From Hysterangium stoloniferum (lineage: Eukaryota > Basidiomycota > Agaricomycetes > Hysterangiales > Hysterangiaceae), in contig WHVD01000262.1 in the NCBI GenBank assembly GCA_015178975.1, positions 1 through 64,000 of the forward strand: 64,000 nt of DNA, given 5' to 3'. The translations under genes and the position numbers were made by a program. Below are positions 1 through 64,000 of this stretch, one piece after another (position 1 is the first letter of the stretch; every line of letters begins with the position of its first letter). The notes under the pieces were generated by a model, which had not been told where the DNA came from, made no database searches, and was given only the letters and a program-made list of their open reading frames with translations.

Positions 1-74
1 GCGCTCATGCACTGCATCCTGCTCTTGACTGTTCCATCAGCGAGACTGGTGACGAAGTTGTTTGCATGCTTTTG

Positions 75-423
75 TGTTAAAACTGCCTCCACTGTCTCCA
101 AGACCTTCTGGAACCTTCTAGAACCTTCTAGAAGCTTCCAGCATGTTCCAGAGTATTCCCTGTTCATTTCCCATGACAGCTGTCAATCAGCTGTCAATCA
201 GCTGTCAGTTTGTACTCCAGCTGTCAATCAGCTGTCAGTTTCCATTCAAGCTGTCAATCAGCTGTCACTTCTGACAGCTGTCAACCAGCTGTCACTTTTG
301 ACAGCTGACAAGCCTACTGATGTATAACATATATAAGCTTGTAGTTAGTGACCTGAATAGTAACAACTTTCCTCAGACTTGTGTGTGTCACGTGTCACAG
401 TAAGTCACAGGTCACATTTAACA
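75..423 (+). repeat. LTR A (CoB-type), solo
   Basis: 349 bp from TGTTAAAACTGCC to CATTTAACA, matching the other LTR A copies along its whole length. No CoB leader follows, so it is a solo LTR. Flanks are TTTTG and TTTTT(G), a near but imperfect 5-bp duplication. It contains the heat-shock-element array (106-158), the AGCTGTCA repeat array (about 176-310) and a TATA-like stretch near 329-336. Confidence 0.85.
106..158 (+). promoter_or_regulatory. Heat-shock-element array in LTR A
   Basis: Seven consecutive pentamers alternate TTC and GAA with exact 5-bp spacing: TTC at 106, GAA 111, TTC 116, GAA 121, TTC 126, GAA 131, TTC 136. Further TTC units fall in the same register at 146 and 156. This is the nGAAn/nTTCn layout bound by heat-shock factor trimers. 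The array lies in the first quarter of the LTR, upstream of the TATA-like box, as expected for a U3 enhancer. It recurs in every LTR A copy. Binding and heat induction are inferences. Confidence 0.7.
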
Positions 424-949
424 TTTTTGCTGGCAATAGGTGATGATCCTGTATGCGCCTTCTCCTATATCCCCTATACTGCCCCCCTGTTGCGATATTG
501 TTGTGCCAGAACAATCTCGAAATATAACAATTGTCCTCCATGTGACATAATTTTTGAGGGAGCATCCTGGGTCAAATGAGAAAGTATCTGTCCTCGGCTT
601 GGTCTGTCGAGGGGTATCCAGTGCAGTGTGTCTATGGTCATCTTCCATTCGCAGAAACTTTGTCAGCGCCCTCCATGCTGGGATTAAGGGTTTATGTCGA
701 TGAATTCCCAGTGGTGTCTCCATGGGAAGGCTTTTGTTAAGCTCTGCGAGATGGGATAGCTTTACCATTGGTGAGTCCTTCTCACGTCCTGAGCCTTTTC
801 TATTGTCAAAACCATCGTCTGATTTCTACCCCCCAGTTTCCAACTCTTTACTGCAGTCCCAATCATTCAAGCTATCAGACGACTTATTGGAGGGTCCACT
901 TGGCGGAGTAAATGGGATAGGATGGATAGGTGATGGATGGCAAGATTCG

Positions 950-1684
950 TCAGGACACTACGAATCTCGACCTGAGGATGATGGGGAACTGGGAGATGAC
1001 TTTAACTGTGATCTTTTCTGCAGACACATGTGAGAAAGATGACTGTCCTTTTTTGGCAGTTGATCTGGCATAGATTCTGGGACATTCTTCGTGAAAGGGA
1101 CCAGAGCTGGAGGATGAAGATGTTCGTTCTGGCTCATCAAATCCACTGAGCAATTCCGCCATCATCTTGTTACATCTCTCCAGGTTGTGCATCAATCTTG
1201 ACCTGAGAGTAAAGTAGGCAAAACACACATTCAAGAGTTTACCGTATATGGATTCCTTCAATGTTTGAATGTATATGAAATCCGTATCAACCCTTGGCAC
1301 GATGTGGTCCCCTCCGAGCAATACATGCATAATATGTAGTAGATCATTATGCACACAAAGTAAATTGGAGAGCAGAATGAACAGTTCCATCTTGATACCT
1401 GCTATTCCCTTTTCTCGGAAGAAAATCACTTCATTTGACCACTTTGGGATCAACTTTTTTACCTCGTCGAGAGTTCCAGGCCAAGTGAATAAATCCTGTG
1501 CCGATATGATGCCATGATACCAACCTAGCCAAACTGCTACTGTTGCAGGCATGGATGGGTATCTAGTCCTGTAATCCTTCATGGCAGCGATGACCATATC
1601 TCTCGAAACTCGAGGAGCGTAGTAGGAGCCCCACTTCACATTGACAGGCTCCGAATAAAGTAGTTGGCCATGATGCTCGAGCAT
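950..1684 (-). pseudogene. GyC ORF1-like coding region (pre-gag)
   Basis: A conceptual translation of about 240 residues shares clear blocks with the ORF1 product of GyA (5468-6535): a W..YYA..(V/I)S segment, VAVWLG, AQDLF..PGTL, then LLGGDHIVP(R/K)V and FAYFTLR.RL. No retroviral or retrotransposon domain that I know (capsid, protease, RT, integrase) is visible in it. It follows the GyC 5' LTR directly, the same place ORF1 holds in GyA and GyB. Part of a broken element; the function is unknown. Confidence 0.6.
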
Positions 1685-1928
1685 AACTTGTCTCGCGGGA
1701 AGACCAGAGTATTCTTCACGAAGATGTGAGCATTTTGCCTTTCCAAGGGACTTGACTGCTCGAAGTTCGAGTTACCTTCCATTTGACCAGATTCGCATGC
1801 GAGGAGTTCCAGACAGTATTTTGCAAAGTTGCGAATGTTGACACCTTGCAGCTGTGTAGTTAGAATTTTGTATTTGAATATAAAAGATTTTCTTCATAGG
1901 GAAAGTACGGTCCGGCCCGGATCATCAC

Positions 1929-2808
1929 TGTGAAGAGTGGTATAAGTTCTGACCATTCTATATACGAAGAAATGAGTAGAATGGGAAGATGGATGATTCA
2001 AGTGGAGGCCTCGACTGCTATAGTTCGAGGCCTGAAGTGTTCAGTAGTTCAGATAATGCTACCTACTGTATGTAGTAGCTGACATGTTACCCTGATCACC
2101 GCTTGTAGTAGACCTAGTGTGAGGAGTATGCTTTTACCACAGTTTCATTGTGGTAAAACACTCCTTTTATTTCATTTATATTTTACATATTCTATTCATA
2201 TTTTACTATCTTTCATATTCTTCGAATATCGCATATTTCATTAGTTCGAAGCATTGTGTATACTTGTGGGTGCACTCAGCACCAATTGGAACTCAGACAC
2301 ACTTTAACCCAAGAACCACCACTCGTAAGACACAAACTAGGTCTACTACGAGCGGTGATCAGGGTAACGTGTCAGCTACTACATAAGTAGCAATATCTGA
2401 ACTACTAAACACTTCTGGCCTCGAACTGTAATAGTCGAGGCCTCCACTCGAACCATCGCACTCATTGACTCCTTCGTCATCTCGTGCTCTTTCTCTCACT
2501 TTCTCTTATATTGCACCGAATAGGTCAATATCCTTCCTTTCTACTCATTTCTTCGTATATAGAACGGTCAGAACTTCCGCCACTCTTCACACCTAGTTTA
2601 TGTCTTACGAGTGGTGGTGCTTGGGTAAAAGTGTGTCTGAGTTCTAATTGGTGCTGAGTGCACCCACAAGTATACACCGAACTAATGAAATATGCAATAT
2701 TCGAAGAATATGAAAGATAGAAAAATATGAATAGAATATGTAAAATATAAATAAAATAAAAGGAGTGTTTTACCACAATGAAACTGTGGTAAAAGCATAC
2801 TCCTCACA
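1929..2808 (-). repeat. LTR F: 5' LTR of GyC, split by another LTR F
   Basis: In plus-strand text it runs from TGTGAAGAGTGG to ACTCCTCACA. It matches the solo copy at 17725-18198 on both sides of a plus-strand LTR F insertion (2118-2591). The primer-binding-site-like stretch at 1909-1928 lies directly inside it, which makes it the 5' LTR of GyC. Confidence 0.8.
2118..2591 (+). repeat. Solo LTR F inserted into LTR F
   Basis: 474 bp, from TGTGAGGAGTATGC to CACTCTTCACA, flanked by a perfect 5-bp duplication CCTAG (2113-2117 and 2592-2596). The uninterrupted site (GACCTAGTTTG) is visible in the solo copy at 17725-18198. It lies opposite in orientation to its host LTR. Confidence 0.88.
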
Positions 2809-4763
2809 CTCCCGGACCTCTGACTTGATGTGATGGGAAACTCTTTGTGTCCTGTAGGTCTTTTTACCTGAGGGAATAGACGTGGAGGGTGGCTCAGTGA
2901 TTGGAGGGTCGAGCATTACAACGTCGCAGGCCTGTTCCGATTGGTATGGAGCTGGTGACAGCTCGTGGGTAGTGGCAGGCATGGAAGAAAGAAAGTTCGG
3001 GGGGTGGTCCAAGGAGTCTTGTAGCTGTGGTGGTGCACGTTCCTGTAACTCTGGGGTGGGAACGGGTAAAGGGGGAGGTATGGGAGAGGGTGGAACGGGT
3101 TTTCTGCGGCAATGCCGGTCGAGGTCTTATCTGGTCAATACCCATGCCATATTCTGATGGTTGGTTTAAGTTCCCTTCTCTGATTTGGATCGCTAGAGAC
3201 AAAGTGTATAGGTCTTGGTAGTAAGAACCCTTCAAACGAGTCCTCCCCCGGATACTTCGCCCCGTATCATGGATAGGTGGTATCACTATCCTCCGACTCT
3301 GAAGAGAGGTCGGTGGGGCTGACCCGAAACCTTTTCTGTGCTGGTCCTTGAGAAGGGTTGGTCCTGATGGTGGTTCCTTTTCATCTTCTCGGGTCAGCTT
3401 GATACTTTGGAGTTTAATCCGTCTGACTAATTCCCAATCGTAAAAGGTAGTACCATCCTTCCCTTTCTGGCTTTTAGCTCCAGTGGCACGTATGCAGGGG
3501 GTGTTAAGAACTAAAAATTGACTAAATGTCGGTGGCCGACAGGGACCGATCGGAAGGACTTGGCTTCAGCTTATGTGCTGCACCCTTGCAAATATCCGTA
3601 GGGTGTCCTTAGATTTCGGGCGGGTGAAGACTAATCCTAAAGAGTTCCTTTCGGCGAGATACCGATCAGAACCGAAGGACAAGTTGAGCGTCGGGCCAGG
3701 GGGTCGGGGCCGGGAGTGGGCGAGCGCACGTGGAGGAGGCGGATGGGGGGATTCTTAGTATGAGACTATTACAGGCATATGAGGGTATTCTGAGTCGATA
3801 TTCTGATTGCCTAGTAACTACAACTACAGCGGGTTCATATACAAGTAACAGGCATCTAGAAAATACTAATGGGGAGAAGGGCGGAAAACAGTATTAACAA
3901 TAAGCTTGACTAGGAACGGGAGGTTTATGATTAGTTCAGAGGCCGATGATAACCGAGAGCGGAATTACGATAAAAGGAAATAGTTCAAGGACTACAAATA
4001 TAGATAGACATATATGAAACATAAGATTGAACGGATCAACATAATAAAAGGGGACGTATCAAAGTTTGACCAGACAATACGAGTTATTTTGACGTGGGCG
4101 TAAATGGAGTTTGATCTTTGCGAAAACATACGTCAGCTTCGGGGCCGATGGTTTCCGAGACAGTGACTTGAAACATTGATAGGTGGCGATAACCTCGGGA
4201 CCGATAGGGTTGTGACACGGTCGTAACAGGGGGTTCCATTATCACTCTCCTCGGTCTCTACAAAATCCGCCCATTTCTTCCCTGGGGGAGGGAGAATTGG
4301 TGGGATGGGGGCCCTCCCACATCCTGCTCTCTCCTTTGGGCTTTTGAAGGTACTCCTTCCATTCCTCCCCTGGCTATCCGATCTTGCACAAACTTCTCCC
4401 TCCTCTGTTTTTTAAGGTCCCTGAGCTCTTGTTGGTTTCAGGCGTGACACTCCTCCTTGTCGTGATGTTTCCGGGCTACTTCCTCGGGTGGGGGGGATGG
4501 AGAGGTTCGAATGGGGGGTCCATCCCAAGGGAGGTTCTTTAGGTCCCAACATCTGGAGGGAGGGGCCTGGCTGCAAGGAGTGAGTGTCTTGACCCTTACG
4601 GTGTGAGGTGGCCCTTGAGAATCGTGGACAACCCTTGGGGTAGTCTCTGTTGATCCCCAGACTCGAGTGGAAGGTCCGTCCCAAGGGATGTCCTTTAGGT
4701 TCCAATACCTGGAGGGAGGGGCCTGATTACAAGGAGTGGGTGTCTCGACCATTTTGGTGCGAG
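2809..4763 (-). pseudogene. GyB 3' proline-rich coding region, distal part
   Basis: On the minus strand this holds proline- and serine-rich coding stretches (in about 2809-3290 and 4412-4752) in the position of GyA ORF3/ORF4. It belongs to the same element as 16527-16772, as shown by the GCGAG duplication around GyA. A 727-bp solo LTR lies within it. About 3290-3500 and 4229-4410 show nothing else that I can identify. Broken fossil. Confidence 0.5.
3502..4228. repeat. Solo LTR G, unrecognised family
   Basis: 727 bp, starting TGTTAAGAAC and ending GTCGTAACA, flanked on both sides by GGGGG (3497-3501, 4229-4233). It has no coding potential and interrupts the GyB 3' region. The TG...CA ends plus 5-bp duplication fit a solo LTR, but a run of G is weak evidence for a duplication. 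No second copy lies in the window, so the orientation is unknown. Confidence 0.55.
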
Positions 4764-5391
4764 TGTGAGAGGTATGGCGAAATACACTCAGGAAATATAG
4801 TCGGATGAGCTCTTACTATATCTCCTTTATTATTTCTATTTTCTCTCTTCTATTATATCTATAATTAGTTCGACGACCTATGTATGCGGTACATCGACTC
4901 TTGTGGGCATACACGCAGACTTATGTATTCTAGCGCCCGTAGTTTAGAACTCAGACACTTTTTACACCACAACCACGACTTACCCAGACACCCGTTAGTG
5001 TCCTGTAAGTTGTGATTGGTGTATCGTCTCGACCGTCACAGATGGGCTTTAGCTACTCATTCAAACTGAGTTTCGAACTGTATCAGTCGAAACTCAATCC
5101 CTATCTCAACTCGCGTGGACTACATCCACGCTACTCTATTATTCGACTCCCTAACTACTCTACTTGCACTCGAGCAGTTGTCCAGAATCGCACTTAACCA
5201 GTCGATTCTGCTTATTCGTTCTAGCTATCTACCTTACTTTAGATAGCTACTTCTCTCTACTGTATTGAACTAAGTAGTCAATACACGTTTGGTCCGTATT
5301 AGACTTAGACAGTCAATACATTGTGGTATCGTACTTCAACGGTCGATATTCTTCGTATATAGAACGGTTAGAACTTCTACCACTCTTCACA
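4764..5391 (+). repeat. GyA 5' LTR (LTR E)
   Basis: 628 bp, from TGTGAGAGGTATGG to CACTCTTCACA. Its last 45 bases or so (CTTCGTATATAGAACGG onward) resemble the end of LTR F, showing that the two families are related. Confidence 0.92.
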
Positions 5392-5392
5392 G

Positions 5393-5411
5393 TGATGATC
5401 CGAGCCAGACC
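5393..5411 (+). other. GyA primer-binding-site candidate
   Basis: TGATGATCCGAGCCAGACC begins two bases after the LTR end. GyB has the same stretch starting TGG (32683-32701, minus strand), which would pair with a tRNA 3' CCA end, and GyC has a third version. The conservation across three families supports a primer-binding role. I cannot name the tRNA. Confidence 0.5.
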
Positions 5412-5467
5412 ACTCTTTCCCTACGAAGAAAAACATTTATTTTAACTATCAAATTCTAAACACGTAA

Positions 5468-6535
5468 ATGACCACTGGCAAGAACCAAACGCCGAGATCC
5501 TCTGTGACCCCGAGTAGTTCAAAACCTCGTCAAAGACCTGCAAGTCTGGAACCACCCCGTAACGTCACCATGAGAAAGTCTTCGTTGACGTTTCAAAAAC
5601 CAGCTCCTCCCGGAAGTCCCATCGAAGCAGTAGCTGGACCGTCAATGGATGCCCCTCCAAGTCCACGAGAAGAACCTCCGTCAACTGAGCAGTTGAACGT
5701 CCCCAGAGCTAAGGTTGAAATTACCTGTGCTTCTGAACCCGTTCTCTCGTTCCCGCCTAAACAGGTCATCCTTAAGCAATTCTTTAGGGGTCATATGATT
5801 TACGCCCAGCCCATCGACTTACAATGGGATGCGTACTACGCTGACCGAATTTCTACGGATCAGGTTACTCCCTTTGTGGAGGAGTACAATACGGACTACC
5901 CCCTTTTACCAGTGACTGTAGCAGTCTGGTTAGGTCGTTATCAGGCTATTTTATCAGCGCAGGATCTATTCTTACGACCTGGAACCCTTGAGGACTTGAC
6001 TCGCTCGATTCCCGAATGGTCGAGTGAAGTTACCTCCATTATGGAAGGAGGGAGGACGGTTCTTAAACAAGAGGTGTTCTCCTCATTCCTCGATGCACTC
6101 CACACGCACGATGATGCATTACAAATCCTTCACGTCCTACTCGGTGGGGATCATATCGTCCCCAAAGTCAACTACCAGTATATTTACATTCGGATGCTGG
6201 AGGAGTCTCTTAACGGGATTACTCGGAATTCTTCGTTTGCGTATTTCACTTTAAGGGGTCGGTTAAGGCAAAATCAGAGAAGACTCAATAAGATGGTTTT
6301 GGAGGTGCTTTACCCTTATGGTGATTCCATCCAGGTACCCGATTTGCCCATCTCTACAACAAGTTCGTTTATTTGTACCCTGAATGGATCTCCCGACACT
6401 CGTTTCCTTCATTCACTCAATCGTCCCATCATTTTGCAAGACTTCCCATCTGACATGAGGATGCAGGTTGCGGAATGTCTTCAGGAAAAAGGAATGGAAA
6501 TATGCATCCCCCTCTATCAGCCTCAACCTCGTTGA
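5468..6535 (+). CDS. GyA ORF1, pre-gag protein of unknown function
   Basis: 355 codons from ATG at 5468, lying between the primer-binding region and gag, where Gypsy elements normally have no gene. Residues 1-90 are rich in proline and serine and look disordered. Residues about 95-285 form a conserved block seen also in GyB and GyC, with VAVWLG, AQDLF.RPGTLEDL, LQILHVLLGGDHIVPKV and FAYFTLRGRLR. No zinc finger, protease or polymerase motif is visible. The gag frame begins nine bases after the stop codon (ATG at 6545). It could be an unusual extra Gag-type structural protein or an accessory factor; I do not recognise it. The frame is open throughout. Confidence 0.75.
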   Translation: MTTGKNQTPRSSVTPSSSKPRQRPASLEPPRNVTMRKSSLTFQKPAPPGSPIEAVAGPSMDAPPSPREEPPSTEQLNVPRAKVEITCASEPVLSFPPKQVILKQFFRGHMIYAQPIDLQWDAYYADRISTDQVTPFVEEYNTDYPLLPVTVAVWLGRYQAILSAQDLFLRPGTLEDLTRSIPEWSSEVTSIMEGGRTVLKQEVFSSFLDALHTHDDALQILHVLLGGDHIVPKVNYQYIYIRMLEESLNGITRNSSFAYFTLRGRLRQNQRRLNKMVLEVLYPYGDSIQVPDLPISTTSSFICTLNGSPDTRFLHSLNRPIILQDFPSDMRMQVAECLQEKGMEICIPLYQPQPR

Positions 6536-6544
6536 CCTTTGAAT

Positions 6545-8486
6545 ATGGTCGAAATCGAGAGAGGGATCGCGACGGAACCTAGCCCTACCCCCCATCAGGA
6601 AAGTCCCTGCTCTCACGTCACGTTCGAACAAATCCCTGGCAATACAAACATGGGTGATGAACCAACTACGACTAGATATCGATCAGTCACCAACAGGGGT
6701 CGACTGTCTTTCTCCACTGCATTCACCGAGGGTATAGCTGGTCAGGTTGCTGGTCGAGGATCGCTGAATCCAGTCGACCCTCGCCATTCCCTCCCGATCT
6801 CCTCCAACCCTTTTCTGCCATCAGGAGGACCTCCTAGTAATTCATCTGGGAGTTCTAGTACCTCAAGCTATGGAGGGAATTCGGGATGTGGGGGGTGTCA
6901 CGGTAGAGTACCTAACTCTCCCTTTCGAACTCCGATGCAGCCTCGAGCCAGCACGCCTATCAATGACTTACCTAAGGATAAAAGGATCGCTCTTAACACC
7001 AACGACATCAAGATCAAATGGTCAGACCTTCCCGAATACGATGGGACTCAATCCAAAGCGTTGGACTACATCATGGATATTATGAGCCTCTCGGAGATCT
7101 CTGACTCCATGAGTACATTGTTGGGAGTCGCTCTGCCAAGGCGACTCACCGGCGGTGCTAAGATCTGGTGGAGCACCCTAGACCGTGAACATCGCACTGA
7201 ATTTAGTCGATCTCACGGATCGTTTCTTTGGGGCATCGTAGAAGGACTACTCGGAACTCGTTGGTGCGAATCCTTGGCTCTAGAATGGGAAGCCATGAAA
7301 TTTCGACAGGCTGGTCACAATCATGAGACACCCGTTCATTACATTCAGCGAAGGGTCAAGCTCTATCGATTCTTGTACGGGTTCCACCAAAACCGGAAGG
7401 ACGAAATGCACAGACTTATCCTGACACTACCCACAGAATGGCTTTATCTTTTACAGGGACAACCTATCGATGACATCATGAGTCTACAGACTTAGACATC
7501 ATGAGTCTACAGACTTAGACATCATGAGTCTACAAACTTAGACATCATGAGTCTACAGACTTAGACATCATGAGTCTACAGACTTAGACATCATGAGTCT
7601 ACAAACTTAGACATCATGAGTCTACAGACTTAGACATCATGAGTCTACAGACTTAGACATCATGAGTCTACAGACTTAGACATCATGAGTCTACAGACTT
7701 AGACATCATGAGTCTACAGACTTAGACATCATGAGTCTACAGACTTAGACATCATGAGTCTACAGACTTAGACATCATGAGTCTACAGACTTAGACATCA
7801 TGAGTCTACAGACTTACGCGAACAATTTACAAGAGGCTCTGATTAACGCTTGGGTTCAAACACATCGAGAGTGTTATCGGTTTCAGAAACCCAGAGTCAT
7901 GATTGCCGAGCAAGACGAGTCGGATCCCTGGCACGAGGAGGAGTACTCTGGAAAAATCGACTCCACTAATTGAGGCCACGTCCTCCTCAGCGAACTCGAG
8001 GATAAAACCGTCCCTAGGAGATCAAATGCTATGCAGGGTAAGAAACACGGCAAGTTCTTTTTCGAACGAAGTGACAAGAAAAGCATCGCCAAGCCTCCGA
8101 AGGAGTGTTGGATTTGTGGGAGCTTAGAGCATTTCAAGATCGACTGCCCCCATGCGGGCAGGATGTCACACTATGTCTCTATTAACAAGTGCTCCACGCA
8201 GAACCCAATGGAGGAGGCGGAGAATCAAAGGGCTTATGAAACAGTTTATGGATTAAGTGTACAGGGACAAGTACATAACATTGATGAGGAATCGATTTTC
8301 ATTTCTGTCTACCTTCCTCAGCCAGAGGACAACATCATTTCAGATGTGAAAGCATCCTTGAATGAGAACGAGACATCGCAAGTTTATGTTTCTATATCAG
8401 ACCATGATTTTCTCGAGAAAGGAGACTGGCTAGACACTCATCGTCAGAACCGTGAAGGTCTGACTGAGACGAGAGTTTTATCGTGA
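6545..8486 (+). pseudogene. GyA gag region (capsid and nucleocapsid)
   Basis: The first part has a serine- and glycine-rich leader, then a capsid-like segment (SDLPEYDG, WW..LD.EHRTEFSR, HYIQRRVKLYRFLYG, LTLPTEW). The latter part carries a zinc knuckle of C-x2-C-x4-H-x4-C form (CWICGSLEHFKIDCP, near 8107-8151). Gag packages the RNA, and the knuckle binds it. The region contains the 23-bp tandem repeat at 7473-7817. Matching GyB sequence lies at 23100-24950. Broken in a few places. Confidence 0.75.
7473..7817 (+). repeat. 23-bp minisatellite, about 15 units, in GyA gag
   Basis: Head-to-tail 23-bp units (core CATCATGAGTCTACAGACTT), nearly identical, with a few showing AAACTT in place of AGACTT. 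In GyB the matching gag position (near 24080-24100) has one diverged copy, so the array expanded within the GyA lineage. Near-identity suggests recent expansion. Confidence 0.95.
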
Positions 8487-8795
8487 CCTGAACCTCCCAC
8501 CATTGAGGAAATCGTCGACGAGGACACCTTTGCAAACCGATCTAAGGAAATAAGTCAAACCTATGTTATAGAAGACCCCTCTGAGTCAGAGGGATCGGAG
8601 GAGGAGAGCTTCCCCTTCGACCCAGGGCAATTACCCGACTTAATTCCTTGTGATGAGTCAGACTCTGAAGCGGACGACTCTATTTCGAATGCTCCCAAAG
8701 TACCTAACGGTAGACGTATCCAGAGGGACATCAAACTGGCTGCAAGAAAAGAAAGCAAAAGACCTAGAATTCAATACCCCCAATCCAGTCGACTT

Positions 8796-11700
8796 ATGAA
8801 AGAGGATTCGACTATTATCTATCACAGAAGGGACCCTCCGGGTGGATATTCCAGTATTGGGATTTCAGCATTACATGTCTACGGATGCGTAGGGAATTCA
8901 GAAGCCTCAAATCCTATTAAAATCAGGCTGGACGCCGGAGCTGACCTCTCCTTAATCTCAGAGGATTTCTATAAGGAACTAGAAGACTGCCCTAAACTCA
9001 AGCAGGGACTCAAGCTGCGCCTCGTACAACTTACCGGTAATGCCAAGGTATTAGGATACGTCAACGTCCCCATTTATCTCGAGGATGACACCGGTATACT
9101 CCTAAAATTTACCGCCGAGACGTACATTGTCCGAGGTATGACCGTCCCGATCCTTCTCGGAGAAGACTTTCACATGAACTATGAGATCGGGACACTGCAA
9201 GACCAACCACTGGGTTCCAGATTGATTTTGCCTGGGAGAGCAGGATCTATTCCAGCCAGTTCTTCCAAGGAGCCGCAGCCTTTAACCTTTTCGATTAGCA
9301 AGATCCCCTTTGAGGAATTAGCCAATGACTCGTCTGAACTGACTTCCAAACCAGACAAAGGAGTGTGTACTGAAAGAGTCGCACGGGCCTCACAAGATTG
9401 TACTATACAACCGGAATCAGCTCGATTAGTACCAATCTTTGTAGGAGATCTTATTGGTGACCAATGGATAGTCGAGGGAGTTGTCTTGCAGAATGACGAT
9501 GGGAGTATACTAGCTGCTCCCACCACCGCCATCTCTAGGGAACATGCTGCGATACCTCTCACTAATCCCTCTCTGACGCCAAGAATCATCAGACGAGGGG
9601 AAACCGTTGGATTAATTCATGACGCAAACAAATGGGCCCAGACTCCTAGATCTTCAACTGAGAGGGCATCGATGCAGTTGACGGCAACCAAGATCGCCAA
9701 TCTCGTCGAAAGTCTATCAAGAATAGAGGAGGAACATGTCCTTAATCCTCAATCCTCCGGACTGCCCCCAGAACGGGAACTTGCAGATGATTTCGACCCA
9801 GCAGGTCCTAAAACGTCGGAGGTTGCCACCACGGAAACATTTCGTGCGGAAGACCTGCATAAGCTGGTTAACTTAGGACCTGACATCCCTACTGAAGTCT
9901 CCTCCCACTTGGAGTCGGTATTAACTAAGAATGTCCTAGCTTTCGGTGTAGACGGGCAACTGGGACAAGTGGATGTCAAGGTCAATGTCCCATTGAAAGA
10001 GGGCACGCAACCTATTTCAATGTCAATGTTCCCAACCTCCCCAGCTAATAGGAAAGTCATTGATGAACAAATGGATACTTGGTTCCAACAGGGAGTAATC
10101 AAACCGTCCAAGAGTCCTTGGGGGGCGCCAGCCTTTGTCGTCTATCGCAATGGGAAACCACGAGTAGTGATCGACTATAGAAAGTTGAACAGTCTAACAG
10201 TTCCCAACAAATTCCCGCTGCCACACCAGTCGGAAATCATGCAAGCGCTTTTGGGCTCCAACATCTTATCTTCCTTTGATGCACTAGCTGGTTTTACCCA
10301 ACTTGAAATGTTAGAGGAAGACAACCTGAAGACTGCATTCAGATCCCATCGAGGACTGTGGCAATTCAGGAGAATGCCCTTTGGACTTCGTAATGGACCT
10401 TCTATATTCCAAAGGGTTATGCAAACTGTACTTGCACCTTACTTATGGATATTCTGTCTGGTTTATATTGATGACATCGTGATCTTTTCTAAGACATGGG
10501 ACGATCATCTAGAACATTTAGATCAGGTTTCACAAGCCATAATTGCCGCAGGAATCACTCTCTCGCCCAAAAAGTGCTATGTAGGGTATAATTCGATTCT
10601 ACTACTAGGACATAAAGTGTCTAGACTCGGCTTTTCGACCCATCAAGAAAAGGTCGCCGCTATATTAGAATTGGCTACACCTTCTAAGATAGCGGATCTT
10701 CAATGTTTTCTAGGAATGGTTCTGTATTTCTCTGCATACATACCATTTTACTCCTGGACGGTCGCTCCACTTTTCAACCTCTTGAAGAAAGGAGTTAGTT
10801 GGAATTGGGATTCTGAACACGCCCGAGCTTTTGAGGACATCAAGGTTGCGTTGAGCTCAGCTCCAGTACTCGGACACCCCGCGAGCAGTATGCCTTACCG
10901 GTTATACACGGACACTTTGGACTTTGCGCTAGGATGTTGCCTCCAACAAATACAGAAAATGGCGCTTAAAGACCTTAAGGATACGAAAATTTATTCCCAA
11001 GCACGAGCAGCCTTCGATCAATCACGAGACGTGCCCATCTTTGTTACTCGTTATAAAACCAAGGAGCCGGAATTCACCTGGACGGATTCCTGGGCCGCAG
11101 ATTTTGACGACACCAGTGTCACGGTCGAACACGTTATCGCCTACTGGAGCCGTACGCTCAAGAAAGCAGAATGTAACTATTCAGCCACAGAGCGAGAAGC
11201 GTTAGCCACCAAAGAAGGATTAGTCCATTTCCAGCCCTTTATTGAAGGCGAACATATCCTTCTGATCACTGACCATGCGGCATTACAATGGGCCAGATCT
11301 TACGAGAATACTAATCGTTGACTGGCCACATGGGGGGCGGTATATGCTGCATACCCCGGTCTGGAAATCCTACATAGAGCAGGACGAATACATAGCAATG
11401 TTGACCCACTCTCCAGACTTCCTCGAGTACCGGACTATGCTAGCCCCACGAGGGACGACCTTTTACTGATCGTAGCGGATTCTTATAACCGGAATAATGA
11501 TGAGACGTTATGGGAGAACAAACCAGTGGAAAGAGCCGTCTTTCTCACTCATCATGAGTTAGTTGAACCAGTCGGAACCATGGAAGAGGTCCCCCAAACA
11601 AAATGGGATTTGCACAACCTCCCCAGAAACGATGAAACCGATGAAGCGAAATTTACTCTCTCTAATCCACAATTGCTTATAGAGATCGACAAAAATTACG

Positions 11701-13196
11701 CTAAGGAACTTCGCGACGGATATCAGAAGGACCCTGCCTTCAGAAACTATTACGCCACCGATCCCATTTCTCCAAACATGGTAACTACTCCTTCGCATTA
11801 TTTCATTGGCAAGAATAAGCTATTGTTCTTTCGAGATTCGGACTGGAAAAGTCGAATCTGCATTCCTAGCAGCATGACGACGACCATACTCAAGCTGATA
11901 CATGATAACCCCTTCGAAGGAGCTCATGCAGGCAGCCACAGGCTCTTTAATCTGATGAAAGACCGTTTCTTTTGGCCGAGGATGTTGCATGACTGCGTGG
12001 CGTACGCTCACAGCTGCAATATATGCCAGAAAACTAAAATTGATCATTCCGCTCAACAAGGAGCTCTTCGACCCGTGGATGTACCCCTAAGGCTGTTTGA
12101 GGTTGTCTCGATGGACCTGATTACCGGATTGCCTCCTTCTACAGAGGGTGGTTATTCCACCATCTTCGTCACTGTGGATAAACTCACGCGTTTCTTAATC
12201 TGTGTACCCACCACTTCAGATCTATCCGCAGAGGGATTCACACAAATCTTCGTGAATAAAGTAGCCGCTCCTTTCGGTCTGCCTTCAAGGATAATCTGTG
12301 ATCGAGACAAGAGGTGGACCTGTAGGTTCTGGAGGGAAGTCTGCAAAGTATACGGAAGTGCCCTTGCAGTATCCTCGTCCCACCACCCTCAGACCAACGG
12401 TCAAACGGAGAACGCTAATGCTATTGTGGAGCAAATGCTCAGAGCGTACTGTGCCTCTTCGAAGGAGGAATGGTCTAAATGGACTCAAGTAGTGGCTCAT
12501 ACCTACAATTCGACGGTTCAAAGCTCAACAAGCTATGCGCCGGCCTTTTTGCTGATGGGCTACTTACCAAGAGGAATGTCTAGCTGTCTGGGAGGGGACA
12601 GCCCTGTGGTTCCCAGAGAATTATCGGATAGCCCTGTAGCCGACTAATGGATCTTAGAATTGGAAAATCACCAACAAGTGGCATGGGATTCGATTGCGCG
12701 AGCACAAGAAACCCAAGCTCGCAGTTACAACAAGAGATGGAGATCGGTGGAAGATATCTCAGAGGGAGATTATGTTCTGATTAATCCCCATTCTCTCGAG
12801 CTCATTGAAGCCAAAGGACCCGGAAGGAAACTTATACAAAGACGGATAGGGCCGTTTGAGGTCTTGGAAAAGATCAATCCTCAAGTCTTCCGACTCCGCA
12901 TTCCCTCAGAATATCAATTACATCCAGTGATTAATCGAGATCATCTTAAAAAGTACCACCTCTCCCCAAAGGAATTCGGATCCAGGGAGCTACTCGAGAA
13001 CCCTCGAGAACTCAATCGTAAGGACGAGGAGTACGAAGTAGAAGCTATAGTAGGGCACAAAAAGCATCGAAATCGACTTCTTTTCCAGGTTCAATGGAAA
13101 GGATATGGACCGGAGGAGGACACTTGGTTAAACGGCAATGACCTTTGTAACGCTCCCGCTCTCCTTAGAGCTTACAAGACTATTTATCGAATTTAA
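8796..13196 (+). pseudogene. GyA pol region: protease, RT, RNase H, integrase, chromodomain
   Basis: Domains in order: retropepsin-like segment (GADLSLISEDFY, near 8940); reverse transcriptase with KPRVVIDYRKLN, SSFDALAGFTQLEM, RMPFGLRNGPSIFQR and the YIDD active-site box (near 10470); RNase H (RLYTDTLDFALGCC and TEREALA); integrase with the N-terminal HHCC zinc-binding region (H..C.IC, near 11930-12030), catalytic core (SMDLITGLP, CDRDKRW, HHPQTNGQTEN); and a C-terminal chromodomain (YEVEAIVGH, FQVQWKGYGPEEDTW, near 13035-13130). The chromodomain places it among chromoviruses, whose integrases can be steered to chromatin marks. Broken in a few places. Confidence 0.9.
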
Positions 13197-13391
13197 TGAT
13201 CATTTCACATCCTTACGATGACAACGCTGTTTATCTACTTCTAGCTTTACCCCCCCACTTTCTTCCCCCTCGGCCTTTCACTTCAATAACCGAGCGGAGC
13301 TTAAAATTAATATAAAATACGTAAATTCGCTGAAGAAAATTTTATTCCCCCTATCTCTTCCCTCCACGTCAACCTCTCTAATCTGTATACT

Positions 13392-15083
13392 ATGTCGCAG
13401 GAGCAGCAACCCAAACCCAAATTCCCCAACTTCAAAAGAATACCACGACCCCAACCTATTAATACCTCTACCATGCCGTCTCGTACTGAACAAGTCGAGC
13501 ATTCCACGAACAACTCTGGAACGCCGTTGCCAATACCCTCCGCTACGCAGAGTGACATTGCGGGAATGTCCACCAACTCGGGGAATGGGACCACCTTTAC
13601 TCCATACACTCCTCTTCCCAGACCCCGATTTCCCAATTTCAAAAGAATACCTCGACCTCAAACTACAGTTCCTTCTGCCCCATCACCTCAAACAGAAACT
13701 GTCGAGCGCGTGGAGGAGACCTTGTCGTCCATGAATCCTACACGGATGGACTCTATTTCAAATGCTGCACCATGGTCCTCTAATACTTGGGGGGCTCCCT
13801 CGGGAACATGGAGCGAAACCCCACCACCTTCTCGTAGTATTTTCCCTTCTACTGAAGAGGAGATCAAAAGGAAACGGCAGTCTGAGGCTTTCTCGTCGCA
13901 GGTTCAGGAGGAATTGAAAACGCTTAAATGGAAGAGGAGAGAGGAGTACTTGGAAAGACAGCGGAGGATGGGGGCTAGGGATAATGTCCCTTCAAGGTGG
14001 ACATGGCAGGAATGGAGGAGAATGGAAGGGCACAATAATCCTTCAATCATCGCTCCCCCTTCGGGTCATAAATGGACGGATTTCGCTGAAACGGATTGCA
14101 GCGACGGGGGCACACCATGTGTTCAGAGTGTAGGACAAAAAAGTAGGAAAGGAAAAGACGGGGTCACCTTCTACAATTGGGACAAAGTACGGAGGATCAA
14201 ATTTCAAAGCATTGCATTGCGACGTGGAGATGGAGTTGCACTACCTCCCAGACCCCCTTCACAACGTGGACCTCAGGAATGGACCTACCGGATGGGGCCC
14301 GGTGATCTTTCATCTGACTCGGAGGACGACCAATCTCAATACCCAGCCTACGACAGCAAGTACCTCGGTGCTGACTGCCAGGAAGGTTTCCTACTCCCTG
14401 ACAACATTCACTTCTTCACGAGTGATCCCAACCAACGACGAAAGCTACCAACTTCCGTCAGAGTTTGGAGAGGGTATCGTCCAGCAGACTCCGCAACCCC
14501 ATCCAGTTCCTCTCATCTCCCTCCACCCCCGCCGGTCTCTTCCATACCCACATTACAGCATTTTACACCCTTTTCAGAGTTACCGGGAAGTCTTGTCCCA
14601 TCCACCAAGCTGCCTTCTCTTCCCCCTATACCACTACCCCTCCCCTTCGCAGGACATTCCCTGATATCACCGTCCTCATCCATACCCAAGCCTTCTCCAG
14701 CACTGCAGTCAACCTCACCCCTTCGCAGGTCACCTGACCCTCTCGTCGCCTCCCATTCTACTCCGACGCCTTTGGTCCCTGCGGTGTCTAACATTCCCCT
14801 CACTTCCTTGACAACTCGGAGTCCACCACCCACCTCTCCCTGCTCCCCTTGTGTTTCTCTGGGAAGCCCCATTCAGCATCCTAACGATACATTAATGGAT
14901 ATTGATCACCCTATCTCAGAAGTTCTCGCAACGCCTATGGAGGAAGTCCTCGAGGCACCTCTCTCAGCCACAGACGTCTTCAAAGAACCCCCTGGCAATG
15001 GAAGAGGAGCCTCCCCCCTTAAGCGAAAAAGCAAAAGGGAAACGAAGAGCCAATACTCAGGCCGACGAGCCCCTTGTCATTGA
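13392..15083 (+). CDS. GyA ORF3, proline/serine-rich 3' protein
   Basis: 563 codons from ATG at 13392, downstream of the chromodomain, where most Gypsy elements have only a short untranslated stretch. The N-terminus has a repeated motif, KFPNFKRIPRPQ at about residues 10-21 and a near copy (RFPNFKRIPRPQ) near residues 77-88. Residues 150-210 are charged and probably helical (EEEIKRKRQSEAF, KWKRREEYLERQRRM). The rest is low-complexity proline and serine. GyB has a relative beginning with the same motif (minus strand, 16512-16772). No known domain; an envelope is unlikely since I see no signal peptide or membrane span. The frame is open. Confidence 0.65.
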   Translation: MSQEQQPKPKFPNFKRIPRPQPINTSTMPSRTEQVEHSTNNSGTPLPIPSATQSDIAGMSTNSGNGTTFTPYTPLPRPRFPNFKRIPRPQTTVPSAPSPQTETVERVEETLSSMNPTRMDSISNAAPWSSNTWGAPSGTWSETPPPSRSIFPSTEEEIKRKRQSEAFSSQVQEELKTLKWKRREEYLERQRRMGARDNVPSRWTWQEWRRMEGHNNPSIIAPPSGHKWTDFAETDCSDGGTPCVQSVGQKSRKGKDGVTFYNWDKVRRIKFQSIALRRGDGVALPPRPPSQRGPQEWTYRMGPGDLSSDSEDDQSQYPAYDSKYLGADCQEGFLLPDNIHFFTSDPNQRRKLPTSVRVWRGYRPADSATPSSSSHLPPPPPVSSIPTLQHFTPFSELPGSLVPSTKLPSLPPIPLPLPFAGHSLISPSSSIPKPSPALQSTSPLRRSPDPLVASHSTPTPLVPAVSNIPLTSLTTRSPPPTSPCSPCVSLGSPIQHPNDTLMDIDHPISEVLATPMEEVLEAPLSATDVFKEPPGNGRGASPLKRKSKRETKSQYSGRRAPCH

Positions 15084-15864
15084 CCCCCCCCCCGGCCCAC
15101 CCCATTCGCAGCCCCCGCCGCAGCCTTCCTCTCCCCTCCACTCTGAGGATACGGCTGGCCCCTCCCGTCCCTTCCAGTCAAGTTGGATGCGCGTGTCCAT
15201 TAATTACCCCTCCGACATCTTTACTGTGGAACACACATTAATGCGATTGGGACCAACCCTGCGGCACCCCCTTCTTAAAGGGCACATCCAGGGGTATAGC
15301 GGGTCTCTCACGTTGTCGGATCGCATGAGTGCGTTTTATCTGCACGTCAACGACCCTAAGGAACAGCTGTGTTTAGCGGAGGATATCGAACGGGTGGAAC
15401 TCTCCATGTTTCGATCCTTACTTGTCAACTCTTCTTGTGTTCTTCCTGACCACACACCAATCCACTCTGCAGTGGACCTCGTTGACTTGCTGGAACAACT
15501 GTTGCCGGATTCGGACACCTCGAGAGGAATCCCCCCTGGGGGAAACACGAGCTCCACACCGCTCATCACTCCTACCCCGCCATCACTACACCCTCGACCC
15601 CCTCTCATTGCCCGTATTACTGACGCTTCCGCTGACTGTGTTCACGCCATAATTCAAACGCACCAGAAGGCCTACGGTCGTTGGGTCTCCTCGATCCAAA
15701 AACTGGATGGGTTGACATCCGCCAATAACGCTTCGAAGCGGGAGGACATCGCTCTTTCCTTTCGTGCCAAGCATCTCGCCTGGGGCAACGCTGTCCTACA
15801 CCTTGGGGGTTCATCGCAGGACACATGGGGAGGAGTTCCAAGCGTCCTTCGACATCTTCTTTGA
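14998..15864 (+). CDS. GyA ORF4, overlapping the end of ORF3
   Basis: An open frame of about 288 codons, overlapping the last 86 bases of ORF3 in another frame. It begins with an acidic and basic stretch (EKAKGKRRANTQADE), then a proline run, then a better-structured part (WMRVSINYPSDIFTVEHTL, HVNDPKEQLCLAEDIE, SAVDLVDLLEQLLPD). It ends about 25 bases before the 3' LTR, next to the purine tract. Whether it is a separate product or reached by read-through or splicing is unknown. I do not recognise the family. Confidence 0.5.
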   Translation: MEEEPPPLSEKAKGKRRANTQADEPLVIDPPPGPPHSQPPPQPSSPLHSEDTAGPSRPFQSSWMRVSINYPSDIFTVEHTLMRLGPTLRHPLLKGHIQGYSGSLTLSDRMSAFYLHVNDPKEQLCLAEDIERVELSMFRSLLVNSSCVLPDHTPIHSAVDLVDLLEQLLPDSDTSRGIPPGGNTSSTPLITPTPPSLHPRPPLIARITDASADCVHAIIQTHQKAYGRWVSSIQKLDGLTSANNASKREDIALSFRAKHLAWGNAVLHLGGSSQDTWGGVPSVLRHLL

Positions 15865-15889
15865 CATAGCTCTTCGACCTGGGGGGCAC

Positions 15890-16526
15890 TGTGAGAGGTA
15901 TGGTGAAATACACTCAGGAAATATAGTCGGATGAGCTCTTACTATATCTCCTTTATTATTTCTATTTTCTCTCTTCTATTATATCTATAATTAGTTCGAC
16001 GACCTATGTATGCGGTACATCGACTCTTGTGGGCACACACGCAGACTTATGTATTCTAGCGCCCGTAGTTTAGAACTCAGACACTTTTTACACCGCAACC
16101 ACGACTTACCCAGACACCCGTTAGTGTCCTGTAAGTTGTGATTGGTGTATCATCTCGACCGTCACAGACGGGCTTTAGCTACTCATTCAAACTGAGTTTC
16201 GAACTGTATCAGTTGAAACTCAATCCCTATCTCAACTTGCGTGGACTACATCCACGCTACTCTATTATTCGACTCTCTAACTACTCTAGTAGACTTGCAC
16301 TCGAGCAGTTGTCCAGAATCGCACTTAACCAGTCGATTCTGTTTATTCATTCTAGCTATCTACCTTACTTTAGATAGCTACTTCTCTCTACCGTATTGAA
16401 CTAAGTAGTCAATATGCGTTCGGTCCGTATTAGACTTATAAGGACAGTCAATACATTGTGGTATCGTACTTCAATGGTCGATATTCTTCGTATATAGAAC
16501 GGTTAGAACTTCTACCACTCTTCACA
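15890..16526 (+). repeat. GyA 3' LTR (LTR E)
   Basis: 637 bp, TGTGAGAGGTATGG to CTCTTCACA, preceded by the purine tract CCTGGGGGGCAC and followed by the GCGAG duplication. Confidence 0.92.
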
Positions 16527-16772
16527 GCGAGGCACCCCTTGAGAATCGTGAATGGCTCTCGAGGCAGTCTCTGTTGATCCCCAGTGTATCGAGGAATAGC
16601 TCGAGGAATTAAAGGTGGAGGCCTCATGGTAAGAGAAAGGGCGCTCGACTATTTCAGTGTGAGGCGGTCCTGAGGAGGTGGTGGCAGGGTTCCATAGATG
16701 CTCGGTGGCAGGTGTTTGTGGGATCCTTTTGAACTTCGGGAATTTGGACTTCGAGAGAGGTGGTTGGGACAT
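16512..16772 (-). pseudogene. GyB ORF3-like coding region, N-terminal part
   Basis: The minus-strand translation begins MSQPPLSKSKFPKFKRIP, matching the start of GyA ORF3 (MSQEQQPKPKFPNFKRIP). It is interrupted by GyA, and its continuation on the far side lies in 2809-4763. The lowest few bases fall in the GyA LTR end and the target duplication. The 426 bp between it and the chromodomain (16773-17198) show no coding signal, as in the matching GyA spacer. Broken fossil. Confidence 0.65.
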
Positions 16773-17724
16773 GTTATAATTGCGGGTTGCACGGGTGTTG
16801 TGTGATGGTAGTGGTTGAAGGTAAAGAGAGGTCAGAGATTTTTAAGTGACTTTACGTCTCTCGTATCCTAGGGATTAAGACTCCGCTCGGTTATTGGCAC
16901 GAGGTAAGGAGATGATAGACTAAAAGGTTGGTGATCGTAGAGTGAAAACGAGGTAACTGAAGTTGAATTTTTAGAAAAAGAAAATAAGGGTTAAAATTAG
17001 GGTTGATTGTCGAGTAGATTTAAGGAAATAGACTGCATTCTTGGGAGGGAAGTGGTTCTGGGTTCTTGGTGAAACTGCATATACCTGTCATCAAATCCAA
17101 TGCAGCATCTTATATGCTCTGAGTAGAGCTGGGGCATTTCGGAGGTCAGTGCTGTTTAGCCAGGAGTCCTCCTCCGGTCCATAGCCCTTCCACCTGATTC
17201 AAAAAAGTAGACGATTTCGAAGTTTCGTGTGGCCAGTAATAGCTTCGACTTCATATTCTTCCTCGTTTGAACTTAGCTCTCTAGGGTTCTTGAGTAATTC
17301 TCTAGGGCCAAACACTTCCAGGGACGAGTGGTATTTCTTAAGGTGGGCTTGATTAATGATGGGGTGCATTTGGTACTCTGGGGGTATTTTGAGTCTAAAG
17401 ACTTGGGAATTGATTTTCTCCAGGACCTGAAATGGTCCAATGCATCTTTGGATTAATTTCCTTCTGCTACCCTTAATTTCTACCAATTGTAAGGAATGGG
17501 GGTTGACTAATACTAGATCCCCCTCCGAGATTTCTTCGACTAGTTTTCGATGCTTGTTGTAGGATTGAGCTTGAGTTTCTTGTGCTCGGGCGATTGAGTC
17601 CCTCGCCACTTGTCTGTGGCTTTCCAATTCCACGATCCATGAGTCCGCCATAGGACTTTCAGACAATTCCCTGGGAACTATCGGATCATCTTTTCCTAGT
17701 ACCCTGGACATTCCCCTCGGTAGG

Positions 17725-18198
17725 TGTGAAGAGTGGTGGAAGTTCTGACCATTCTATATACGAAGAAATGAGTAGAAAGGAAGGATATTGACCTACTCGG
17801 TGCAATATAAGAGAAAGTGAGAGAAGGAGCACGAGATGATGAAGGAGTCAATGAGTGCAATGGTTTGAGTGGAGGCCTTGACTGTTACAGTTCGAGGCTA
17901 GAAGTATTCAGTAGTTCAGATAATGCTACCTATGTAGTAGCTGACACGTTACCCTGATCACCGCTCGTAGTAGACCTAGTTTGTGTCTTACGAGTGGTGG
18001 TTCTTGGGTTAAAGTGTGTCTGAGTTCTAATTGGTGCTAAGTGCACCCACAAGTATACACAATGCTTTGAACTAATGAAATATGCAATATTCGAAGAATA
18101 TGAAAGATAGAAAAATATGAATAGAATATGTAAAATATAAATGAAATAAAAGGAGTGTTTTACCACAATGATACTGTGGTAAAAGCATACTCCTCACA
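17725..18198 (-). repeat. Solo LTR F in GyB pol
   Basis: 474 bp, ends TGTGAAGAG and CTCCTCACA in plus-strand text, flanked by a perfect duplication GTAGG (17720-17724, 18199-18203). Confidence 0.9.
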
Positions 18199-19971
18199 GT
18201 AGGTACCCCATTAAAAGGAAGGCAGGAGCGTAGTTAGTCGAACTATGAATGGTGGAGTTGTAAGTGTTGGCTACTATTCCAATCCATTTTGACCATTCTT
18301 CCTTGGCTGATGAGCAGTAAGCCCTCAGCATTTGTTCAAGGGTGGCATTCATGTTTTCCGTCTGCCCGTCCGTCTGCGGGTGGTGAGAAGAAGAGACAGC
18401 TAGAGCGGTTCCGTATATCTTGCAAACTTCCCTCCAGAACCTACAGGTCCACCTTTTGTCTCTATCGCAGATAATCCTGGAGGGTAGTCCGAAAGGAGAC
18501 GCCACTCGGTTTATGAAGATCTGTGTGAATCCTTCGGTGGACAAGTCGGAAAAGGTGCATTCACAGATAACGAAGTGTGTCAGCTTGTCGACCACCACAA
18601 AAATGGCCAAGTAAGAGTCGTTGCCAGAAATCGGTAATCCAGTTATGAGATCCATGGAGACCACTTCGAATGGCTTAGAAGGTACATCAGCTGGTCTGAG
18701 GGCTCCCTGCAGTGCGGAGTGATCAATTTTCGTCTTATGACAGGTGTCACAACTGCAAGCATATGCCGTGCAATCCTGTAACATTCTAGGCCAGAAAAAG
18801 CGGTCTTTCATGAGCAGGAATAGTCTACGCCCTCCCGCGTGAGCTCCTTCAAAGGGATTATCATGTATCAGCTTTAGAATGGTGGTTGTCAAATTGTTAG
18901 GAATGCAGATCCAACTTTTCCAGTCCGAATCGCAAAAATACAATAATCCCTTTTCTCTGATGAAGAAATGTGAAGGGGTGGCTACGACGTTTGGGGATTT
19001 CGGTTCCTTGACGTAGTAGCTTCTGAAGGTGGGGTCCTTCCGATATCCTTCTGAGAACTCTTTCAGGAATCTCTCGTTGATGCTTACGAGCAGCTGAGGG
19101 TTTAACGAACAGAATGACAATTCATCAACTTCATCGTCTCTGGGGAGGTTATACAGGTCCCATTCGGTTTGTGGGGTGTCCTCTGGGGTTCCAATGGGTT
19201 CTACAAGTTCTCATTGTGTGACAAAGACGGCTCTCCTCGTGGGGTTATCCTCTTGTGTTTTCTCCTCAGTTCCTTTGCTGAGCGAGCTTGACACAATTGT
19301 CGGGATATCATCTCCAGCTGGACTCACTGAGTGGGGTACTCGTGGTAGTCTAGATAGGGGATCAACATTACTGTGTACTCGTCCAGCATGGTGTAGTATC
19401 TCGAGACCTGGGTATGCTGCGTACACTGCCCCCCATGCGGCCAGTCATCGATTGGTGTTCTCGTATGACCTGGCCCATTGTAAAGCGGCATGGTCCGTGA
19501 TGAGGAGTACGTGCTCCCCTTCCACAAATGGTTGAAAATGAACCAGGCCTTCCTTAGCAGCTAATGCTTCCCTTTCTGTGGCTGAATAGTTGCGTTCCGG
19601 TTTCTTGAGGGTACGACTCCAGTACGTGATAACCCACTCTACTGTAACGCGAGTATCCTTGAATGTTCTCGCCCAGGAGTCCGTCCAAGTGATCTCGGGA
19701 ACCTTGGTCTTAAAATGGGTGACGAACGTTGGTACTGGTTTTGACTGCTCGAATGCTGATTTCACTTGGGTATAGATCTTCGTGTTCTTTAGTCCTGTAG
19801 CGTTATTTTTTGTACTTGCTGCAGACAGCAACCTAGGGCGAAGTCAGAGGCGTCCGTGTAGAGACAGTAGGGCATTCCAATTGTGGGATGTGCTAGAACC
19901 GGAGAAGAGCTCAGGGCTACCTTGACATCGTTAAAGGCTCATTCCTGATCTACTCCCCAAGACCATCGTGT

Positions 19972-20218
19972 TGTTAAAGGTATAGAAAAGAATTGACCCA
20001 GCCTGGGATTGAACCAAGGACCTCCTGGCTTTATATACAGGTGCTCTTAACCACTGAGCTACTGGACCTATGGTCTAGTATTATATGATGGATTATACAT
20101 ATATATAAGGACTTATGATGCCAACTTGTGCTCTTATAACAGTTTATATAACTGATGGCAAGCCTGGGTTTTATAACAGTCTATCACATATAGATATTGT
20201 ATTTTCCCATTTCTAACA
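19972..20218 (-). repeat. Solo TRIM-B LTR in GyB pol
   Basis: About 247 bp, from TGTTAAAGG to TTTCTAACA in plus-strand text, the reverse complement of other LTR B copies, including its tRNA-like unit. Flanks CGTGT and TGTGC are only partly alike, so the duplication has decayed or was altered. Confidence 0.8.
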
Positions 20219-21454
20219 TGTGTGCCCTTTTTGAGTAGCGAGAAAAGCGGGGATACAGTCCATGCATAGAAGGGTATGTAAGCTGAGAAGTACAAAACCA
20301 TACCCAGAAAATGTTGGAGTTCAGACACCTTAGTTGGGGTTGCTAGTTCCAATATGGCTCGTACTTTCTCTTGATGGGTTGAAAAACCTAACCGTGACAC
20401 CTTGTGTCCAAGCAGGAGAATAGAGTTGTAGCCTACATAGCATTTTTTTGGAGAAAGAGTGATGCCAGCTGAAATTATTGCTTGTAAGACTCGGTCCAGG
20501 TGCTCGATATGATCCTCCCAAGTTTTAGAAAATATTACTATATCGTCTATGTAGACTAAACAGAATATCCACAGATAGGGTGCCAATGTGTTTTGCATGA
20601 CTCGCTGGAAAATGGAGGGTCCGTTCCTTAATCCGAAAGGCATTCTTCTGAATTGCCATAGTCCTCAATGTGATCGAAAGGCCGTTTTGTGTCGGTCTTC
20701 CTCCAGCATTTCCAGTTGAGTAAAACCGGCTAGGGCATTGAACGAGGATAGAACGTTGGATCCCGAGAGTGCTTGCATAATTTCTGATTGTCGAGGCACC
20801 AGAAACTCATCTGGGATAGTAAGGCCGTTCAGTTTTCGATAATCAATAACTACGCGAGGTTTATTATTGTGATAGACCACGAAGGCAGGCGCTCCCCAAG
20901 GGCTTTTCGAAGGTTCGATGACTCCTTGTTGGAACCAGGTGTCCATTTGCTCATCTATGAGCTTCCTGTTGGCAGGGGAAGTTTGAAACATCAGTACAGA
21001 CACTGGTTGCACATCAGTTTTCAGCGGGATAGTGGCCTTGCTATCTACTTGGCCCAGTCTGCTGTCAACTCCAAATGCTTGCACGTTCTTAGTCAATATT
21101 GAGCTAAGGCGAGGCATAACGTCAGGAGGGACATCAGGTCCTAAGTTGACCAATTTATGCAGATCCTCCAAGGAGGGAATTTCCGAAGTCTTTGGGCCTG
21201 CGGGATCAAAGTCATCTACCATCTCGTTCCCTGAGAATACCATAGATGGTCGGGGACTGGAGGTGTTGTCTTCTTCTAGCCTGGAAATACTTTCTATGAA
21301 GTGGGCAATCTTCGAGCTTGTGACTCGCATCGATTCCTCTTCTGCTTGGGATCGAGGCTTTTGGGCCCAGACTCAAGCGTCGTGAATCAGACCTATGATC
21401 TCTCCTCTTCTGATAGTTTGAGGAGTTAAGGTCAGATTAGCCAGTGGTACCATA

Positions 21455-22343
21455 TGTTAGAAATGGGAAAATACAATATCTATATGTGACAGACTGTTAT
21501 AAGACCCAGGTTTGCCATCAGTTATATAAACTGTTATAAGAGCACAGGTTGGCATCATAAGTCCTTATATATATGTATATATAATCCATCATATAATACT
21601 AGACTATAGGTCCAGTAGCTCAGTGGTTAAGAGCACCTGCATATAAAGCCAGGATGGTCCTTGGTTCAATCCCAGGCTGGGTCAGTTCTTTTCTATGCCT
21701 TTAACAGGTTATGGGCCCCATTCAGCTTCATCTGCTGCGTAGGGTATAGACTAGATATTGATTTCAGGGGAAGTGTTAGAAATGGGAAAAATACAATATC
21801 TATATGTGACAGACTGTTATAAGACCCAGGCTTGCCATCAGTTATATAAACTGTTATAAGAGCACAAGTTGGCATCATAAGTCCTTGTATATATGTATAT
21901 ATAATCCATCATATAATACTAGACCATAGGTCCAGTAGCTCAGTGGTTAAGAGCACCTGCATATAAAGCCAGGAGGTCCTTGGTTCAATCCCAGGCTGGG
22001 TCAATTCTTTTCTATGCCTTTAACAGGTTATGGGCCCCATTCAGCTTCATCTGCTGCATAGGGTATAGACTAGATATTGATTTCAGGGGAAGTGTTAGAA
22101 ATGGGAAAATACAATATCTATATGTGACAGACTGTTATAAGACCCAGGTTTGCCATCAGTTATATAAACTGTTATAAGAGCACAAGTTGGCATCATAAGT
22201 CCTTATATATATGTATATATAATCCATCATATAATACTAGACTATAGGTCCAGTAGCTCAGTGGTTAAGAGCACGTGCATATAAAGCCAGGAGGTCCTTG
22301 GTTCAATCCCAGGCTCAGTCAGTTCTTTTCTATGCCTTTAACA
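21455..22343 (+). mobile_element. Tandem TRIM-B: LTR-internal-LTR-internal-LTR
   Basis: Three LTR B copies (21455-21706, 21774-22025, 22093-22343) separated by two 67-bp internal regions (21707-21773, 22026-22092), flanked by a perfect duplication CCATA (21450-21454, 22344-22348). Each internal region begins GGTTATGGGCCCC (primer binding site) and ends TTTCAGGGGAAG (purine tract). A terminal-repeat retrotransposon in miniature with no coding capacity, so it must use enzymes of another element. The three-LTR form fits unequal recombination between LTRs. Confidence 0.92.
21609..21683 (+). other. tRNA-like Pol III unit inside TRIM-B LTR
   Basis: A 75-nt stretch folds as a tRNA: acceptor GGTCCAG with CTGGGTC (7 pairs, two G-T), D arm GCTC/GAGC containing the A box (TAGCTCAGTGGTTAAGAGC), an imperfect anticodon stem with loop ATATAAA, and T arm containing the B box GGTTCAATCCC. 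A T-run (TTCTTTTCT) follows, as in a Pol III terminator. It recurs at the same place in every LTR B (LTR positions about 155-228). The anticodon stem is irregular, so it is probably a promoter module and not a working tRNA. Confidence 0.75.
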
Positions 22344-23099
22344 CCATACTCTTTTCTTTAGAGATAGCAGTCGTGGGGGCGGCAAGGATAGTCCCATCTT
22401 CGTTCTGTAAAACTATGCCCTCCACAATCCATTCCCCGTCCTCTAGATCCCCAGTAAAGATGGGTATTAACCTAACCGACTCGGGCTCTATCATGCAATC
22501 TTCTAGGGTTCTCGCGACTCTCTCAGCGCACATACCCTTGTCGGGTTTGGACGTTAGATTAGTTGGTGCGATTAGTTCGTCTTCCAGCAAGATCTTGTTG
22601 ACTGAAAAGGCCAATGGGACAGGTTCGTTGGAGGAGCTGGCAGGAATGAATCCCATCCTTCCAGGGAGGATTAGTCTTGATCCAGGGGTTGGTCTCACAA
22701 CGTTCCTATCTCATAGTTGATATGGAAGTCTTCTCCTAAGAGGATAGGTACGGTCATCCCTCGTACTACATAGGTTTCTGCGTTGAATCGCAGCAGGGTC
22801 CCTTTATTGTCCTTAAGGTAGATGGGGACGTTAATATAACCCAGTACTCGGGCACTCCCGGTAAGCTGTATTAATCGCAGTTTAAGTCCTTGCTTCAGCT
22901 TAGGTTGATCCTTCAGTTCTTGGTAGAATTCCTCTGACATGAGAGACAAATCGGCTCCAGTATCCAGTCTAATTTTGATTGGTTCTTCCCAATCGGGATT
23001 CCCTACTCCTCCGAGTATATGTAGTGCTGAAATGCCAACACTAGAATATCCTCCCGGTGGCTCCCTTTTTCGGTATACGATTGAGGAGTCCTCTTTCAT

Positions 23100-24950
23100 T
23101 AGCTTACTGGATTGGGGATATTGTATTCTAGGTCGTTTTGCCTCTTTTCTAAGGGCTAGTTCAGTGTTCCAATGGAGTCATCTGTTCGAGGCAATCATGT
23201 CTGTTTCCCCTTCCGAGTCTGATTCATCACTGATCAAGAGGTCAGGAGGAAGTCCAGGGTCGAAAGGAAAGGTTTCCTCCTCCATGTTGTTCCTTATGTC
23301 CTCTATGAGATGTTGCTTGTTAAGGCAGGCAACCCGATCAATAGACATTTCCTCGTCCGCGATTTCTTCAATCGATGGTGGTATATTGTTTGAGGAATTC
23401 TTAAACCCTGACAGACCTTCACAGTGCTGACAGTGCACTTCCAAACAATCTCCCCTTTCAACGAAATCCTCGTGAGATATAGAAATGTATACTTCCCCAC
23501 GTTGGGGTTCTTTGTCTCCGGGTGACCTCTCAATTATTTTGTGATCTTCAGGGATAACAGTATAAGCAGGAATGAAAATTGATTCGCTTTCGACATTATA
23601 TACTCGCGTTCCTGTACTTAGTCCGTAAACTGTCTTGTATAGCCTTTGCTCCTCCACCTCCTCTGAAGGATTCTGCCTGGAGCATAGATTCAATGAGACA
23701 TAATGAGCCATTTTACCTGAGTGAGGACAGTCGATTTTGAAATGTTCTGTGCTCCCACAAATCCAACACTCTTTGGGGGGTCTAGCGCTACTCCGTTTGT
23801 CACTCCTCTCGAAGAAGAGCTTCCCGTGTCATTTCCCTTGTGTCGGATCGGTCCTTCCTGCTCTGGGAGTCCTCGTCATGCCCTTGTCATCTATTTCGCT
23901 GGAGAGGACCTGATGGGGGTGGATGGAATCGGGAGAAGTTGGAGTATGCTCCAGGGCCTCCAATTCTGATTCGTTTTTTTCCGTGACCATGACTCGAGGT
24001 CTAATGGGGCAAAATCTATCTCTATGTGTTTGATTCCAGGTATTAATTAGAGCTTCCTGTAAGTTATTGGCATGTGCTTGGAGGCTCATGATATCATCGA
24101 TGGCTTGCCCTTGTATTAAGTATAACCATTCCGTGGGCAAGGTAAGTATTAACTGGCAGGTCTCCTCTTCCTTTTCTTGGTAGAATCCGTATAGAAATCT
24201 GTAGAGTTTAACTCTTCTTTGAATATACTGCATGGAGGTTTCACGGTCGTGATGGGGCTGGCGAAACCTCATTTCTTCCCATTCTAAGGACAGGGATTCA
24301 CACTATCGTGTACCCAATAACCCTTCGACTATGCTCCAAAGGAAGGACCTGTGCAATCGACTGAATTCAGTGCGATGCTCATGATCCAAAGTAGTCCACC
24401 AGACTTTTGCGTTCCCTTTAAGTCGTCTGGGAAGAGCGATGCCTAGAATCATTGTCATGGATTCTGAGATTTCCGACAAGCTCATAACATCCATTATGTA
24501 GTCCAGTGCCTTATATTGTGAGCCGTCATATTCAGGGAGATCTGACCATCTGATTTTGAGATCATTGGTGTTCAAGGTCAACTTCCTGGTTTCGGTCTCG
24601 GGAGCGGCACTCTTAGTATTCTTATTAGTACTTGCTGGGCCTCCTTGGTTTCTCGGGTTTCACCTTCTCTCGTCCCAGTCTCTTCTGTGGTCCAAATTGC
24701 TGGATCCATCAGAAAAATCCCCAGGCAGTCCTCCTGGGGAAAGAAGGGGGCCCATGAAATTGGCAAAGGTGGGAGAGTGTTGTTCAGGTAAGAAGTTCCC
24801 CTCCCGGGTATTTGTCCAGTGATTCCTTCAATGAAGGTGGTAGCAAAGGAAGAACGGTTTCGATTTGCAATGGATCTAATAGGGATGTTGGAGTGACTAA
24901 CCGTCGTAAATGGGGAAGCTACTTCAGACCCGAAAGCAACTCGACGGCGG
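23100..24950 (-). pseudogene. GyB gag region
   Basis: Minus-strand relative of GyA gag: capsid-like segments (WSDLPEYDGSQ, WW.TLDHEHRTEFSR, QYIQRRVKLYRFLYG, LTLPTEWLYL) and a zinc-knuckle region near 23700-23775. Cut at its 5' side by the GyD insertion. Broken fossil. Confidence 0.75.
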
Positions 24951-25252
24951 TGTAAGGGTGACTCTCTAGACCACACTGACTCGCACTATGACTGAGTTGG
25001 GGCACTAGCAGAGGGAATCTGAAGTAAGTTTTATACCTATCTGTTATATACATACAATGTACATTATTACTTACCTAGCAGAGGGAATCCGAAGAGAAAA
25101 GTCTAAGGAACCCTCGGCTAGCGAGTGACTAACTAAAGGTGCAGCTGAGTTTGAAAATGTGATAAAAACAAGGTACTCTTATCCTTGACTTATGAGACTA
25201 TATTAAGAAAGGTCAGGGATGAATTTAGAAAACTTGAGATTGTCCCCTGACA
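24951..25252 (-). repeat. GyD 3' LTR (LTR H)
   Basis: 302 bp; plus-strand text TGTAAGGGTGAC to CCCCTGACA. It contains the motif TAGCAGAGGGAATC twice, about 80 bp apart. Confidence 0.88.
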
Positions 25253-25371
25253 TCACCCCCCCTTTTAAGATATGGTGTCCCGACATGCTGTTGCTGCCAA
25301 TAAAGTCCAGGCTTGACCTTTTGAAACTCTGGAATCTGGGTCACTCGTACTATGGTGTTTGGAGGTTGTCT

Positions 25372-28300
25372 TTATCCTCGAATAGGGCCCTGAGTTGTTA
25401 CTGCCTCTGGATGTCGTGTGTGGAAGTCTGCTGTCAGAGTGGGAGCGAATACCATATATCCTGGTTCCCAGCTATTATGTTCCATGCCAAAGCCTTGCCA
25501 TTTTATGAGGTATTCAATTCGCCCATATCTCCATCTACTATCCAATACCTTCTCAACTTCATACTCCACTTCTCCTTCCACTACTATTGGATCTGGTGGT
25601 GGTTGAGAATGGCGGCCAATCATTGGATCCTCAATTTTTGGTGTCAGTTTCACCACATTGAATACTGGGTGGAGTCTATTCATTGACTTGGGCAGTTCCA
25701 ACCTATAGGCAATTGGTGAGACCTGTTCAAGTATCTTGAATGACCCTAACCGAAGGTGTGAAAGCTTTTTTGAGGGTTGGGCCATTTGAATATCACTGGC
25801 ATCTAGGAAAACTTGGTCTCCTGCCTTGAAGTTTGGTGCTGGGGTTCGCCGACAGTTGTAGTACTTTGTCATCTCATCCTCTGCTTTAGCCAATGCTGCT
25901 TTTGCCTCCTCAAGAGTTTCAGCCATTCGATCTCGAAAATCATTTGCCGATTCCACCTTGCTGGATCAAAGGTTTGGTTCAAAACCCATTCGTGGATGAC
26001 GTCCACAGTCTAACATAAATGGTGTCTGTTGTGTAGATGCATGGATATGGTTGTTGTATTGAAATTCTGCAAGTGGGAGAAGGTCAACCCAGTCTGATTG
26101 GCACTGATTCACAAAAATCCGTAGATATGTCTCAAGCTCTTGGTTGACTCGTTCAGTTTGTCCATCAGTTTGAGGGTGGTAAGCTGTGGAATAGGCTGGT
26201 TGAATCCCAAGGAGCCGATATAATTCCCGAGTGAAATGGCTTGCAAACTGTGATCCACGGTCTGAGATGATTCTCTGTGGGAGTCCATGATGCTTCCACA
26301 CATCCTTAAAAAAGATCCGAGCTGCACCCACAGAGTCAACAGTTTTGTGTGTGGGCAGGAAATGTCCCCGCTTTGTCATGAGATCTACAATTACCATAAC
26401 TGAATCATATCCTTGAGATTCAGGTAGGTCAACTATGAAGTCAACACTGGTTGTATCCCATCGGTCTGCTGGTGTGGTGTTTGGGTGTAATTCCCCAATT
26501 GGCATTTGACGCTGGAACTTGGTGTGTATACATGTGTCACAGGTCTTGACATATTGCCCTATATATCGTGATATGCCTGGCCACCAGAAGTTGCGACTTA
26601 CTAGCTCTAAAGTCTTCCATCGTCCTGCATGGCCAGCAACCCGAGAGTCATGGTGCTGTTCCACAATCCTACGCCTCAGTTCTGGGTCGGTTGGGACATA
26701 TATTTTACCCCGATACAACACCAATCCATCTTCCTCTGACCATTCCATTAATCTGATAGATCGGCCACCAGATTTCTGGAGTTCCTTCACTGCCTTGATC
26801 ACCGCTTCCTCCTGTTCACCCTTCTCATTTCCTTGGTGAATAGCAGTGAGGAATTCACGTTCTGGCCCATGTATTGATACGCCCTCCATGGCTCGAATTG
26901 CAAAGAACTCTGGCTTAAGTAGAGTGATGTTTGAGTTGTCTCCTTCACCTGAACCATGGTCAGACCGGCGAGAAAGTGCATCTGTTTTACCCATAGAGCA
27001 CCCTGCCAGGGTCGGTGGTGCAGTTGGAAATCAAAATGTGCCAGGAACAGCGACCATCGGGCCTGTCTTTGGTTTAGCTTTTTTGAGGACATGAAGTACT
27101 CGAGGTTTTTGTGATCAGTCCATACCTCCACTGAGTGCCGTGCCCCCTCTAGGAAATGTCTCCACTCATCAAAGGCACGAATCACTGCCAGCATCTCTTT
27201 GTCATGGATCTCATAATTGCGTTCAACAGCTGACAAGCTTTTTGAGTAAAAGGCAACAGGATGCCACTTTCCATCATCCAGCTGTTGTGAGAGGACTGCT
27301 CCAGTGGCATAGTCTGATGAGTCAGCTTCAACTCTAAATGGTTTTGAATCATCAGGCATTGTCAGAATTGGTGCATTTGTAACCAGATCCTTGAGGAGAA
27401 GGAAGGCATTGTCCTCTGTCATGGTCCACCTCCAGTTGGTTTCCTTTTTTGTGAGATCAAACAGTGGTCGCGCATGGTGGGAGAAATCTGATATGAATCG
27501 CCTATAGAAGTTGGCAAAACCAAGGAATGCCTGTACCTCTTTCCGACTGGTAGGAGTGGGCCAATCACGTACACCTGACACCTTGATTGGGTCCATCTCT
27601 GCTTGGTTTTCAGAGATGACTAGACCAAGGTATTCAATCTTTGTCTTTTCAAACTCACATTTCTCTGGCTTAAGGTAGAGCTTATACTCACGAAGACGCT
27701 CTAGAACCAGTAATAGGACACGCCCGATGTTCCTCAAGCGTCCTGGTGAAAATGAGGATGTCATCCAGGTAGACACAGACAACTCCTTCTGCAATCAAAT
27801 CTCGGAAGATGTCATTCATCATAGTCTGAAAGGTTGCTGGGCTATTAGTGAGGCCAAAAAACATGACTAAGGGTTCAAATAACCCTCTATTTGTTCGGAA
27901 ATGTGAAGGGTATGCATATATCATGATTGGACTGTGGAATAATACATATATCATAGTATTTTATTATTTAATTCTTACTCTTTTTCCCTAACTCTCTATA
28001 TCTTTCGAGCATACCCATATTTCTTAGTTTGAAGTCTTGTGTATATCTATGGGCGCTCTCGGCGCTAAATCTCACTCAGACATCTTTTACCCAGCAGACA
28101 CCACCTCGTAAACGACCCAGACGTTGAATAGCGAGAGGTGTCAAGGGTAACATCTAAGCTACCTATAAGGGTAGCGTTATCTAGTCTCCTGACATACTTA
28201 GAACTCGAACCGCGAAGGTCGAGTTCCACTCTAAGGTCTTTGCGCTCGTCAACGCTATAGTCGACTCGCGCTATTATCTCTTTACTTCAGATATTCGGCT

Positions 28301-29907
28301 TCTCATTGATTATCTATTTACATTTAGCTACGAGTTGCACCGTAAAGGTCAACTCTTCGTTCTCTCATTCTAGCCGTCAAGAGCAACTGTACAGTTGCTC
28401 TTGTGACATGTAGCGTGTCTCCTTGCTAGTACTGTCAGTCTAGCAATCTACAGTATTGTACTGAACGGTCAATACTTTCTAATAGTAGTTGAATAAACAC
28501 TATTCTTCGTATATTGAGCGGTAGGAATCTAACGACTCTTCACAGGAAAGCAGCCTTCCACTCATCGCCATCCTTAATGCGAACATTGTTGTAGCCCCAT
28601 CTGACATCAAGTTTTGTGAAATACCGTGCCCCTTTTAATCAATTCACCAGTTCTGAAATAAGTGGGAGTGGATATCGATTTTTTATGGTTTGGGCATTCA
28701 ATGCACAATAGTCTTGTACAAGTCGAAGGGAGCCATCCTTCTTCTTGATGAAGAAAACTGGGGATGCCATGGGTGACTTAGAAGGACGTATCCGACCAGT
28801 TGCAAGGTTCTCAGCAATAAAAATATCCAGCTCTGTCTGTTCATTGAGGGACATAGGGTAGACCTTGCAATTGGTTGACTTTGCATCAGGGATTAGTTCA
28901 ATTGCATGGTCCCAAGGTTTTCTATCAGGCAATGAATTAAATTACTCCTTGGAGAACACATCTTCAAAGGTGTGGAGATACTCAGGGACAATGTCTCGAA
29001 AACCTTTTGGGCTCGGTGTATTAAACCTTGCACTAGCCTCTGCTAGTCACTGAGACACTGTGGCAGATGCTCGAATCTGACTTGGAGTCAATTCTGGGTG
29101 CAGCACCGTGACAAATACCCGATCTCCATCTTCAATTAAGTCCTCTATTTGGTCTTCAACCTCATCAGACTGATCAGGTAGTAAATCAGGAATTGGCTCT
29201 TCTGTTTCCTCAGATGTGAAGACTGGGGCAGGGGCATCTCTACAAGCTTGTAAACATCTAATCTCTTCACGTGCCCTGAGGGTTGAGATTTTACACTCTT
29301 TACAGTGTGGGTTACAACGGGTCATTTTGACTTCTTGTGTCTGCCAATTGATCTCTGGGTTGTGATCCCGAAGCCAGGTATAGCCAAGTAAAAGGGATTC
29401 CTTCCCAAGCTTGGTGACTGCAAACAATGCCTTTTCTGAGTGATCCTTGTAGCGGAGGACCAACTCAGCAACTTCAGTGATTGAACCTGCTTCATTGGGT
29501 GTCCCATCAACATTGTATACATGAATTGGGTAGATGAGTGATCTTGTGGCAATTCTGTTTTCATACACATAGTCTCGGTCAATGAATAGACCAGTTGCAC
29601 CACAATCAACCAATGCACGAGTCGATCGGAGAAGACCAGTGTCAGTTGTTTGGAGCTCGACTTTTAGGTGTAATGATTTCACAGTTGCCGTTGAGGCAAT
29701 AATGAGAGATTTTGGAAGACGACATTCCCAAACTGGTCTTCTACGATGTGAATGGACTGAGGGAGACTTGGGTGGGTTAGGTATGACTTGAATTCCAGTG
29801 TTCTCACTCAACAGAGGTTCAACTTCTGATGTATTAACTGTACATACATCATCAACAGAGAGGACACTGAATCTATTTGAAAGTGGCAGCGAGGGCATAC
29901 CTTTCAC
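25372..29907 (-). pseudogene. GyD pol region: protease, RT, RNase H, integrase, chromodomain
   Basis: From 29907 leftward: protease-like segment (ALVDCGATGLFID near 29595); RT ([16 protein letters not shown] near 28740, VYLDDILIF near 27770); RNase H (DEMLAV-type KEMLAVIRAFDEW, TDHKNLEYF); integrase with HHCC (H.G..KT, CDTCIHTK), core (SVDFIVDLPES, DRGSQFAS, YHPQTDGQTERVNQELE); chromodomain (EYEVEKVLDSRW, YLIKWQGFGMEHNSWEP near 25500). These residues are typical of chromoviral pol. It is split by solo LTR L (27902-28544). Broken fossil. Confidence 0.88.
27902..28544 (+). repeat. Solo LTR L in GyD RT
   Basis: 643 bp, TGTGAAGGGTATGC to CGACTCTTCACA, flanked by a perfect duplication GGAAA (27897-27901, 28545-28549). 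Its ends resemble LTRs E and F (GTATGC start; CTTCGTATATTGAGCGG and CTCTTCACA end), so it comes from a related Gypsy family whose full form is not in this window. Confidence 0.88.
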
Positions 29908-31043
29908 TCGCTGCAGTTGGGAAAACCCGAAGCAGGCTGTAGGTCAGCCCCTCGAGGAGAGTCATCTGCTTCGGCCACCCTACTACAGGCAATTCGGACA
30001 TCCGCTTCTGCAAGAAGGATGTCCATGGCCATGTCCTGTCCCTCTTCATCAAGGCTAGTAAGTAAGGAGCGGATTCTTTGTAGTTTTCGAGGGCAGTCAT
30101 GACTGAGATGACCCGGCTGACGACACTTGAAACAGAGTGTTGAGGGAAGACCCCGGCCTTTTGTCGCATCAATGTCCATCGCGTCGGTCGGCCTAGAGGA
30201 GGGTAGTGTCGACGTGGAATGTGGGGGAAGTGGGGGAACAACGCGAGGGAACATCAAAGGTTTCAGTGTGACCGGTCACATTGTGACGCCTGCTGAATGA
30301 AAAATTTCATTTGCATTTCGATTTCGGTCGAAGCGGGAAGCGGTGTCATACCAGCCTTGCTCGTCGTCGTCCTTCGGGCGGTTCTCCATCATCACAACCT
30401 GGGTCTGGATATGTGGTAAGAGGCCATGTCGATATTTCATCACAATGGCTAACGCGTCTTTGTAACCTGCAAGGTCAACGAGTTTGCGAAACTCGTCTGT
30501 GTACTCGTCGACCGTTCTTCGGGCTTGATGGTACGTCGTTCCTTCTAACTTGATACGGGCCATAGCTGTTTCGTCAGCTGGAAAGAACTCGCGCTCGAAG
30601 GTCCGCACGAAGGTCTCCCATGACGGCACCACATCTCCTTGACTCCACGACTTCATGAGCCGATTTGCGAAAAGGGCGGCTCGACCCATCTTCATGAATG
30701 ACACCACCCATTGAACCTTCGTCTCGTCCATCTGGAACTTCGACCCATTCATGCTGATGTACAGCAGACACGAGTTGTAGAAGGTACGTCTGCCAGATCG
30801 ATCACCGTCGTACACGTTCAGAAGTGGAACCTTCGGGCCTGAGTTGGTCGAAATGGCAGCAGAGATTGACGTAGGTAACGCGGGCGGCTGTGGAGGATTC
30901 GTTGGTGGTTGTGTTTGTACAGTGAGTTGCTGAAGAATTTGCTGCAACAGGTCCGTATTTTGCTTCTGGGAGGCTTGGAGATCTCTAATGTCGTTACTGT
31001 GCTGTTCCAGCACCTGGTGGGGATCGGTAATAGAAGTCGACAT
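29904..31043 (-). pseudogene. GyD gag region
   Basis: From ATG near 31043: a glutamine- and proline-rich start, then a capsid-like domain (YDGDRSGRRTFYNSC, WETFVRTFEREFFP, YTDEFRKLVDLAGY, MKYRHGLLPHIQ), then a zinc knuckle CFKCRQPGHLSHDC near 30130. This is the typical retrotransposon Gag layout. Part of a broken element. Confidence 0.82.
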
Positions 31044-31182
31044 AATAGTAAAAATGAGGGGAGGGGACCGCGTGTAAACTCGAAGTAGATTAGATCTGTA
31101 TAAAGGTTTGAATTCGCGATCTTGAATATGGTTCGAAAAATAGCGGCGGTGACTCCGGTCACTTGATGTGAGACTTTTCTTC

Positions 31183-31489
31183 TGTAAGGGTGACAGTCAT
31201 CTCTAGACCACACTGACTCGCACTATGACTGAGTTGGGGCACTAGCAGAGGGAATCCGAAGTAAGTTTTATACCTATCTATTATATACATACAATGTACA
31301 TTATTACTTACCTAGCAGAGGGAATCCGAAGAGAAAAGTCTAAGGAACCCTCGGCTAGCGAGTGACTAACTAAAGGTGCAGCTGAGTTTGAAAATGTGAT
31401 AAAAACAAGGTACTCTTATCCTTGACTTATGAGACTATATTAAGGAAGGTCAGAGATGAATTTAGAAAACTTGAGATTGTCCCCTGACA
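31183..31489 (-). repeat. GyD 5' LTR (LTR H)
   Basis: 307 bp; plus-strand text TGTAAGGGTGACAG to CCCCTGACA. No TGG-type primer binding site follows the LTR on the minus strand; the start there is GAAGAAAAGTC, so priming for this family is unclear. Confidence 0.88.
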
Positions 31490-32517
31490 GGCGGAGGGTA
31501 TCCGGCTCTTCTTTCCTTCATGGTCTATCTGAAGTTCCTGGTCCATAGTCATCCTGAGGTGACACGCCGAGAGTCTTGCTTCTGCTGGTCAGAAGGACGG
31601 GTGCAATAGATTTCTCGTGAAGTCTTCCCAAGATCTCCTCCCTCGTATCCTAGGGAAAACTCTCGAGGATAGATTTATGGTTGAGAGAGCAGAGAAAGCT
31701 AGTGCCGGGGGATCCTTGGAGATCTCAAATGAAGGTTTCAGACGTGTGAGCCAGGGAAGTGGGTACCTGGGTACTATTGTTATACGAGTGGAGAACTTCC
31801 ATGAACAACTTGTCTCGTTTCTCACGACGGTGAATCAGCCTATGTCGCAGGCTGTGGTAGGTGAATGGGAGGTTCGGAGAGGCTTCGTATAGGGATCTTT
31901 CCAGTGTACGCATATAAAGATACCGATAATCCACCTTAGGTACATACTGTTCCACCCTGATCTAGGATCACGTGTAAGATCTGTAACATGCGATGGTGCA
32001 TGGCCACTAGGTCAAGAATCTGTTCGAATAACGCTAGCCTTATACATCCCCTTCCGGTGACATCAATGGTGACTAGTTCCTCAGACCACTCGGGGAGTTG
32101 CTCCGCCAGCTGATCTAGAGTACCAGTTTGGGAAAAGAAAGAATCGGTAATCACGATGCTATTCAACCTGCCTAACCAGACGGATACCTCTTTAGGCATA
32201 TTGGGGTATCTGTCTAAGTAGTCCGCAGCTACTGCGTCAACCTCCTTCTCTTCAATTTGTTCCGAGTAGTATTTATCCCACTTGTCATTTGCTGGCTCAG
32301 CGAAATATACCTGACCCCTAAAGGGATTCTGCAGCATTACTTGAGGCGGTGGAAATTTTAGACCGGTGTCATTTCTGTTCGCTCGAGCGGTAAGGAGTCC
32401 GAGAGTTTCCAACGACTTAAAATAAGAGTTATCCTTGCTCGTTCCAGCAGAATTACTTGCGGGAGGCCCGCATTCACCTTGTGAAGGCTCCAAAACGGTA
32501 TCGGCTTCTTGAGTCAT
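31490..32517 (-). pseudogene. GyB ORF1-like coding region (pre-gag)
   Basis: The minus-strand translation from ATG at 32517 shares the ORF1 block with GyA and GyC: NPFRG, W.(K/A)YY, YPNMP..V.VWLGR, TLDQL.EQLPEWSEE, LQILHV, PKVDYRYLYMR and a charged C-terminal part. It lies between the GyB primer binding site and gag, as in GyA. Cut off at 31490 by GyD. Broken fossil of unknown function. Confidence 0.65.
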
Positions 32518-32682
32518 TAGAGACGATTTTCATGTCGTGACATTACTGGGTAGTCCTAAGTCGGGGTATTCCTTTCTCGTCCGAGAGGCACCTGAAGGTG
32601 TAGGAATTCAGGAGGTTCCACCACTGGTTAAGGTCATAATACTACTACTAGCTGAGCGTTCATGTGGATCACAGTGAATGAG

Positions 32683-32701
32683 GGTCCGGCCCGGATCACC
32701 A
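32683..32701 (-). other. GyB primer-binding-site candidate
   Basis: The minus strand reads TGGTGATCCGGGCCGGACC one base after the LTR end. The TGG start fits pairing to a tRNA CCA end. Near-identical stretches follow LTRs E and F. Confidence 0.55.
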
Positions 32702-32702
32702 C

Positions 32703-33384
32703 TGTAAAGGGTCGAGTAGTTTATTACTCAATGTGCGATCGTTATCGACTAACGATAGTACGAATTACAACCGACTAGTAGTTTGAAGTGATCAAATATA
32801 GATTACAATTGACCCTTAAGGTGCAATCGGTAGATAATTACAAGAGCGGATCAACCTTACGGTACAATCTGATTGCATAGCTAGCTGGGCCAATGGCCAA
32901 GTAGCGGAGAGAAAGTATATATTGTGAGAGAGAGAAAATATCCTAAGAACGTGAGCTATGATGGATATTCTTACCGTGCGAACCAAGAGGTAGAAGTAAA
33001 GTCAAGTAGTAGTAACCGACTTCGACTGTTTCAGTGCGAAGTGTAGTTACCGTAGATTTAGAAAGAGAGATAAGGCGAAGACTAGTTTTAGACTAGACCC
33101 CAGACCAGTACTTGCGTGTGCAGGTGATGGTTGTCGGGGTTGAAAAGTGTCTGAGTTTTATCGCGTGTGACTACTACTGTGACATGCGCATACTTCTTGT
33201 GGGCGAGAGCGCTCACAAGCATACATGGACTCTTGAACTAAATAAAGGGGGTTTGACCCGTATTTATGAGATATAGAAATAGAATAAAAATATAGAACAT
33301 AAAGAAAATAATGAAATTATAAAGTGGCTAAGGAGTAAGGCTTAGAGCCTTTAGCCGCACCTCCTATGTGACCTATCCTTCACA
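32703..33384 (-). repeat. GyB 5' LTR (LTR I)
   Basis: 682 bp; plus-strand text TGTAAAGGGTCGAG to ATCCTTCACA. TG...CA ends on the minus strand, adjacent primer binding site and following ORF1 make this the 5' LTR of GyB. The 36 bases beyond it (33385-33420) are unassigned. Confidence 0.75.
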
Positions 33385-33420
33385 ATCGGTTTATGCCATT
33401 TTTTCATCATCCAATACCCG

Positions 33421-34387
33421 AAGGTAGGCATCACTTTAGTTCAGCACCTTATGTAATCATATTACTAAGTGCCAAGAGTGGCCAAATTTGTAAATCAAAT
33501 TTTTGAAAAATTTATTATGAAGTCAAAAAATAAATTGGAGGGTCACTATACAGAGAATTCTTGAATATCTGGGTAATAATCTCTAGGATTTTCATCATTT
33601 TCATCATTTTCATCATCTGAGTCCAAATCATGAGTAAGATCTGGTAGAGGTTCTTCCTCAAAGTCATCAAGAAAGCCCACCAAGATGAGAGATCCATCTT
33701 CTTCATCCACAATAAATGCTTTCTCATACATCCTTTCATTGCTTTGATTTAGATTGAGAGAAACTGGTTTGCAATTGAAGTCATTATCATCTGGGACATC
33801 CTTGATTGTCACTGAGGGCTTTTTTTGTGCCTTGGATCTAAGGTTTTTTATGTGAGATTGTGTAGCTTTAGACTTCTGAGGCATGGTAGTAGAACTGTGC
33901 AACTGCATGTTTGCTACTGTGCTGCTTATGTAATGTGGCCTGTGATCAAGTGCATGGCTTACTGCACAAGTACATATGCAACTATACCCTCTTTTTCTTA
34001 GGAGAATTTTTATGTAAGTAATATAGGTACATATATTTGAATTTAATACAACTATGTACTAATTCAATACAGTTTTCTTTCCCAAGTTTAGGCCCTTAAA
34101 ATAAGGCTGCCCAATATATCACATGATGATTATGTAAGCAGCCAATACTGTCGAAATTTTGAAAATCTCAGAATCAGAGACTCAAAAAAAAAGTTGTAAG
34201 TCCTACTACTTGGCAAGGGTGAATTATTTTTCAAGTTTTAAACCTGAGAACTGGAGGAATGGATCCCAATCCACTTCCCTAGGCTTTAATTACAGATTAT
34301 CTATGTTGTGGAAGCACAGAAAGGAGTGTGATCAGGTCACTTTTTTGCTTACATAAACAGGTGCCAAACTAAAGCGATGCCTACCTT
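33421..34387 (-). mobile_element. DNA-transposon-like unit with ~28-bp TIRs
   Basis: The ends are inverted repeats: left AAGGTAGGCATCACTTTAGT, right (reverse complement) AAGGTAGGCATCGCTTTAGT, extending to about 28 bp with three mismatches, then TATGTAA in both with a small offset. At 967 bp with only a 120-codon frame, it is too short for an autonomous transposon and resembles an internally deleted derivative. I see no target duplication (flanks CCCG and ATAT), so the exact ends or superfamily are not settled. Confidence 0.6.
33546..33908 (-). CDS. Small acidic protein frame within the TIR unit
   Basis: 120 codons; a likely start is the internal ATG at residue 9 (MPQKSKATQSHIKNLRSKAQ). The first 50 residues are basic, followed by VTIKDVPDDND and a strongly acidic tail (DLDSDDENDENDEN). 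A short basic start followed by a 'V.DVPD' segment and an acidic stretch is reminiscent of N-termini of fungal transposon proteins, but I cannot place it in a family. It is probably the remaining 5' part of a transposase gene. Confidence 0.35.
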   Translation of the reverse strand: MQLHSSTTMPQKSKATQSHIKNLRSKAQKKPSVTIKDVPDDNDFNCKPVSLNLNQSNERMYEKAFIVDEEDGSLILVGFLDDFEEEPLPDLTHDLDSDDENDENDENPRDYYPDIQEFSV

Positions 34388-34482
34388 ATATAATGTCAAT
34401 CTACAAGTCCCCTAAATCCTCCTGCCTCTCAACTTTACTCGGCATCAACAACTCTATAAGTCTTTATGAAGTTTATTGTCAG

Positions 34483-35229
34483 TGTGAGAGATATGGTGAA
34501 ATATACTCAGGAAATATAGTCTGGATAAGCCCATACTATATTTCCATTATTATTTCTACTTTCTCTCTATTTTATTATACACTTATATTTAGTTCGATGA
34601 CCTATGTATGCGGTACATCGACTCTTGTGGGTGCATACATGCCAGACTTAATTCTAGGTCTGTAGTTAGAACTCAGACACTTTTTATCCCACAATCACAA
34701 CTTACCCAGACACCAGTTAGTGTCCTGTAAGTTGTGATTGGGGTATCATCTCGACCGTCACAGATGGACTTAACTATCTACGCAATCAGAGTTTCAAACT
34801 GTACCAGTTGAAACTCCATCTATATCTCAACCAACATTCAAAGGTAACTTTCGACAACTCTTTGACCTATCGAATTCAACTCGACAAACCGAACATTAAT
34901 TGACACCATTGAATATCTTTCGACATGTCTCATTTTGACGTCATATATAATTTCATAATTAGTTCATAACATAGTCATAACGATACGACAAAAAGCATAA
35001 AAGGGCTACGAAAGAAGCGAGGAAAGTCAGTCGAAATATCTGTATATTAGTGATATTAGTAATCTACTTTGTCGTAACTTCTTCGACAAATACTTCCGTG
35101 AGTTCTTGTGACTGGTAATAGCCTCTTACTTCATCGACAGGGCGAATATATACTTCGTCGAACGAGGCTTTTGAGTTCAATTAGTAGAATATTATTCGAC
35201 TTTATCGAAGAATAATCGATTCGTGACAG
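34483..35229 (+). repeat. LTR J, probable solo LTR related to LTR E
   Basis: The first half (TGTGAGAGATATGG to about 34790) matches LTR E closely, and the second half is unlike it. It ends GATTCGTGACA. 747 bp with TG...CA ends. Flanks (GTCAG, GGGTA) do not match, so it may be a junction product. The 95 bases before it (34388-34482) are unassigned. Confidence 0.5.
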
Positions 35230-35866
35230 GGTAGAGATAAACAGTGTTGTCATCGTAAGGATGTGAAATGATCATTAAATTCAATAAATAGTCTTGTAAG
35301 CTCTAAGAAGAGTGGGAGCGTTACGAAGGTCATTGCCGTTTAACCAAGTGTCCTCCTCCGGTCCATATCCTTTCTATCGAACCTGGAAAAGGAGTCGATT
35401 TCGATGCTTTTTGTGCCCTACTATAGCTTCTACTTTGTACTCCTCGTCATTACGATTGAGTTCTCGAGGATTCTTGAGTAGCTCCCTGGATCTGAATTCC
35501 TTAGGGGAGAGGTAGTACTTTTTAGGATGGTCTCGATTAATCACTGGATGTAATTGATATTCCGAGGGAATGCGGAGTCGGAAGACTTGAGGATTGATCT
35601 TTTCCAAGACCTCAAACGGCCCTATCTGTCTTTGTATAAGTTTCCTTCCGGGTCCTTTGGCTTCGACAAGCTCGAGAGAATGGGGATTAATCAGAACATA
35701 ATCTCCCTCTGAGATATCTTCCACCAATCTCCATCTCTTATTGTAACTGCGAGCTTGGGTTTCTTGTGCTCACGCAATTGAATCCCATGCCACTTGTCGA
35801 TGATTTTCCAATTCTAAGATCCATTGGTCAGCTACAGGGCTATCCAATAATTCTCTGGGAACCACA
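35230..35866 (-). pseudogene. Fragment of a GyA-like element: integrase end and chromodomain
   Basis: Minus-strand sequence is very close to GyA 12640-13250 (PFEVLEKINPQVFRLRIPSE, EYKVEAIVGHKKHRNRLLFQV). It ends at LTR J on one side and at a CoB LTR on the other. Broken fossil fragment. Confidence 0.85.
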
Positions 35867-36254
35867 TGTTAAAACTGCCTCCACTGTCTCCAAGACCTTC
35901 TGGAACCTTCTAGAACCTTCTAGAAGCTTCCAGCATGTTCCAGAGTATTTCCAGTTCATTTCCCATGACAGCTGTCAATCAGCTGTCACTTTGTATTCCA
36001 GCTGTCAATCAGCTATCAGTTTCCATTCAAGCTGTCAATCAGCTGTCACTTATGACAGCTGTCAACCAGCTGTCAACCAGCTGTCACTTATGATAGCTGA
36101 CAAGCCTACTGATGTATAACATATATAAGCTTGTAGTTAGTGACCTGAATAGTAACAACTTTCCTCAGACTTGTGTGTGTCACATGTCACAGTAAGTCAC
36201 AGGTCACTTTTAACAGGTTATGGGCCCCGCGCTCTAAGCGCTCTAGTACAGTAT
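35867..36254 (+). mobile_element. CoB-6: 5' LTR and leader only
   Basis: LTR A at 35867-36215 (349 bp), then GGTTATGGGCCCC and the CoB leader (GCGCTCTAAGCGCTCTAG) up to 36254, where LTR C of CoA-1 begins. The rest of this copy is not seen next to it. Confidence 0.8.
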
Positions 36255-36559
36255 TGTTGAAACAGTTGAATAACTCTTGACAAACACCCTGTGAGTGTGA
36301 GGAAAGTAAACACTTAATGTATTCAACTGTGAAATAACTACATACCTGTGAGTGTGAGGAAAGTAAACACTAAGGAGACTTTCCCACACCCACAGTGGAG
36401 TATACTACAGGGTGCTTACCTAAGCACCTACACATCAGTTACCTTACTAGGTAACTCACTCAATACTGCACCTACAGTGCTGGGAAAAATACTACAAATA
36501 TCAGAAAAATATAGGGAACATCATAGACTATGTAAGAGCTGTAATATCATACTCTAACA
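36255..36559 (-). repeat. LTR C (3' LTR of CoA-1)
   Basis: 305 bp; minus strand TGTTAGAGTATGATATTACA to GTTTCAACA. The same LTR is in plus orientation at 42901-43205, where the primer binding site follows it. Confidence 0.88.
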
Positions 36560-36580
36560 CTCCCACCTGATGAGACAGCT

Positions 36581-38510
36581 CTATGCTAGTCCCAGTAGTT
36601 TTCGTAAGTATTCTACCTTTGGCTTAGCCAATGGTTTTGTCAATAAATCAGCAGGCATCTCTGAAGTAGGGAGATGAACAACTTTGATCTTCCCACTATC
36701 AACTTCCTGCCTTAACCAATATGTTCTCAAATCCAGATGCTTCATACGGCCATGATGTTCAGGATCTCTGGCAACTGCAATAGAAGATTGGTTGTCAAGA
36801 TACAAAGTGGATGCAGTCTTTTGAGGATATCCCAATTCCTCAAATAAGTTTCGCAACCATAGCACTTCCTGACCAGCTGACACTGCTGCAATATACTCTG
36901 CTTCAGTAGTAGAGAGAGTTACAATTGTCTGGAGTTTGCTCTGCCAGCTAATGGCTCCAGTACCCATCTTAACCACATATGCACCAGTAGATTTTCCAGT
37001 TGACTTATCACCTCCATGGTCAGCATCTGAATAAGACACAAACAATTCCCTGTCATTACTAGGGCCAAAGGTCAAGCCCAAGTCAAGGGTGCCTTTGAGA
37101 TATCGAAAGAGATGTTGTACTGCTAGCCAATGAGCCTTTCCTGGATTGTGATTAAATCTGGCTAATACTCCAACAGTATAGGCAATGTCTGGACGAGTGG
37201 CAACAGCCAAATACATAAGAGAACCAACAGCATGGATGTATGGAATGTCCTTCATGTATGCAATCTCTTCAGGAGACACTGGAGCCTGGTCTTTACTCAA
37301 TTTTGAGTTAGGTATCATAGGTGTACCAATGGGATTGCAGTCAGCAAGACCATAACGCTGTAACATGTCCAAGATGTATTGACGCTGTGATAGAGTAATA
37401 GTACGCTTTGTCCTGTCTCTTTCAATGCCAACACCTAACAAGTAAGAAATAGGACCAAGATCATGCAATTTGAAGTGGCTCTTTAGATCATCTTTGAGCT
37501 TTTTGATAGCCTCCTTGGATTTAGATGCAATAGTCATGTCATCTACAAATACTGGTATAATGACTTTGACATCACCCTTTTGGAAGACCCAAATGCTATG
37601 ATCGCATAGCACTTGTTTGAAACCCAAACTGAGTAGGACAGCATTCAACTTCTTGTGCCAGATACGAGGTGACTGGCGTAAACCATATAGTCCTTTCAGA
37701 AGAAGTAAGAACTCATCACGAGCACCTTGGTGAAAACCTTCAGGCTGCAGCAAGTATACTTCCTCTTCAAGTTCACCATTCAAGAATGCAGAGGAGATAT
37801 CTACACTCTCAAGTTCCATGTCCTCCAGTGCAGCCAATGCTAGGACAGCACGCAAAGTGGCCCATTTGGCAGTAGGAGCAAAGGTATCAGTGAAGTCAAA
37901 CCCTGGTCGTTGTGCATAGCCTTTTGCAACAAGACGAGCTTTGAACTTGTCAATTGACCCATCCTTCTTACGCTTGATCACAAACACCCAACGAGAGCCA
38001 ATAGCTTTACGACCCTCAGGTAGTTTAGCAAGGCGAAAAGTGCCATTTTCAAGCAGGGATTGCATTTCTGCATATGCAGCATCATACCACTTGTCAGCAT
38101 CAGGACTTTGTAAGGCCTCTTTGAGAGTTCTCAGTGCATCATCATGAGCACTGGCCTTGTAGGCAAACTCAAAGGCTTCATCCACACCAATGTAAAGATC
38201 TCCCTTACTGGCAGCTAGGGCTTCTTCCTCAGACTCAACTGGAGGAGGAGAATGTAGTGGAGAATCCTCTGCCTCATCACTGGACTCAACTACAGGAGTA
38301 GATTCTCTATAGTTGTGGATGTGAGCAGGGTCAACTTGCCAGAAACGCTTAGGAGGAACTCTGTTTCTGGGTGGATTGCGACGTGGTTGAGGAGGAGGAC
38401 TCGGTGAACGTTCAGAATGTTCAGAATTAGAATCAGAGTTGGAACTAGGACCAGGAGGCAAAGCATTATTCTGACCATCTCCCACTGGATTTGGTTCCTG
38501 TGGAGCTCCC
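36581..38510 (-). pseudogene. CoA-1 RT and RNase H coding region
   Basis: RVT_2-type Copia reverse transcriptase: WVFVIKRKKDGSIDKFKARL, AKGYAQRPG, SVDISSAFLNGELEEEVYL, GLYGLRQSPR, VFVDDMTIASKS (the V-D-D active site), then RNase H (SYSDADHGGDKSTGKSTGAY, TTEAEYIAAVSAGQEVLW, DNQSSIAVARDPEHHGRMKH) and the ADLLTKPL end signature. The proline- and serine-rich region near 38300-38480 is the integrase-RT linker. Frame open here, but the element as a whole is incomplete. Confidence 0.9.
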
Positions 38511-38859
38511 TGTTAAATGTGACCTGTGACTTACTGTGACACGTGACACACACAAGTCTGAGGAAAGTTGTTACTATTCAGGTCACTAACTACAAGCTTA
38601 TATATGTTATACATCAGTAGGCTTGTCAGCTGTCATAAGTGACAGCTGGTTGACAGCTGGTTGACAGCTGTCATAAGTGACAGCTGATTGACAGCTTGAA
38701 TGGAAACTGACAGCTGATTGACAGCTGGAATACAAAGTGACAGCTGATTGACAGCTGTCATGGGAAATGAACTGGGAATACCCTGGAACATGCTGGAAGC
38801 TTCTAGAAGGTTCCAGAAGGTTCCAGAAGGTTTTGGAGACAGTGGAGGCAGTTTTAACA
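38511..38859 (-). repeat. Solo LTR A in CoA-1
   Basis: 349 bp, flanked by a perfect duplication CTCCC (38506-38510, 38860-38864). The empty site is visible in CoA-2 near 50167-50175 (GGGAGCTCC). Confidence 0.92.
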
Positions 38860-39631
38860 CTCCCATCTGATTAGGCTGGGCTCCCACCTGAATAGACCTA
38901 GAGGGTCCAGGAATAAACAAATCAATAAATTGTGGAGTATCAGGAAGAACATCAGGAGCAGTAGGAGTAGAAGGTATGGCAGGTTTAGACAAGCCTGGTA
39001 AGACTCTCTCATCAAAGACAGCATTATTACTGATAATAGTCTTCTTAGTCAAGGGATTGTAAAACATCCAACCCTTATAATCTGGAGGATATCCAATAAA
39101 GACACATTTCTGTGTATGAGAGCCAAGTCCAATACGTTGATCCTTCTGTACATGCACATAAGCAGTACAGCCAAATACCCTAAGATGTGATACTTCTGGT
39201 TTCCTACTATGCCAAACAGTATAAGGCACAGAATGCTTAAGAGCAGTGGTAGGTGAGCAGTTGCGCACATGAGTAATGGCAATGACAGCATGTTGTTAAA
39301 ACTGCCTCCACTGTCTCCAAAACCTTCTGGAACCTTCTAGAACCTTCTAGAAGCTTCCAGCATGTTCCAGGGTATTCCCAGTTCATTTCCCATGACAGCT
39401 GTCAATCAGCTGTCACTTTGTATTCCAGCTGTCAATCAGCTGTCAGTTTCCATTCAAGCTGTCAATCAGCTGTCACTTATGACAGCTGTCAACCAGCTGT
39501 CACTTATGACAGCTGACAAGCCTACTGATGTATAACATATATAAGCTTGTAGTTAGTGACCTGAATAGTAACAACTTTCCTCAGACTTGTGTGTGTCACG
39601 TGTCACAGTAAGTCACAGGTCACTTTTAACA

Positions 39632-39644
39632 GGTTATGGGCCCC
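39632..39644 (+). other. CoB primer binding site: half-tRNA initiator Met
   Basis: GGTTATGGGCCCC directly follows LTR A. It is the complement of GGGGCCCAUAACC, the anticodon stem-loop of initiator tRNA-Met (anticodon CAU), not of a tRNA 3' end. Copia-type elements of Drosophila are known to use a 5' half of this tRNA in the same way. The same stretch follows LTR B and LTR C. Confidence 0.85.
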
Positions 39645-39877
39645 GCGCTCTAAGCGCTCTAGTACAGTATAACGTTTTGCAAACTCGCTTCTTTTGAGTA
39701 AGTTTCAACCTATACTTTATATTCCCCTGCCAGGCCCAGCCTTATTGCTGTTGCTAGTAGGGAGGAACTTGTACGCCACTAAGGCTGAGTTTCCCTCGAG
39801 ACTACCGTCTGGACCTCGAGTTAAATACCTTTTTTCCCAACTTCTTTGCGAGTTTGCTCTCTCTATACTTGTATACA

Positions 39878-42183
39878 ATGTCATCTTCCATCCCCCAATT
39901 CCCTAAACTCAACTCTCATAACTACAATACCTGGTCTGGTGAGATGCAGGCTTGGCTTCGTGCCCAGGGTGTATGGCGCATTGTTGAGGCTTCCTCCATT
40001 GCCCCTGCACTATCCTCATCTCCTACAGAGGCCCAGCAAACTGCATTTGATGCTTGGGCTCTCAAATCAGACAAAGCAGCAGGTTGGATGTACTTGAGTG
40101 TTGAGGATGATCAAAAGATTCATCTTAAAGGGATTGAGGGTGATCCGGTCAAGATGTGGACCAGTCTGTGTGATGTACACTTGCAGAAGCGCCCTGGCAT
40201 GCGTTTCAATGCATATGATGATCTCTTCTCCATCAGAAAGGAAGAGAATGAGAATTTGCAAACTCTGATGAATCGGGTGGATATAGCCATCCGTGCCATC
40301 CAGGATCTGCGCCCATTGAATTTTGATCTTGCCAAACTTGATGAGGAGCTTGCATCAATGGCAATGATCAGGGCACTTCCTGAGCAGTTTGACAACTTTG
40401 CCTCTTCTCTTCTTATGATGGACAAGCTGGACAAGGCTACTATCCAACAAGCCTTTGTCACAGAAGAGTCACAACGCCGTCATCGTGCTTCACAAGCTCC
40501 TACAGTTGCATCTGCACTGGCTGTAAAGGACAATGCATCCACTGCATTTCTCAAATGTACTTTCTGTTGCATGACCAACCATACTATGGAAAAGTGTCAT
40601 AGATTCATTAAGATGCAGCAGGAAGCACAGGAGAGTGTCCGTACCAATCGTACTAAAGGAAAGAAGGCAAACAGGACTCAGGAGATAATGTCTCAGAACA
40701 ATGTTGAATCTGCTGGAAATGCACGTGCTTTCTCCTCATCCAATTCCCCCACCCTGCAGAATGATTCTGACTTTGATTGGCTTGCAGACACAGGGGCCAG
40801 TAGTCATATGACTCCCCATTGTCACTGGCTGCGTAACTACACAGCATTATGCGTACCAATCAAGTTAGCAGATCATAGTATTATTTACTCTGCAGGAGTT
40901 GGAACACTGGTTTTTAATCCAGTTGTAAATGGAAAGGAATTGCGATCTGTTGAGTTTACAAGAGTCTTGCATGTACCACAATTGCGTAGTAATCTACTAT
41001 CTTGTCTTTACCTTACAAAGTGTAAAGGTCTACTCATTGAGATTGACCAAACAACCATATGTTTCAAATGCTCTGGACAGACTCTGTTCACAGCCAGAGT
41101 TACTGCACAGAATGCAGGCATCCTAAATGGTGTTACTGCACCTATTATTGAGCAAGCTGGTGCTGTCTCCACTCTCCCCTTTGATATCAATCTCTGGCAT
41201 CACCGTCTTGGACATCACAGCTATGCTGATGTCCAGAAGATGATCAGAGAAGGATTGGTGGTTGGCTTAAACCTTGACTCAAAGGAACAACCTGATCCTA
41301 TCTGTGAACCTTGCCTTGCTGGCAAAATGACTGCCAGTCCATTCCCTATCTCACCAAGTCATTCTCAGACACCACTTGAACTTATTCATAGTGATCTACA
41401 TGGACCACTTCCTGTGCAAACAACTGAGGGTTATCACTACTGGATAACCTTTATTGATGATTGCACCAAGTTGCGAGCGGTTCTGTTCTTAAAACGGAAG
41501 AGTGATGCATTTGAAGCATTCAGGAGATACAAAGCTTATGCTGAGAATCTTCTGGGTTGCAAGGTCAAAGCTCTGCAAGATGACAAAGGGGGGGAATACA
41601 TGTCAAATGCCTTTATCAAGTTTACAGGTGAATGTGGAATAGCACGCCGTCATACCACTCGCATGTTAAATGTGACCTGTGACTTACTGTGACACGTGAC
41701 ACACACAAGTCTGAGGAAAGTTATTACTATTCAGGTCACTAACTACAAGCTTATATATGTTATACATCAGTAGGCTTGTCAGCTGTCATAAGTGACAGCT
41801 GGTTGACAGCTGGTTGACAGCTGTCATAAGTGACAGCTGATTGACAGCTTGAATGGAAACTGACAGCTGATTGACAGCTGGAATACAAAGTGACAGCTGA
41901 TTGACAGCTATCATGGGAAATGAACTGGGAATACCCTGGAATATGCTGGAAGCTTCTAGAACCTTCTAGAAGGTTCCAGAAGGTTTTGGAGACAGTGGAG
42001 GCAGTTTTAACATCGCAACCGCCCTCAACAGAATGGAGTTGCAGAACGAGCCAATCGCACTATGGCTGATCATGTCACTGCCATGATGCATAAAGCGCGC
42101 ATGCCTGCTTCATTCTGGAACCATGCTGTGGCATCTTATGTCTATGTATGGAATCGTCTGCCTACTGCACCATTGCCCAAAAC
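39878..42183 (+). pseudogene. CoB-4 gag, protease and integrase region
   Basis: Gag (YNTWSGEMQAWLRAQGVWRI), zinc knuckle (CTFCCMTNHTMEKCH, near 40556), protease (WLADTGASSHMTPH near 40779), GAG-pre-integrase HHCC domain (LWHHRLGHHSYADVQKM) and integrase core (IHSDLHGPLPVQ, DDKGGEYMSN). Closely matches CoB-1. Interrupted by a solo LTR; the element is incomplete. Confidence 0.88.
41664..42012 (-). repeat. Solo LTR A in CoB-4 integrase region
   Basis: 349 bp with a perfect duplication TCGCA (41659-41663, 42013-42017). The empty site is present in CoB-1 and CoB-2. Confidence 0.93.
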
Positions 42184-42567
42184 TATTAAATGTGACCTGT
42201 GACTTACTGTGACATGTGACACACACAAGTCTGAGGAAAGTTGTTACTATTCAGGTCACTAACTACAAGCTTATATATGTTATACATCAGTAGGCTTGTC
42301 AGCTGTCATAAGTGACAGCTGGTTGACAGCTGGTTGACAGCTGTCAGAAGTGACAGCTGATTGACAGCTTGAATGGAAACTGACAGCTGATTGACAGCTG
42401 GAATACAAAGTGACAGCTGATTGACAGCTGTCATGGGAAATAAACTGGGAATACCCTGGAACATGCTGGAAGCTTCTAGAAGGTTCTAGAAGGTTCCAGA
42501 AGGTTTTGGAGACAGTGGAGGCAGTTTTAACAGACCCCCCTGATCTCACATGTCTCCAAAGAAAAAG

Positions 42568-42571
<4 letters not shown>

Positions 42572-42600
<29 letters not shown>
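42572..42600. repeat. (GA)n microsatellite in CoB 3' region
   Basis: A GA run of about 29 bases just inside the CoB 3' LTR. The same site in other copies is shorter: 54207-54223, 60785-60809 and 63011-63033 (the last interrupted). Confidence 0.95.
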
Positions 42601-42603
<3 letters not shown>

Positions 42604-42900
42604 TGCTAAACTACAGAGAGTAAGAAAGAAAACAAGAAACTAAGTCCTTATACCCATTCCATCACGGCAAAATTGAACCTTGGGAGTAGATAGAGGCTTG
42701 GTTAGAATATCTGCAATTTGTTCTGCAGTAGGAATATAGGAAGGAGTAATACACTTGGCATTTACAGCATCCCTAAGCCAATAGTAGCGCAGGTCAAGAT
42801 GTTTCATCCTTCTATGATGCTCAGGGTTCTTAGCAACACTGATGGCAGACTGATTGTCAATGTGTAGAGTGGAGGGTTGATCAACTTGGTAGCCAAATTC

Positions 42901-43205
42901 TGTTAGAGTATGATATTACAGCTCTTACATAGTCTATGATGTTCCCTATATTTTTCTGATATTTGTAGTATTTTTCCCAGCACTGTAGGTGCAGTATTGA
43001 GTGAGTTACCTAGTAAGGTAACTGATGTGTAGGTGCTTAGGTAAGCACCCTGTAGTATACTCCGCTGTGGGTGTGGGAAAGTCTCCTTAGTGTTTACTTT
43101 CCTCACACTCACAGGTATGTAGTTATTTCACAGTTGAATACATTAAGTGCTTACTTTCCTCACACTCACAGGGTGTTTGTCAAGAGTTATTCAACTGTTT
43201 CAACA
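42901..43205 (+). repeat. LTR C, plus orientation, with primer binding site
   Basis: 305 bp, TGTTAGAGTATG to GTTTCAACA, followed by GGTTATGGGCCCC (43206-43218) and a short leader to about 43260. It is therefore the 5' end of a CoA element, inserted into the RNase H region of CoB-7. The coding part of CoA-2, downstream at 47036-51446 on the same strand, may belong to it. Confidence 0.82.
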
Positions 43206-43260
43206 GGTTATGGGCCCCGGCTTCTAAACCGGTGATAACCTAAGCAGTCACAATACAAGG

Positions 43261-43723
43261 TATGAGGTCATACTAATAGATGATACCTCATATTCTAACA
43301 CCACCCCTTGACCGAATACCTCTATTCTCCTTGGAATAGCCCATAGTTTGGGGTTGTTTTCGATTTAGGTTTTGACGAGGATGTGGTGGTCGCGAGTGCT
43401 GGAGTGGAATTGCCTTTACTCTTCGCACGAGCACGATCTCATCTTGACTGAGCTTTCCGACGACGTAACTCAGTTCCCTCCACAGAAATTGAAGCATACT
43501 GAGGGGCGATGAACGGAAAGGGATAATGCGGGGCGATGGCATTGGCATAAACCGGAAGGGGAGTGGGGCGATTCCTCTTCTTATGGTTGGCGGCAATGCG
43601 GCGTCTAACCGCAGCGGGATTCTTGGAACGACAGGCCGAGGCTTGGTGTCCCTTGGCAGAACACTTCCCACACTTAACGGATGGGGAGGCCGACTTCTTC
43701 TGCACGGCCTCAGATGCGCGCAG
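43261..43723 (-). pseudogene. CoC: fragment with gag zinc knuckle next to an LTR end
   Basis: The minus strand carries a coding stretch with a C-x2-C-x4-H-x4-C knuckle (CGKCSAKGHQASAC, near 43660) and a basic region. It runs into a purine tract (CAAGGGGTGG) and then TGTTAGAATATGAGG (from 43300 leftward), which looks like a further LTR start. That LTR start contains an 8-bp inverted repeat, TATGAGGT/ACCTCATA. There is no room for pol between the knuckle and the tract, so this may come from a gag-only element. Both outer borders are unclear. Confidence 0.45.
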
Positions 43724-44292
43724 TGTTAGAAATGGGAAAATACAATATCTATATGTGACAGACTGTTATAAGACCCAGGCTTGCCATCAGTTATATAAAC
43801 TGTTATAAGAGCACAAGTTGGCAACATAAGTCCTTATATATATGTATATATAATCCATCATATAATACTAGACTATAGGTCCAGTAGCTCAGTGGTTAAG
43901 AGCACCTGCATATAAAGCCAGGAGGTCCTTGGTTCAATCCCAGGCTGGGTCAATTCTTTTCTATGCCTTTAACAGGTTATGGGCCCCGTTCAGCTTCATC
44001 TGCTGCGTAGGGTATAGACTAGATATTGATTTCAGGGGAAGTGTTAGAAATGGGAAAATACAATATCTATATGTGACAGACTGTTATAAGACCCAGGCTT
44101 GCCATCAGGTATATAAACTGTTATAAGAGCACAAGTTGGCAACATAAGTCCTTATATATATGTATATATAATCCATCATATAATACTAGACTATAGGTCC
44201 AGTAGCTCAGTGGTTAAGAGCACCTGCATATAAAGCCAGGAGGTCCTTGGTTCAATCCCAGGCTGGGTCAATTCTTTTCTATGCCTTTAACA
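43724..44292 (+). mobile_element. TRIM-B, complete two-LTR copy
   Basis: LTRs 43724-43974 and 44042-44292 (251 bp each), internal 43975-44041 (67 bp) with GGTTATGGGCCCC and TTTCAGGGGAAG. tRNA-like units lie in both LTRs. Flanks CGCAG and GCTGG do not match: the left side is CoC and the right side CoB-7, so a rearrangement joined them. Confidence 0.9.
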
Positions 44293-46093
44293 GCTGGTTG
44301 TACCTTCCACCATTCACCAGGTTGCTTTGGAACACGCTGAGAGCGACGAAGCTGTGGTTCTGGTGCAGGTGGAGGAGGTAGTTGAATGGGTTCAGGAAGT
44401 GCAGGAATCTGAGCAGGAGGTGCAGGAATATAAGCAGGAGGTGCAGGAATATGAGTAGGAGGGACAGAAATATCATTATCCTCCTCTACTTCTGGCACAA
44501 ATAAAGGAATGTCAGAGTTTGGTATATTTGGGAAAAGCCTAATATTAGGCATTGGTCCAGTAGTAGATAGACCAGGAAAGTGGCGTTCATCAAATACAGC
44601 CCGTTCAGAGATGATAAACTTCTTTGTAACAGGGTTGTAGAATTGCCAACCTTTGTATCCCACAGGATAGCCTAGAAAGAGGCATTTCTCCATGTGTGAC
44701 TGAAGTGACTTCCTTTTGTCCTTTTGAATGTAAACATAGGCAGTACACCCCCACACTCGCAAGTTGCTCACATCTGGTTTCTATTTGTACCATTGCTCAT
44801 AGGGTGTAGTTTTAGGCAATGGTGTAGTAGGCAGACGATTCCATACATAGACATAAGATGCCACAGCATGATTCCAGAATGAGGCAGGCATACGCGCTTC
44901 ATGCATCATGGCAGTGACATGATCAGCCAAGGTACGATTGGCTCGTTCTGCAACTCCATTCTGTTGAGGGCGATTGCGAGTAGTATGACGGCGTGCTATT
45001 CCACATTCATCTGTAAACTTGATGAAAGCATTTGACATGTATTCACCCCCTTTGTCATCCTGCAGAGCTTTGACCTTGCAACCCAGAAGATTCTCAGCAT
45101 AAGCTTTGTATCTCCTGAATGCTTCAAATGCATCACTCTTCCGTTTTAAGAACAGAACAGCTCGCAACTTGGTGCAATCATCAATGAAGGTTATCCAGTA
45201 GTGATAACCCTCAGTTGTTTGCACAGGAAGTGGTCCATGTAGATCACTATGAATAAGCTCAAGTGGTGTCTGAGATTGACTTGGTGAGGTAGGAAATGGA
45301 TTGGCAGTCATTTTGCCAGCAAGGCAAGGTTCACAGATAGGATCAGGTTGTTCCTTTGAGTCAAGGTTTAAGCCAACCACCAATCCTTCTCTGATCATCT
45401 TCTGGACATCAGCATAGCTGTGATGTCCAAGACGGCGATGCCAGAGATTGATATCAAAGGGGAGAGTGGAGGCAGCACCAGCTTGCTCAATAATAGGTGC
45501 AGTGGCACCATTGAGGATGCCTGCATTCTGTGCAGTAACTCTGGCTGTAAACAAAGTCTGGCCAGAGAGTTTGAAATGCATGGTTGTTCGATCAATGTGT
45601 ATGAGTAGTCCTTTGTGTCTTGTGAGATAAAGACAAGACAATAGGTTACTGCGCAGTTGTGGTACATGCAAAACTCTTGTAAGCTCCACAGATCGCGATT
45701 TCCTTCCATTTATAACTGGGTTGAATACCACAGAACCAACTCCTGCAGAGTAGATAACAGTATGATCTGCTAACTTGATTGGGACACATAATGGTGTGTA
45801 GTTACGCAGCCAATGACTATGAGGAGTCATATGACTACTAGCACCTGTATCAGCAAGCCAATCATAGTCAGAACCATTCTGCAGGGTGGAGGAATCGGAT
45901 GAGGAGAAAGCAAGTGCATTTCCACTATATTCAACATTGTTCTGAGACATTGTCTTCTGAGGCCTATTTGGCTTTTTCTTTCCTTTAGCACGATTGGTAA
46001 GGACACTCTCCTGTGCTTCCTGCTGCTTCTTGATGAAGCGATGACACTTGTCCATAGTATGGTTGGTCATGGAGCAGAAAGCACATTTGAGAA

Positions 46094-46337
46094 TGTTAGA
46101 AAACATGAGTAATGTAGAAAATGAATAGCCAGACTGGGGATTGAACCCAGGATCTCTCGATTACATAACGAAGGTGTTAACCACTACACCATCTGACCTT
46201 GGGTAGGTTTGGTCTTACACTGTACTTAAGGATATAACCCTAAGTGCCATTCCTATTAGATCATATACACACTGAACTCAGAGCTGTACACCATATGGTC
46301 CCAGTTGGAACAATGGTTGGTATTATATAATCTAACA
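46094..46337 (-). repeat. LTR M: solo LTR-like insertion carrying a tRNA-like unit
   Basis: 244 bp, TGTTAGA at one end and TCTAACA at the other, flanked by a perfect duplication GAGAA (46089-46093, 46338-46342). The empty site is seen in CoB-1 (CATTTGAGAAATGCAG near 57711-57726). No sequence similarity to LTR B outside the ends and the tRNA-like motifs, yet the layout is the same: tRNA-like unit, T-run, short tail, TCTAACA. Confidence 0.85.
46127..46198 (-). other. tRNA-like Pol III unit inside LTR M
   Basis: The minus strand folds as a tRNA of 72 nt: acceptor GGTCAGA with TCTGGCT, D arm GTGT/ACAC with A box TGGTGTAGTGGTTAACACC, anticodon arm with one mismatch and loop TATGTAA, T arm CTGGG TTCAATC CCCAG with B box GGTTCAATCCC. 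A T-run (CATTTTCT) follows. A true tRNA would have U at loop position 33, and here it is A, which argues against a working tRNA. Confidence 0.7.
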
Positions 46338-47048
46338 GAGAAATGCAGTGGGTGCATTGCCCTGAGACATTGTCTCTTGAGTGCTATTTGCCTTCTTCCC
46401 TTTAGTCTGATTGACTTTAAAGAATTGGGGAATGGAAGATGGCATTGTAGTATAGACGCAGCAAACTCGCAAAGAAGTTGAGAAAAAAGGTATTTAACTC
46501 GAGGTCCAGACGGTAGTCTCGAGGGAAACTCAGCCTTAGTGGCGTACAAGTTCCTCCCTACTAGCAACAGCAATAAGGCTGGGCCTGGCAGGGGAATATA
46601 AAGTATAGGCTGAAACTTACTCAAAAGAAGCGAGTTTGCAAAATGTTATACAGTACTAGAGCGCTTAGAGCGCGGGGCCCATAACCTGTTAAAAGTGACC
46701 TGTGACTTACTGTGACATGTGACACACACAAATCTGAGGAAAGTTGTTACTATTCAGGTCACTAACTACAAGCTTATATATGTTATACATCAGTAGGCTT
46801 GTCAGCTGTCATAAGTGACAGCTGGTTGACAGCTGGTTGACAGCTGTCATAAGTGACAGCTGATTGACAGCTTGAATGGAAACTGACAGCTGATTGACAG
46901 CTGGAATACAAAGTGACAGCTGATTGACAGCTGTCATGGGAAATGAACTGGGAATACCCTGGAACATGCTGGAAGCTTCTAGAAGGTTCTAGAAGGTTCC
47001 AGAAGGTTTTGGAGACAGTGGACGCAGTTTTAACAGAAACAGGCAAAG

Positions 47049-47299
47049 TGTTAAAGGCATAGAAAAGAATTGACCCAGCCTGGGATTGAACCAAGGACCT
47101 CCTGGCTTTATATGCAGGTGCTCTTAACCACTGAGCTACTGGACCTATAGTCTAGTATTATATGATGGATTATATATACACATATATAAGGACTTATGTT
47201 ACCAACTTGTGCTCTTATAACAGTTTATATAACTGATGGCAAACCTGGGTCTTATAACAGTCTGTCACATATAGATATTGTATTTTCCCATTTCTAACA
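47049..47299 (-). repeat. Solo TRIM-B LTR in CoA-2 gag region
   Basis: 251 bp with a perfect duplication CAAAG (47044-47048, 47300-47304). Includes the tRNA-like unit on the minus strand. Confidence 0.93.
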
Positions 47300-47746
47300 C
47301 AAAGGCCAAAGTTGAGCAGAAGAAAAAGGAGTATAAAGAAAGAAAGACTGCTAAGGCTGACAAAGCTAATGCGTCTGACAAGGTATCAGAGGAGAAGAAA
47401 CCAGAGAGTGCTGGAAATGCAAGTGTTTCTATCCCTGACTCTACCGATCCATCTTGTGCTCTCCTTGTCAATGCTAGTTCTGACTGGACTGCTGACACAG
47501 GTGCTTCTTCGCACATGACTCCCCATCGTCATTGGTTTTCAAGTTATACCCCGTTTCAAACACCTATCCAAGTTGCAAATGGACAAATAGTTATGTCTGC
47601 AGGGATAGGAGCAGTGCGGTTTAAGCCTAAAGGGAATGGAAATGTAATAATAGAGTTTGAAAGGGTTCTCCATGTTCCCCATCTCACAAGTAACCTCCTC
47701 TCCGTCTTGTATTTGACAAAGAGAAAGAATTTCCGTGTCTCTATCT

Positions 47747-48340
47747 TGTTAAAAGTGACCTGTGACTTACTGTGACACGTGACACACACAAGTCTGAGGA
47801 AAGTTGTTACTATTCAGGTCACTAACTACAAGCTTATATATGTTATACATCAGTAGGCTTGTCAGCTGTCATAAGTGACAGCTGGTTGACAGCTGTCATA
47901 AGTGTGTTAAAGGCATAGAAAAAAATTGACCCAGCCTGGGATTGAACCAAGGACCTCCTGGCTTTATATGCAGGTGCTCTTAACCACTGAGCTACTGGAC
48001 CTATAGTCTAGTATTATATGATGGATTATATATACATATATATAAGGACTTGTGATGCCAACTTGTGCTCTTATAACAGTTTATATAACTGATGGCAAGC
48101 CTGGGTCTTATAACAGTCTGTCATATATAGATATTGTATTTTCCCATTTCTAACAAAGTGACAGCTGATTGACAGCTTGAATGGAAACTGACAGCTGATT
48201 GACAGCTGGAATACAAAGTGACAGCTGATTGACAGCTGTCATGGGAAATGAACTGGGAATACCCTGGAACATGCTGGAAGCTTCTAGAAGGTTCTAGAAG
48301 GTTCCAGAAGGTTTTGGAGACAGTGGAGGCAGTTTTAACA
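47747..48340 (-). repeat. Solo LTR A containing a solo LTR B
   Basis: LTR A in two parts around 47905-48155, flanked by a perfect duplication TATCT (47742-47746, 48341-48345). Confidence 0.92.
47905..48155 (-). repeat. Solo TRIM-B LTR inside LTR A
   Basis: 251 bp with a perfect duplication AAGTG (47900-47904, 48156-48160). This shows that TRIM-B moved after the LTR A insertion. Confidence 0.94.
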
Positions 48341-49302
48341 TATCTTTCATTCCACCATGTCTTTCTATTTGAGAAAGGTCTTGCGTTTCACTGCCACAGT
48401 CAATGAACATAACCAGGCCTATTTGGATGGAATGACGGTACCTATGACGGATTATGCAGGTCTTGTTACAACCTGTCCCTTGGACTCCACACTTTGGCAT
48501 CGTCGCTTTAATCATCTCAATCATGCCGATATCCAGAAGCTCCTCAAAGGTGATTTGGTTGGTGGGATAAAGATTGACTCTCACACGTCTCCTGATCCTA
48601 TTTGTGAACCTTGTTTGGCTGGAAAACAGAACAGAGTGATTAATAAAATAGCAACAACACGCTATACTAAACCACTTGCACTCATTCACAGTGATGTTCA
48701 TGGTCCCTTGCCTACACAAACTGTGGAAGGGTTTCGCTACTGGATCACTTTCATTGATGATGCCTCACGCTATGCTTCGATTGCATTACTCAAAAATAAG
48801 AGTGATGCCTTTCAGGCATTTAAGCAATATAAGGCTAAAGTGGAGAACTTGCTTGGTCAGAAGATCAAGATATTCAGAGATGATAAGGGTGGAGAATATA
48901 TGTCTAAGGAGTTTGATACCTTCCTTTCCACTGCTGGCATCAGCCGGCAGCATACTGTGCGGAATGAACCACATCAGAATGGGGTTTCTGAACGCTTCAA
49001 CAGAACATTGGAAGAAGGGGCTACTTCAATTATGGCTGAATCCCACCTCCCTCCCTCATTCTAAGGACATGCTGTCATTGCCATTACTCATGTGCGCAAC
49101 TGCTCACCTACCACTGCTCTTAAGCATTCTGTGCCTTATACTGTTTGGCATAGTAGGAAACCAGAAGTATCACATCTTAGGGTATTTGGCTGTACTGCTT
49201 ATGTGCATGTACAGAAGGATCAACGTATTGGACTTGGCTCTCATACACAGAAATGTGTCTTTATTGGATATCCTCCAGATTATAAGGGTTGGATGTTTTA
49301 CA

Positions 49303-49968
49303 TGTTAAAACTGCCTCCACTGTCTCCAAGACCTTCTGGAACCTTCTAGAACCTTCTAGAAGCTTCCAGCATGTTCCAGAGTATTCCCAGTTCATTTCCC
49401 ATGACAGCTGTCAATCAGCTGTCACTTTGTATTCCAGCTGTCAATCAGCTGTCAGTTTCCATTCAAGCTGTCAATCAGCTGTCACTTATGACAGCTGTCA
49501 ACCAGCTGTGAACCAGCTGTCACTTATGACAGCTGACAAGCCTACTGATGTATAACATATATAAGCTTGTAGTTAGTGACCTGAATAGCAACAACTTTCC
49601 TCAGACTTGTGTGTGTCACGTGTCACAGTAAGTCACAGGTCACCTTTAACAGGTTATGGGCCCCGTGAGCTTGGTGCGCTGCATAGGGTATAGACTAGAT
49701 ATTGATTTCAGGGGAAGTGTTAGAAATGGGAAAATACAATATCTATATGTGACACACTGTTATAAGACCCAGGTTTGCCATCAGTTATATAAGCTGTTAT
49801 AAGAGCACAAGTTGGCATCATAAGTCCATATATATATGTATATATAATCCATCATATAATACTAGACCATAGGTCCAGTAGCTCAGTGGTTAAGAGCACC
49901 TGCATATAAAGCCAGGAGGTCCTTGGTTCAATCCCAGGCTGGGTCAATTCTTTTCTATGCCTTTAACA
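49303..49968 (+). mobile_element. Hybrid element: LTR A - TRIM-B internal - LTR B
   Basis: 49303-49651 is a full LTR A, 49652-49717 is a TRIM-B internal region (GGTTATGGGCCCC ... TTTCAGGGGAAG), and 49718-49968 is a full LTR B with its tRNA-like unit. The whole is flanked by a perfect duplication TTACA (49298-49302, 49969-49973). The empty site is present in CoA-1 near 39054-39062. The two ends of one insertion therefore come from different families. Confidence 0.9.
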
Positions 49969-51446
49969 TTACAATCCCTTGACTAAGAAGACTATTATCA
50001 GTAATAATGCTGTCTTTGATGAGAGAGTCTTACCAGGCTTGTCTAAACCTGCCATACCTTCTACTCCTACTGCTCCTGATGTTCTTCCTGATACTCCACA
50101 ATTTATTGATTTGTTTATTCCTGGACCCTCTAGGTCTATTCAGGTGGGAGCCCAGCCTAATCAGATGGGAGCTCCACAGGAACCAAATCCAGTGGGAGAT
50201 GGTCAGAATCATGCTTTGCCTCCTGGTCCTAGTTCCAACTCTGATTCTAATTCTGAACATTCTGAACGTTCACCGAGTCCTCCTCCTCAACCACGTCGCA
50301 ATCCACCCAGAAACAGAGTTCCTCCTAAGCGTTTCTGGCAAGTTGACCCTGCTCACATCCACAACTATAGAGAATCTACTCCTGTAGTTGAGTCCAGTGA
50401 TGAGGCAGAGGATTCTCCACTACATTCTCCTCCTCCAGTTGAGTCTGAGGAAGAAGCCCTAGCTGCCAGTGAGGGAGATCTTTACATTGGTGTGGATGAA
50501 GCCTTTGAGTTTGCCTACAAGGCCAGTGCTCATGATGATGCACTGAGAACTCTCAAAGAGGCCTTACAAAGTCCTGATGCTGACAAGTGGTATGATGCTG
50601 CATATGCAGAAATGCAATCCCTGCTTGAAAATGGCACTTTTCGCCTTGCTAAACTACCTGAGGGTCGTAAAGCTATTGGCTCTCGTTGGGTGTTTGTGAT
50701 CAAGCGTAAGAAGGATGGGTCAATTGACAAGTTCAAAGCTCGTCTTGTTGCAAAAGGCTATGCACAACGACCAGGGTTTGACTTCACTGATACCTTTGCT
50801 CCTACTGCCAAATGGGCCACTTTGCGTGCTGTCCTAGCATTGGCTGCACTGGAGGACATGGAACTTGAGAGTGTAGATATCTCCTCTGCATTCTTGAATG
50901 GTGAACTTGAAGAGGAAGTATACTTGCAGCAGCCTGAAGGTTTTCACCAAGGTGCTCGTGATGAGTTCTTACTTCTTCTGAAAGGACTATATGGTTTACG
51001 CCAGTCACCTCGTATCTGGCACAAGAAGTTGAATGCTGTCCTGCTCAGTTTGGGTTTCAAACAAGTGCTATGCGATCATAGCATTTGGGTCTTCCAAAAG
51101 GGTGATGTCAAAGTCATTATACCAGTATTTGTAGATGACATGACTATTGCATCTAAATCCAAGGAGGCTATCAAAAAGCTCAAAGATGATCTAAAGAGCC
51201 ACTTCAAATTGCATGATCTTGGTCCTACTTCTTACTTGTTAGGTGTTGGCATTGAAAGAGACAGGACAAAGCGTACTATTACTCTATCACAGCGTCAATA
51301 CATTTTGGACATGTTACAGCGTTATGGTCTTGCTGACTGCAATCCCATTGGTACACCTATGATACCTAACTCAAAATTGAGTAAAGACCAGGCTCCAGTG
51401 TCTCCTGAAGAGATTGCATACATGAAGGACATTCCATACATCCATG

Positions 51447-51795
51447 TGTTAAAACTGCCTCCACTGTCTCCAAAACCTTCTGGAACCTTCTAGAACCTTC
51501 TAGAAGCTTCCAGCATGTTCCAGGGTATTCCCAGTTCATTTCCCATGACAGCTGTCAATCAGCTGTCACTTTGTATTCCAGCTGTCAGTCAGCTGTCAGT
51601 TTCCATTCAAGCTGTCAATCAGCTGTCACTTATGACAGCTGTCAACCAGCTGTCAACCAGCTGTCACTTATGACAGCTGACAAGCCTACTGATGTATAAC
51701 ATATATAAGCTTGTAGTTAGTGACCTGAATAGTAACAACTTTCCTCAGACTTGTGTGTGTCACGTGTCACAGTAAGTCACAGGTCACATTTAACA
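51447..51795 (+). repeat. CoB-2 5' LTR A
   Basis: 349 bp; heat-shock-element array, AGCTGTCA repeats and TATA-like box in the same places as in the copy at 75-423. Confidence 0.93.
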
Positions 51796-53818
51796 GGTTA
51801 TGGGCCCCGCGCTCTAAGCGCTCTAGTACTGTATAACGTTTTGCAAACTCGCTTCTTTTGAGTAAGTTTCAGCCTATACTTTATATTCCCCTGCCAGGCC
51901 CAGCCTTATTGCTGTTGCTAGTAGGGAGGAACTTGTACGCCACTAAGGCTGAGTTTCCCTCGAGACTACCGTCTGGACCTCGAGTTAAATACCTTTTTTT
52001 CTCAACTTCTTTGCGAGTTTGCTGCGTCTATACTACAATGCCATCTTCCATTCCCCAATTCCCTAAAGTCAATCAGACTAAAGGGAAGAAGGCAAACAGC
52101 ACTCAGGAGACAATGTCTCAGGGCAATGCACCCACTGCATTTCTCAAATGTGCTTTCTGCTCCATGACCAACCATACTATGGACAAGTGTCATCGCTTCA
52201 TCAAGAAGCAGCAGGAAGCACAGGAGAGTGTCCTTACCAATCGTGCTAAAGGGAAGAAAAAGCCAAATAGGCCTCAGAAGACAATGTCTCAGAACAATGT
52301 TGAATATACTGGAAATGCACTTGCTTTCTCCTCATCCGATTCCTCCACCCTGCAGAATGGTTCTGACTATGATTGGCTTGCTGATACAGGTGCTAGTAGT
52401 CATATGACTCCTCATAGTCATTGGCTGCGTAACTACACACCATTATGTGTCCCAATCAAGTTAGCAGATCATACTGTTATCTACTCTGCAGGAGTTGGTT
52501 CTGTGGTATTCAACCCAGTTATAAATGGAAGGAAATCGCGATCTGTGGAGCTTACAAGAGTTTTGCATGTACCACAACTGCGCAGTAACCTATTGTCTTG
52601 TCTTTATCTCACAAGACACAAAGGACTACTCATACACATTGATCAAACAACCATGCATTTCAAACTCTCTGGCCAGACTTTGTTTACAGCCAGAGTTACT
52701 GCACAGAATGCAGGCATCCTCAATGGTGCCACTGCACCTATTATTGAGCAAGCTGGTGCTGCCTCCACTCTTCCCTTTGATATCAATCTCTGGCATCGCC
52801 GTCTTGGACATCACAGCTATGCTGATGTCCAGAAGATGATCAGAGAAGGATTGGTGGTTGGCTTAAACCTTGACTCAAAGGAACAACCTGATCCTATCTG
52901 TGAACCTTGCCTTGCTGGCAAAATGACTGCCAATCCATTTCCTACCTCACCAAGTCAATCTCAGACACCACTTGAGCTTATTCATAGTGATCTACATGGA
53001 CCACTTCCTGTGCAAACAACTGAGGGTTATCACTACTGGATAACCTTCATTGATGATTGCACCAAGTTGCGAGCTGTTCTGTTCTTAAAACGGAAGAGTG
53101 ATGCATTTGAAGCATTCAGGAGATACAAAGCTTATGCTGAGAATCTTCTGGGTTGCAAGGTCAAAGCTCTGCAGGATGACAAAGGGGGTGAATACATGTC
53201 AAATGCTTTCATCAAGTTTACAGATGAATGTGGAATAGCACGCCGTCATACTACTCGCAATCGCCCTCAACAGAATGGAGTTGCAGAACGAGCCAATCGT
53301 ACCTTGGCTGATCATGTCACTGCCATGATGCATGAAGCGCGTATGCCTGCCTCATTCTGGAATCATGCTGTGGCATCTTATGTCTATGTATGGAATCGTC
53401 TGCCTACTGCACCATTGCCTAAAACTACACCCTATGAGCAATGGTACAAACAGAAACCAGATGTGAGCAACTTGCGAGTGTGGGGGTGTACTGCCTATGT
53501 TTACATTCAAAAGGACAAAAGGAAGTCACTTCAGTCACACATGGAGAAATGCCTCTTTCTAGGCTATCCTGTGGGATACAAAGGTTGGCAATTCTACAAC
53601 CCTGTTACAAAGAAGTTTATCATCTCTGAACGGGCTGTATTTGATGAACGCCACTTTCCTGGTCTATCTACTACTGGACCAATGCCTAATATTAGGCTTT
53701 TCCCAAATATACCAAACTCTGACATTCCTTTATTTGTGCCAGAAGGAGAGGAGGATAATGATATTTCTGTCCCTCCTACTCATATTCCTGCACCTCCTGC
53801 TTATATTCCTGCACCTCC

Positions 53819-54167
53819 TGTTAAATGTGACCTGTGACTTACTGTGACACGTGACACACACAAGTCTGAGGAAAGTTGTTACTATTCAGGTCACTAACTA
53901 CAAGCTTATATATGTTATACATCAGTAGGCTTGTCAGCTGTCATAAGTGACAGCTGGTTGACAGCTGGTTGACAGCTGTCATAAGTGACAGCTGATTGAC
54001 AGCTTGAATGGAAACTGACAGCTGATTGACAGCTGGAATACAAAGTGACAGCTGATTGACAGCTGTCATGGGAAATGAACTGGGAATACCCTGGAACATG
54101 CTGGAAGCTTCTAGAAGGTTCTAGAAGGTTCCAGAAGGTTTTGGAGACAGTGGAGGCAGTTTTAACA
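53819..54167 (-). repeat. CoB-1 3' LTR A
   Basis: 349 bp, identical by eye to 58633-58981. Confidence 0.95.
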
Positions 54168-54262
54168 GACCCCCCTGATCTCACATGTCTCCAAAGAAAA
54201 AGAAACAGAGAGAGAGAGAGAGACTTTGCTAAACTACAGAGAGTAAGAAAGAAAACAAGAAA

Positions 54263-57200
54263 CTAAGTCCTTATACCCATTCCATCACGGCAAAATTGAA
54301 CCTTGGGAGTAGATAGAGGCTTGGTTAGAATATCTGCAATTTGTTCTGCAGTAGGAATATAGGAAGGAGCAATACACTTGGCATTTACAGCATCCCTAAG
54401 CCAATAGTAGCGCAGGTCAAGATGTTTCATCCTTCCATGATGCTCAGGGTTCTTAGCAACACTGATGGCAGACTGGTTGTCAATGTGTAGAGTGGAGGGT
54501 TGATCAACTTGGTAGCCAAATTCACCTAGGATTTGCCGCATCCAGGCAATCTCCTTGCCAGCTTCTACAGCAGAGACAAATTCTGCTTCAGTTGTAGAAA
54601 GTGTGACAATACTTTGCAGTTTACTACTCCAGCCAATAGCACCTCCAGCCATCATAGTCACATAACCCCCAGTGGATCTTCCAGAATCAATACAATCACC
54701 ATGAGCAGCATCAGTGTATGTGGTGAATAATTCAGAGCCACATTTGCCAGAGTAATGCAACTTGTAATCCAGTGTACCTTTTAGGTATCTGAACAAGTGC
54801 TTCACTGCTGTCCAATGCTTTGGTCCAGGATTGCCATTAAAACGTGCCAAGTAGGACACAGTATAAGCAATATCTGGACGGGTCATAGTAGCCAGATATT
54901 GTAAAGACCCAACAGCACTGAGATAAGGAACACTACGCATGAAATCCACCTCTGCAGCATTCTCAGGACCCATTTCTTTGGAAAGAGATGTACCAGGTGT
55001 CATAGGTGTGAGAACTGGATGACAGTCAGACATGTTATAACGCTCAAGCATGTTGAGGATAAACTGTCGCTGATCAAGAGTAAGGAGACGCTTAGAGCGA
55101 TCTCTGCCAACTCCCACACCAAGTAAATAAACAGTGGGTCCAAGATCACGGCATTTGAAATGCAGGGACAATTGCTTGACAGCTTTGTCAATGGCAAGAG
55201 TGGACTTGGATGCAAATGTAATATCATCAATGTAAATGGGTACAAAGATCTTGACCTCTCCATTTGAATAAATGTAAACAGAGGTATCAGATTCAATTCG
55301 TTTGAACTCCATTTCAGTAAGTGCACCATGTAATTTGATGTTCCATTGACGAGATCCCTGCTTGAGACCATAAAGTGATTTCAAGAGTCTGAGAACCTTA
55401 TTAGGACCTCCTTGATGGAAGCCTTCAGGTTGTCTCATATAAATTGTCTCATCAAGGTCACCATGAGTGAAAGCGGCAGAAATATCAACAGAGCGCAAGT
55501 CCATGTCTTCAATGGCAGCTAGGGCCAGAATCAAACGCAGAGTGGCAGGTCTAAAAGTAGGTGCAAACACTTCATTATAGTCAATGCCAGGACGTTGTGA
55601 GTATCCTTTGGCAACAAGACGAGCTTTATAACGCTCAATTGTGCCATCTGCATTGTGTTTGACTTTAAATACCCAACCAGAACCAATTGCCTTTGCACCA
55701 ACTGGAAGATCAACAAGTTCCCATGTCTTGTTCTCTACCAGTGTACTATACTCTGCATTGATAGCTTCTTGCCATTTATCTGCATCATCACCTTTCATAG
55801 CCTGCTTGTAGTTTTGTGGATCAGCAGTTGAAGCTGTTCCAACAAACTGTACTTCCTCATAATCAATGTCTTCATCATCATCTTCAGCTAGAGCTGGAGC
55901 TGGTTGTACCTTCCACCATTCACCAGGTTGCTTTGGAACACGCTGAGAGCGACGAAGCTGTGGTTCTGGTGCAGGTGGAGGAGGTAGTTGAATGGGTTCA
56001 GGAAGTGCAGGAATCTGAGCAGGAGGTGCAGGAATCTGAACAGGAGGTGCAGGAATATAAGCAGGAGGTGCAGGAATATGAGTAGGAGGGACAGAAATAT
56101 CATTATCCCCCTCTACTTCTGGCACAAATAAAGGAATGTCAGAGTTTGGTATATTTGGGAAAAGCCTAATATTAGGCATTGGTCCAGTAGTAGATAGACC
56201 AGGAAAATGGCGTTCATCAAATACAGCCCGTTCAGAAATGATAAACTTCTTTGTAACAGGGTTGTAGAATTGCCAACCTTTGTATCCCACAGGATAGCCT
56301 AGAAAGAGGCATTTCTCCATGTGCGACTGAAGTGACTTCCTTTTGTCCTTTTGAATGTAAACATAGGCAGTACACCCCCACACTCGCAAGTTGCTCACAT
56401 CTGGTTTCTGCTTGTACCATTGCTCATAGGGTGTAGTTTTAGGCAATGGTGCAGTAGGCAGACGATTCCATACATAGACATAAGATGTCACAGCATGGTT
56501 CCAGAAAGAAGCAGGCATACGCGCCTCATGCATCATGGCAGTGACATGATCAGCCATAGTGCGATTGGCTCTTTCTGCAACTCCATTCTGTTGAGGGCGA
56601 TTGCGAGTAGTATGGCGGCGTACTATTCCACATTCATCTGTAAACTTGATAAAGGCATTTGACATATACTCCCCCCCTTTGTCATCCTGTAGAGCTTTGA
56701 CCTTGCAACCCAGAAGATTCTCAGCATAAGCTTTGTATCTCCTGAATGCTTCAAATGCATCACTCTTCCGTTTCAAGAACAGAACAGCTCGCAACTTGGT
56801 GCAATCATCAATAAAGGTTATCCAGTAGTGGTAACCCTCAGTTGTTTGCACAGGAAGTGGTCCATGTAGATCACTATGAATAAGTTCAAGTGGTGTCTGA
56901 GAATGACTTGGTGAGATAGGGAATGGACTAGCAGTCATTTTGCCAGCAAGGCAAGGTTCACAGATAGGATCAGGTTGTTCCTTTGAGTCAAGGTTTAAGC
57001 CAACCACCAATCCTTCTCTGATCATCTTCTGGACATCAGCATAGCTGTGGTGTCCAAGACGGCGATGCCAGAGATTGATATCAAAGGGAAGGGTGGAGAC
57101 AGCACCAGCTTGCTCAATAATAGGTGCAGTGACACCATTGAGGATACCTGCATTCTGTGCAGTAACTCTGGCTGTAAACATAGTCTGTCCAGAGTGTTTG

Positions 57201-58390
57201 AAATGCATTGTTGTTCGATCAATGTGTATGAGTAATCCTTTGTGCCTTGTGAGATAAAGACAAGACAGTAGGTTACTGTGCAGTTGTGGTACATGCAAAA
57301 CTCTTGTAAGCTCCACAGATCGCGATTTCCTTCCATTTATAACTGGGTTGAATACCACAGAACCAACTCCTGCAGAGTAGATAACAGTGTGATCTGCTAA
57401 CTTGATTGGGACACATAATGGTGTGTAGTTACGCAGCCAATGACTATGAGGAGTCATATGACTACTAGCACCTGTATCAGCAAGCCAATCATAGTCAGAA
57501 CCATTCTGCAGGGTGGAGGAATCGGATGAGGAGAAAGCAAGTGCATTTCCAGTATATTCAACATTGTTCTGAGACATTGTCTTCTGAGGCCTATTTGGCT
57601 TCTTCTTCCCTTTAGCACGATTGGTAAGGACACTCTCCTGTGCTTCCTGCTGCTTCTTAATGAAGCGATGACACTTGTCCATAGTATGGTTGGTCATAGA
57701 GCAGAAAGTACATTTGAGAAATGCAGTGGATGCATTGCCCTTTACAGTAAGTGCAGATGCAACTGCAGGAGCTTGTGAAGCCCGATGACGGCGTTGTGAC
57801 TCTTCTGTGACAAAAGCTTGTTGGATAGTAGCCTTGTCCAGCTTGTCCATCAGAAGGAGAGAAGAGGCAAAGTTGTCAAACTGCTCAGGAAGTGCCCTGA
57901 TCATTGCCATTGATGCAAGTTCCTCATCAAGTTTGGCAAGATCAAAATTCAATGGGCGCAGATCCTGGATGGCACGGATGGCTAGATCCACCCGATTCAT
58001 CAGAGTTTGCAAATTCTCATTCTCTTCCTTTCTGATGGAGAAGAGATCATCATACGCATTGAAGCGCATGCCAGGGCGCTTCTGCAAGTGTACATCACAC
58101 AGACTGGTCCACATCTTGACCGGATCACCCTCAATCCCTTTAAGATGAATCTTTTGATCATCCTCAACACTCAAGTACATCCAACCTGCTGCTTTGTCTA
58201 ACTTGAGAGCCCAAGCATCAAATGCAGTTTGCTGAGCCTCTGTGGGAGATGAGGATAGTGCAGGTGCAATGGAGGTGGCCTCAACAATGCGCCAGACACC
58301 CTGGGCACGAAGCCAAGCCTGCATCTCACCAGACCAGGTGTTGTAGTTATGAGAGTTGAGTTTAGGGAATTGGGGGATGGAAGATGACAT
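54263..58390 (-). CDS. CoB-1 Gag-Pol polyprotein (Ty1/Copia)
   Basis: 1375 codons, one frame. The start is taken at ATG 58390 (MSSSIPQFPKLNSHNYNTW), where other copies also begin. Approximate residues: 1-225 Gag with Copia-type capsid (YNTWSGEMQAWLRAQGVWRI, DKATIQQAFVTEESQRR); 230-245 zinc knuckle CTFCSMTNHTMDKCH; 300-315 protease WLADTGASSHMTPH; 435-490 GAG-pre-integrase HHCC domain (LWHRRLGHHSYADV, CEPCLAGK); 500-640 integrase core with D, D, E residues (HSDLHG, DDKGGEYM, NGVAERANRT); 780-860 proline-rich linker; 890-1130 RT with YIDDITFAS; 1200-1360 RNase H (YTDAAHGDCIDSGRSTGGY, TTEAEFVSAVEAGKEIAW, DNQSAISVAKNPEHHG) and ADILTKPL near the end. The domain order PR-INT-RT-RH defines Copia. 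Confidence 0.96.
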   Translation of the reverse strand: MSSSIPQFPKLNSHNYNTWSGEMQAWLRAQGVWRIVEATSIAPALSSSPTEAQQTAFDAWALKLDKAAGWMYLSVEDDQKIHLKGIEGDPVKMWTSLCDVHLQKRPGMRFNAYDDLFSIRKEENENLQTLMNRVDLAIRAIQDLRPLNFDLAKLDEELASMAMIRALPEQFDNFASSLLLMDKLDKATIQQAFVTEESQRRHRASQAPAVASALTVKGNASTAFLKCTFCSMTNHTMDKCHRFIKKQQEAQESVLTNRAKGKKKPNRPQKTMSQNNVEYTGNALAFSSSDSSTLQNGSDYDWLADTGASSHMTPHSHWLRNYTPLCVPIKLADHTVIYSAGVGSVVFNPVINGRKSRSVELTRVLHVPQLHSNLLSCLYLTRHKGLLIHIDRTTMHFKHSGQTMFTARVTAQNAGILNGVTAPIIEQAGAVSTLPFDINLWHRRLGHHSYADVQKMIREGLVVGLNLDSKEQPDPICEPCLAGKMTASPFPISPSHSQTPLELIHSDLHGPLPVQTTEGYHYWITFIDDCTKLRAVLFLKRKSDAFEAFRRYKAYAENLLGCKVKALQDDKGGEYMSNAFIKFTDECGIVRRHTTRNRPQQNGVAERANRTMADHVTAMMHEARMPASFWNHAVTSYVYVWNRLPTAPLPKTTPYEQWYKQKPDVSNLRVWGCTAYVYIQKDKRKSLQSHMEKCLFLGYPVGYKGWQFYNPVTKKFIISERAVFDERHFPGLSTTGPMPNIRLFPNIPNSDIPLFVPEVEGDNDISVPPTHIPAPPAYIPAPPVQIPAPPAQIPALPEPIQLPPPPAPEPQLRRSQRVPKQPGEWWKVQPAPALAEDDDEDIDYEEVQFVGTASTADPQNYKQAMKGDDADKWQEAINAEYSTLVENKTWELVDLPVGAKAIGSGWVFKVKHNADGTIERYKARLVAKGYSQRPGIDYNEVFAPTFRPATLRLILALAAIEDMDLRSVDISAAFTHGDLDETIYMRQPEGFHQGGPNKVLRLLKSLYGLKQGSRQWNIKLHGALTEMEFKRIESDTSVYIYSNGEVKIFVPIYIDDITFASKSTLAIDKAVKQLSLHFKCRDLGPTVYLLGVGVGRDRSKRLLTLDQRQFILNMLERYNMSDCHPVLTPMTPGTSLSKEMGPENAAEVDFMRSVPYLSAVGSLQYLATMTRPDIAYTVSYLARFNGNPGPKHWTAVKHLFRYLKGTLDYKLHYSGKCGSELFTTYTDAAHGDCIDSGRSTGGYVTMMAGGAIGWSSKLQSIVTLSTTEAEFVSAVEAGKEIAWMRQILGEFGYQVDQPSTLHIDNQSAISVAKNPEHHGRMKHLDLRYYWLRDAVNAKCIAPSYIPTAEQIADILTKPLSTPKVQFCRDGMGIRT

Positions 58391-58619
58391 TGTAGTATAC
58401 ACAGAGCAAACTCGCAAAGAAGTTCAGAAAAAAGGTATTTAACTCGAGGTCCAGACGGTAGTCTCGAGGGAAACTCAGCCTTAGTGGCGTACAAGTTCCT
58501 CCCTACTAGCAACAGCAATAAGGCTGGGCCTGGCAGGGGAATATAAAAGTATAGGCTGAAACTTACTCAAAAGAAGCGAGTTTGCAAAACGTTATACTGT
58601 ACTAGAGCGCTTAGAGCGC

Positions 58620-58632
58620 GGGGCCCATAACC
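58620..58632 (-). other. CoB-1 primer binding site (half initiator tRNA-Met)
   Basis: The minus strand reads GGTTATGGGCCCC directly after the 5' LTR, complementary to the initiator tRNA-Met anticodon stem-loop. The following GCGCT...AGCGC could extend pairing with the tRNA or form a hairpin. Confidence 0.85.
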
Positions 58633-58981
58633 TGTTAAATGTGACCTGTGACTTACTGTGACACGTGACACACACAAGTCTGAGGAAAGTTGTTACTATT
58701 CAGGTCACTAACTACAAGCTTATATATGTTATACATCAGTAGGCTTGTCAGCTGTCATAAGTGACAGCTGGTTGACAGCTGGTTGACAGCTGTCATAAGT
58801 GACAGCTGATTGACAGCTTGAATGGAAACTGACAGCTGATTGACAGCTGGAATACAAAGTGACAGCTGATTGACAGCTGTCATGGGAAATGAACTGGGAA
58901 TACCCTGGAACATGCTGGAAGCTTCTAGAAGGTTCTAGAAGGTTCCAGAAGGTTTTGGAGACAGTGGAGGCAGTTTTAACA
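58633..58981 (-). repeat. CoB-1 5' LTR A
   Basis: 349 bp. The heat-shock-element array is at 58898-58950 on the minus strand, upstream of the TATA-like box. Confidence 0.95.
58898..58950 (-). promoter_or_regulatory. Heat-shock-element array in the CoB-1 5' LTR
   Basis: GAA and TTC units in 5-bp register across 53 bases (GAA 58898, GAA 58908, then alternating GAA/TTC units from 58918 to 58950). Same array as at 106-158, in the promoter position of the youngest element. Confidence 0.7.
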
Positions 58982-60745
58982 CCTCCTGCTCAGATTCCTG
59001 CACTTCCTGAACCCATTCAACTACCTCCTCCACCTGCACCAGAACCACAGCTTCGTCGCTCTCAGCGTGTTCCAAAGCAACCTGGTGAATGGTGGAAGGT
59101 ACAACCAGCTCCAGCTCTAGCTGAAGATGATGATGAGGACATTGATTATGAGGAAGTACAGTTTGTTGGAACAGCTTCAACTGCTGATCCACAAAACTAC
59201 AAGCAGGCTATGAAAGGTGATGATGCAGATAAATGGCAAGAGGCTATAAATGCAGAGTACAATACACTGGTAGAAAACAAGACATGGGAACTTGTTGACC
59301 TCCCAGTTGGTGCAAAGGCAATTGGTTCGGGTTGGGTGTTTAAAGTCAAACACAATGCAGATGGCACCATTGAGCGTTATAAAGCTCGTCTTGTTGCCAA
59401 AGGATACTCACAACGTCCTGGCATTGACTACAATGAAGTGTTTGCACCTACTTTTAGACCTGCCACTCTGCGTTTGATTCTGGCCCTAGCTGCCATTGAA
59501 GACATGGACTTGCGCTCTGTTGACATTTCTGCTGCTTTCACCCATGGTGACCTTGATGAGACAATCTATATGAGACAACCTGAAGGCTTCCATCAAGGAG
59601 GTCCTAATACGGTTCTCAGACTCTTGAAATCACTTTATGGTCTCAAGCAGGGATCTCGTCAATGGAACATCAAGTTACATGGTGCACTTACTGAAATGGA
59701 GTTCAAACGAATTGAATCTGATACCTCTGTTTACATTTATTCAAATGGAGAGGTGAAGATCTTTGTACCCATTTACATTGATGATATTACATTTGCATCC
59801 AAGTCCACTCTTGCCATTGACAAAGCTGTCAAGCAATTGTCCCTGCATTTCAAATGCCGTGATCTTGGACCCACTGTTTATTTACTTGGTGTAGGAGTTG
59901 GCAGAGATCGCTCTAAGCGTCTCCTTACTCTTGATCAGCGACAATTTATTCTCAACATGCTTGAGCGTTATAACATGTCTGACTGTCATCCAGTTCTCAC
60001 ACCTATGACACCTGGTACATCTCTTTCCAAAGAAATGGGTCCTGAGAATGCTGCAGAGGTGGATTTCATGCATAGTGTTCCTTATCTCAGTGCTGTTGGG
60101 TCTTTACAATACCTGGCTACTATGACCCGTCCAGATATTGCTTATACTGTGTCCTACTTGGCACGTTTTAATTGCAATCCTGGACCAAAGCATTGGACAG
60201 CAGTGAAGCACTTGTTCAGATACCTAAAAGGTACACTGGATTACAAGTTGCATTACTCTGGTAAATGTGGCTCTGAATTATTCACCACATACACTGATGC
60301 TGCTCATGGTGATTGTATTGATTCTGGAAGATCCACTGGGGGTTATGTGACTATGATGGCTGGAGGTGCTATTGGCTGGAGTAGTAAACTGCAAAGTATT
60401 GTCACACTTTCTACAACTGAAGCAGAATTTGTCTCTGCTGTAGAAGCTGGCAAGGAGATTGCCTGGATGCGGCAAATCCTAGGTGAATTTGGCTACCAAG
60501 TTGATCAACCCTCCACTCTACACATTGACAACCAGTCTGCCATCAGTGTTGCTAAGAACCCTGAGCATCATGGAAGGATGAAACATCTTGACCTGCGCTA
60601 CTATTGGCTTAGGGATGCTGTAAATGCCAAGTGTATTGCTCCTTCCTATGTTCCTACTGCAGAACAACTTGCAGATATTCTAACGAAACCTCTATCCACT
60701 CCAAAAGTTCAATTTTGTTGTGCTGGAATGGGTATAAGGACTTAG
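58982..60745 (+). pseudogene. CoB-2 RT and RNase H region
   Basis: Open coding stretch from the linker (PEPIQLPPPPAPEPQLRRSQ) through RT (WVFKVKHNADGTIERY, SVDISAAFTHGDLDE, YIDDITFAS) to RNase H (YTDAAHGDCIDSGRSTGGY) and ADILTKPL, nearly identical to CoB-1. It is separated from the first half of the element by the CoB-1 insertion. Confidence 0.9.
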
Positions 60746-60848
60746 TTTCTTGTTTTCTTTCTTACTCTCTGTAGTTTAGCAAAGTCTCTCTCTCTCTCTC
60801 TCTCTCTCTGTTTCTTTTTCTTTGGAGACATGTGAGATCAGGGGGGTC

Positions 60849-61186
60849 TGTTAAAACTGCCTCCACTGTCTCCAAAACCTTCTGGAACCTTCTAGAACCT
60901 TCTAGAAGCTTCCAGCATGTTCCAGGGTATTCCCAGATCATTTCCCATGACAGCTGTCAATCAGCTGTCACTTTGTATTCCAGCTGTCAATCAGCTGTCA
61001 GTTTCCATTCAAGCTGTCAATCAGCTGTCACTTATGACAGCTGTCAACCAGCTGTCACTTATGACAGCTGACAAGCCTACTGATGTATAACATATATAAG
61101 CTTGTAGTTAGTGACCTGAATAGTAACAACTTTCCTCAGACTTGTGTGTGTCATGTGTCACAGTAAGTCACAGGTCACATTTAACA
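60849..61186 (+). repeat. CoB-2 3' LTR A
   Basis: 338 bp, one AGCTGTCA repeat unit shorter than most copies. Preceded by the purine tract ATCAGGGGGGTC. Confidence 0.9.
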
Positions 61187-63182
61187 GCTTTCACCCATGG
61201 TGACCTTGATGAGACAATCTATATGAGACAACCTGAAGGCTTCCATCTGTTAGAAATGGGAAAATACAATATCTATATGTGACAAACTGTTATAAGACCC
61301 AGGCTTGCCATCAGTTATATAAGCTGTTATAAGAGCACAAGTTGGCATCATAAGTCCTTATATATATGTATATATAATCCATCATATAATACTAGACTAT
61401 AGGTCCAGTAGCTCAGTGGTTAAGAGTACCTGCATATAAAGCCAGGAGGTCCTTGGTTCAATCCCAGGCTGGGTCAATTCTTTTCTATGCCTTTAACAGG
61501 TTATGGGCCCCGTTCGCTTGGTGCGCTGCATAGGGTATAGACTAGATATTGATTTCAGGGGAAGTGTTAGAAATGGGAAAATACAATATCTATATGTGAC
61601 AAACTGTTATAAGACCCAGGCTTGCCATCAGTTATATAAGCTGTTATAAGAGCACAAGTTGGCATCATAAGTCCTTATATATATGTATATATAATCCATC
61701 ATATAATACTAGACTATAGGTCCAGTAGCTCAGTGGTTAAGAGTACCTGCATATAAAGCCAGGAGGTCCTTGGTTCAATCCCAGGCTGGGTCAATTCTTT
61801 TCTATGCCTTTAACACCATCAAGGAGGTCCTAATAAGGTTCTCAGACTCTTGAAATCACTTTATGGTCTCAAGCAGGGATCTCGTCAATGGAACATCAAG
61901 TTACATGGTGCACTTACTGAAATGGAGTTCAAACGAATTGAATCTGATACCTCTGTTTACATTTATTCAAATGGAGAGGTGAAGATCTTTGTACCCATTT
62001 ACATTGATGATATTACATTTGCATCCAAGTCCACTCTTGCCATTGACAAAGCTGTCAAGCAATTGTCCCTGCATTTCAAATGCCGTGATCTTGGACCCAC
62101 TGTTTATTTACTTGGTGTAGGAGTTGGCAGAGATCGCTCTAAGCGTCTCCTTACTCTTGATCAGCGACAATTTATTCTCAACATGCTTGAGCGTTATAAC
62201 ATGTCTGACTGTCATCCAGTTCTCACACCTATGACACCTGGTACATCTCTTTCCAAAGAAATGGGTCCTGAGAATGCTGCAGAGGTGGATTTCATGCATA
62301 GTGTTCCTTATCTCAGTGCTGTTGGGTCTTTACAATACCTGGCTACTATGACCCGTCCAGATATTGCTTATACTGTGTCCTACTTGGCACGTTTTAATTG
62401 CAATCCTGGACCCAAGCATTGGACAGCAGTGAAGCACTTGTTCAGATACCTAAAAGGTACACTGGATTACAAGTTGCATTACTCTGGTAAATGTGGCTCT
62501 GAATTATTCACCACATACACTGATGCTGCTCATGGTGATTGTATTGATTCTGGAAGATCCACTGGGGGTTATGTGACTATGATGGCTGGAGGTGCTATTG
62601 GCTGGAGTAGTAAACTGCAAAGTATTGTCACACTTTCTACAACTGAAGCAGAATTTGTCTCTGCTGTAGAAGCTGGCAAGGAGATTGCCTGGATGCGGCA
62701 AATCCTAGGTGAATTTGGCTACCAAGTTGATCAACCCTCCACTCTACACATTGACAACCAGTCTGCCATCAGTGTTGCTAAGAACCCTGAGCATCATGGA
62801 AGGATGAAACATCTTGACCTGCGCTACTATTGGCTTAGGGATGCTGTAAATGCCAAGTGTATTGCTCCTTCCTATATTCCTACTGCAGAACAAATTGCAG
62901 ATATTCTAACCAAGCCTCTATCTACTCCCAAGGTTCAATTTTGCCGTGATGGAATGGGTATAAGGACTTAGTTTCTTGTTTTCTTTCTTACTCTCTGTAG
63001 TTTAGCAAAGTCTCTCTCTCTGTCTCTCTCTCTGTTTCTTTTTCTTTGGAGACATGTGAGATCAGGGGGGTCTGTTAAAACTGCCTCCACTGTCTCCAAG
63101 ACCTTCTGGAACCTTCTAGAACCTTCTAGAAGCTTCCAGCATGTTCCAGAGTATTCCCAGTTCATTTCCCATGACAGCTGTC
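61187..63182 (+). mobile_element. CoB-3: 3' part of a CoB element
   Basis: Part of RT (61187-61247), a TRIM-B insertion, then RT and RNase H to 62971, the (CT)n stretch, purine tract and the first 110 bp of a 3' LTR A (63073-63182), cut by a TRIM-B at 63183. The 5' part is absent; CoB-2's LTR abuts it directly. The coding sequence is nearly identical to CoB-2. Incomplete. Confidence 0.85.
61248..61815 (+). mobile_element. TRIM-B, complete, very young copy
   Basis: LTRs 61248-61498 and 61565-61815 look identical and share a private variant in the D arm (GAGTACC). Internal 61499-61564 (66 bp) begins GGTTATGGGCCCC. Perfect duplication CCATC (61243-61247, 61816-61820). Inserted into the RT region of CoB-3. 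Confidence 0.95.
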
Positions 63183-63752
63183 TGTTAGAAATGGGAAAAT
63201 ACAATATCTATATGTGACAGACTGTTATAAGACCCAGGTTTGCCATCAGTTATATAAACTGTTATAAGAGCACAAGTTGGCAACATAAGTCCTTATATAT
63301 ATGTATATATAATCCATCATATAATACTAGACTATAGGTCCAGTAGCTCAGTGGTTAAGAGCACCTGCATATAAAGCCAGGAGGTCCTTGGTTCAATCCC
63401 AGGCTGGGTCAATTCTTTTCTATACCTTTAACAGGTTATGGGCCCCGTGAGCTTGGTGCGCTGCATAGGGTATAGACTAGATATTGATTTCAGGGGAAGT
63501 GTTAGAAATGGGAAAATACAATATCTATATGTGACAGACTGTTATAAGACCCAGGTTTGCCATCAGTTATATAAACTGTTATAAGAGCACAAGTTGGCAA
63601 CATAAGTCCTTATATATATATATATATATAATCCATCATATAATACTAGACTATAGGTCCAGTAGCTCAGTGGTTAAAAGCACCTGCATATAAAGCCAGG
63701 AGGTCCTTGGTTCAATCCTAGGCTGGGTCAATTCTTTTCTATGTCTTTAACA
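63183..63752 (+). mobile_element. TRIM-B, complete two-LTR copy
   Basis: LTRs 63183-63433 and 63500-63752, internal 63434-63499. The second LTR has a longer TA run. Flanks CTGTC and GATAT do not match: the left side is an LTR A and the right side the end of an LTR E. Confidence 0.9.
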
Positions 63753-63799
63753 GATATTCTTCGTATATAGAACGGTTAGAACTTCCACCACTCTTCATA
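63753..63799 (+). repeat. Terminal piece of an LTR E-type repeat
   Basis: 47 bases matching the last part of LTR E (TTCGTATATAGAACGGTTAG ... CACTCTTCA). The rest of the LTR is absent at the TRIM-B border. Confidence 0.8.
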
Positions 63800-64000
63800 C
63801 TGATGATTCAAAACCATTTAGAGTTGAAGCTGACTCATCAGATTATGCCACTGGAGCAGTCCTCTCACAACAGCTGGATGATGGAAAGTGGCATCCTGTT
63901 GCCTTTTACTCAAAAAGCCTGTCAGCTGTTGAATGCAATTATAAGATCCATGACAAAGAGATGCTGGCAGTGATTCGTGCCTTTGATGAGTGGAGACATT
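63800..64000 (+). pseudogene. GyD-type element, RNase H region, cut by window end
   Basis: Plus-strand coding sequence matching GyD RNase H (FRVEADSSDYATGAVLSQQL, KEMLAVIRAFDEW) at near identity. It continues past the window, so this is a second GyD copy in the opposite orientation. Confidence 0.85.

Follow-up and report, generated by a model that had tools for sequence, protein, structure and literature searches.

A Probable Helenus-Type LTR Retroelement with a tRNA-Derived Unit in Its LTRs, and a Candidate Copia Helper, in the Genome of Hysterangium stoloniferum

Introduction

Can a non-coding element that is bounded by LTRs be transcribed from a tRNA-derived promoter within those LTRs, and which autonomous element would then supply the proteins for its mobilization? 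These questions are raised by interval 21455-22343 of a 64-kb stretch of the Hysterangium stoloniferum genome (here called the window). An initial annotation, made from the sequence alone, described this interval as a miniature LTR element (TRIM) with a tRNA-like unit in each LTR. The interval was found to have the structure LTR-interior-LTR-interior-LTR, with a length of 889 bp and one TSD, CCATA, at either end. The assignment to the LTR elements stands, and a three-LTR array with a single TSD takes the place of a plain two-LTR element.

The known TRIMs with a Pol III promoter are Cassandra and, since 2024, Helenus and Ajax; the transcription of Helenus and its helpers are unproven. Helenus was described as a group of TRIMs with a tRNA-like sequence in the LTR, present in fungi that include the Agaricomycetes (Kojima 2024, Biology 13:119, PMC10886601), and in the same description Helenus and Cassandra are grouped as "TRIMp3". 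A search of the literature from 2023 on for Helenus together with TRIM, tRNA, and retrotransposon returned no paper besides that of Kojima. In the genome considered here the copies are recent and very similar, a possible helper with an open frame lies within the same 64-kb window, and hybrids link the two elements. Two questions are made testable: whether the genomic RNA originates from Pol III, and by what means a transcript of Pol III is packaged by an LTR element.

Results

Structure and Copies of TRIM-B

The features of the window are collected in Table 1. TRIM-B is the label of the initial annotation, and the labels TRIM-T, TRIM-I, and copX were coined in this analysis.

Table 1. Positions of TRIM-B, Related Elements, and the Candidate Helper in the Window
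Feature	Position	Strand	Remarks
TSD CCATA of the three-LTR array	left 21450-21454, right 22344-22348		
LTR-B 1 of the three-LTR array	21455-21706	+	
tRNA-like unit in LTR-B 1	21609-21684	+	RF00005, 43.7 bits
PBS GGTTATGGGCCCC, first interior	21707-21719	+	reverse complement, without mismatch, of a stretch of the host initiator tRNA's anticodon arm
Polypurine tract CAGGGGAAG	21765-21773	+	one C at start; read from sequence
LTR-B 2 of the array	21774-22025	+	
tRNA-like unit in LTR-B 2	21929-22003	+	48.6 bits; box A, box B, and 7 standard acceptor pairs (model alignment)
TTTT within candidate Pol III terminator TTCTTTT, LTR-B 2	22008-22011	+	14 bases on to the LTR end
Second interior	22026-22092	+	67 bp; PBS 22026-22038, PPT 22084-22092
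LTR-B 3 of the array	22093-22343	+	
tRNA-like unit in LTR-B 3	22247-22321	+	30.9 bits; weakest of 13
TRIM-B with two identical LTRs	61248-61815	+	TSD CCATC; recent insertion
TRIM-B with two LTRs	43724-44292	+	no TSD (CGCAG/GCTGG)
TRIM-B with two LTRs	63183-63752	+	no TSD (CTGTC/GATAT)
Solo LTR-B	47905-48155	-	TSD AAGTG
Solo LTR-B	47049-47299	-	TSD CAAAG
Solo LTR-B	19972-20218	-	flanks agree at 4 of 5 bases
Solo TRIM-T LTR	46094-46337	-	244 bp; TSD GAGAA; absent from the initial annotation
tRNA-Thr(TGT)-like unit of TRIM-T	46126-46198	-	49 bits
Hybrid	49303-49968	+	copX LTR 49303-49651, TRIM-B interior 49652-49717, LTR-B 49718-49968; TSD TTACA
copX, candidate helper copia	53819-58981	-	identical 349-bp LTRs; TSD GGAGG

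The window holds 13 copies of LTR-B, 10 on the plus strand and 3 on the minus strand, where at least ten had been counted before. Most of these are 251-252 bp in length, and the LTR is laid out as U3 (1-155), the tRNA-like unit (156-230), and U5 (231-252). The unit had been reported at LTR positions 155-228; its presence holds, and its limits were recomputed. Likewise, the T-run that had been placed about 20 bases before the LTR end was found to be TTCTTTT, with its TTTT ending 14 bases before the end. The length of 66-67 bp given for the interior was reproduced, and the two-LTR copies, at about 570 bp, are without coding capacity. A tandem array with a 23-base period also occupies positions 7403-7885 of the window and overlaps the end of an open frame (6539-7495).

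Recounted by genome position, the collected copies of LTR-B fall at 76 distinct places. At 33 of the 76 the LTR is solo, without an adjoining TRIM interior, and 22 of these 33 are flanked by a perfect 5-bp TSD; when flanks were cross-paired as a control, 5 of 1056 matched. With arrays excluded, a perfect TSD was found for 7 of 12 separate two-LTR copies; of the other 5, those at 43724 and 63183 belong to the window. Between the two LTRs of a pair, 0-7 substitutions were counted, and the pair is identical in three separate copies (61248, C109:84129, and C514:317364), and therefore TRIM-B has moved recently.

Detection of the tRNA-like Unit

The gathering score of RF00005 (29 bits) was reached by all 13 LTR-Bs of the window, with scores of 30.9-48.6 bits (seven at 48.6), as expected from the claim that each LTR-B contains a tRNA-shaped stretch. 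The best tRNA matches of the host genome reach 73 bits (63 scored of 5384 candidates). Eighteen hydrophobin matches in the host genome point to an Agaricomycete. ARAGORN called a tRNA in 12 of the 13 copies and missed the unit at 22247. The comparison with shuffled controls that the initial annotation had proposed was won by the real sequences: on dinucleotide shuffles, ARAGORN made 0, 1, and 0 calls in 3000 for LTR-B, TRIM-T, and TRIM-I, respectively. Box A is TAGCTCAGTGG and box B is GGTTCAATCCC in LTR-B, and the Helenus consensus, TRGCY...YGG and GGTTC, is kept. ARAGORN reads an ATA anticodon in the unit, and the model alignment requires an extra base in the anticodon stem. When folded as RNA, the units of TRIM-I and TRIM-T form a cloverleaf and that of TRIM-B does not; only 1 of 4 host tRNAs was folded into a cloverleaf by the same procedure, and the folding was therefore given no weight. 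At gathering scores, the Rfam scan of the window returned tRNA only, with no 5S rRNA-derived sequence in the LTRs.

The 5' half of the TRIM-B unit has 277 matches in the genome (111 Mb, 554 contigs) when up to 3 mismatches in 31 positions are allowed, and the reversed control has none. At least 235 of the approximately 277 carry the U3/tRNA junction of the LTR itself. Together with 376 matches to TRIM-I and TRIM-T, 653 tRNA-like half-units fit the patterns of the LTR families, a count of pattern matches whether or not each of them lies in an LTR. The number of tRNA genes counted in such fungi may be inflated by tRNA-bearing LTRs. Among the first 100 of the 277 matches, the TRIM-B places are concentrated on a few contigs (C35, C14, C60, C109, C137, and C182), and among the first 100 of the 376, the TRIM-I and TRIM-T places are scattered across many contigs. 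Many intron-bearing copies that resemble tRNA-Lys(CTT) were also observed; they are clustered, often 400-430 bases apart, and have related flanks. These clusters (C112:987097-1219099, C68:744746-852232, C410, C526, C98, and C290; loci among L014-L038) look like tandem or dispersed tRNA-Lys arrays.

Sequence Conservation

Variable columns were counted in 72 copies of LTR-B, with four loci (L039-L042) excluded that had been chosen by tRNA identity; the sample favors young copies, the best matches having been taken first. The numbers of variable columns in U3, the tRNA part, and U5 were determined to be 61 of 155, 15 of 75, and 6 of 22, respectively, and the tRNA part is less variable than the rest of the LTR (15/75 vs 67/177, p = 0.0054). 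For boxes A and B, which were marked only after the list of variants had been printed, 1 of 22 columns is variable vs 81 of 230 for the remaining LTR columns (p = 0.0018). The comparison with the rest of the tRNA part (14/53) is borderline (p = 0.053), and the difference between singleton and shared variants is not significant (p = 0.51). In 19 copies of TRIM-I, the corresponding counts are 10 of 34, 6 of 72, and 3 of 22, and the tRNA part is again less variable than its flanks (6/72 vs 13/56, p = 0.024). No additional constancy of the boxes was found in these 19 copies (3/22 vs 16/106 elsewhere, p = 1). An even spread of substitutions over the LTR, which the initial annotation had named as evidence against a tRNA-like unit, is thus not what TRIM-B displays, where variants avoid the boxes, although TRIM-I has no such bias. 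The bias toward conserved A and B boxes is moderate and, of the two families counted, was seen in TRIM-B.

Three tRNA-Bearing Families

The host genome contains three tRNA-bearing TRIM families: TRIM-B, TRIM-T, and TRIM-I. The LTR of TRIM-I is 128 bp, with a tRNA-like unit at 35-106 (46.8 bits), a U3 of only 34 bp, and an interior of 155 bp; the interior of a TRIM-T copy at L006 (1-616) is 168 bp. A three-LTR array of TRIM-I is also present, with the TSD TCGTG (L057). The interiors of TRIM-T and TRIM-I are alike in parts, as judged by eye. The tRNA units of the three families are 76-82% identical to one another, which lies inside the range of 54-83% obtained in comparisons with nine host tRNAs and so does not in itself point to a common descent of the three units. 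With the last 8 bases left out, the likeness of the U5 regions has P values of 0.013, 0.29, and 0.001 for TRIM-B/TRIM-I, TRIM-B/TRIM-T, and TRIM-T/TRIM-I, respectively.

Primer Binding Site

The 13-nt PBS GGTTATGGGCCCC is common to TRIM-B and TRIM-I, and its reverse complement is identical to GGGGCCCATAACC of the host initiator tRNA, for which three genome matches were found and the sequence of two was used in the comparison. From this complementarity, TRIM-B is predicted to be primed at an internal, half-tRNA site in the anticodon arm. Internal half-tRNA priming is also described for Ty5 and Drosophila copia (PMC10886601). The combined pattern of LTR end and PBS occurs at 907 sites in the genome (up to 2 mismatches; none in the reversed control), and those that were sampled belong to TRIM-B, several copias, and TRIM-I. 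The interior of TRIM-T begins with TGGTAGCAACTCCA, which, compared by eye, is complementary to that initiator tRNA at its 3' end with CCA added; TRIM-T is thus probably primed at the tRNA 3' end, unlike TRIM-B.

copX and the Hybrids

The copia element copX shares the PBS of TRIM-B, and the LTR ends of the two are similar. Its open frame (54263-58417) has matches to copia gag (PF14223), integrase (rve), and RVT_2 (PF07727), with the rve match, at 31.1 bits, slightly under Pfam's 32.6. We classed 81 LTR/PBS junctions. The unswapped junctions are LTR-B to TRIM-B interior (21), copX to copX (20), and LTR-I to TRIM-I (18). In another 12, other copias lead into their own or unclassed interiors, and in one LTR-B leads into an unclassed interior. 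The swapped junctions are copX LTR to TRIM-B interior (4) and LTR-B to copX interior (3), and these seven lie at five places: C182, C35 (two), C2 (two), C109, and C14. The remaining two are exchanges between TRIM-I and another copia, both at L070. At this locus (C58:157500-158160), a TRIM-I unit lies between the LTR and the interior of a copia other than copX, in a mirror image of the C2 composite described below.

Two simple hybrids could be read at both ends, and both have a perfect 5-bp TSD and begin exactly at the terminus of the copX LTR. One of these is in the window (Table 1) and sits, judged by its flanks, in the frame of another copia; the other, on C109, consists of copX LTR, TRIM-B interior, and LTR-B, with the TSD AAAGA. 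The C2 composite has the order LTR-B, copX interior, copX LTR, TRIM-B interior, and LTR-B; only its ends were read, and the TTTTT on either side is of low complexity and is weak as a TSD. No TSD flanks the C14 hybrid (LTR-B, copX interior, and copX LTR), the sole reciprocal hybrid tested; for the C35 hybrid, the far end was looked for and not found. The order with copX on the left and LTR-B on the right is the one expected, by the established cycle of LTR elements, if copX plus-strand strong-stop DNA is transferred to minus-strand DNA of TRIM-B at their common PBS. The TSD-flanked hybrids are as expected for template switching within a shared particle, and on the basis of these structures we propose copX as the helper of TRIM-B. 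In the literature, a search for chimeras formed by template switching with non-autonomous LTR elements gave nothing on point among the matches listed.

Candidate Promoters and Terminators

In four TRIM-B copies, the stretch that extends from the tRNA-like unit of the first LTR to the second T4, both included, was determined to be 401-404 nt. Exactly four T are kept in 75 of 76 copies of LTR-B, and seven T are found in the other. In 10 of 12 host tRNA genes whose downstream region could be read, the first run of at least four T exceeds four. In budding yeast, T4 is reported to be a weak Pol III terminator, with frequent read-through of primary terminators (PMC9278858). A weak stop suits an element that needs to pass its first T4 and to end at the second. 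For transposition, a TRIM-B transcript that stopped at the first T-run would be of no use, and read-through with a stop in the second LTR would be needed. The absence of TTTT between the two stops of TRIM-B was considered as a signature of Pol III and was dropped, since shuffles give the same result (P about 0.5). In TRIM-I, the T-run that follows the tRNA-like unit is interrupted in 10 of 18 copies, and the remaining T4 is in CTTTTAACA at the LTR end.

The U3 of TRIM-B contains the TATA-like sequence TATATAAA near LTR positions 70-76, and a Pol II start is therefore possible in that family. The short U3 of TRIM-I leaves little room for a Pol II promoter. TRIM-I is thus, in its anatomy, the stronger case for putative Pol III transcription, even though its boxes are without extra constancy.

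Discussion

We conclude that TRIM-B is probably (at a rough probability of 0.78) a non-coding LTR retroelement of the Helenus type, whose LTR carries a tRNA-derived promoter with boxes A and B and which would multiply by the following cycle. Pol III would initiate within the 5' LTR, at its tRNA-like unit, read through the weak T4 stop, cross the 67-bp interior and the U3, and stop at the T4 of the 3' LTR. The resulting RNA would be approximately 400 nt, with the tRNA-like unit itself as the R repeat. This RNA may enter copX particles, as the hybrids suggest, and reverse transcription would be primed by the host initiator tRNA, whose anticodon arm is complementary to the shared PBS. The cDNA would be integrated with a 5-bp duplication, of the kind seen in the structures, and template switches at the shared PBS would leave hybrid and multi-LTR copies. 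Pol III transcription of TRIM-B is inferred here from its sequence.

A more specific version of this scheme is offered tentatively, and we hold it to be possible rather than probable. A single tRNA-derived unit would serve as the Pol III promoter, as the R repeat for strand transfer, and, with a T4 stop kept at half strength, as the means of obtaining full-length RNAs. The Pol III RNAs would be loaded into particles of a copia transcribed by Pol II in the same nucleus, and the TSD-flanked hybrids would be fossils of intermolecular plus-strand transfer at the shared half-tRNA primer site. The TRIM families may also differ in their copia helper, with copX for TRIM-B and, from the one case at L070, another copia for TRIM-I.

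The hybrids could also have arisen later, by DNA recombination or gene conversion between neighboring copies, and copX need not then be the helper. TRIM-B and copX do occur together in repeat-dense stretches such as the window, a single crossover at the shared 20-nt junction also accounts for the C2 composite, the C14 hybrid lacks a TSD, and the tandem arrays of Cassandra have been put down to recombination (PMC7215508). However, in both simple hybrids the left edge coincides exactly with the copX LTR terminus and the TSD encloses the entire hybrid, and in the absence of homology at the left edge, conversion would hardly yield such structures. We consider a recombinational origin unlikely, though it deserves to be kept in mind, and prefer template switching as the source of the simple hybrids.

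Transcription of TRIM-B by Pol II from the TATA box in U3 is a different matter, in which the tRNA-like unit would be a passenger or would act in packaging, insulation, or targeting. The position of TATATAAA and the ordinary variability of the boxes in TRIM-I speak for this explanation, but TRIM-I has the same arrangement with hardly any U3, and of the stretches of LTR-B that were tested, boxes A and B vary least; we regard it as quite unlikely. It is very improbable that the units represent tRNA SINEs or tRNA genes, whether ordinary or expanded, that happen to be located within repeats. Rfam and ARAGORN do call them tRNAs, and the genome also has the clustered tRNA-Lys-like copies, but the units occupy a fixed place in TG...CA repeats that are accompanied by a PBS, a PPT, and 5-bp TSDs, and both the ATA anticodon and the extra base in the anticodon stem are at odds with such genes. 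Transcription by Pol III from within the LTR of a mobile element remains our preferred reading.

The initial annotation had regarded the element as a fungal, tRNA-based counterpart of Cassandra. This is right, and the kind has already been named as Helenus (PMC10886601), of which TRIM-B is a new member, placed by its structural features rather than by published consensus sequences. As described for Helenus, TRIM-B is a non-coding TRIM of under about 1000 bp (about 570 bp, and 889 bp for the array; the published range is 311-1263 bp, PMC10886601), with a tRNA-like sequence in both LTRs, boxes A and B, a PBS after the 5' LTR, and a PPT before the 3' LTR. Further likenesses are the 5-bp TSD of the fungal members (here 22/33 for solo LTRs and 7/12 for two-LTR copies), a PBS directed to the anticodon loop or 3' end of the initiator tRNA, several families per genome, and, for the fungal members, a Copia-type partner, for which copX is the candidate here from the shared PBS and the hybrids. 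Tandem arrays are mentioned for Helenus of fish, and Pol III transcription is given as unproven in the 2024 paper (PMC10886601). In that paper, a partner is linked most directly by the internal similarity of elements from two rust species (PMC10886601); in the present case, TSD-flanked hybrids lead us to propose a partner from the same genome.

Cassandra resembles TRIM-B in having a small-RNA promoter in the LTR and, approximately, in its three-LTR arrays with interior spacers; it differs in that its Pol III promoter is derived from 5S rRNA and not from a tRNA, in its occurrence in plants, and in an autonomous partner that is described as unknown (PMC7215508). Ajax likewise has a Pol III-type promoter sequence in the LTR of a TRIM and a 5-bp TSD, but this sequence is a partial 5S, the hosts are nemerteans, and the primer is tRNA-Leu (PMC10886601). 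With tRNA-derived SINEs, TRIM-B shares the tRNA-derived internal promoter; these are without LTRs, PBS, and PPT and are moved by non-LTR elements (PMC10886601). The suggestion that the element blurs the line between TRIMs and SINEs is therefore half right, since the LTRs, PBS, PPT, and 5-bp TSDs mark it as an LTR element, and TRIM-B is not a dispersed, tRNA-headed unit free of LTRs, as a SINE would be. What is added to the published kind is the set of TSD-flanked hybrids with a copia of the same genome, together with the anatomy of TRIM-I.
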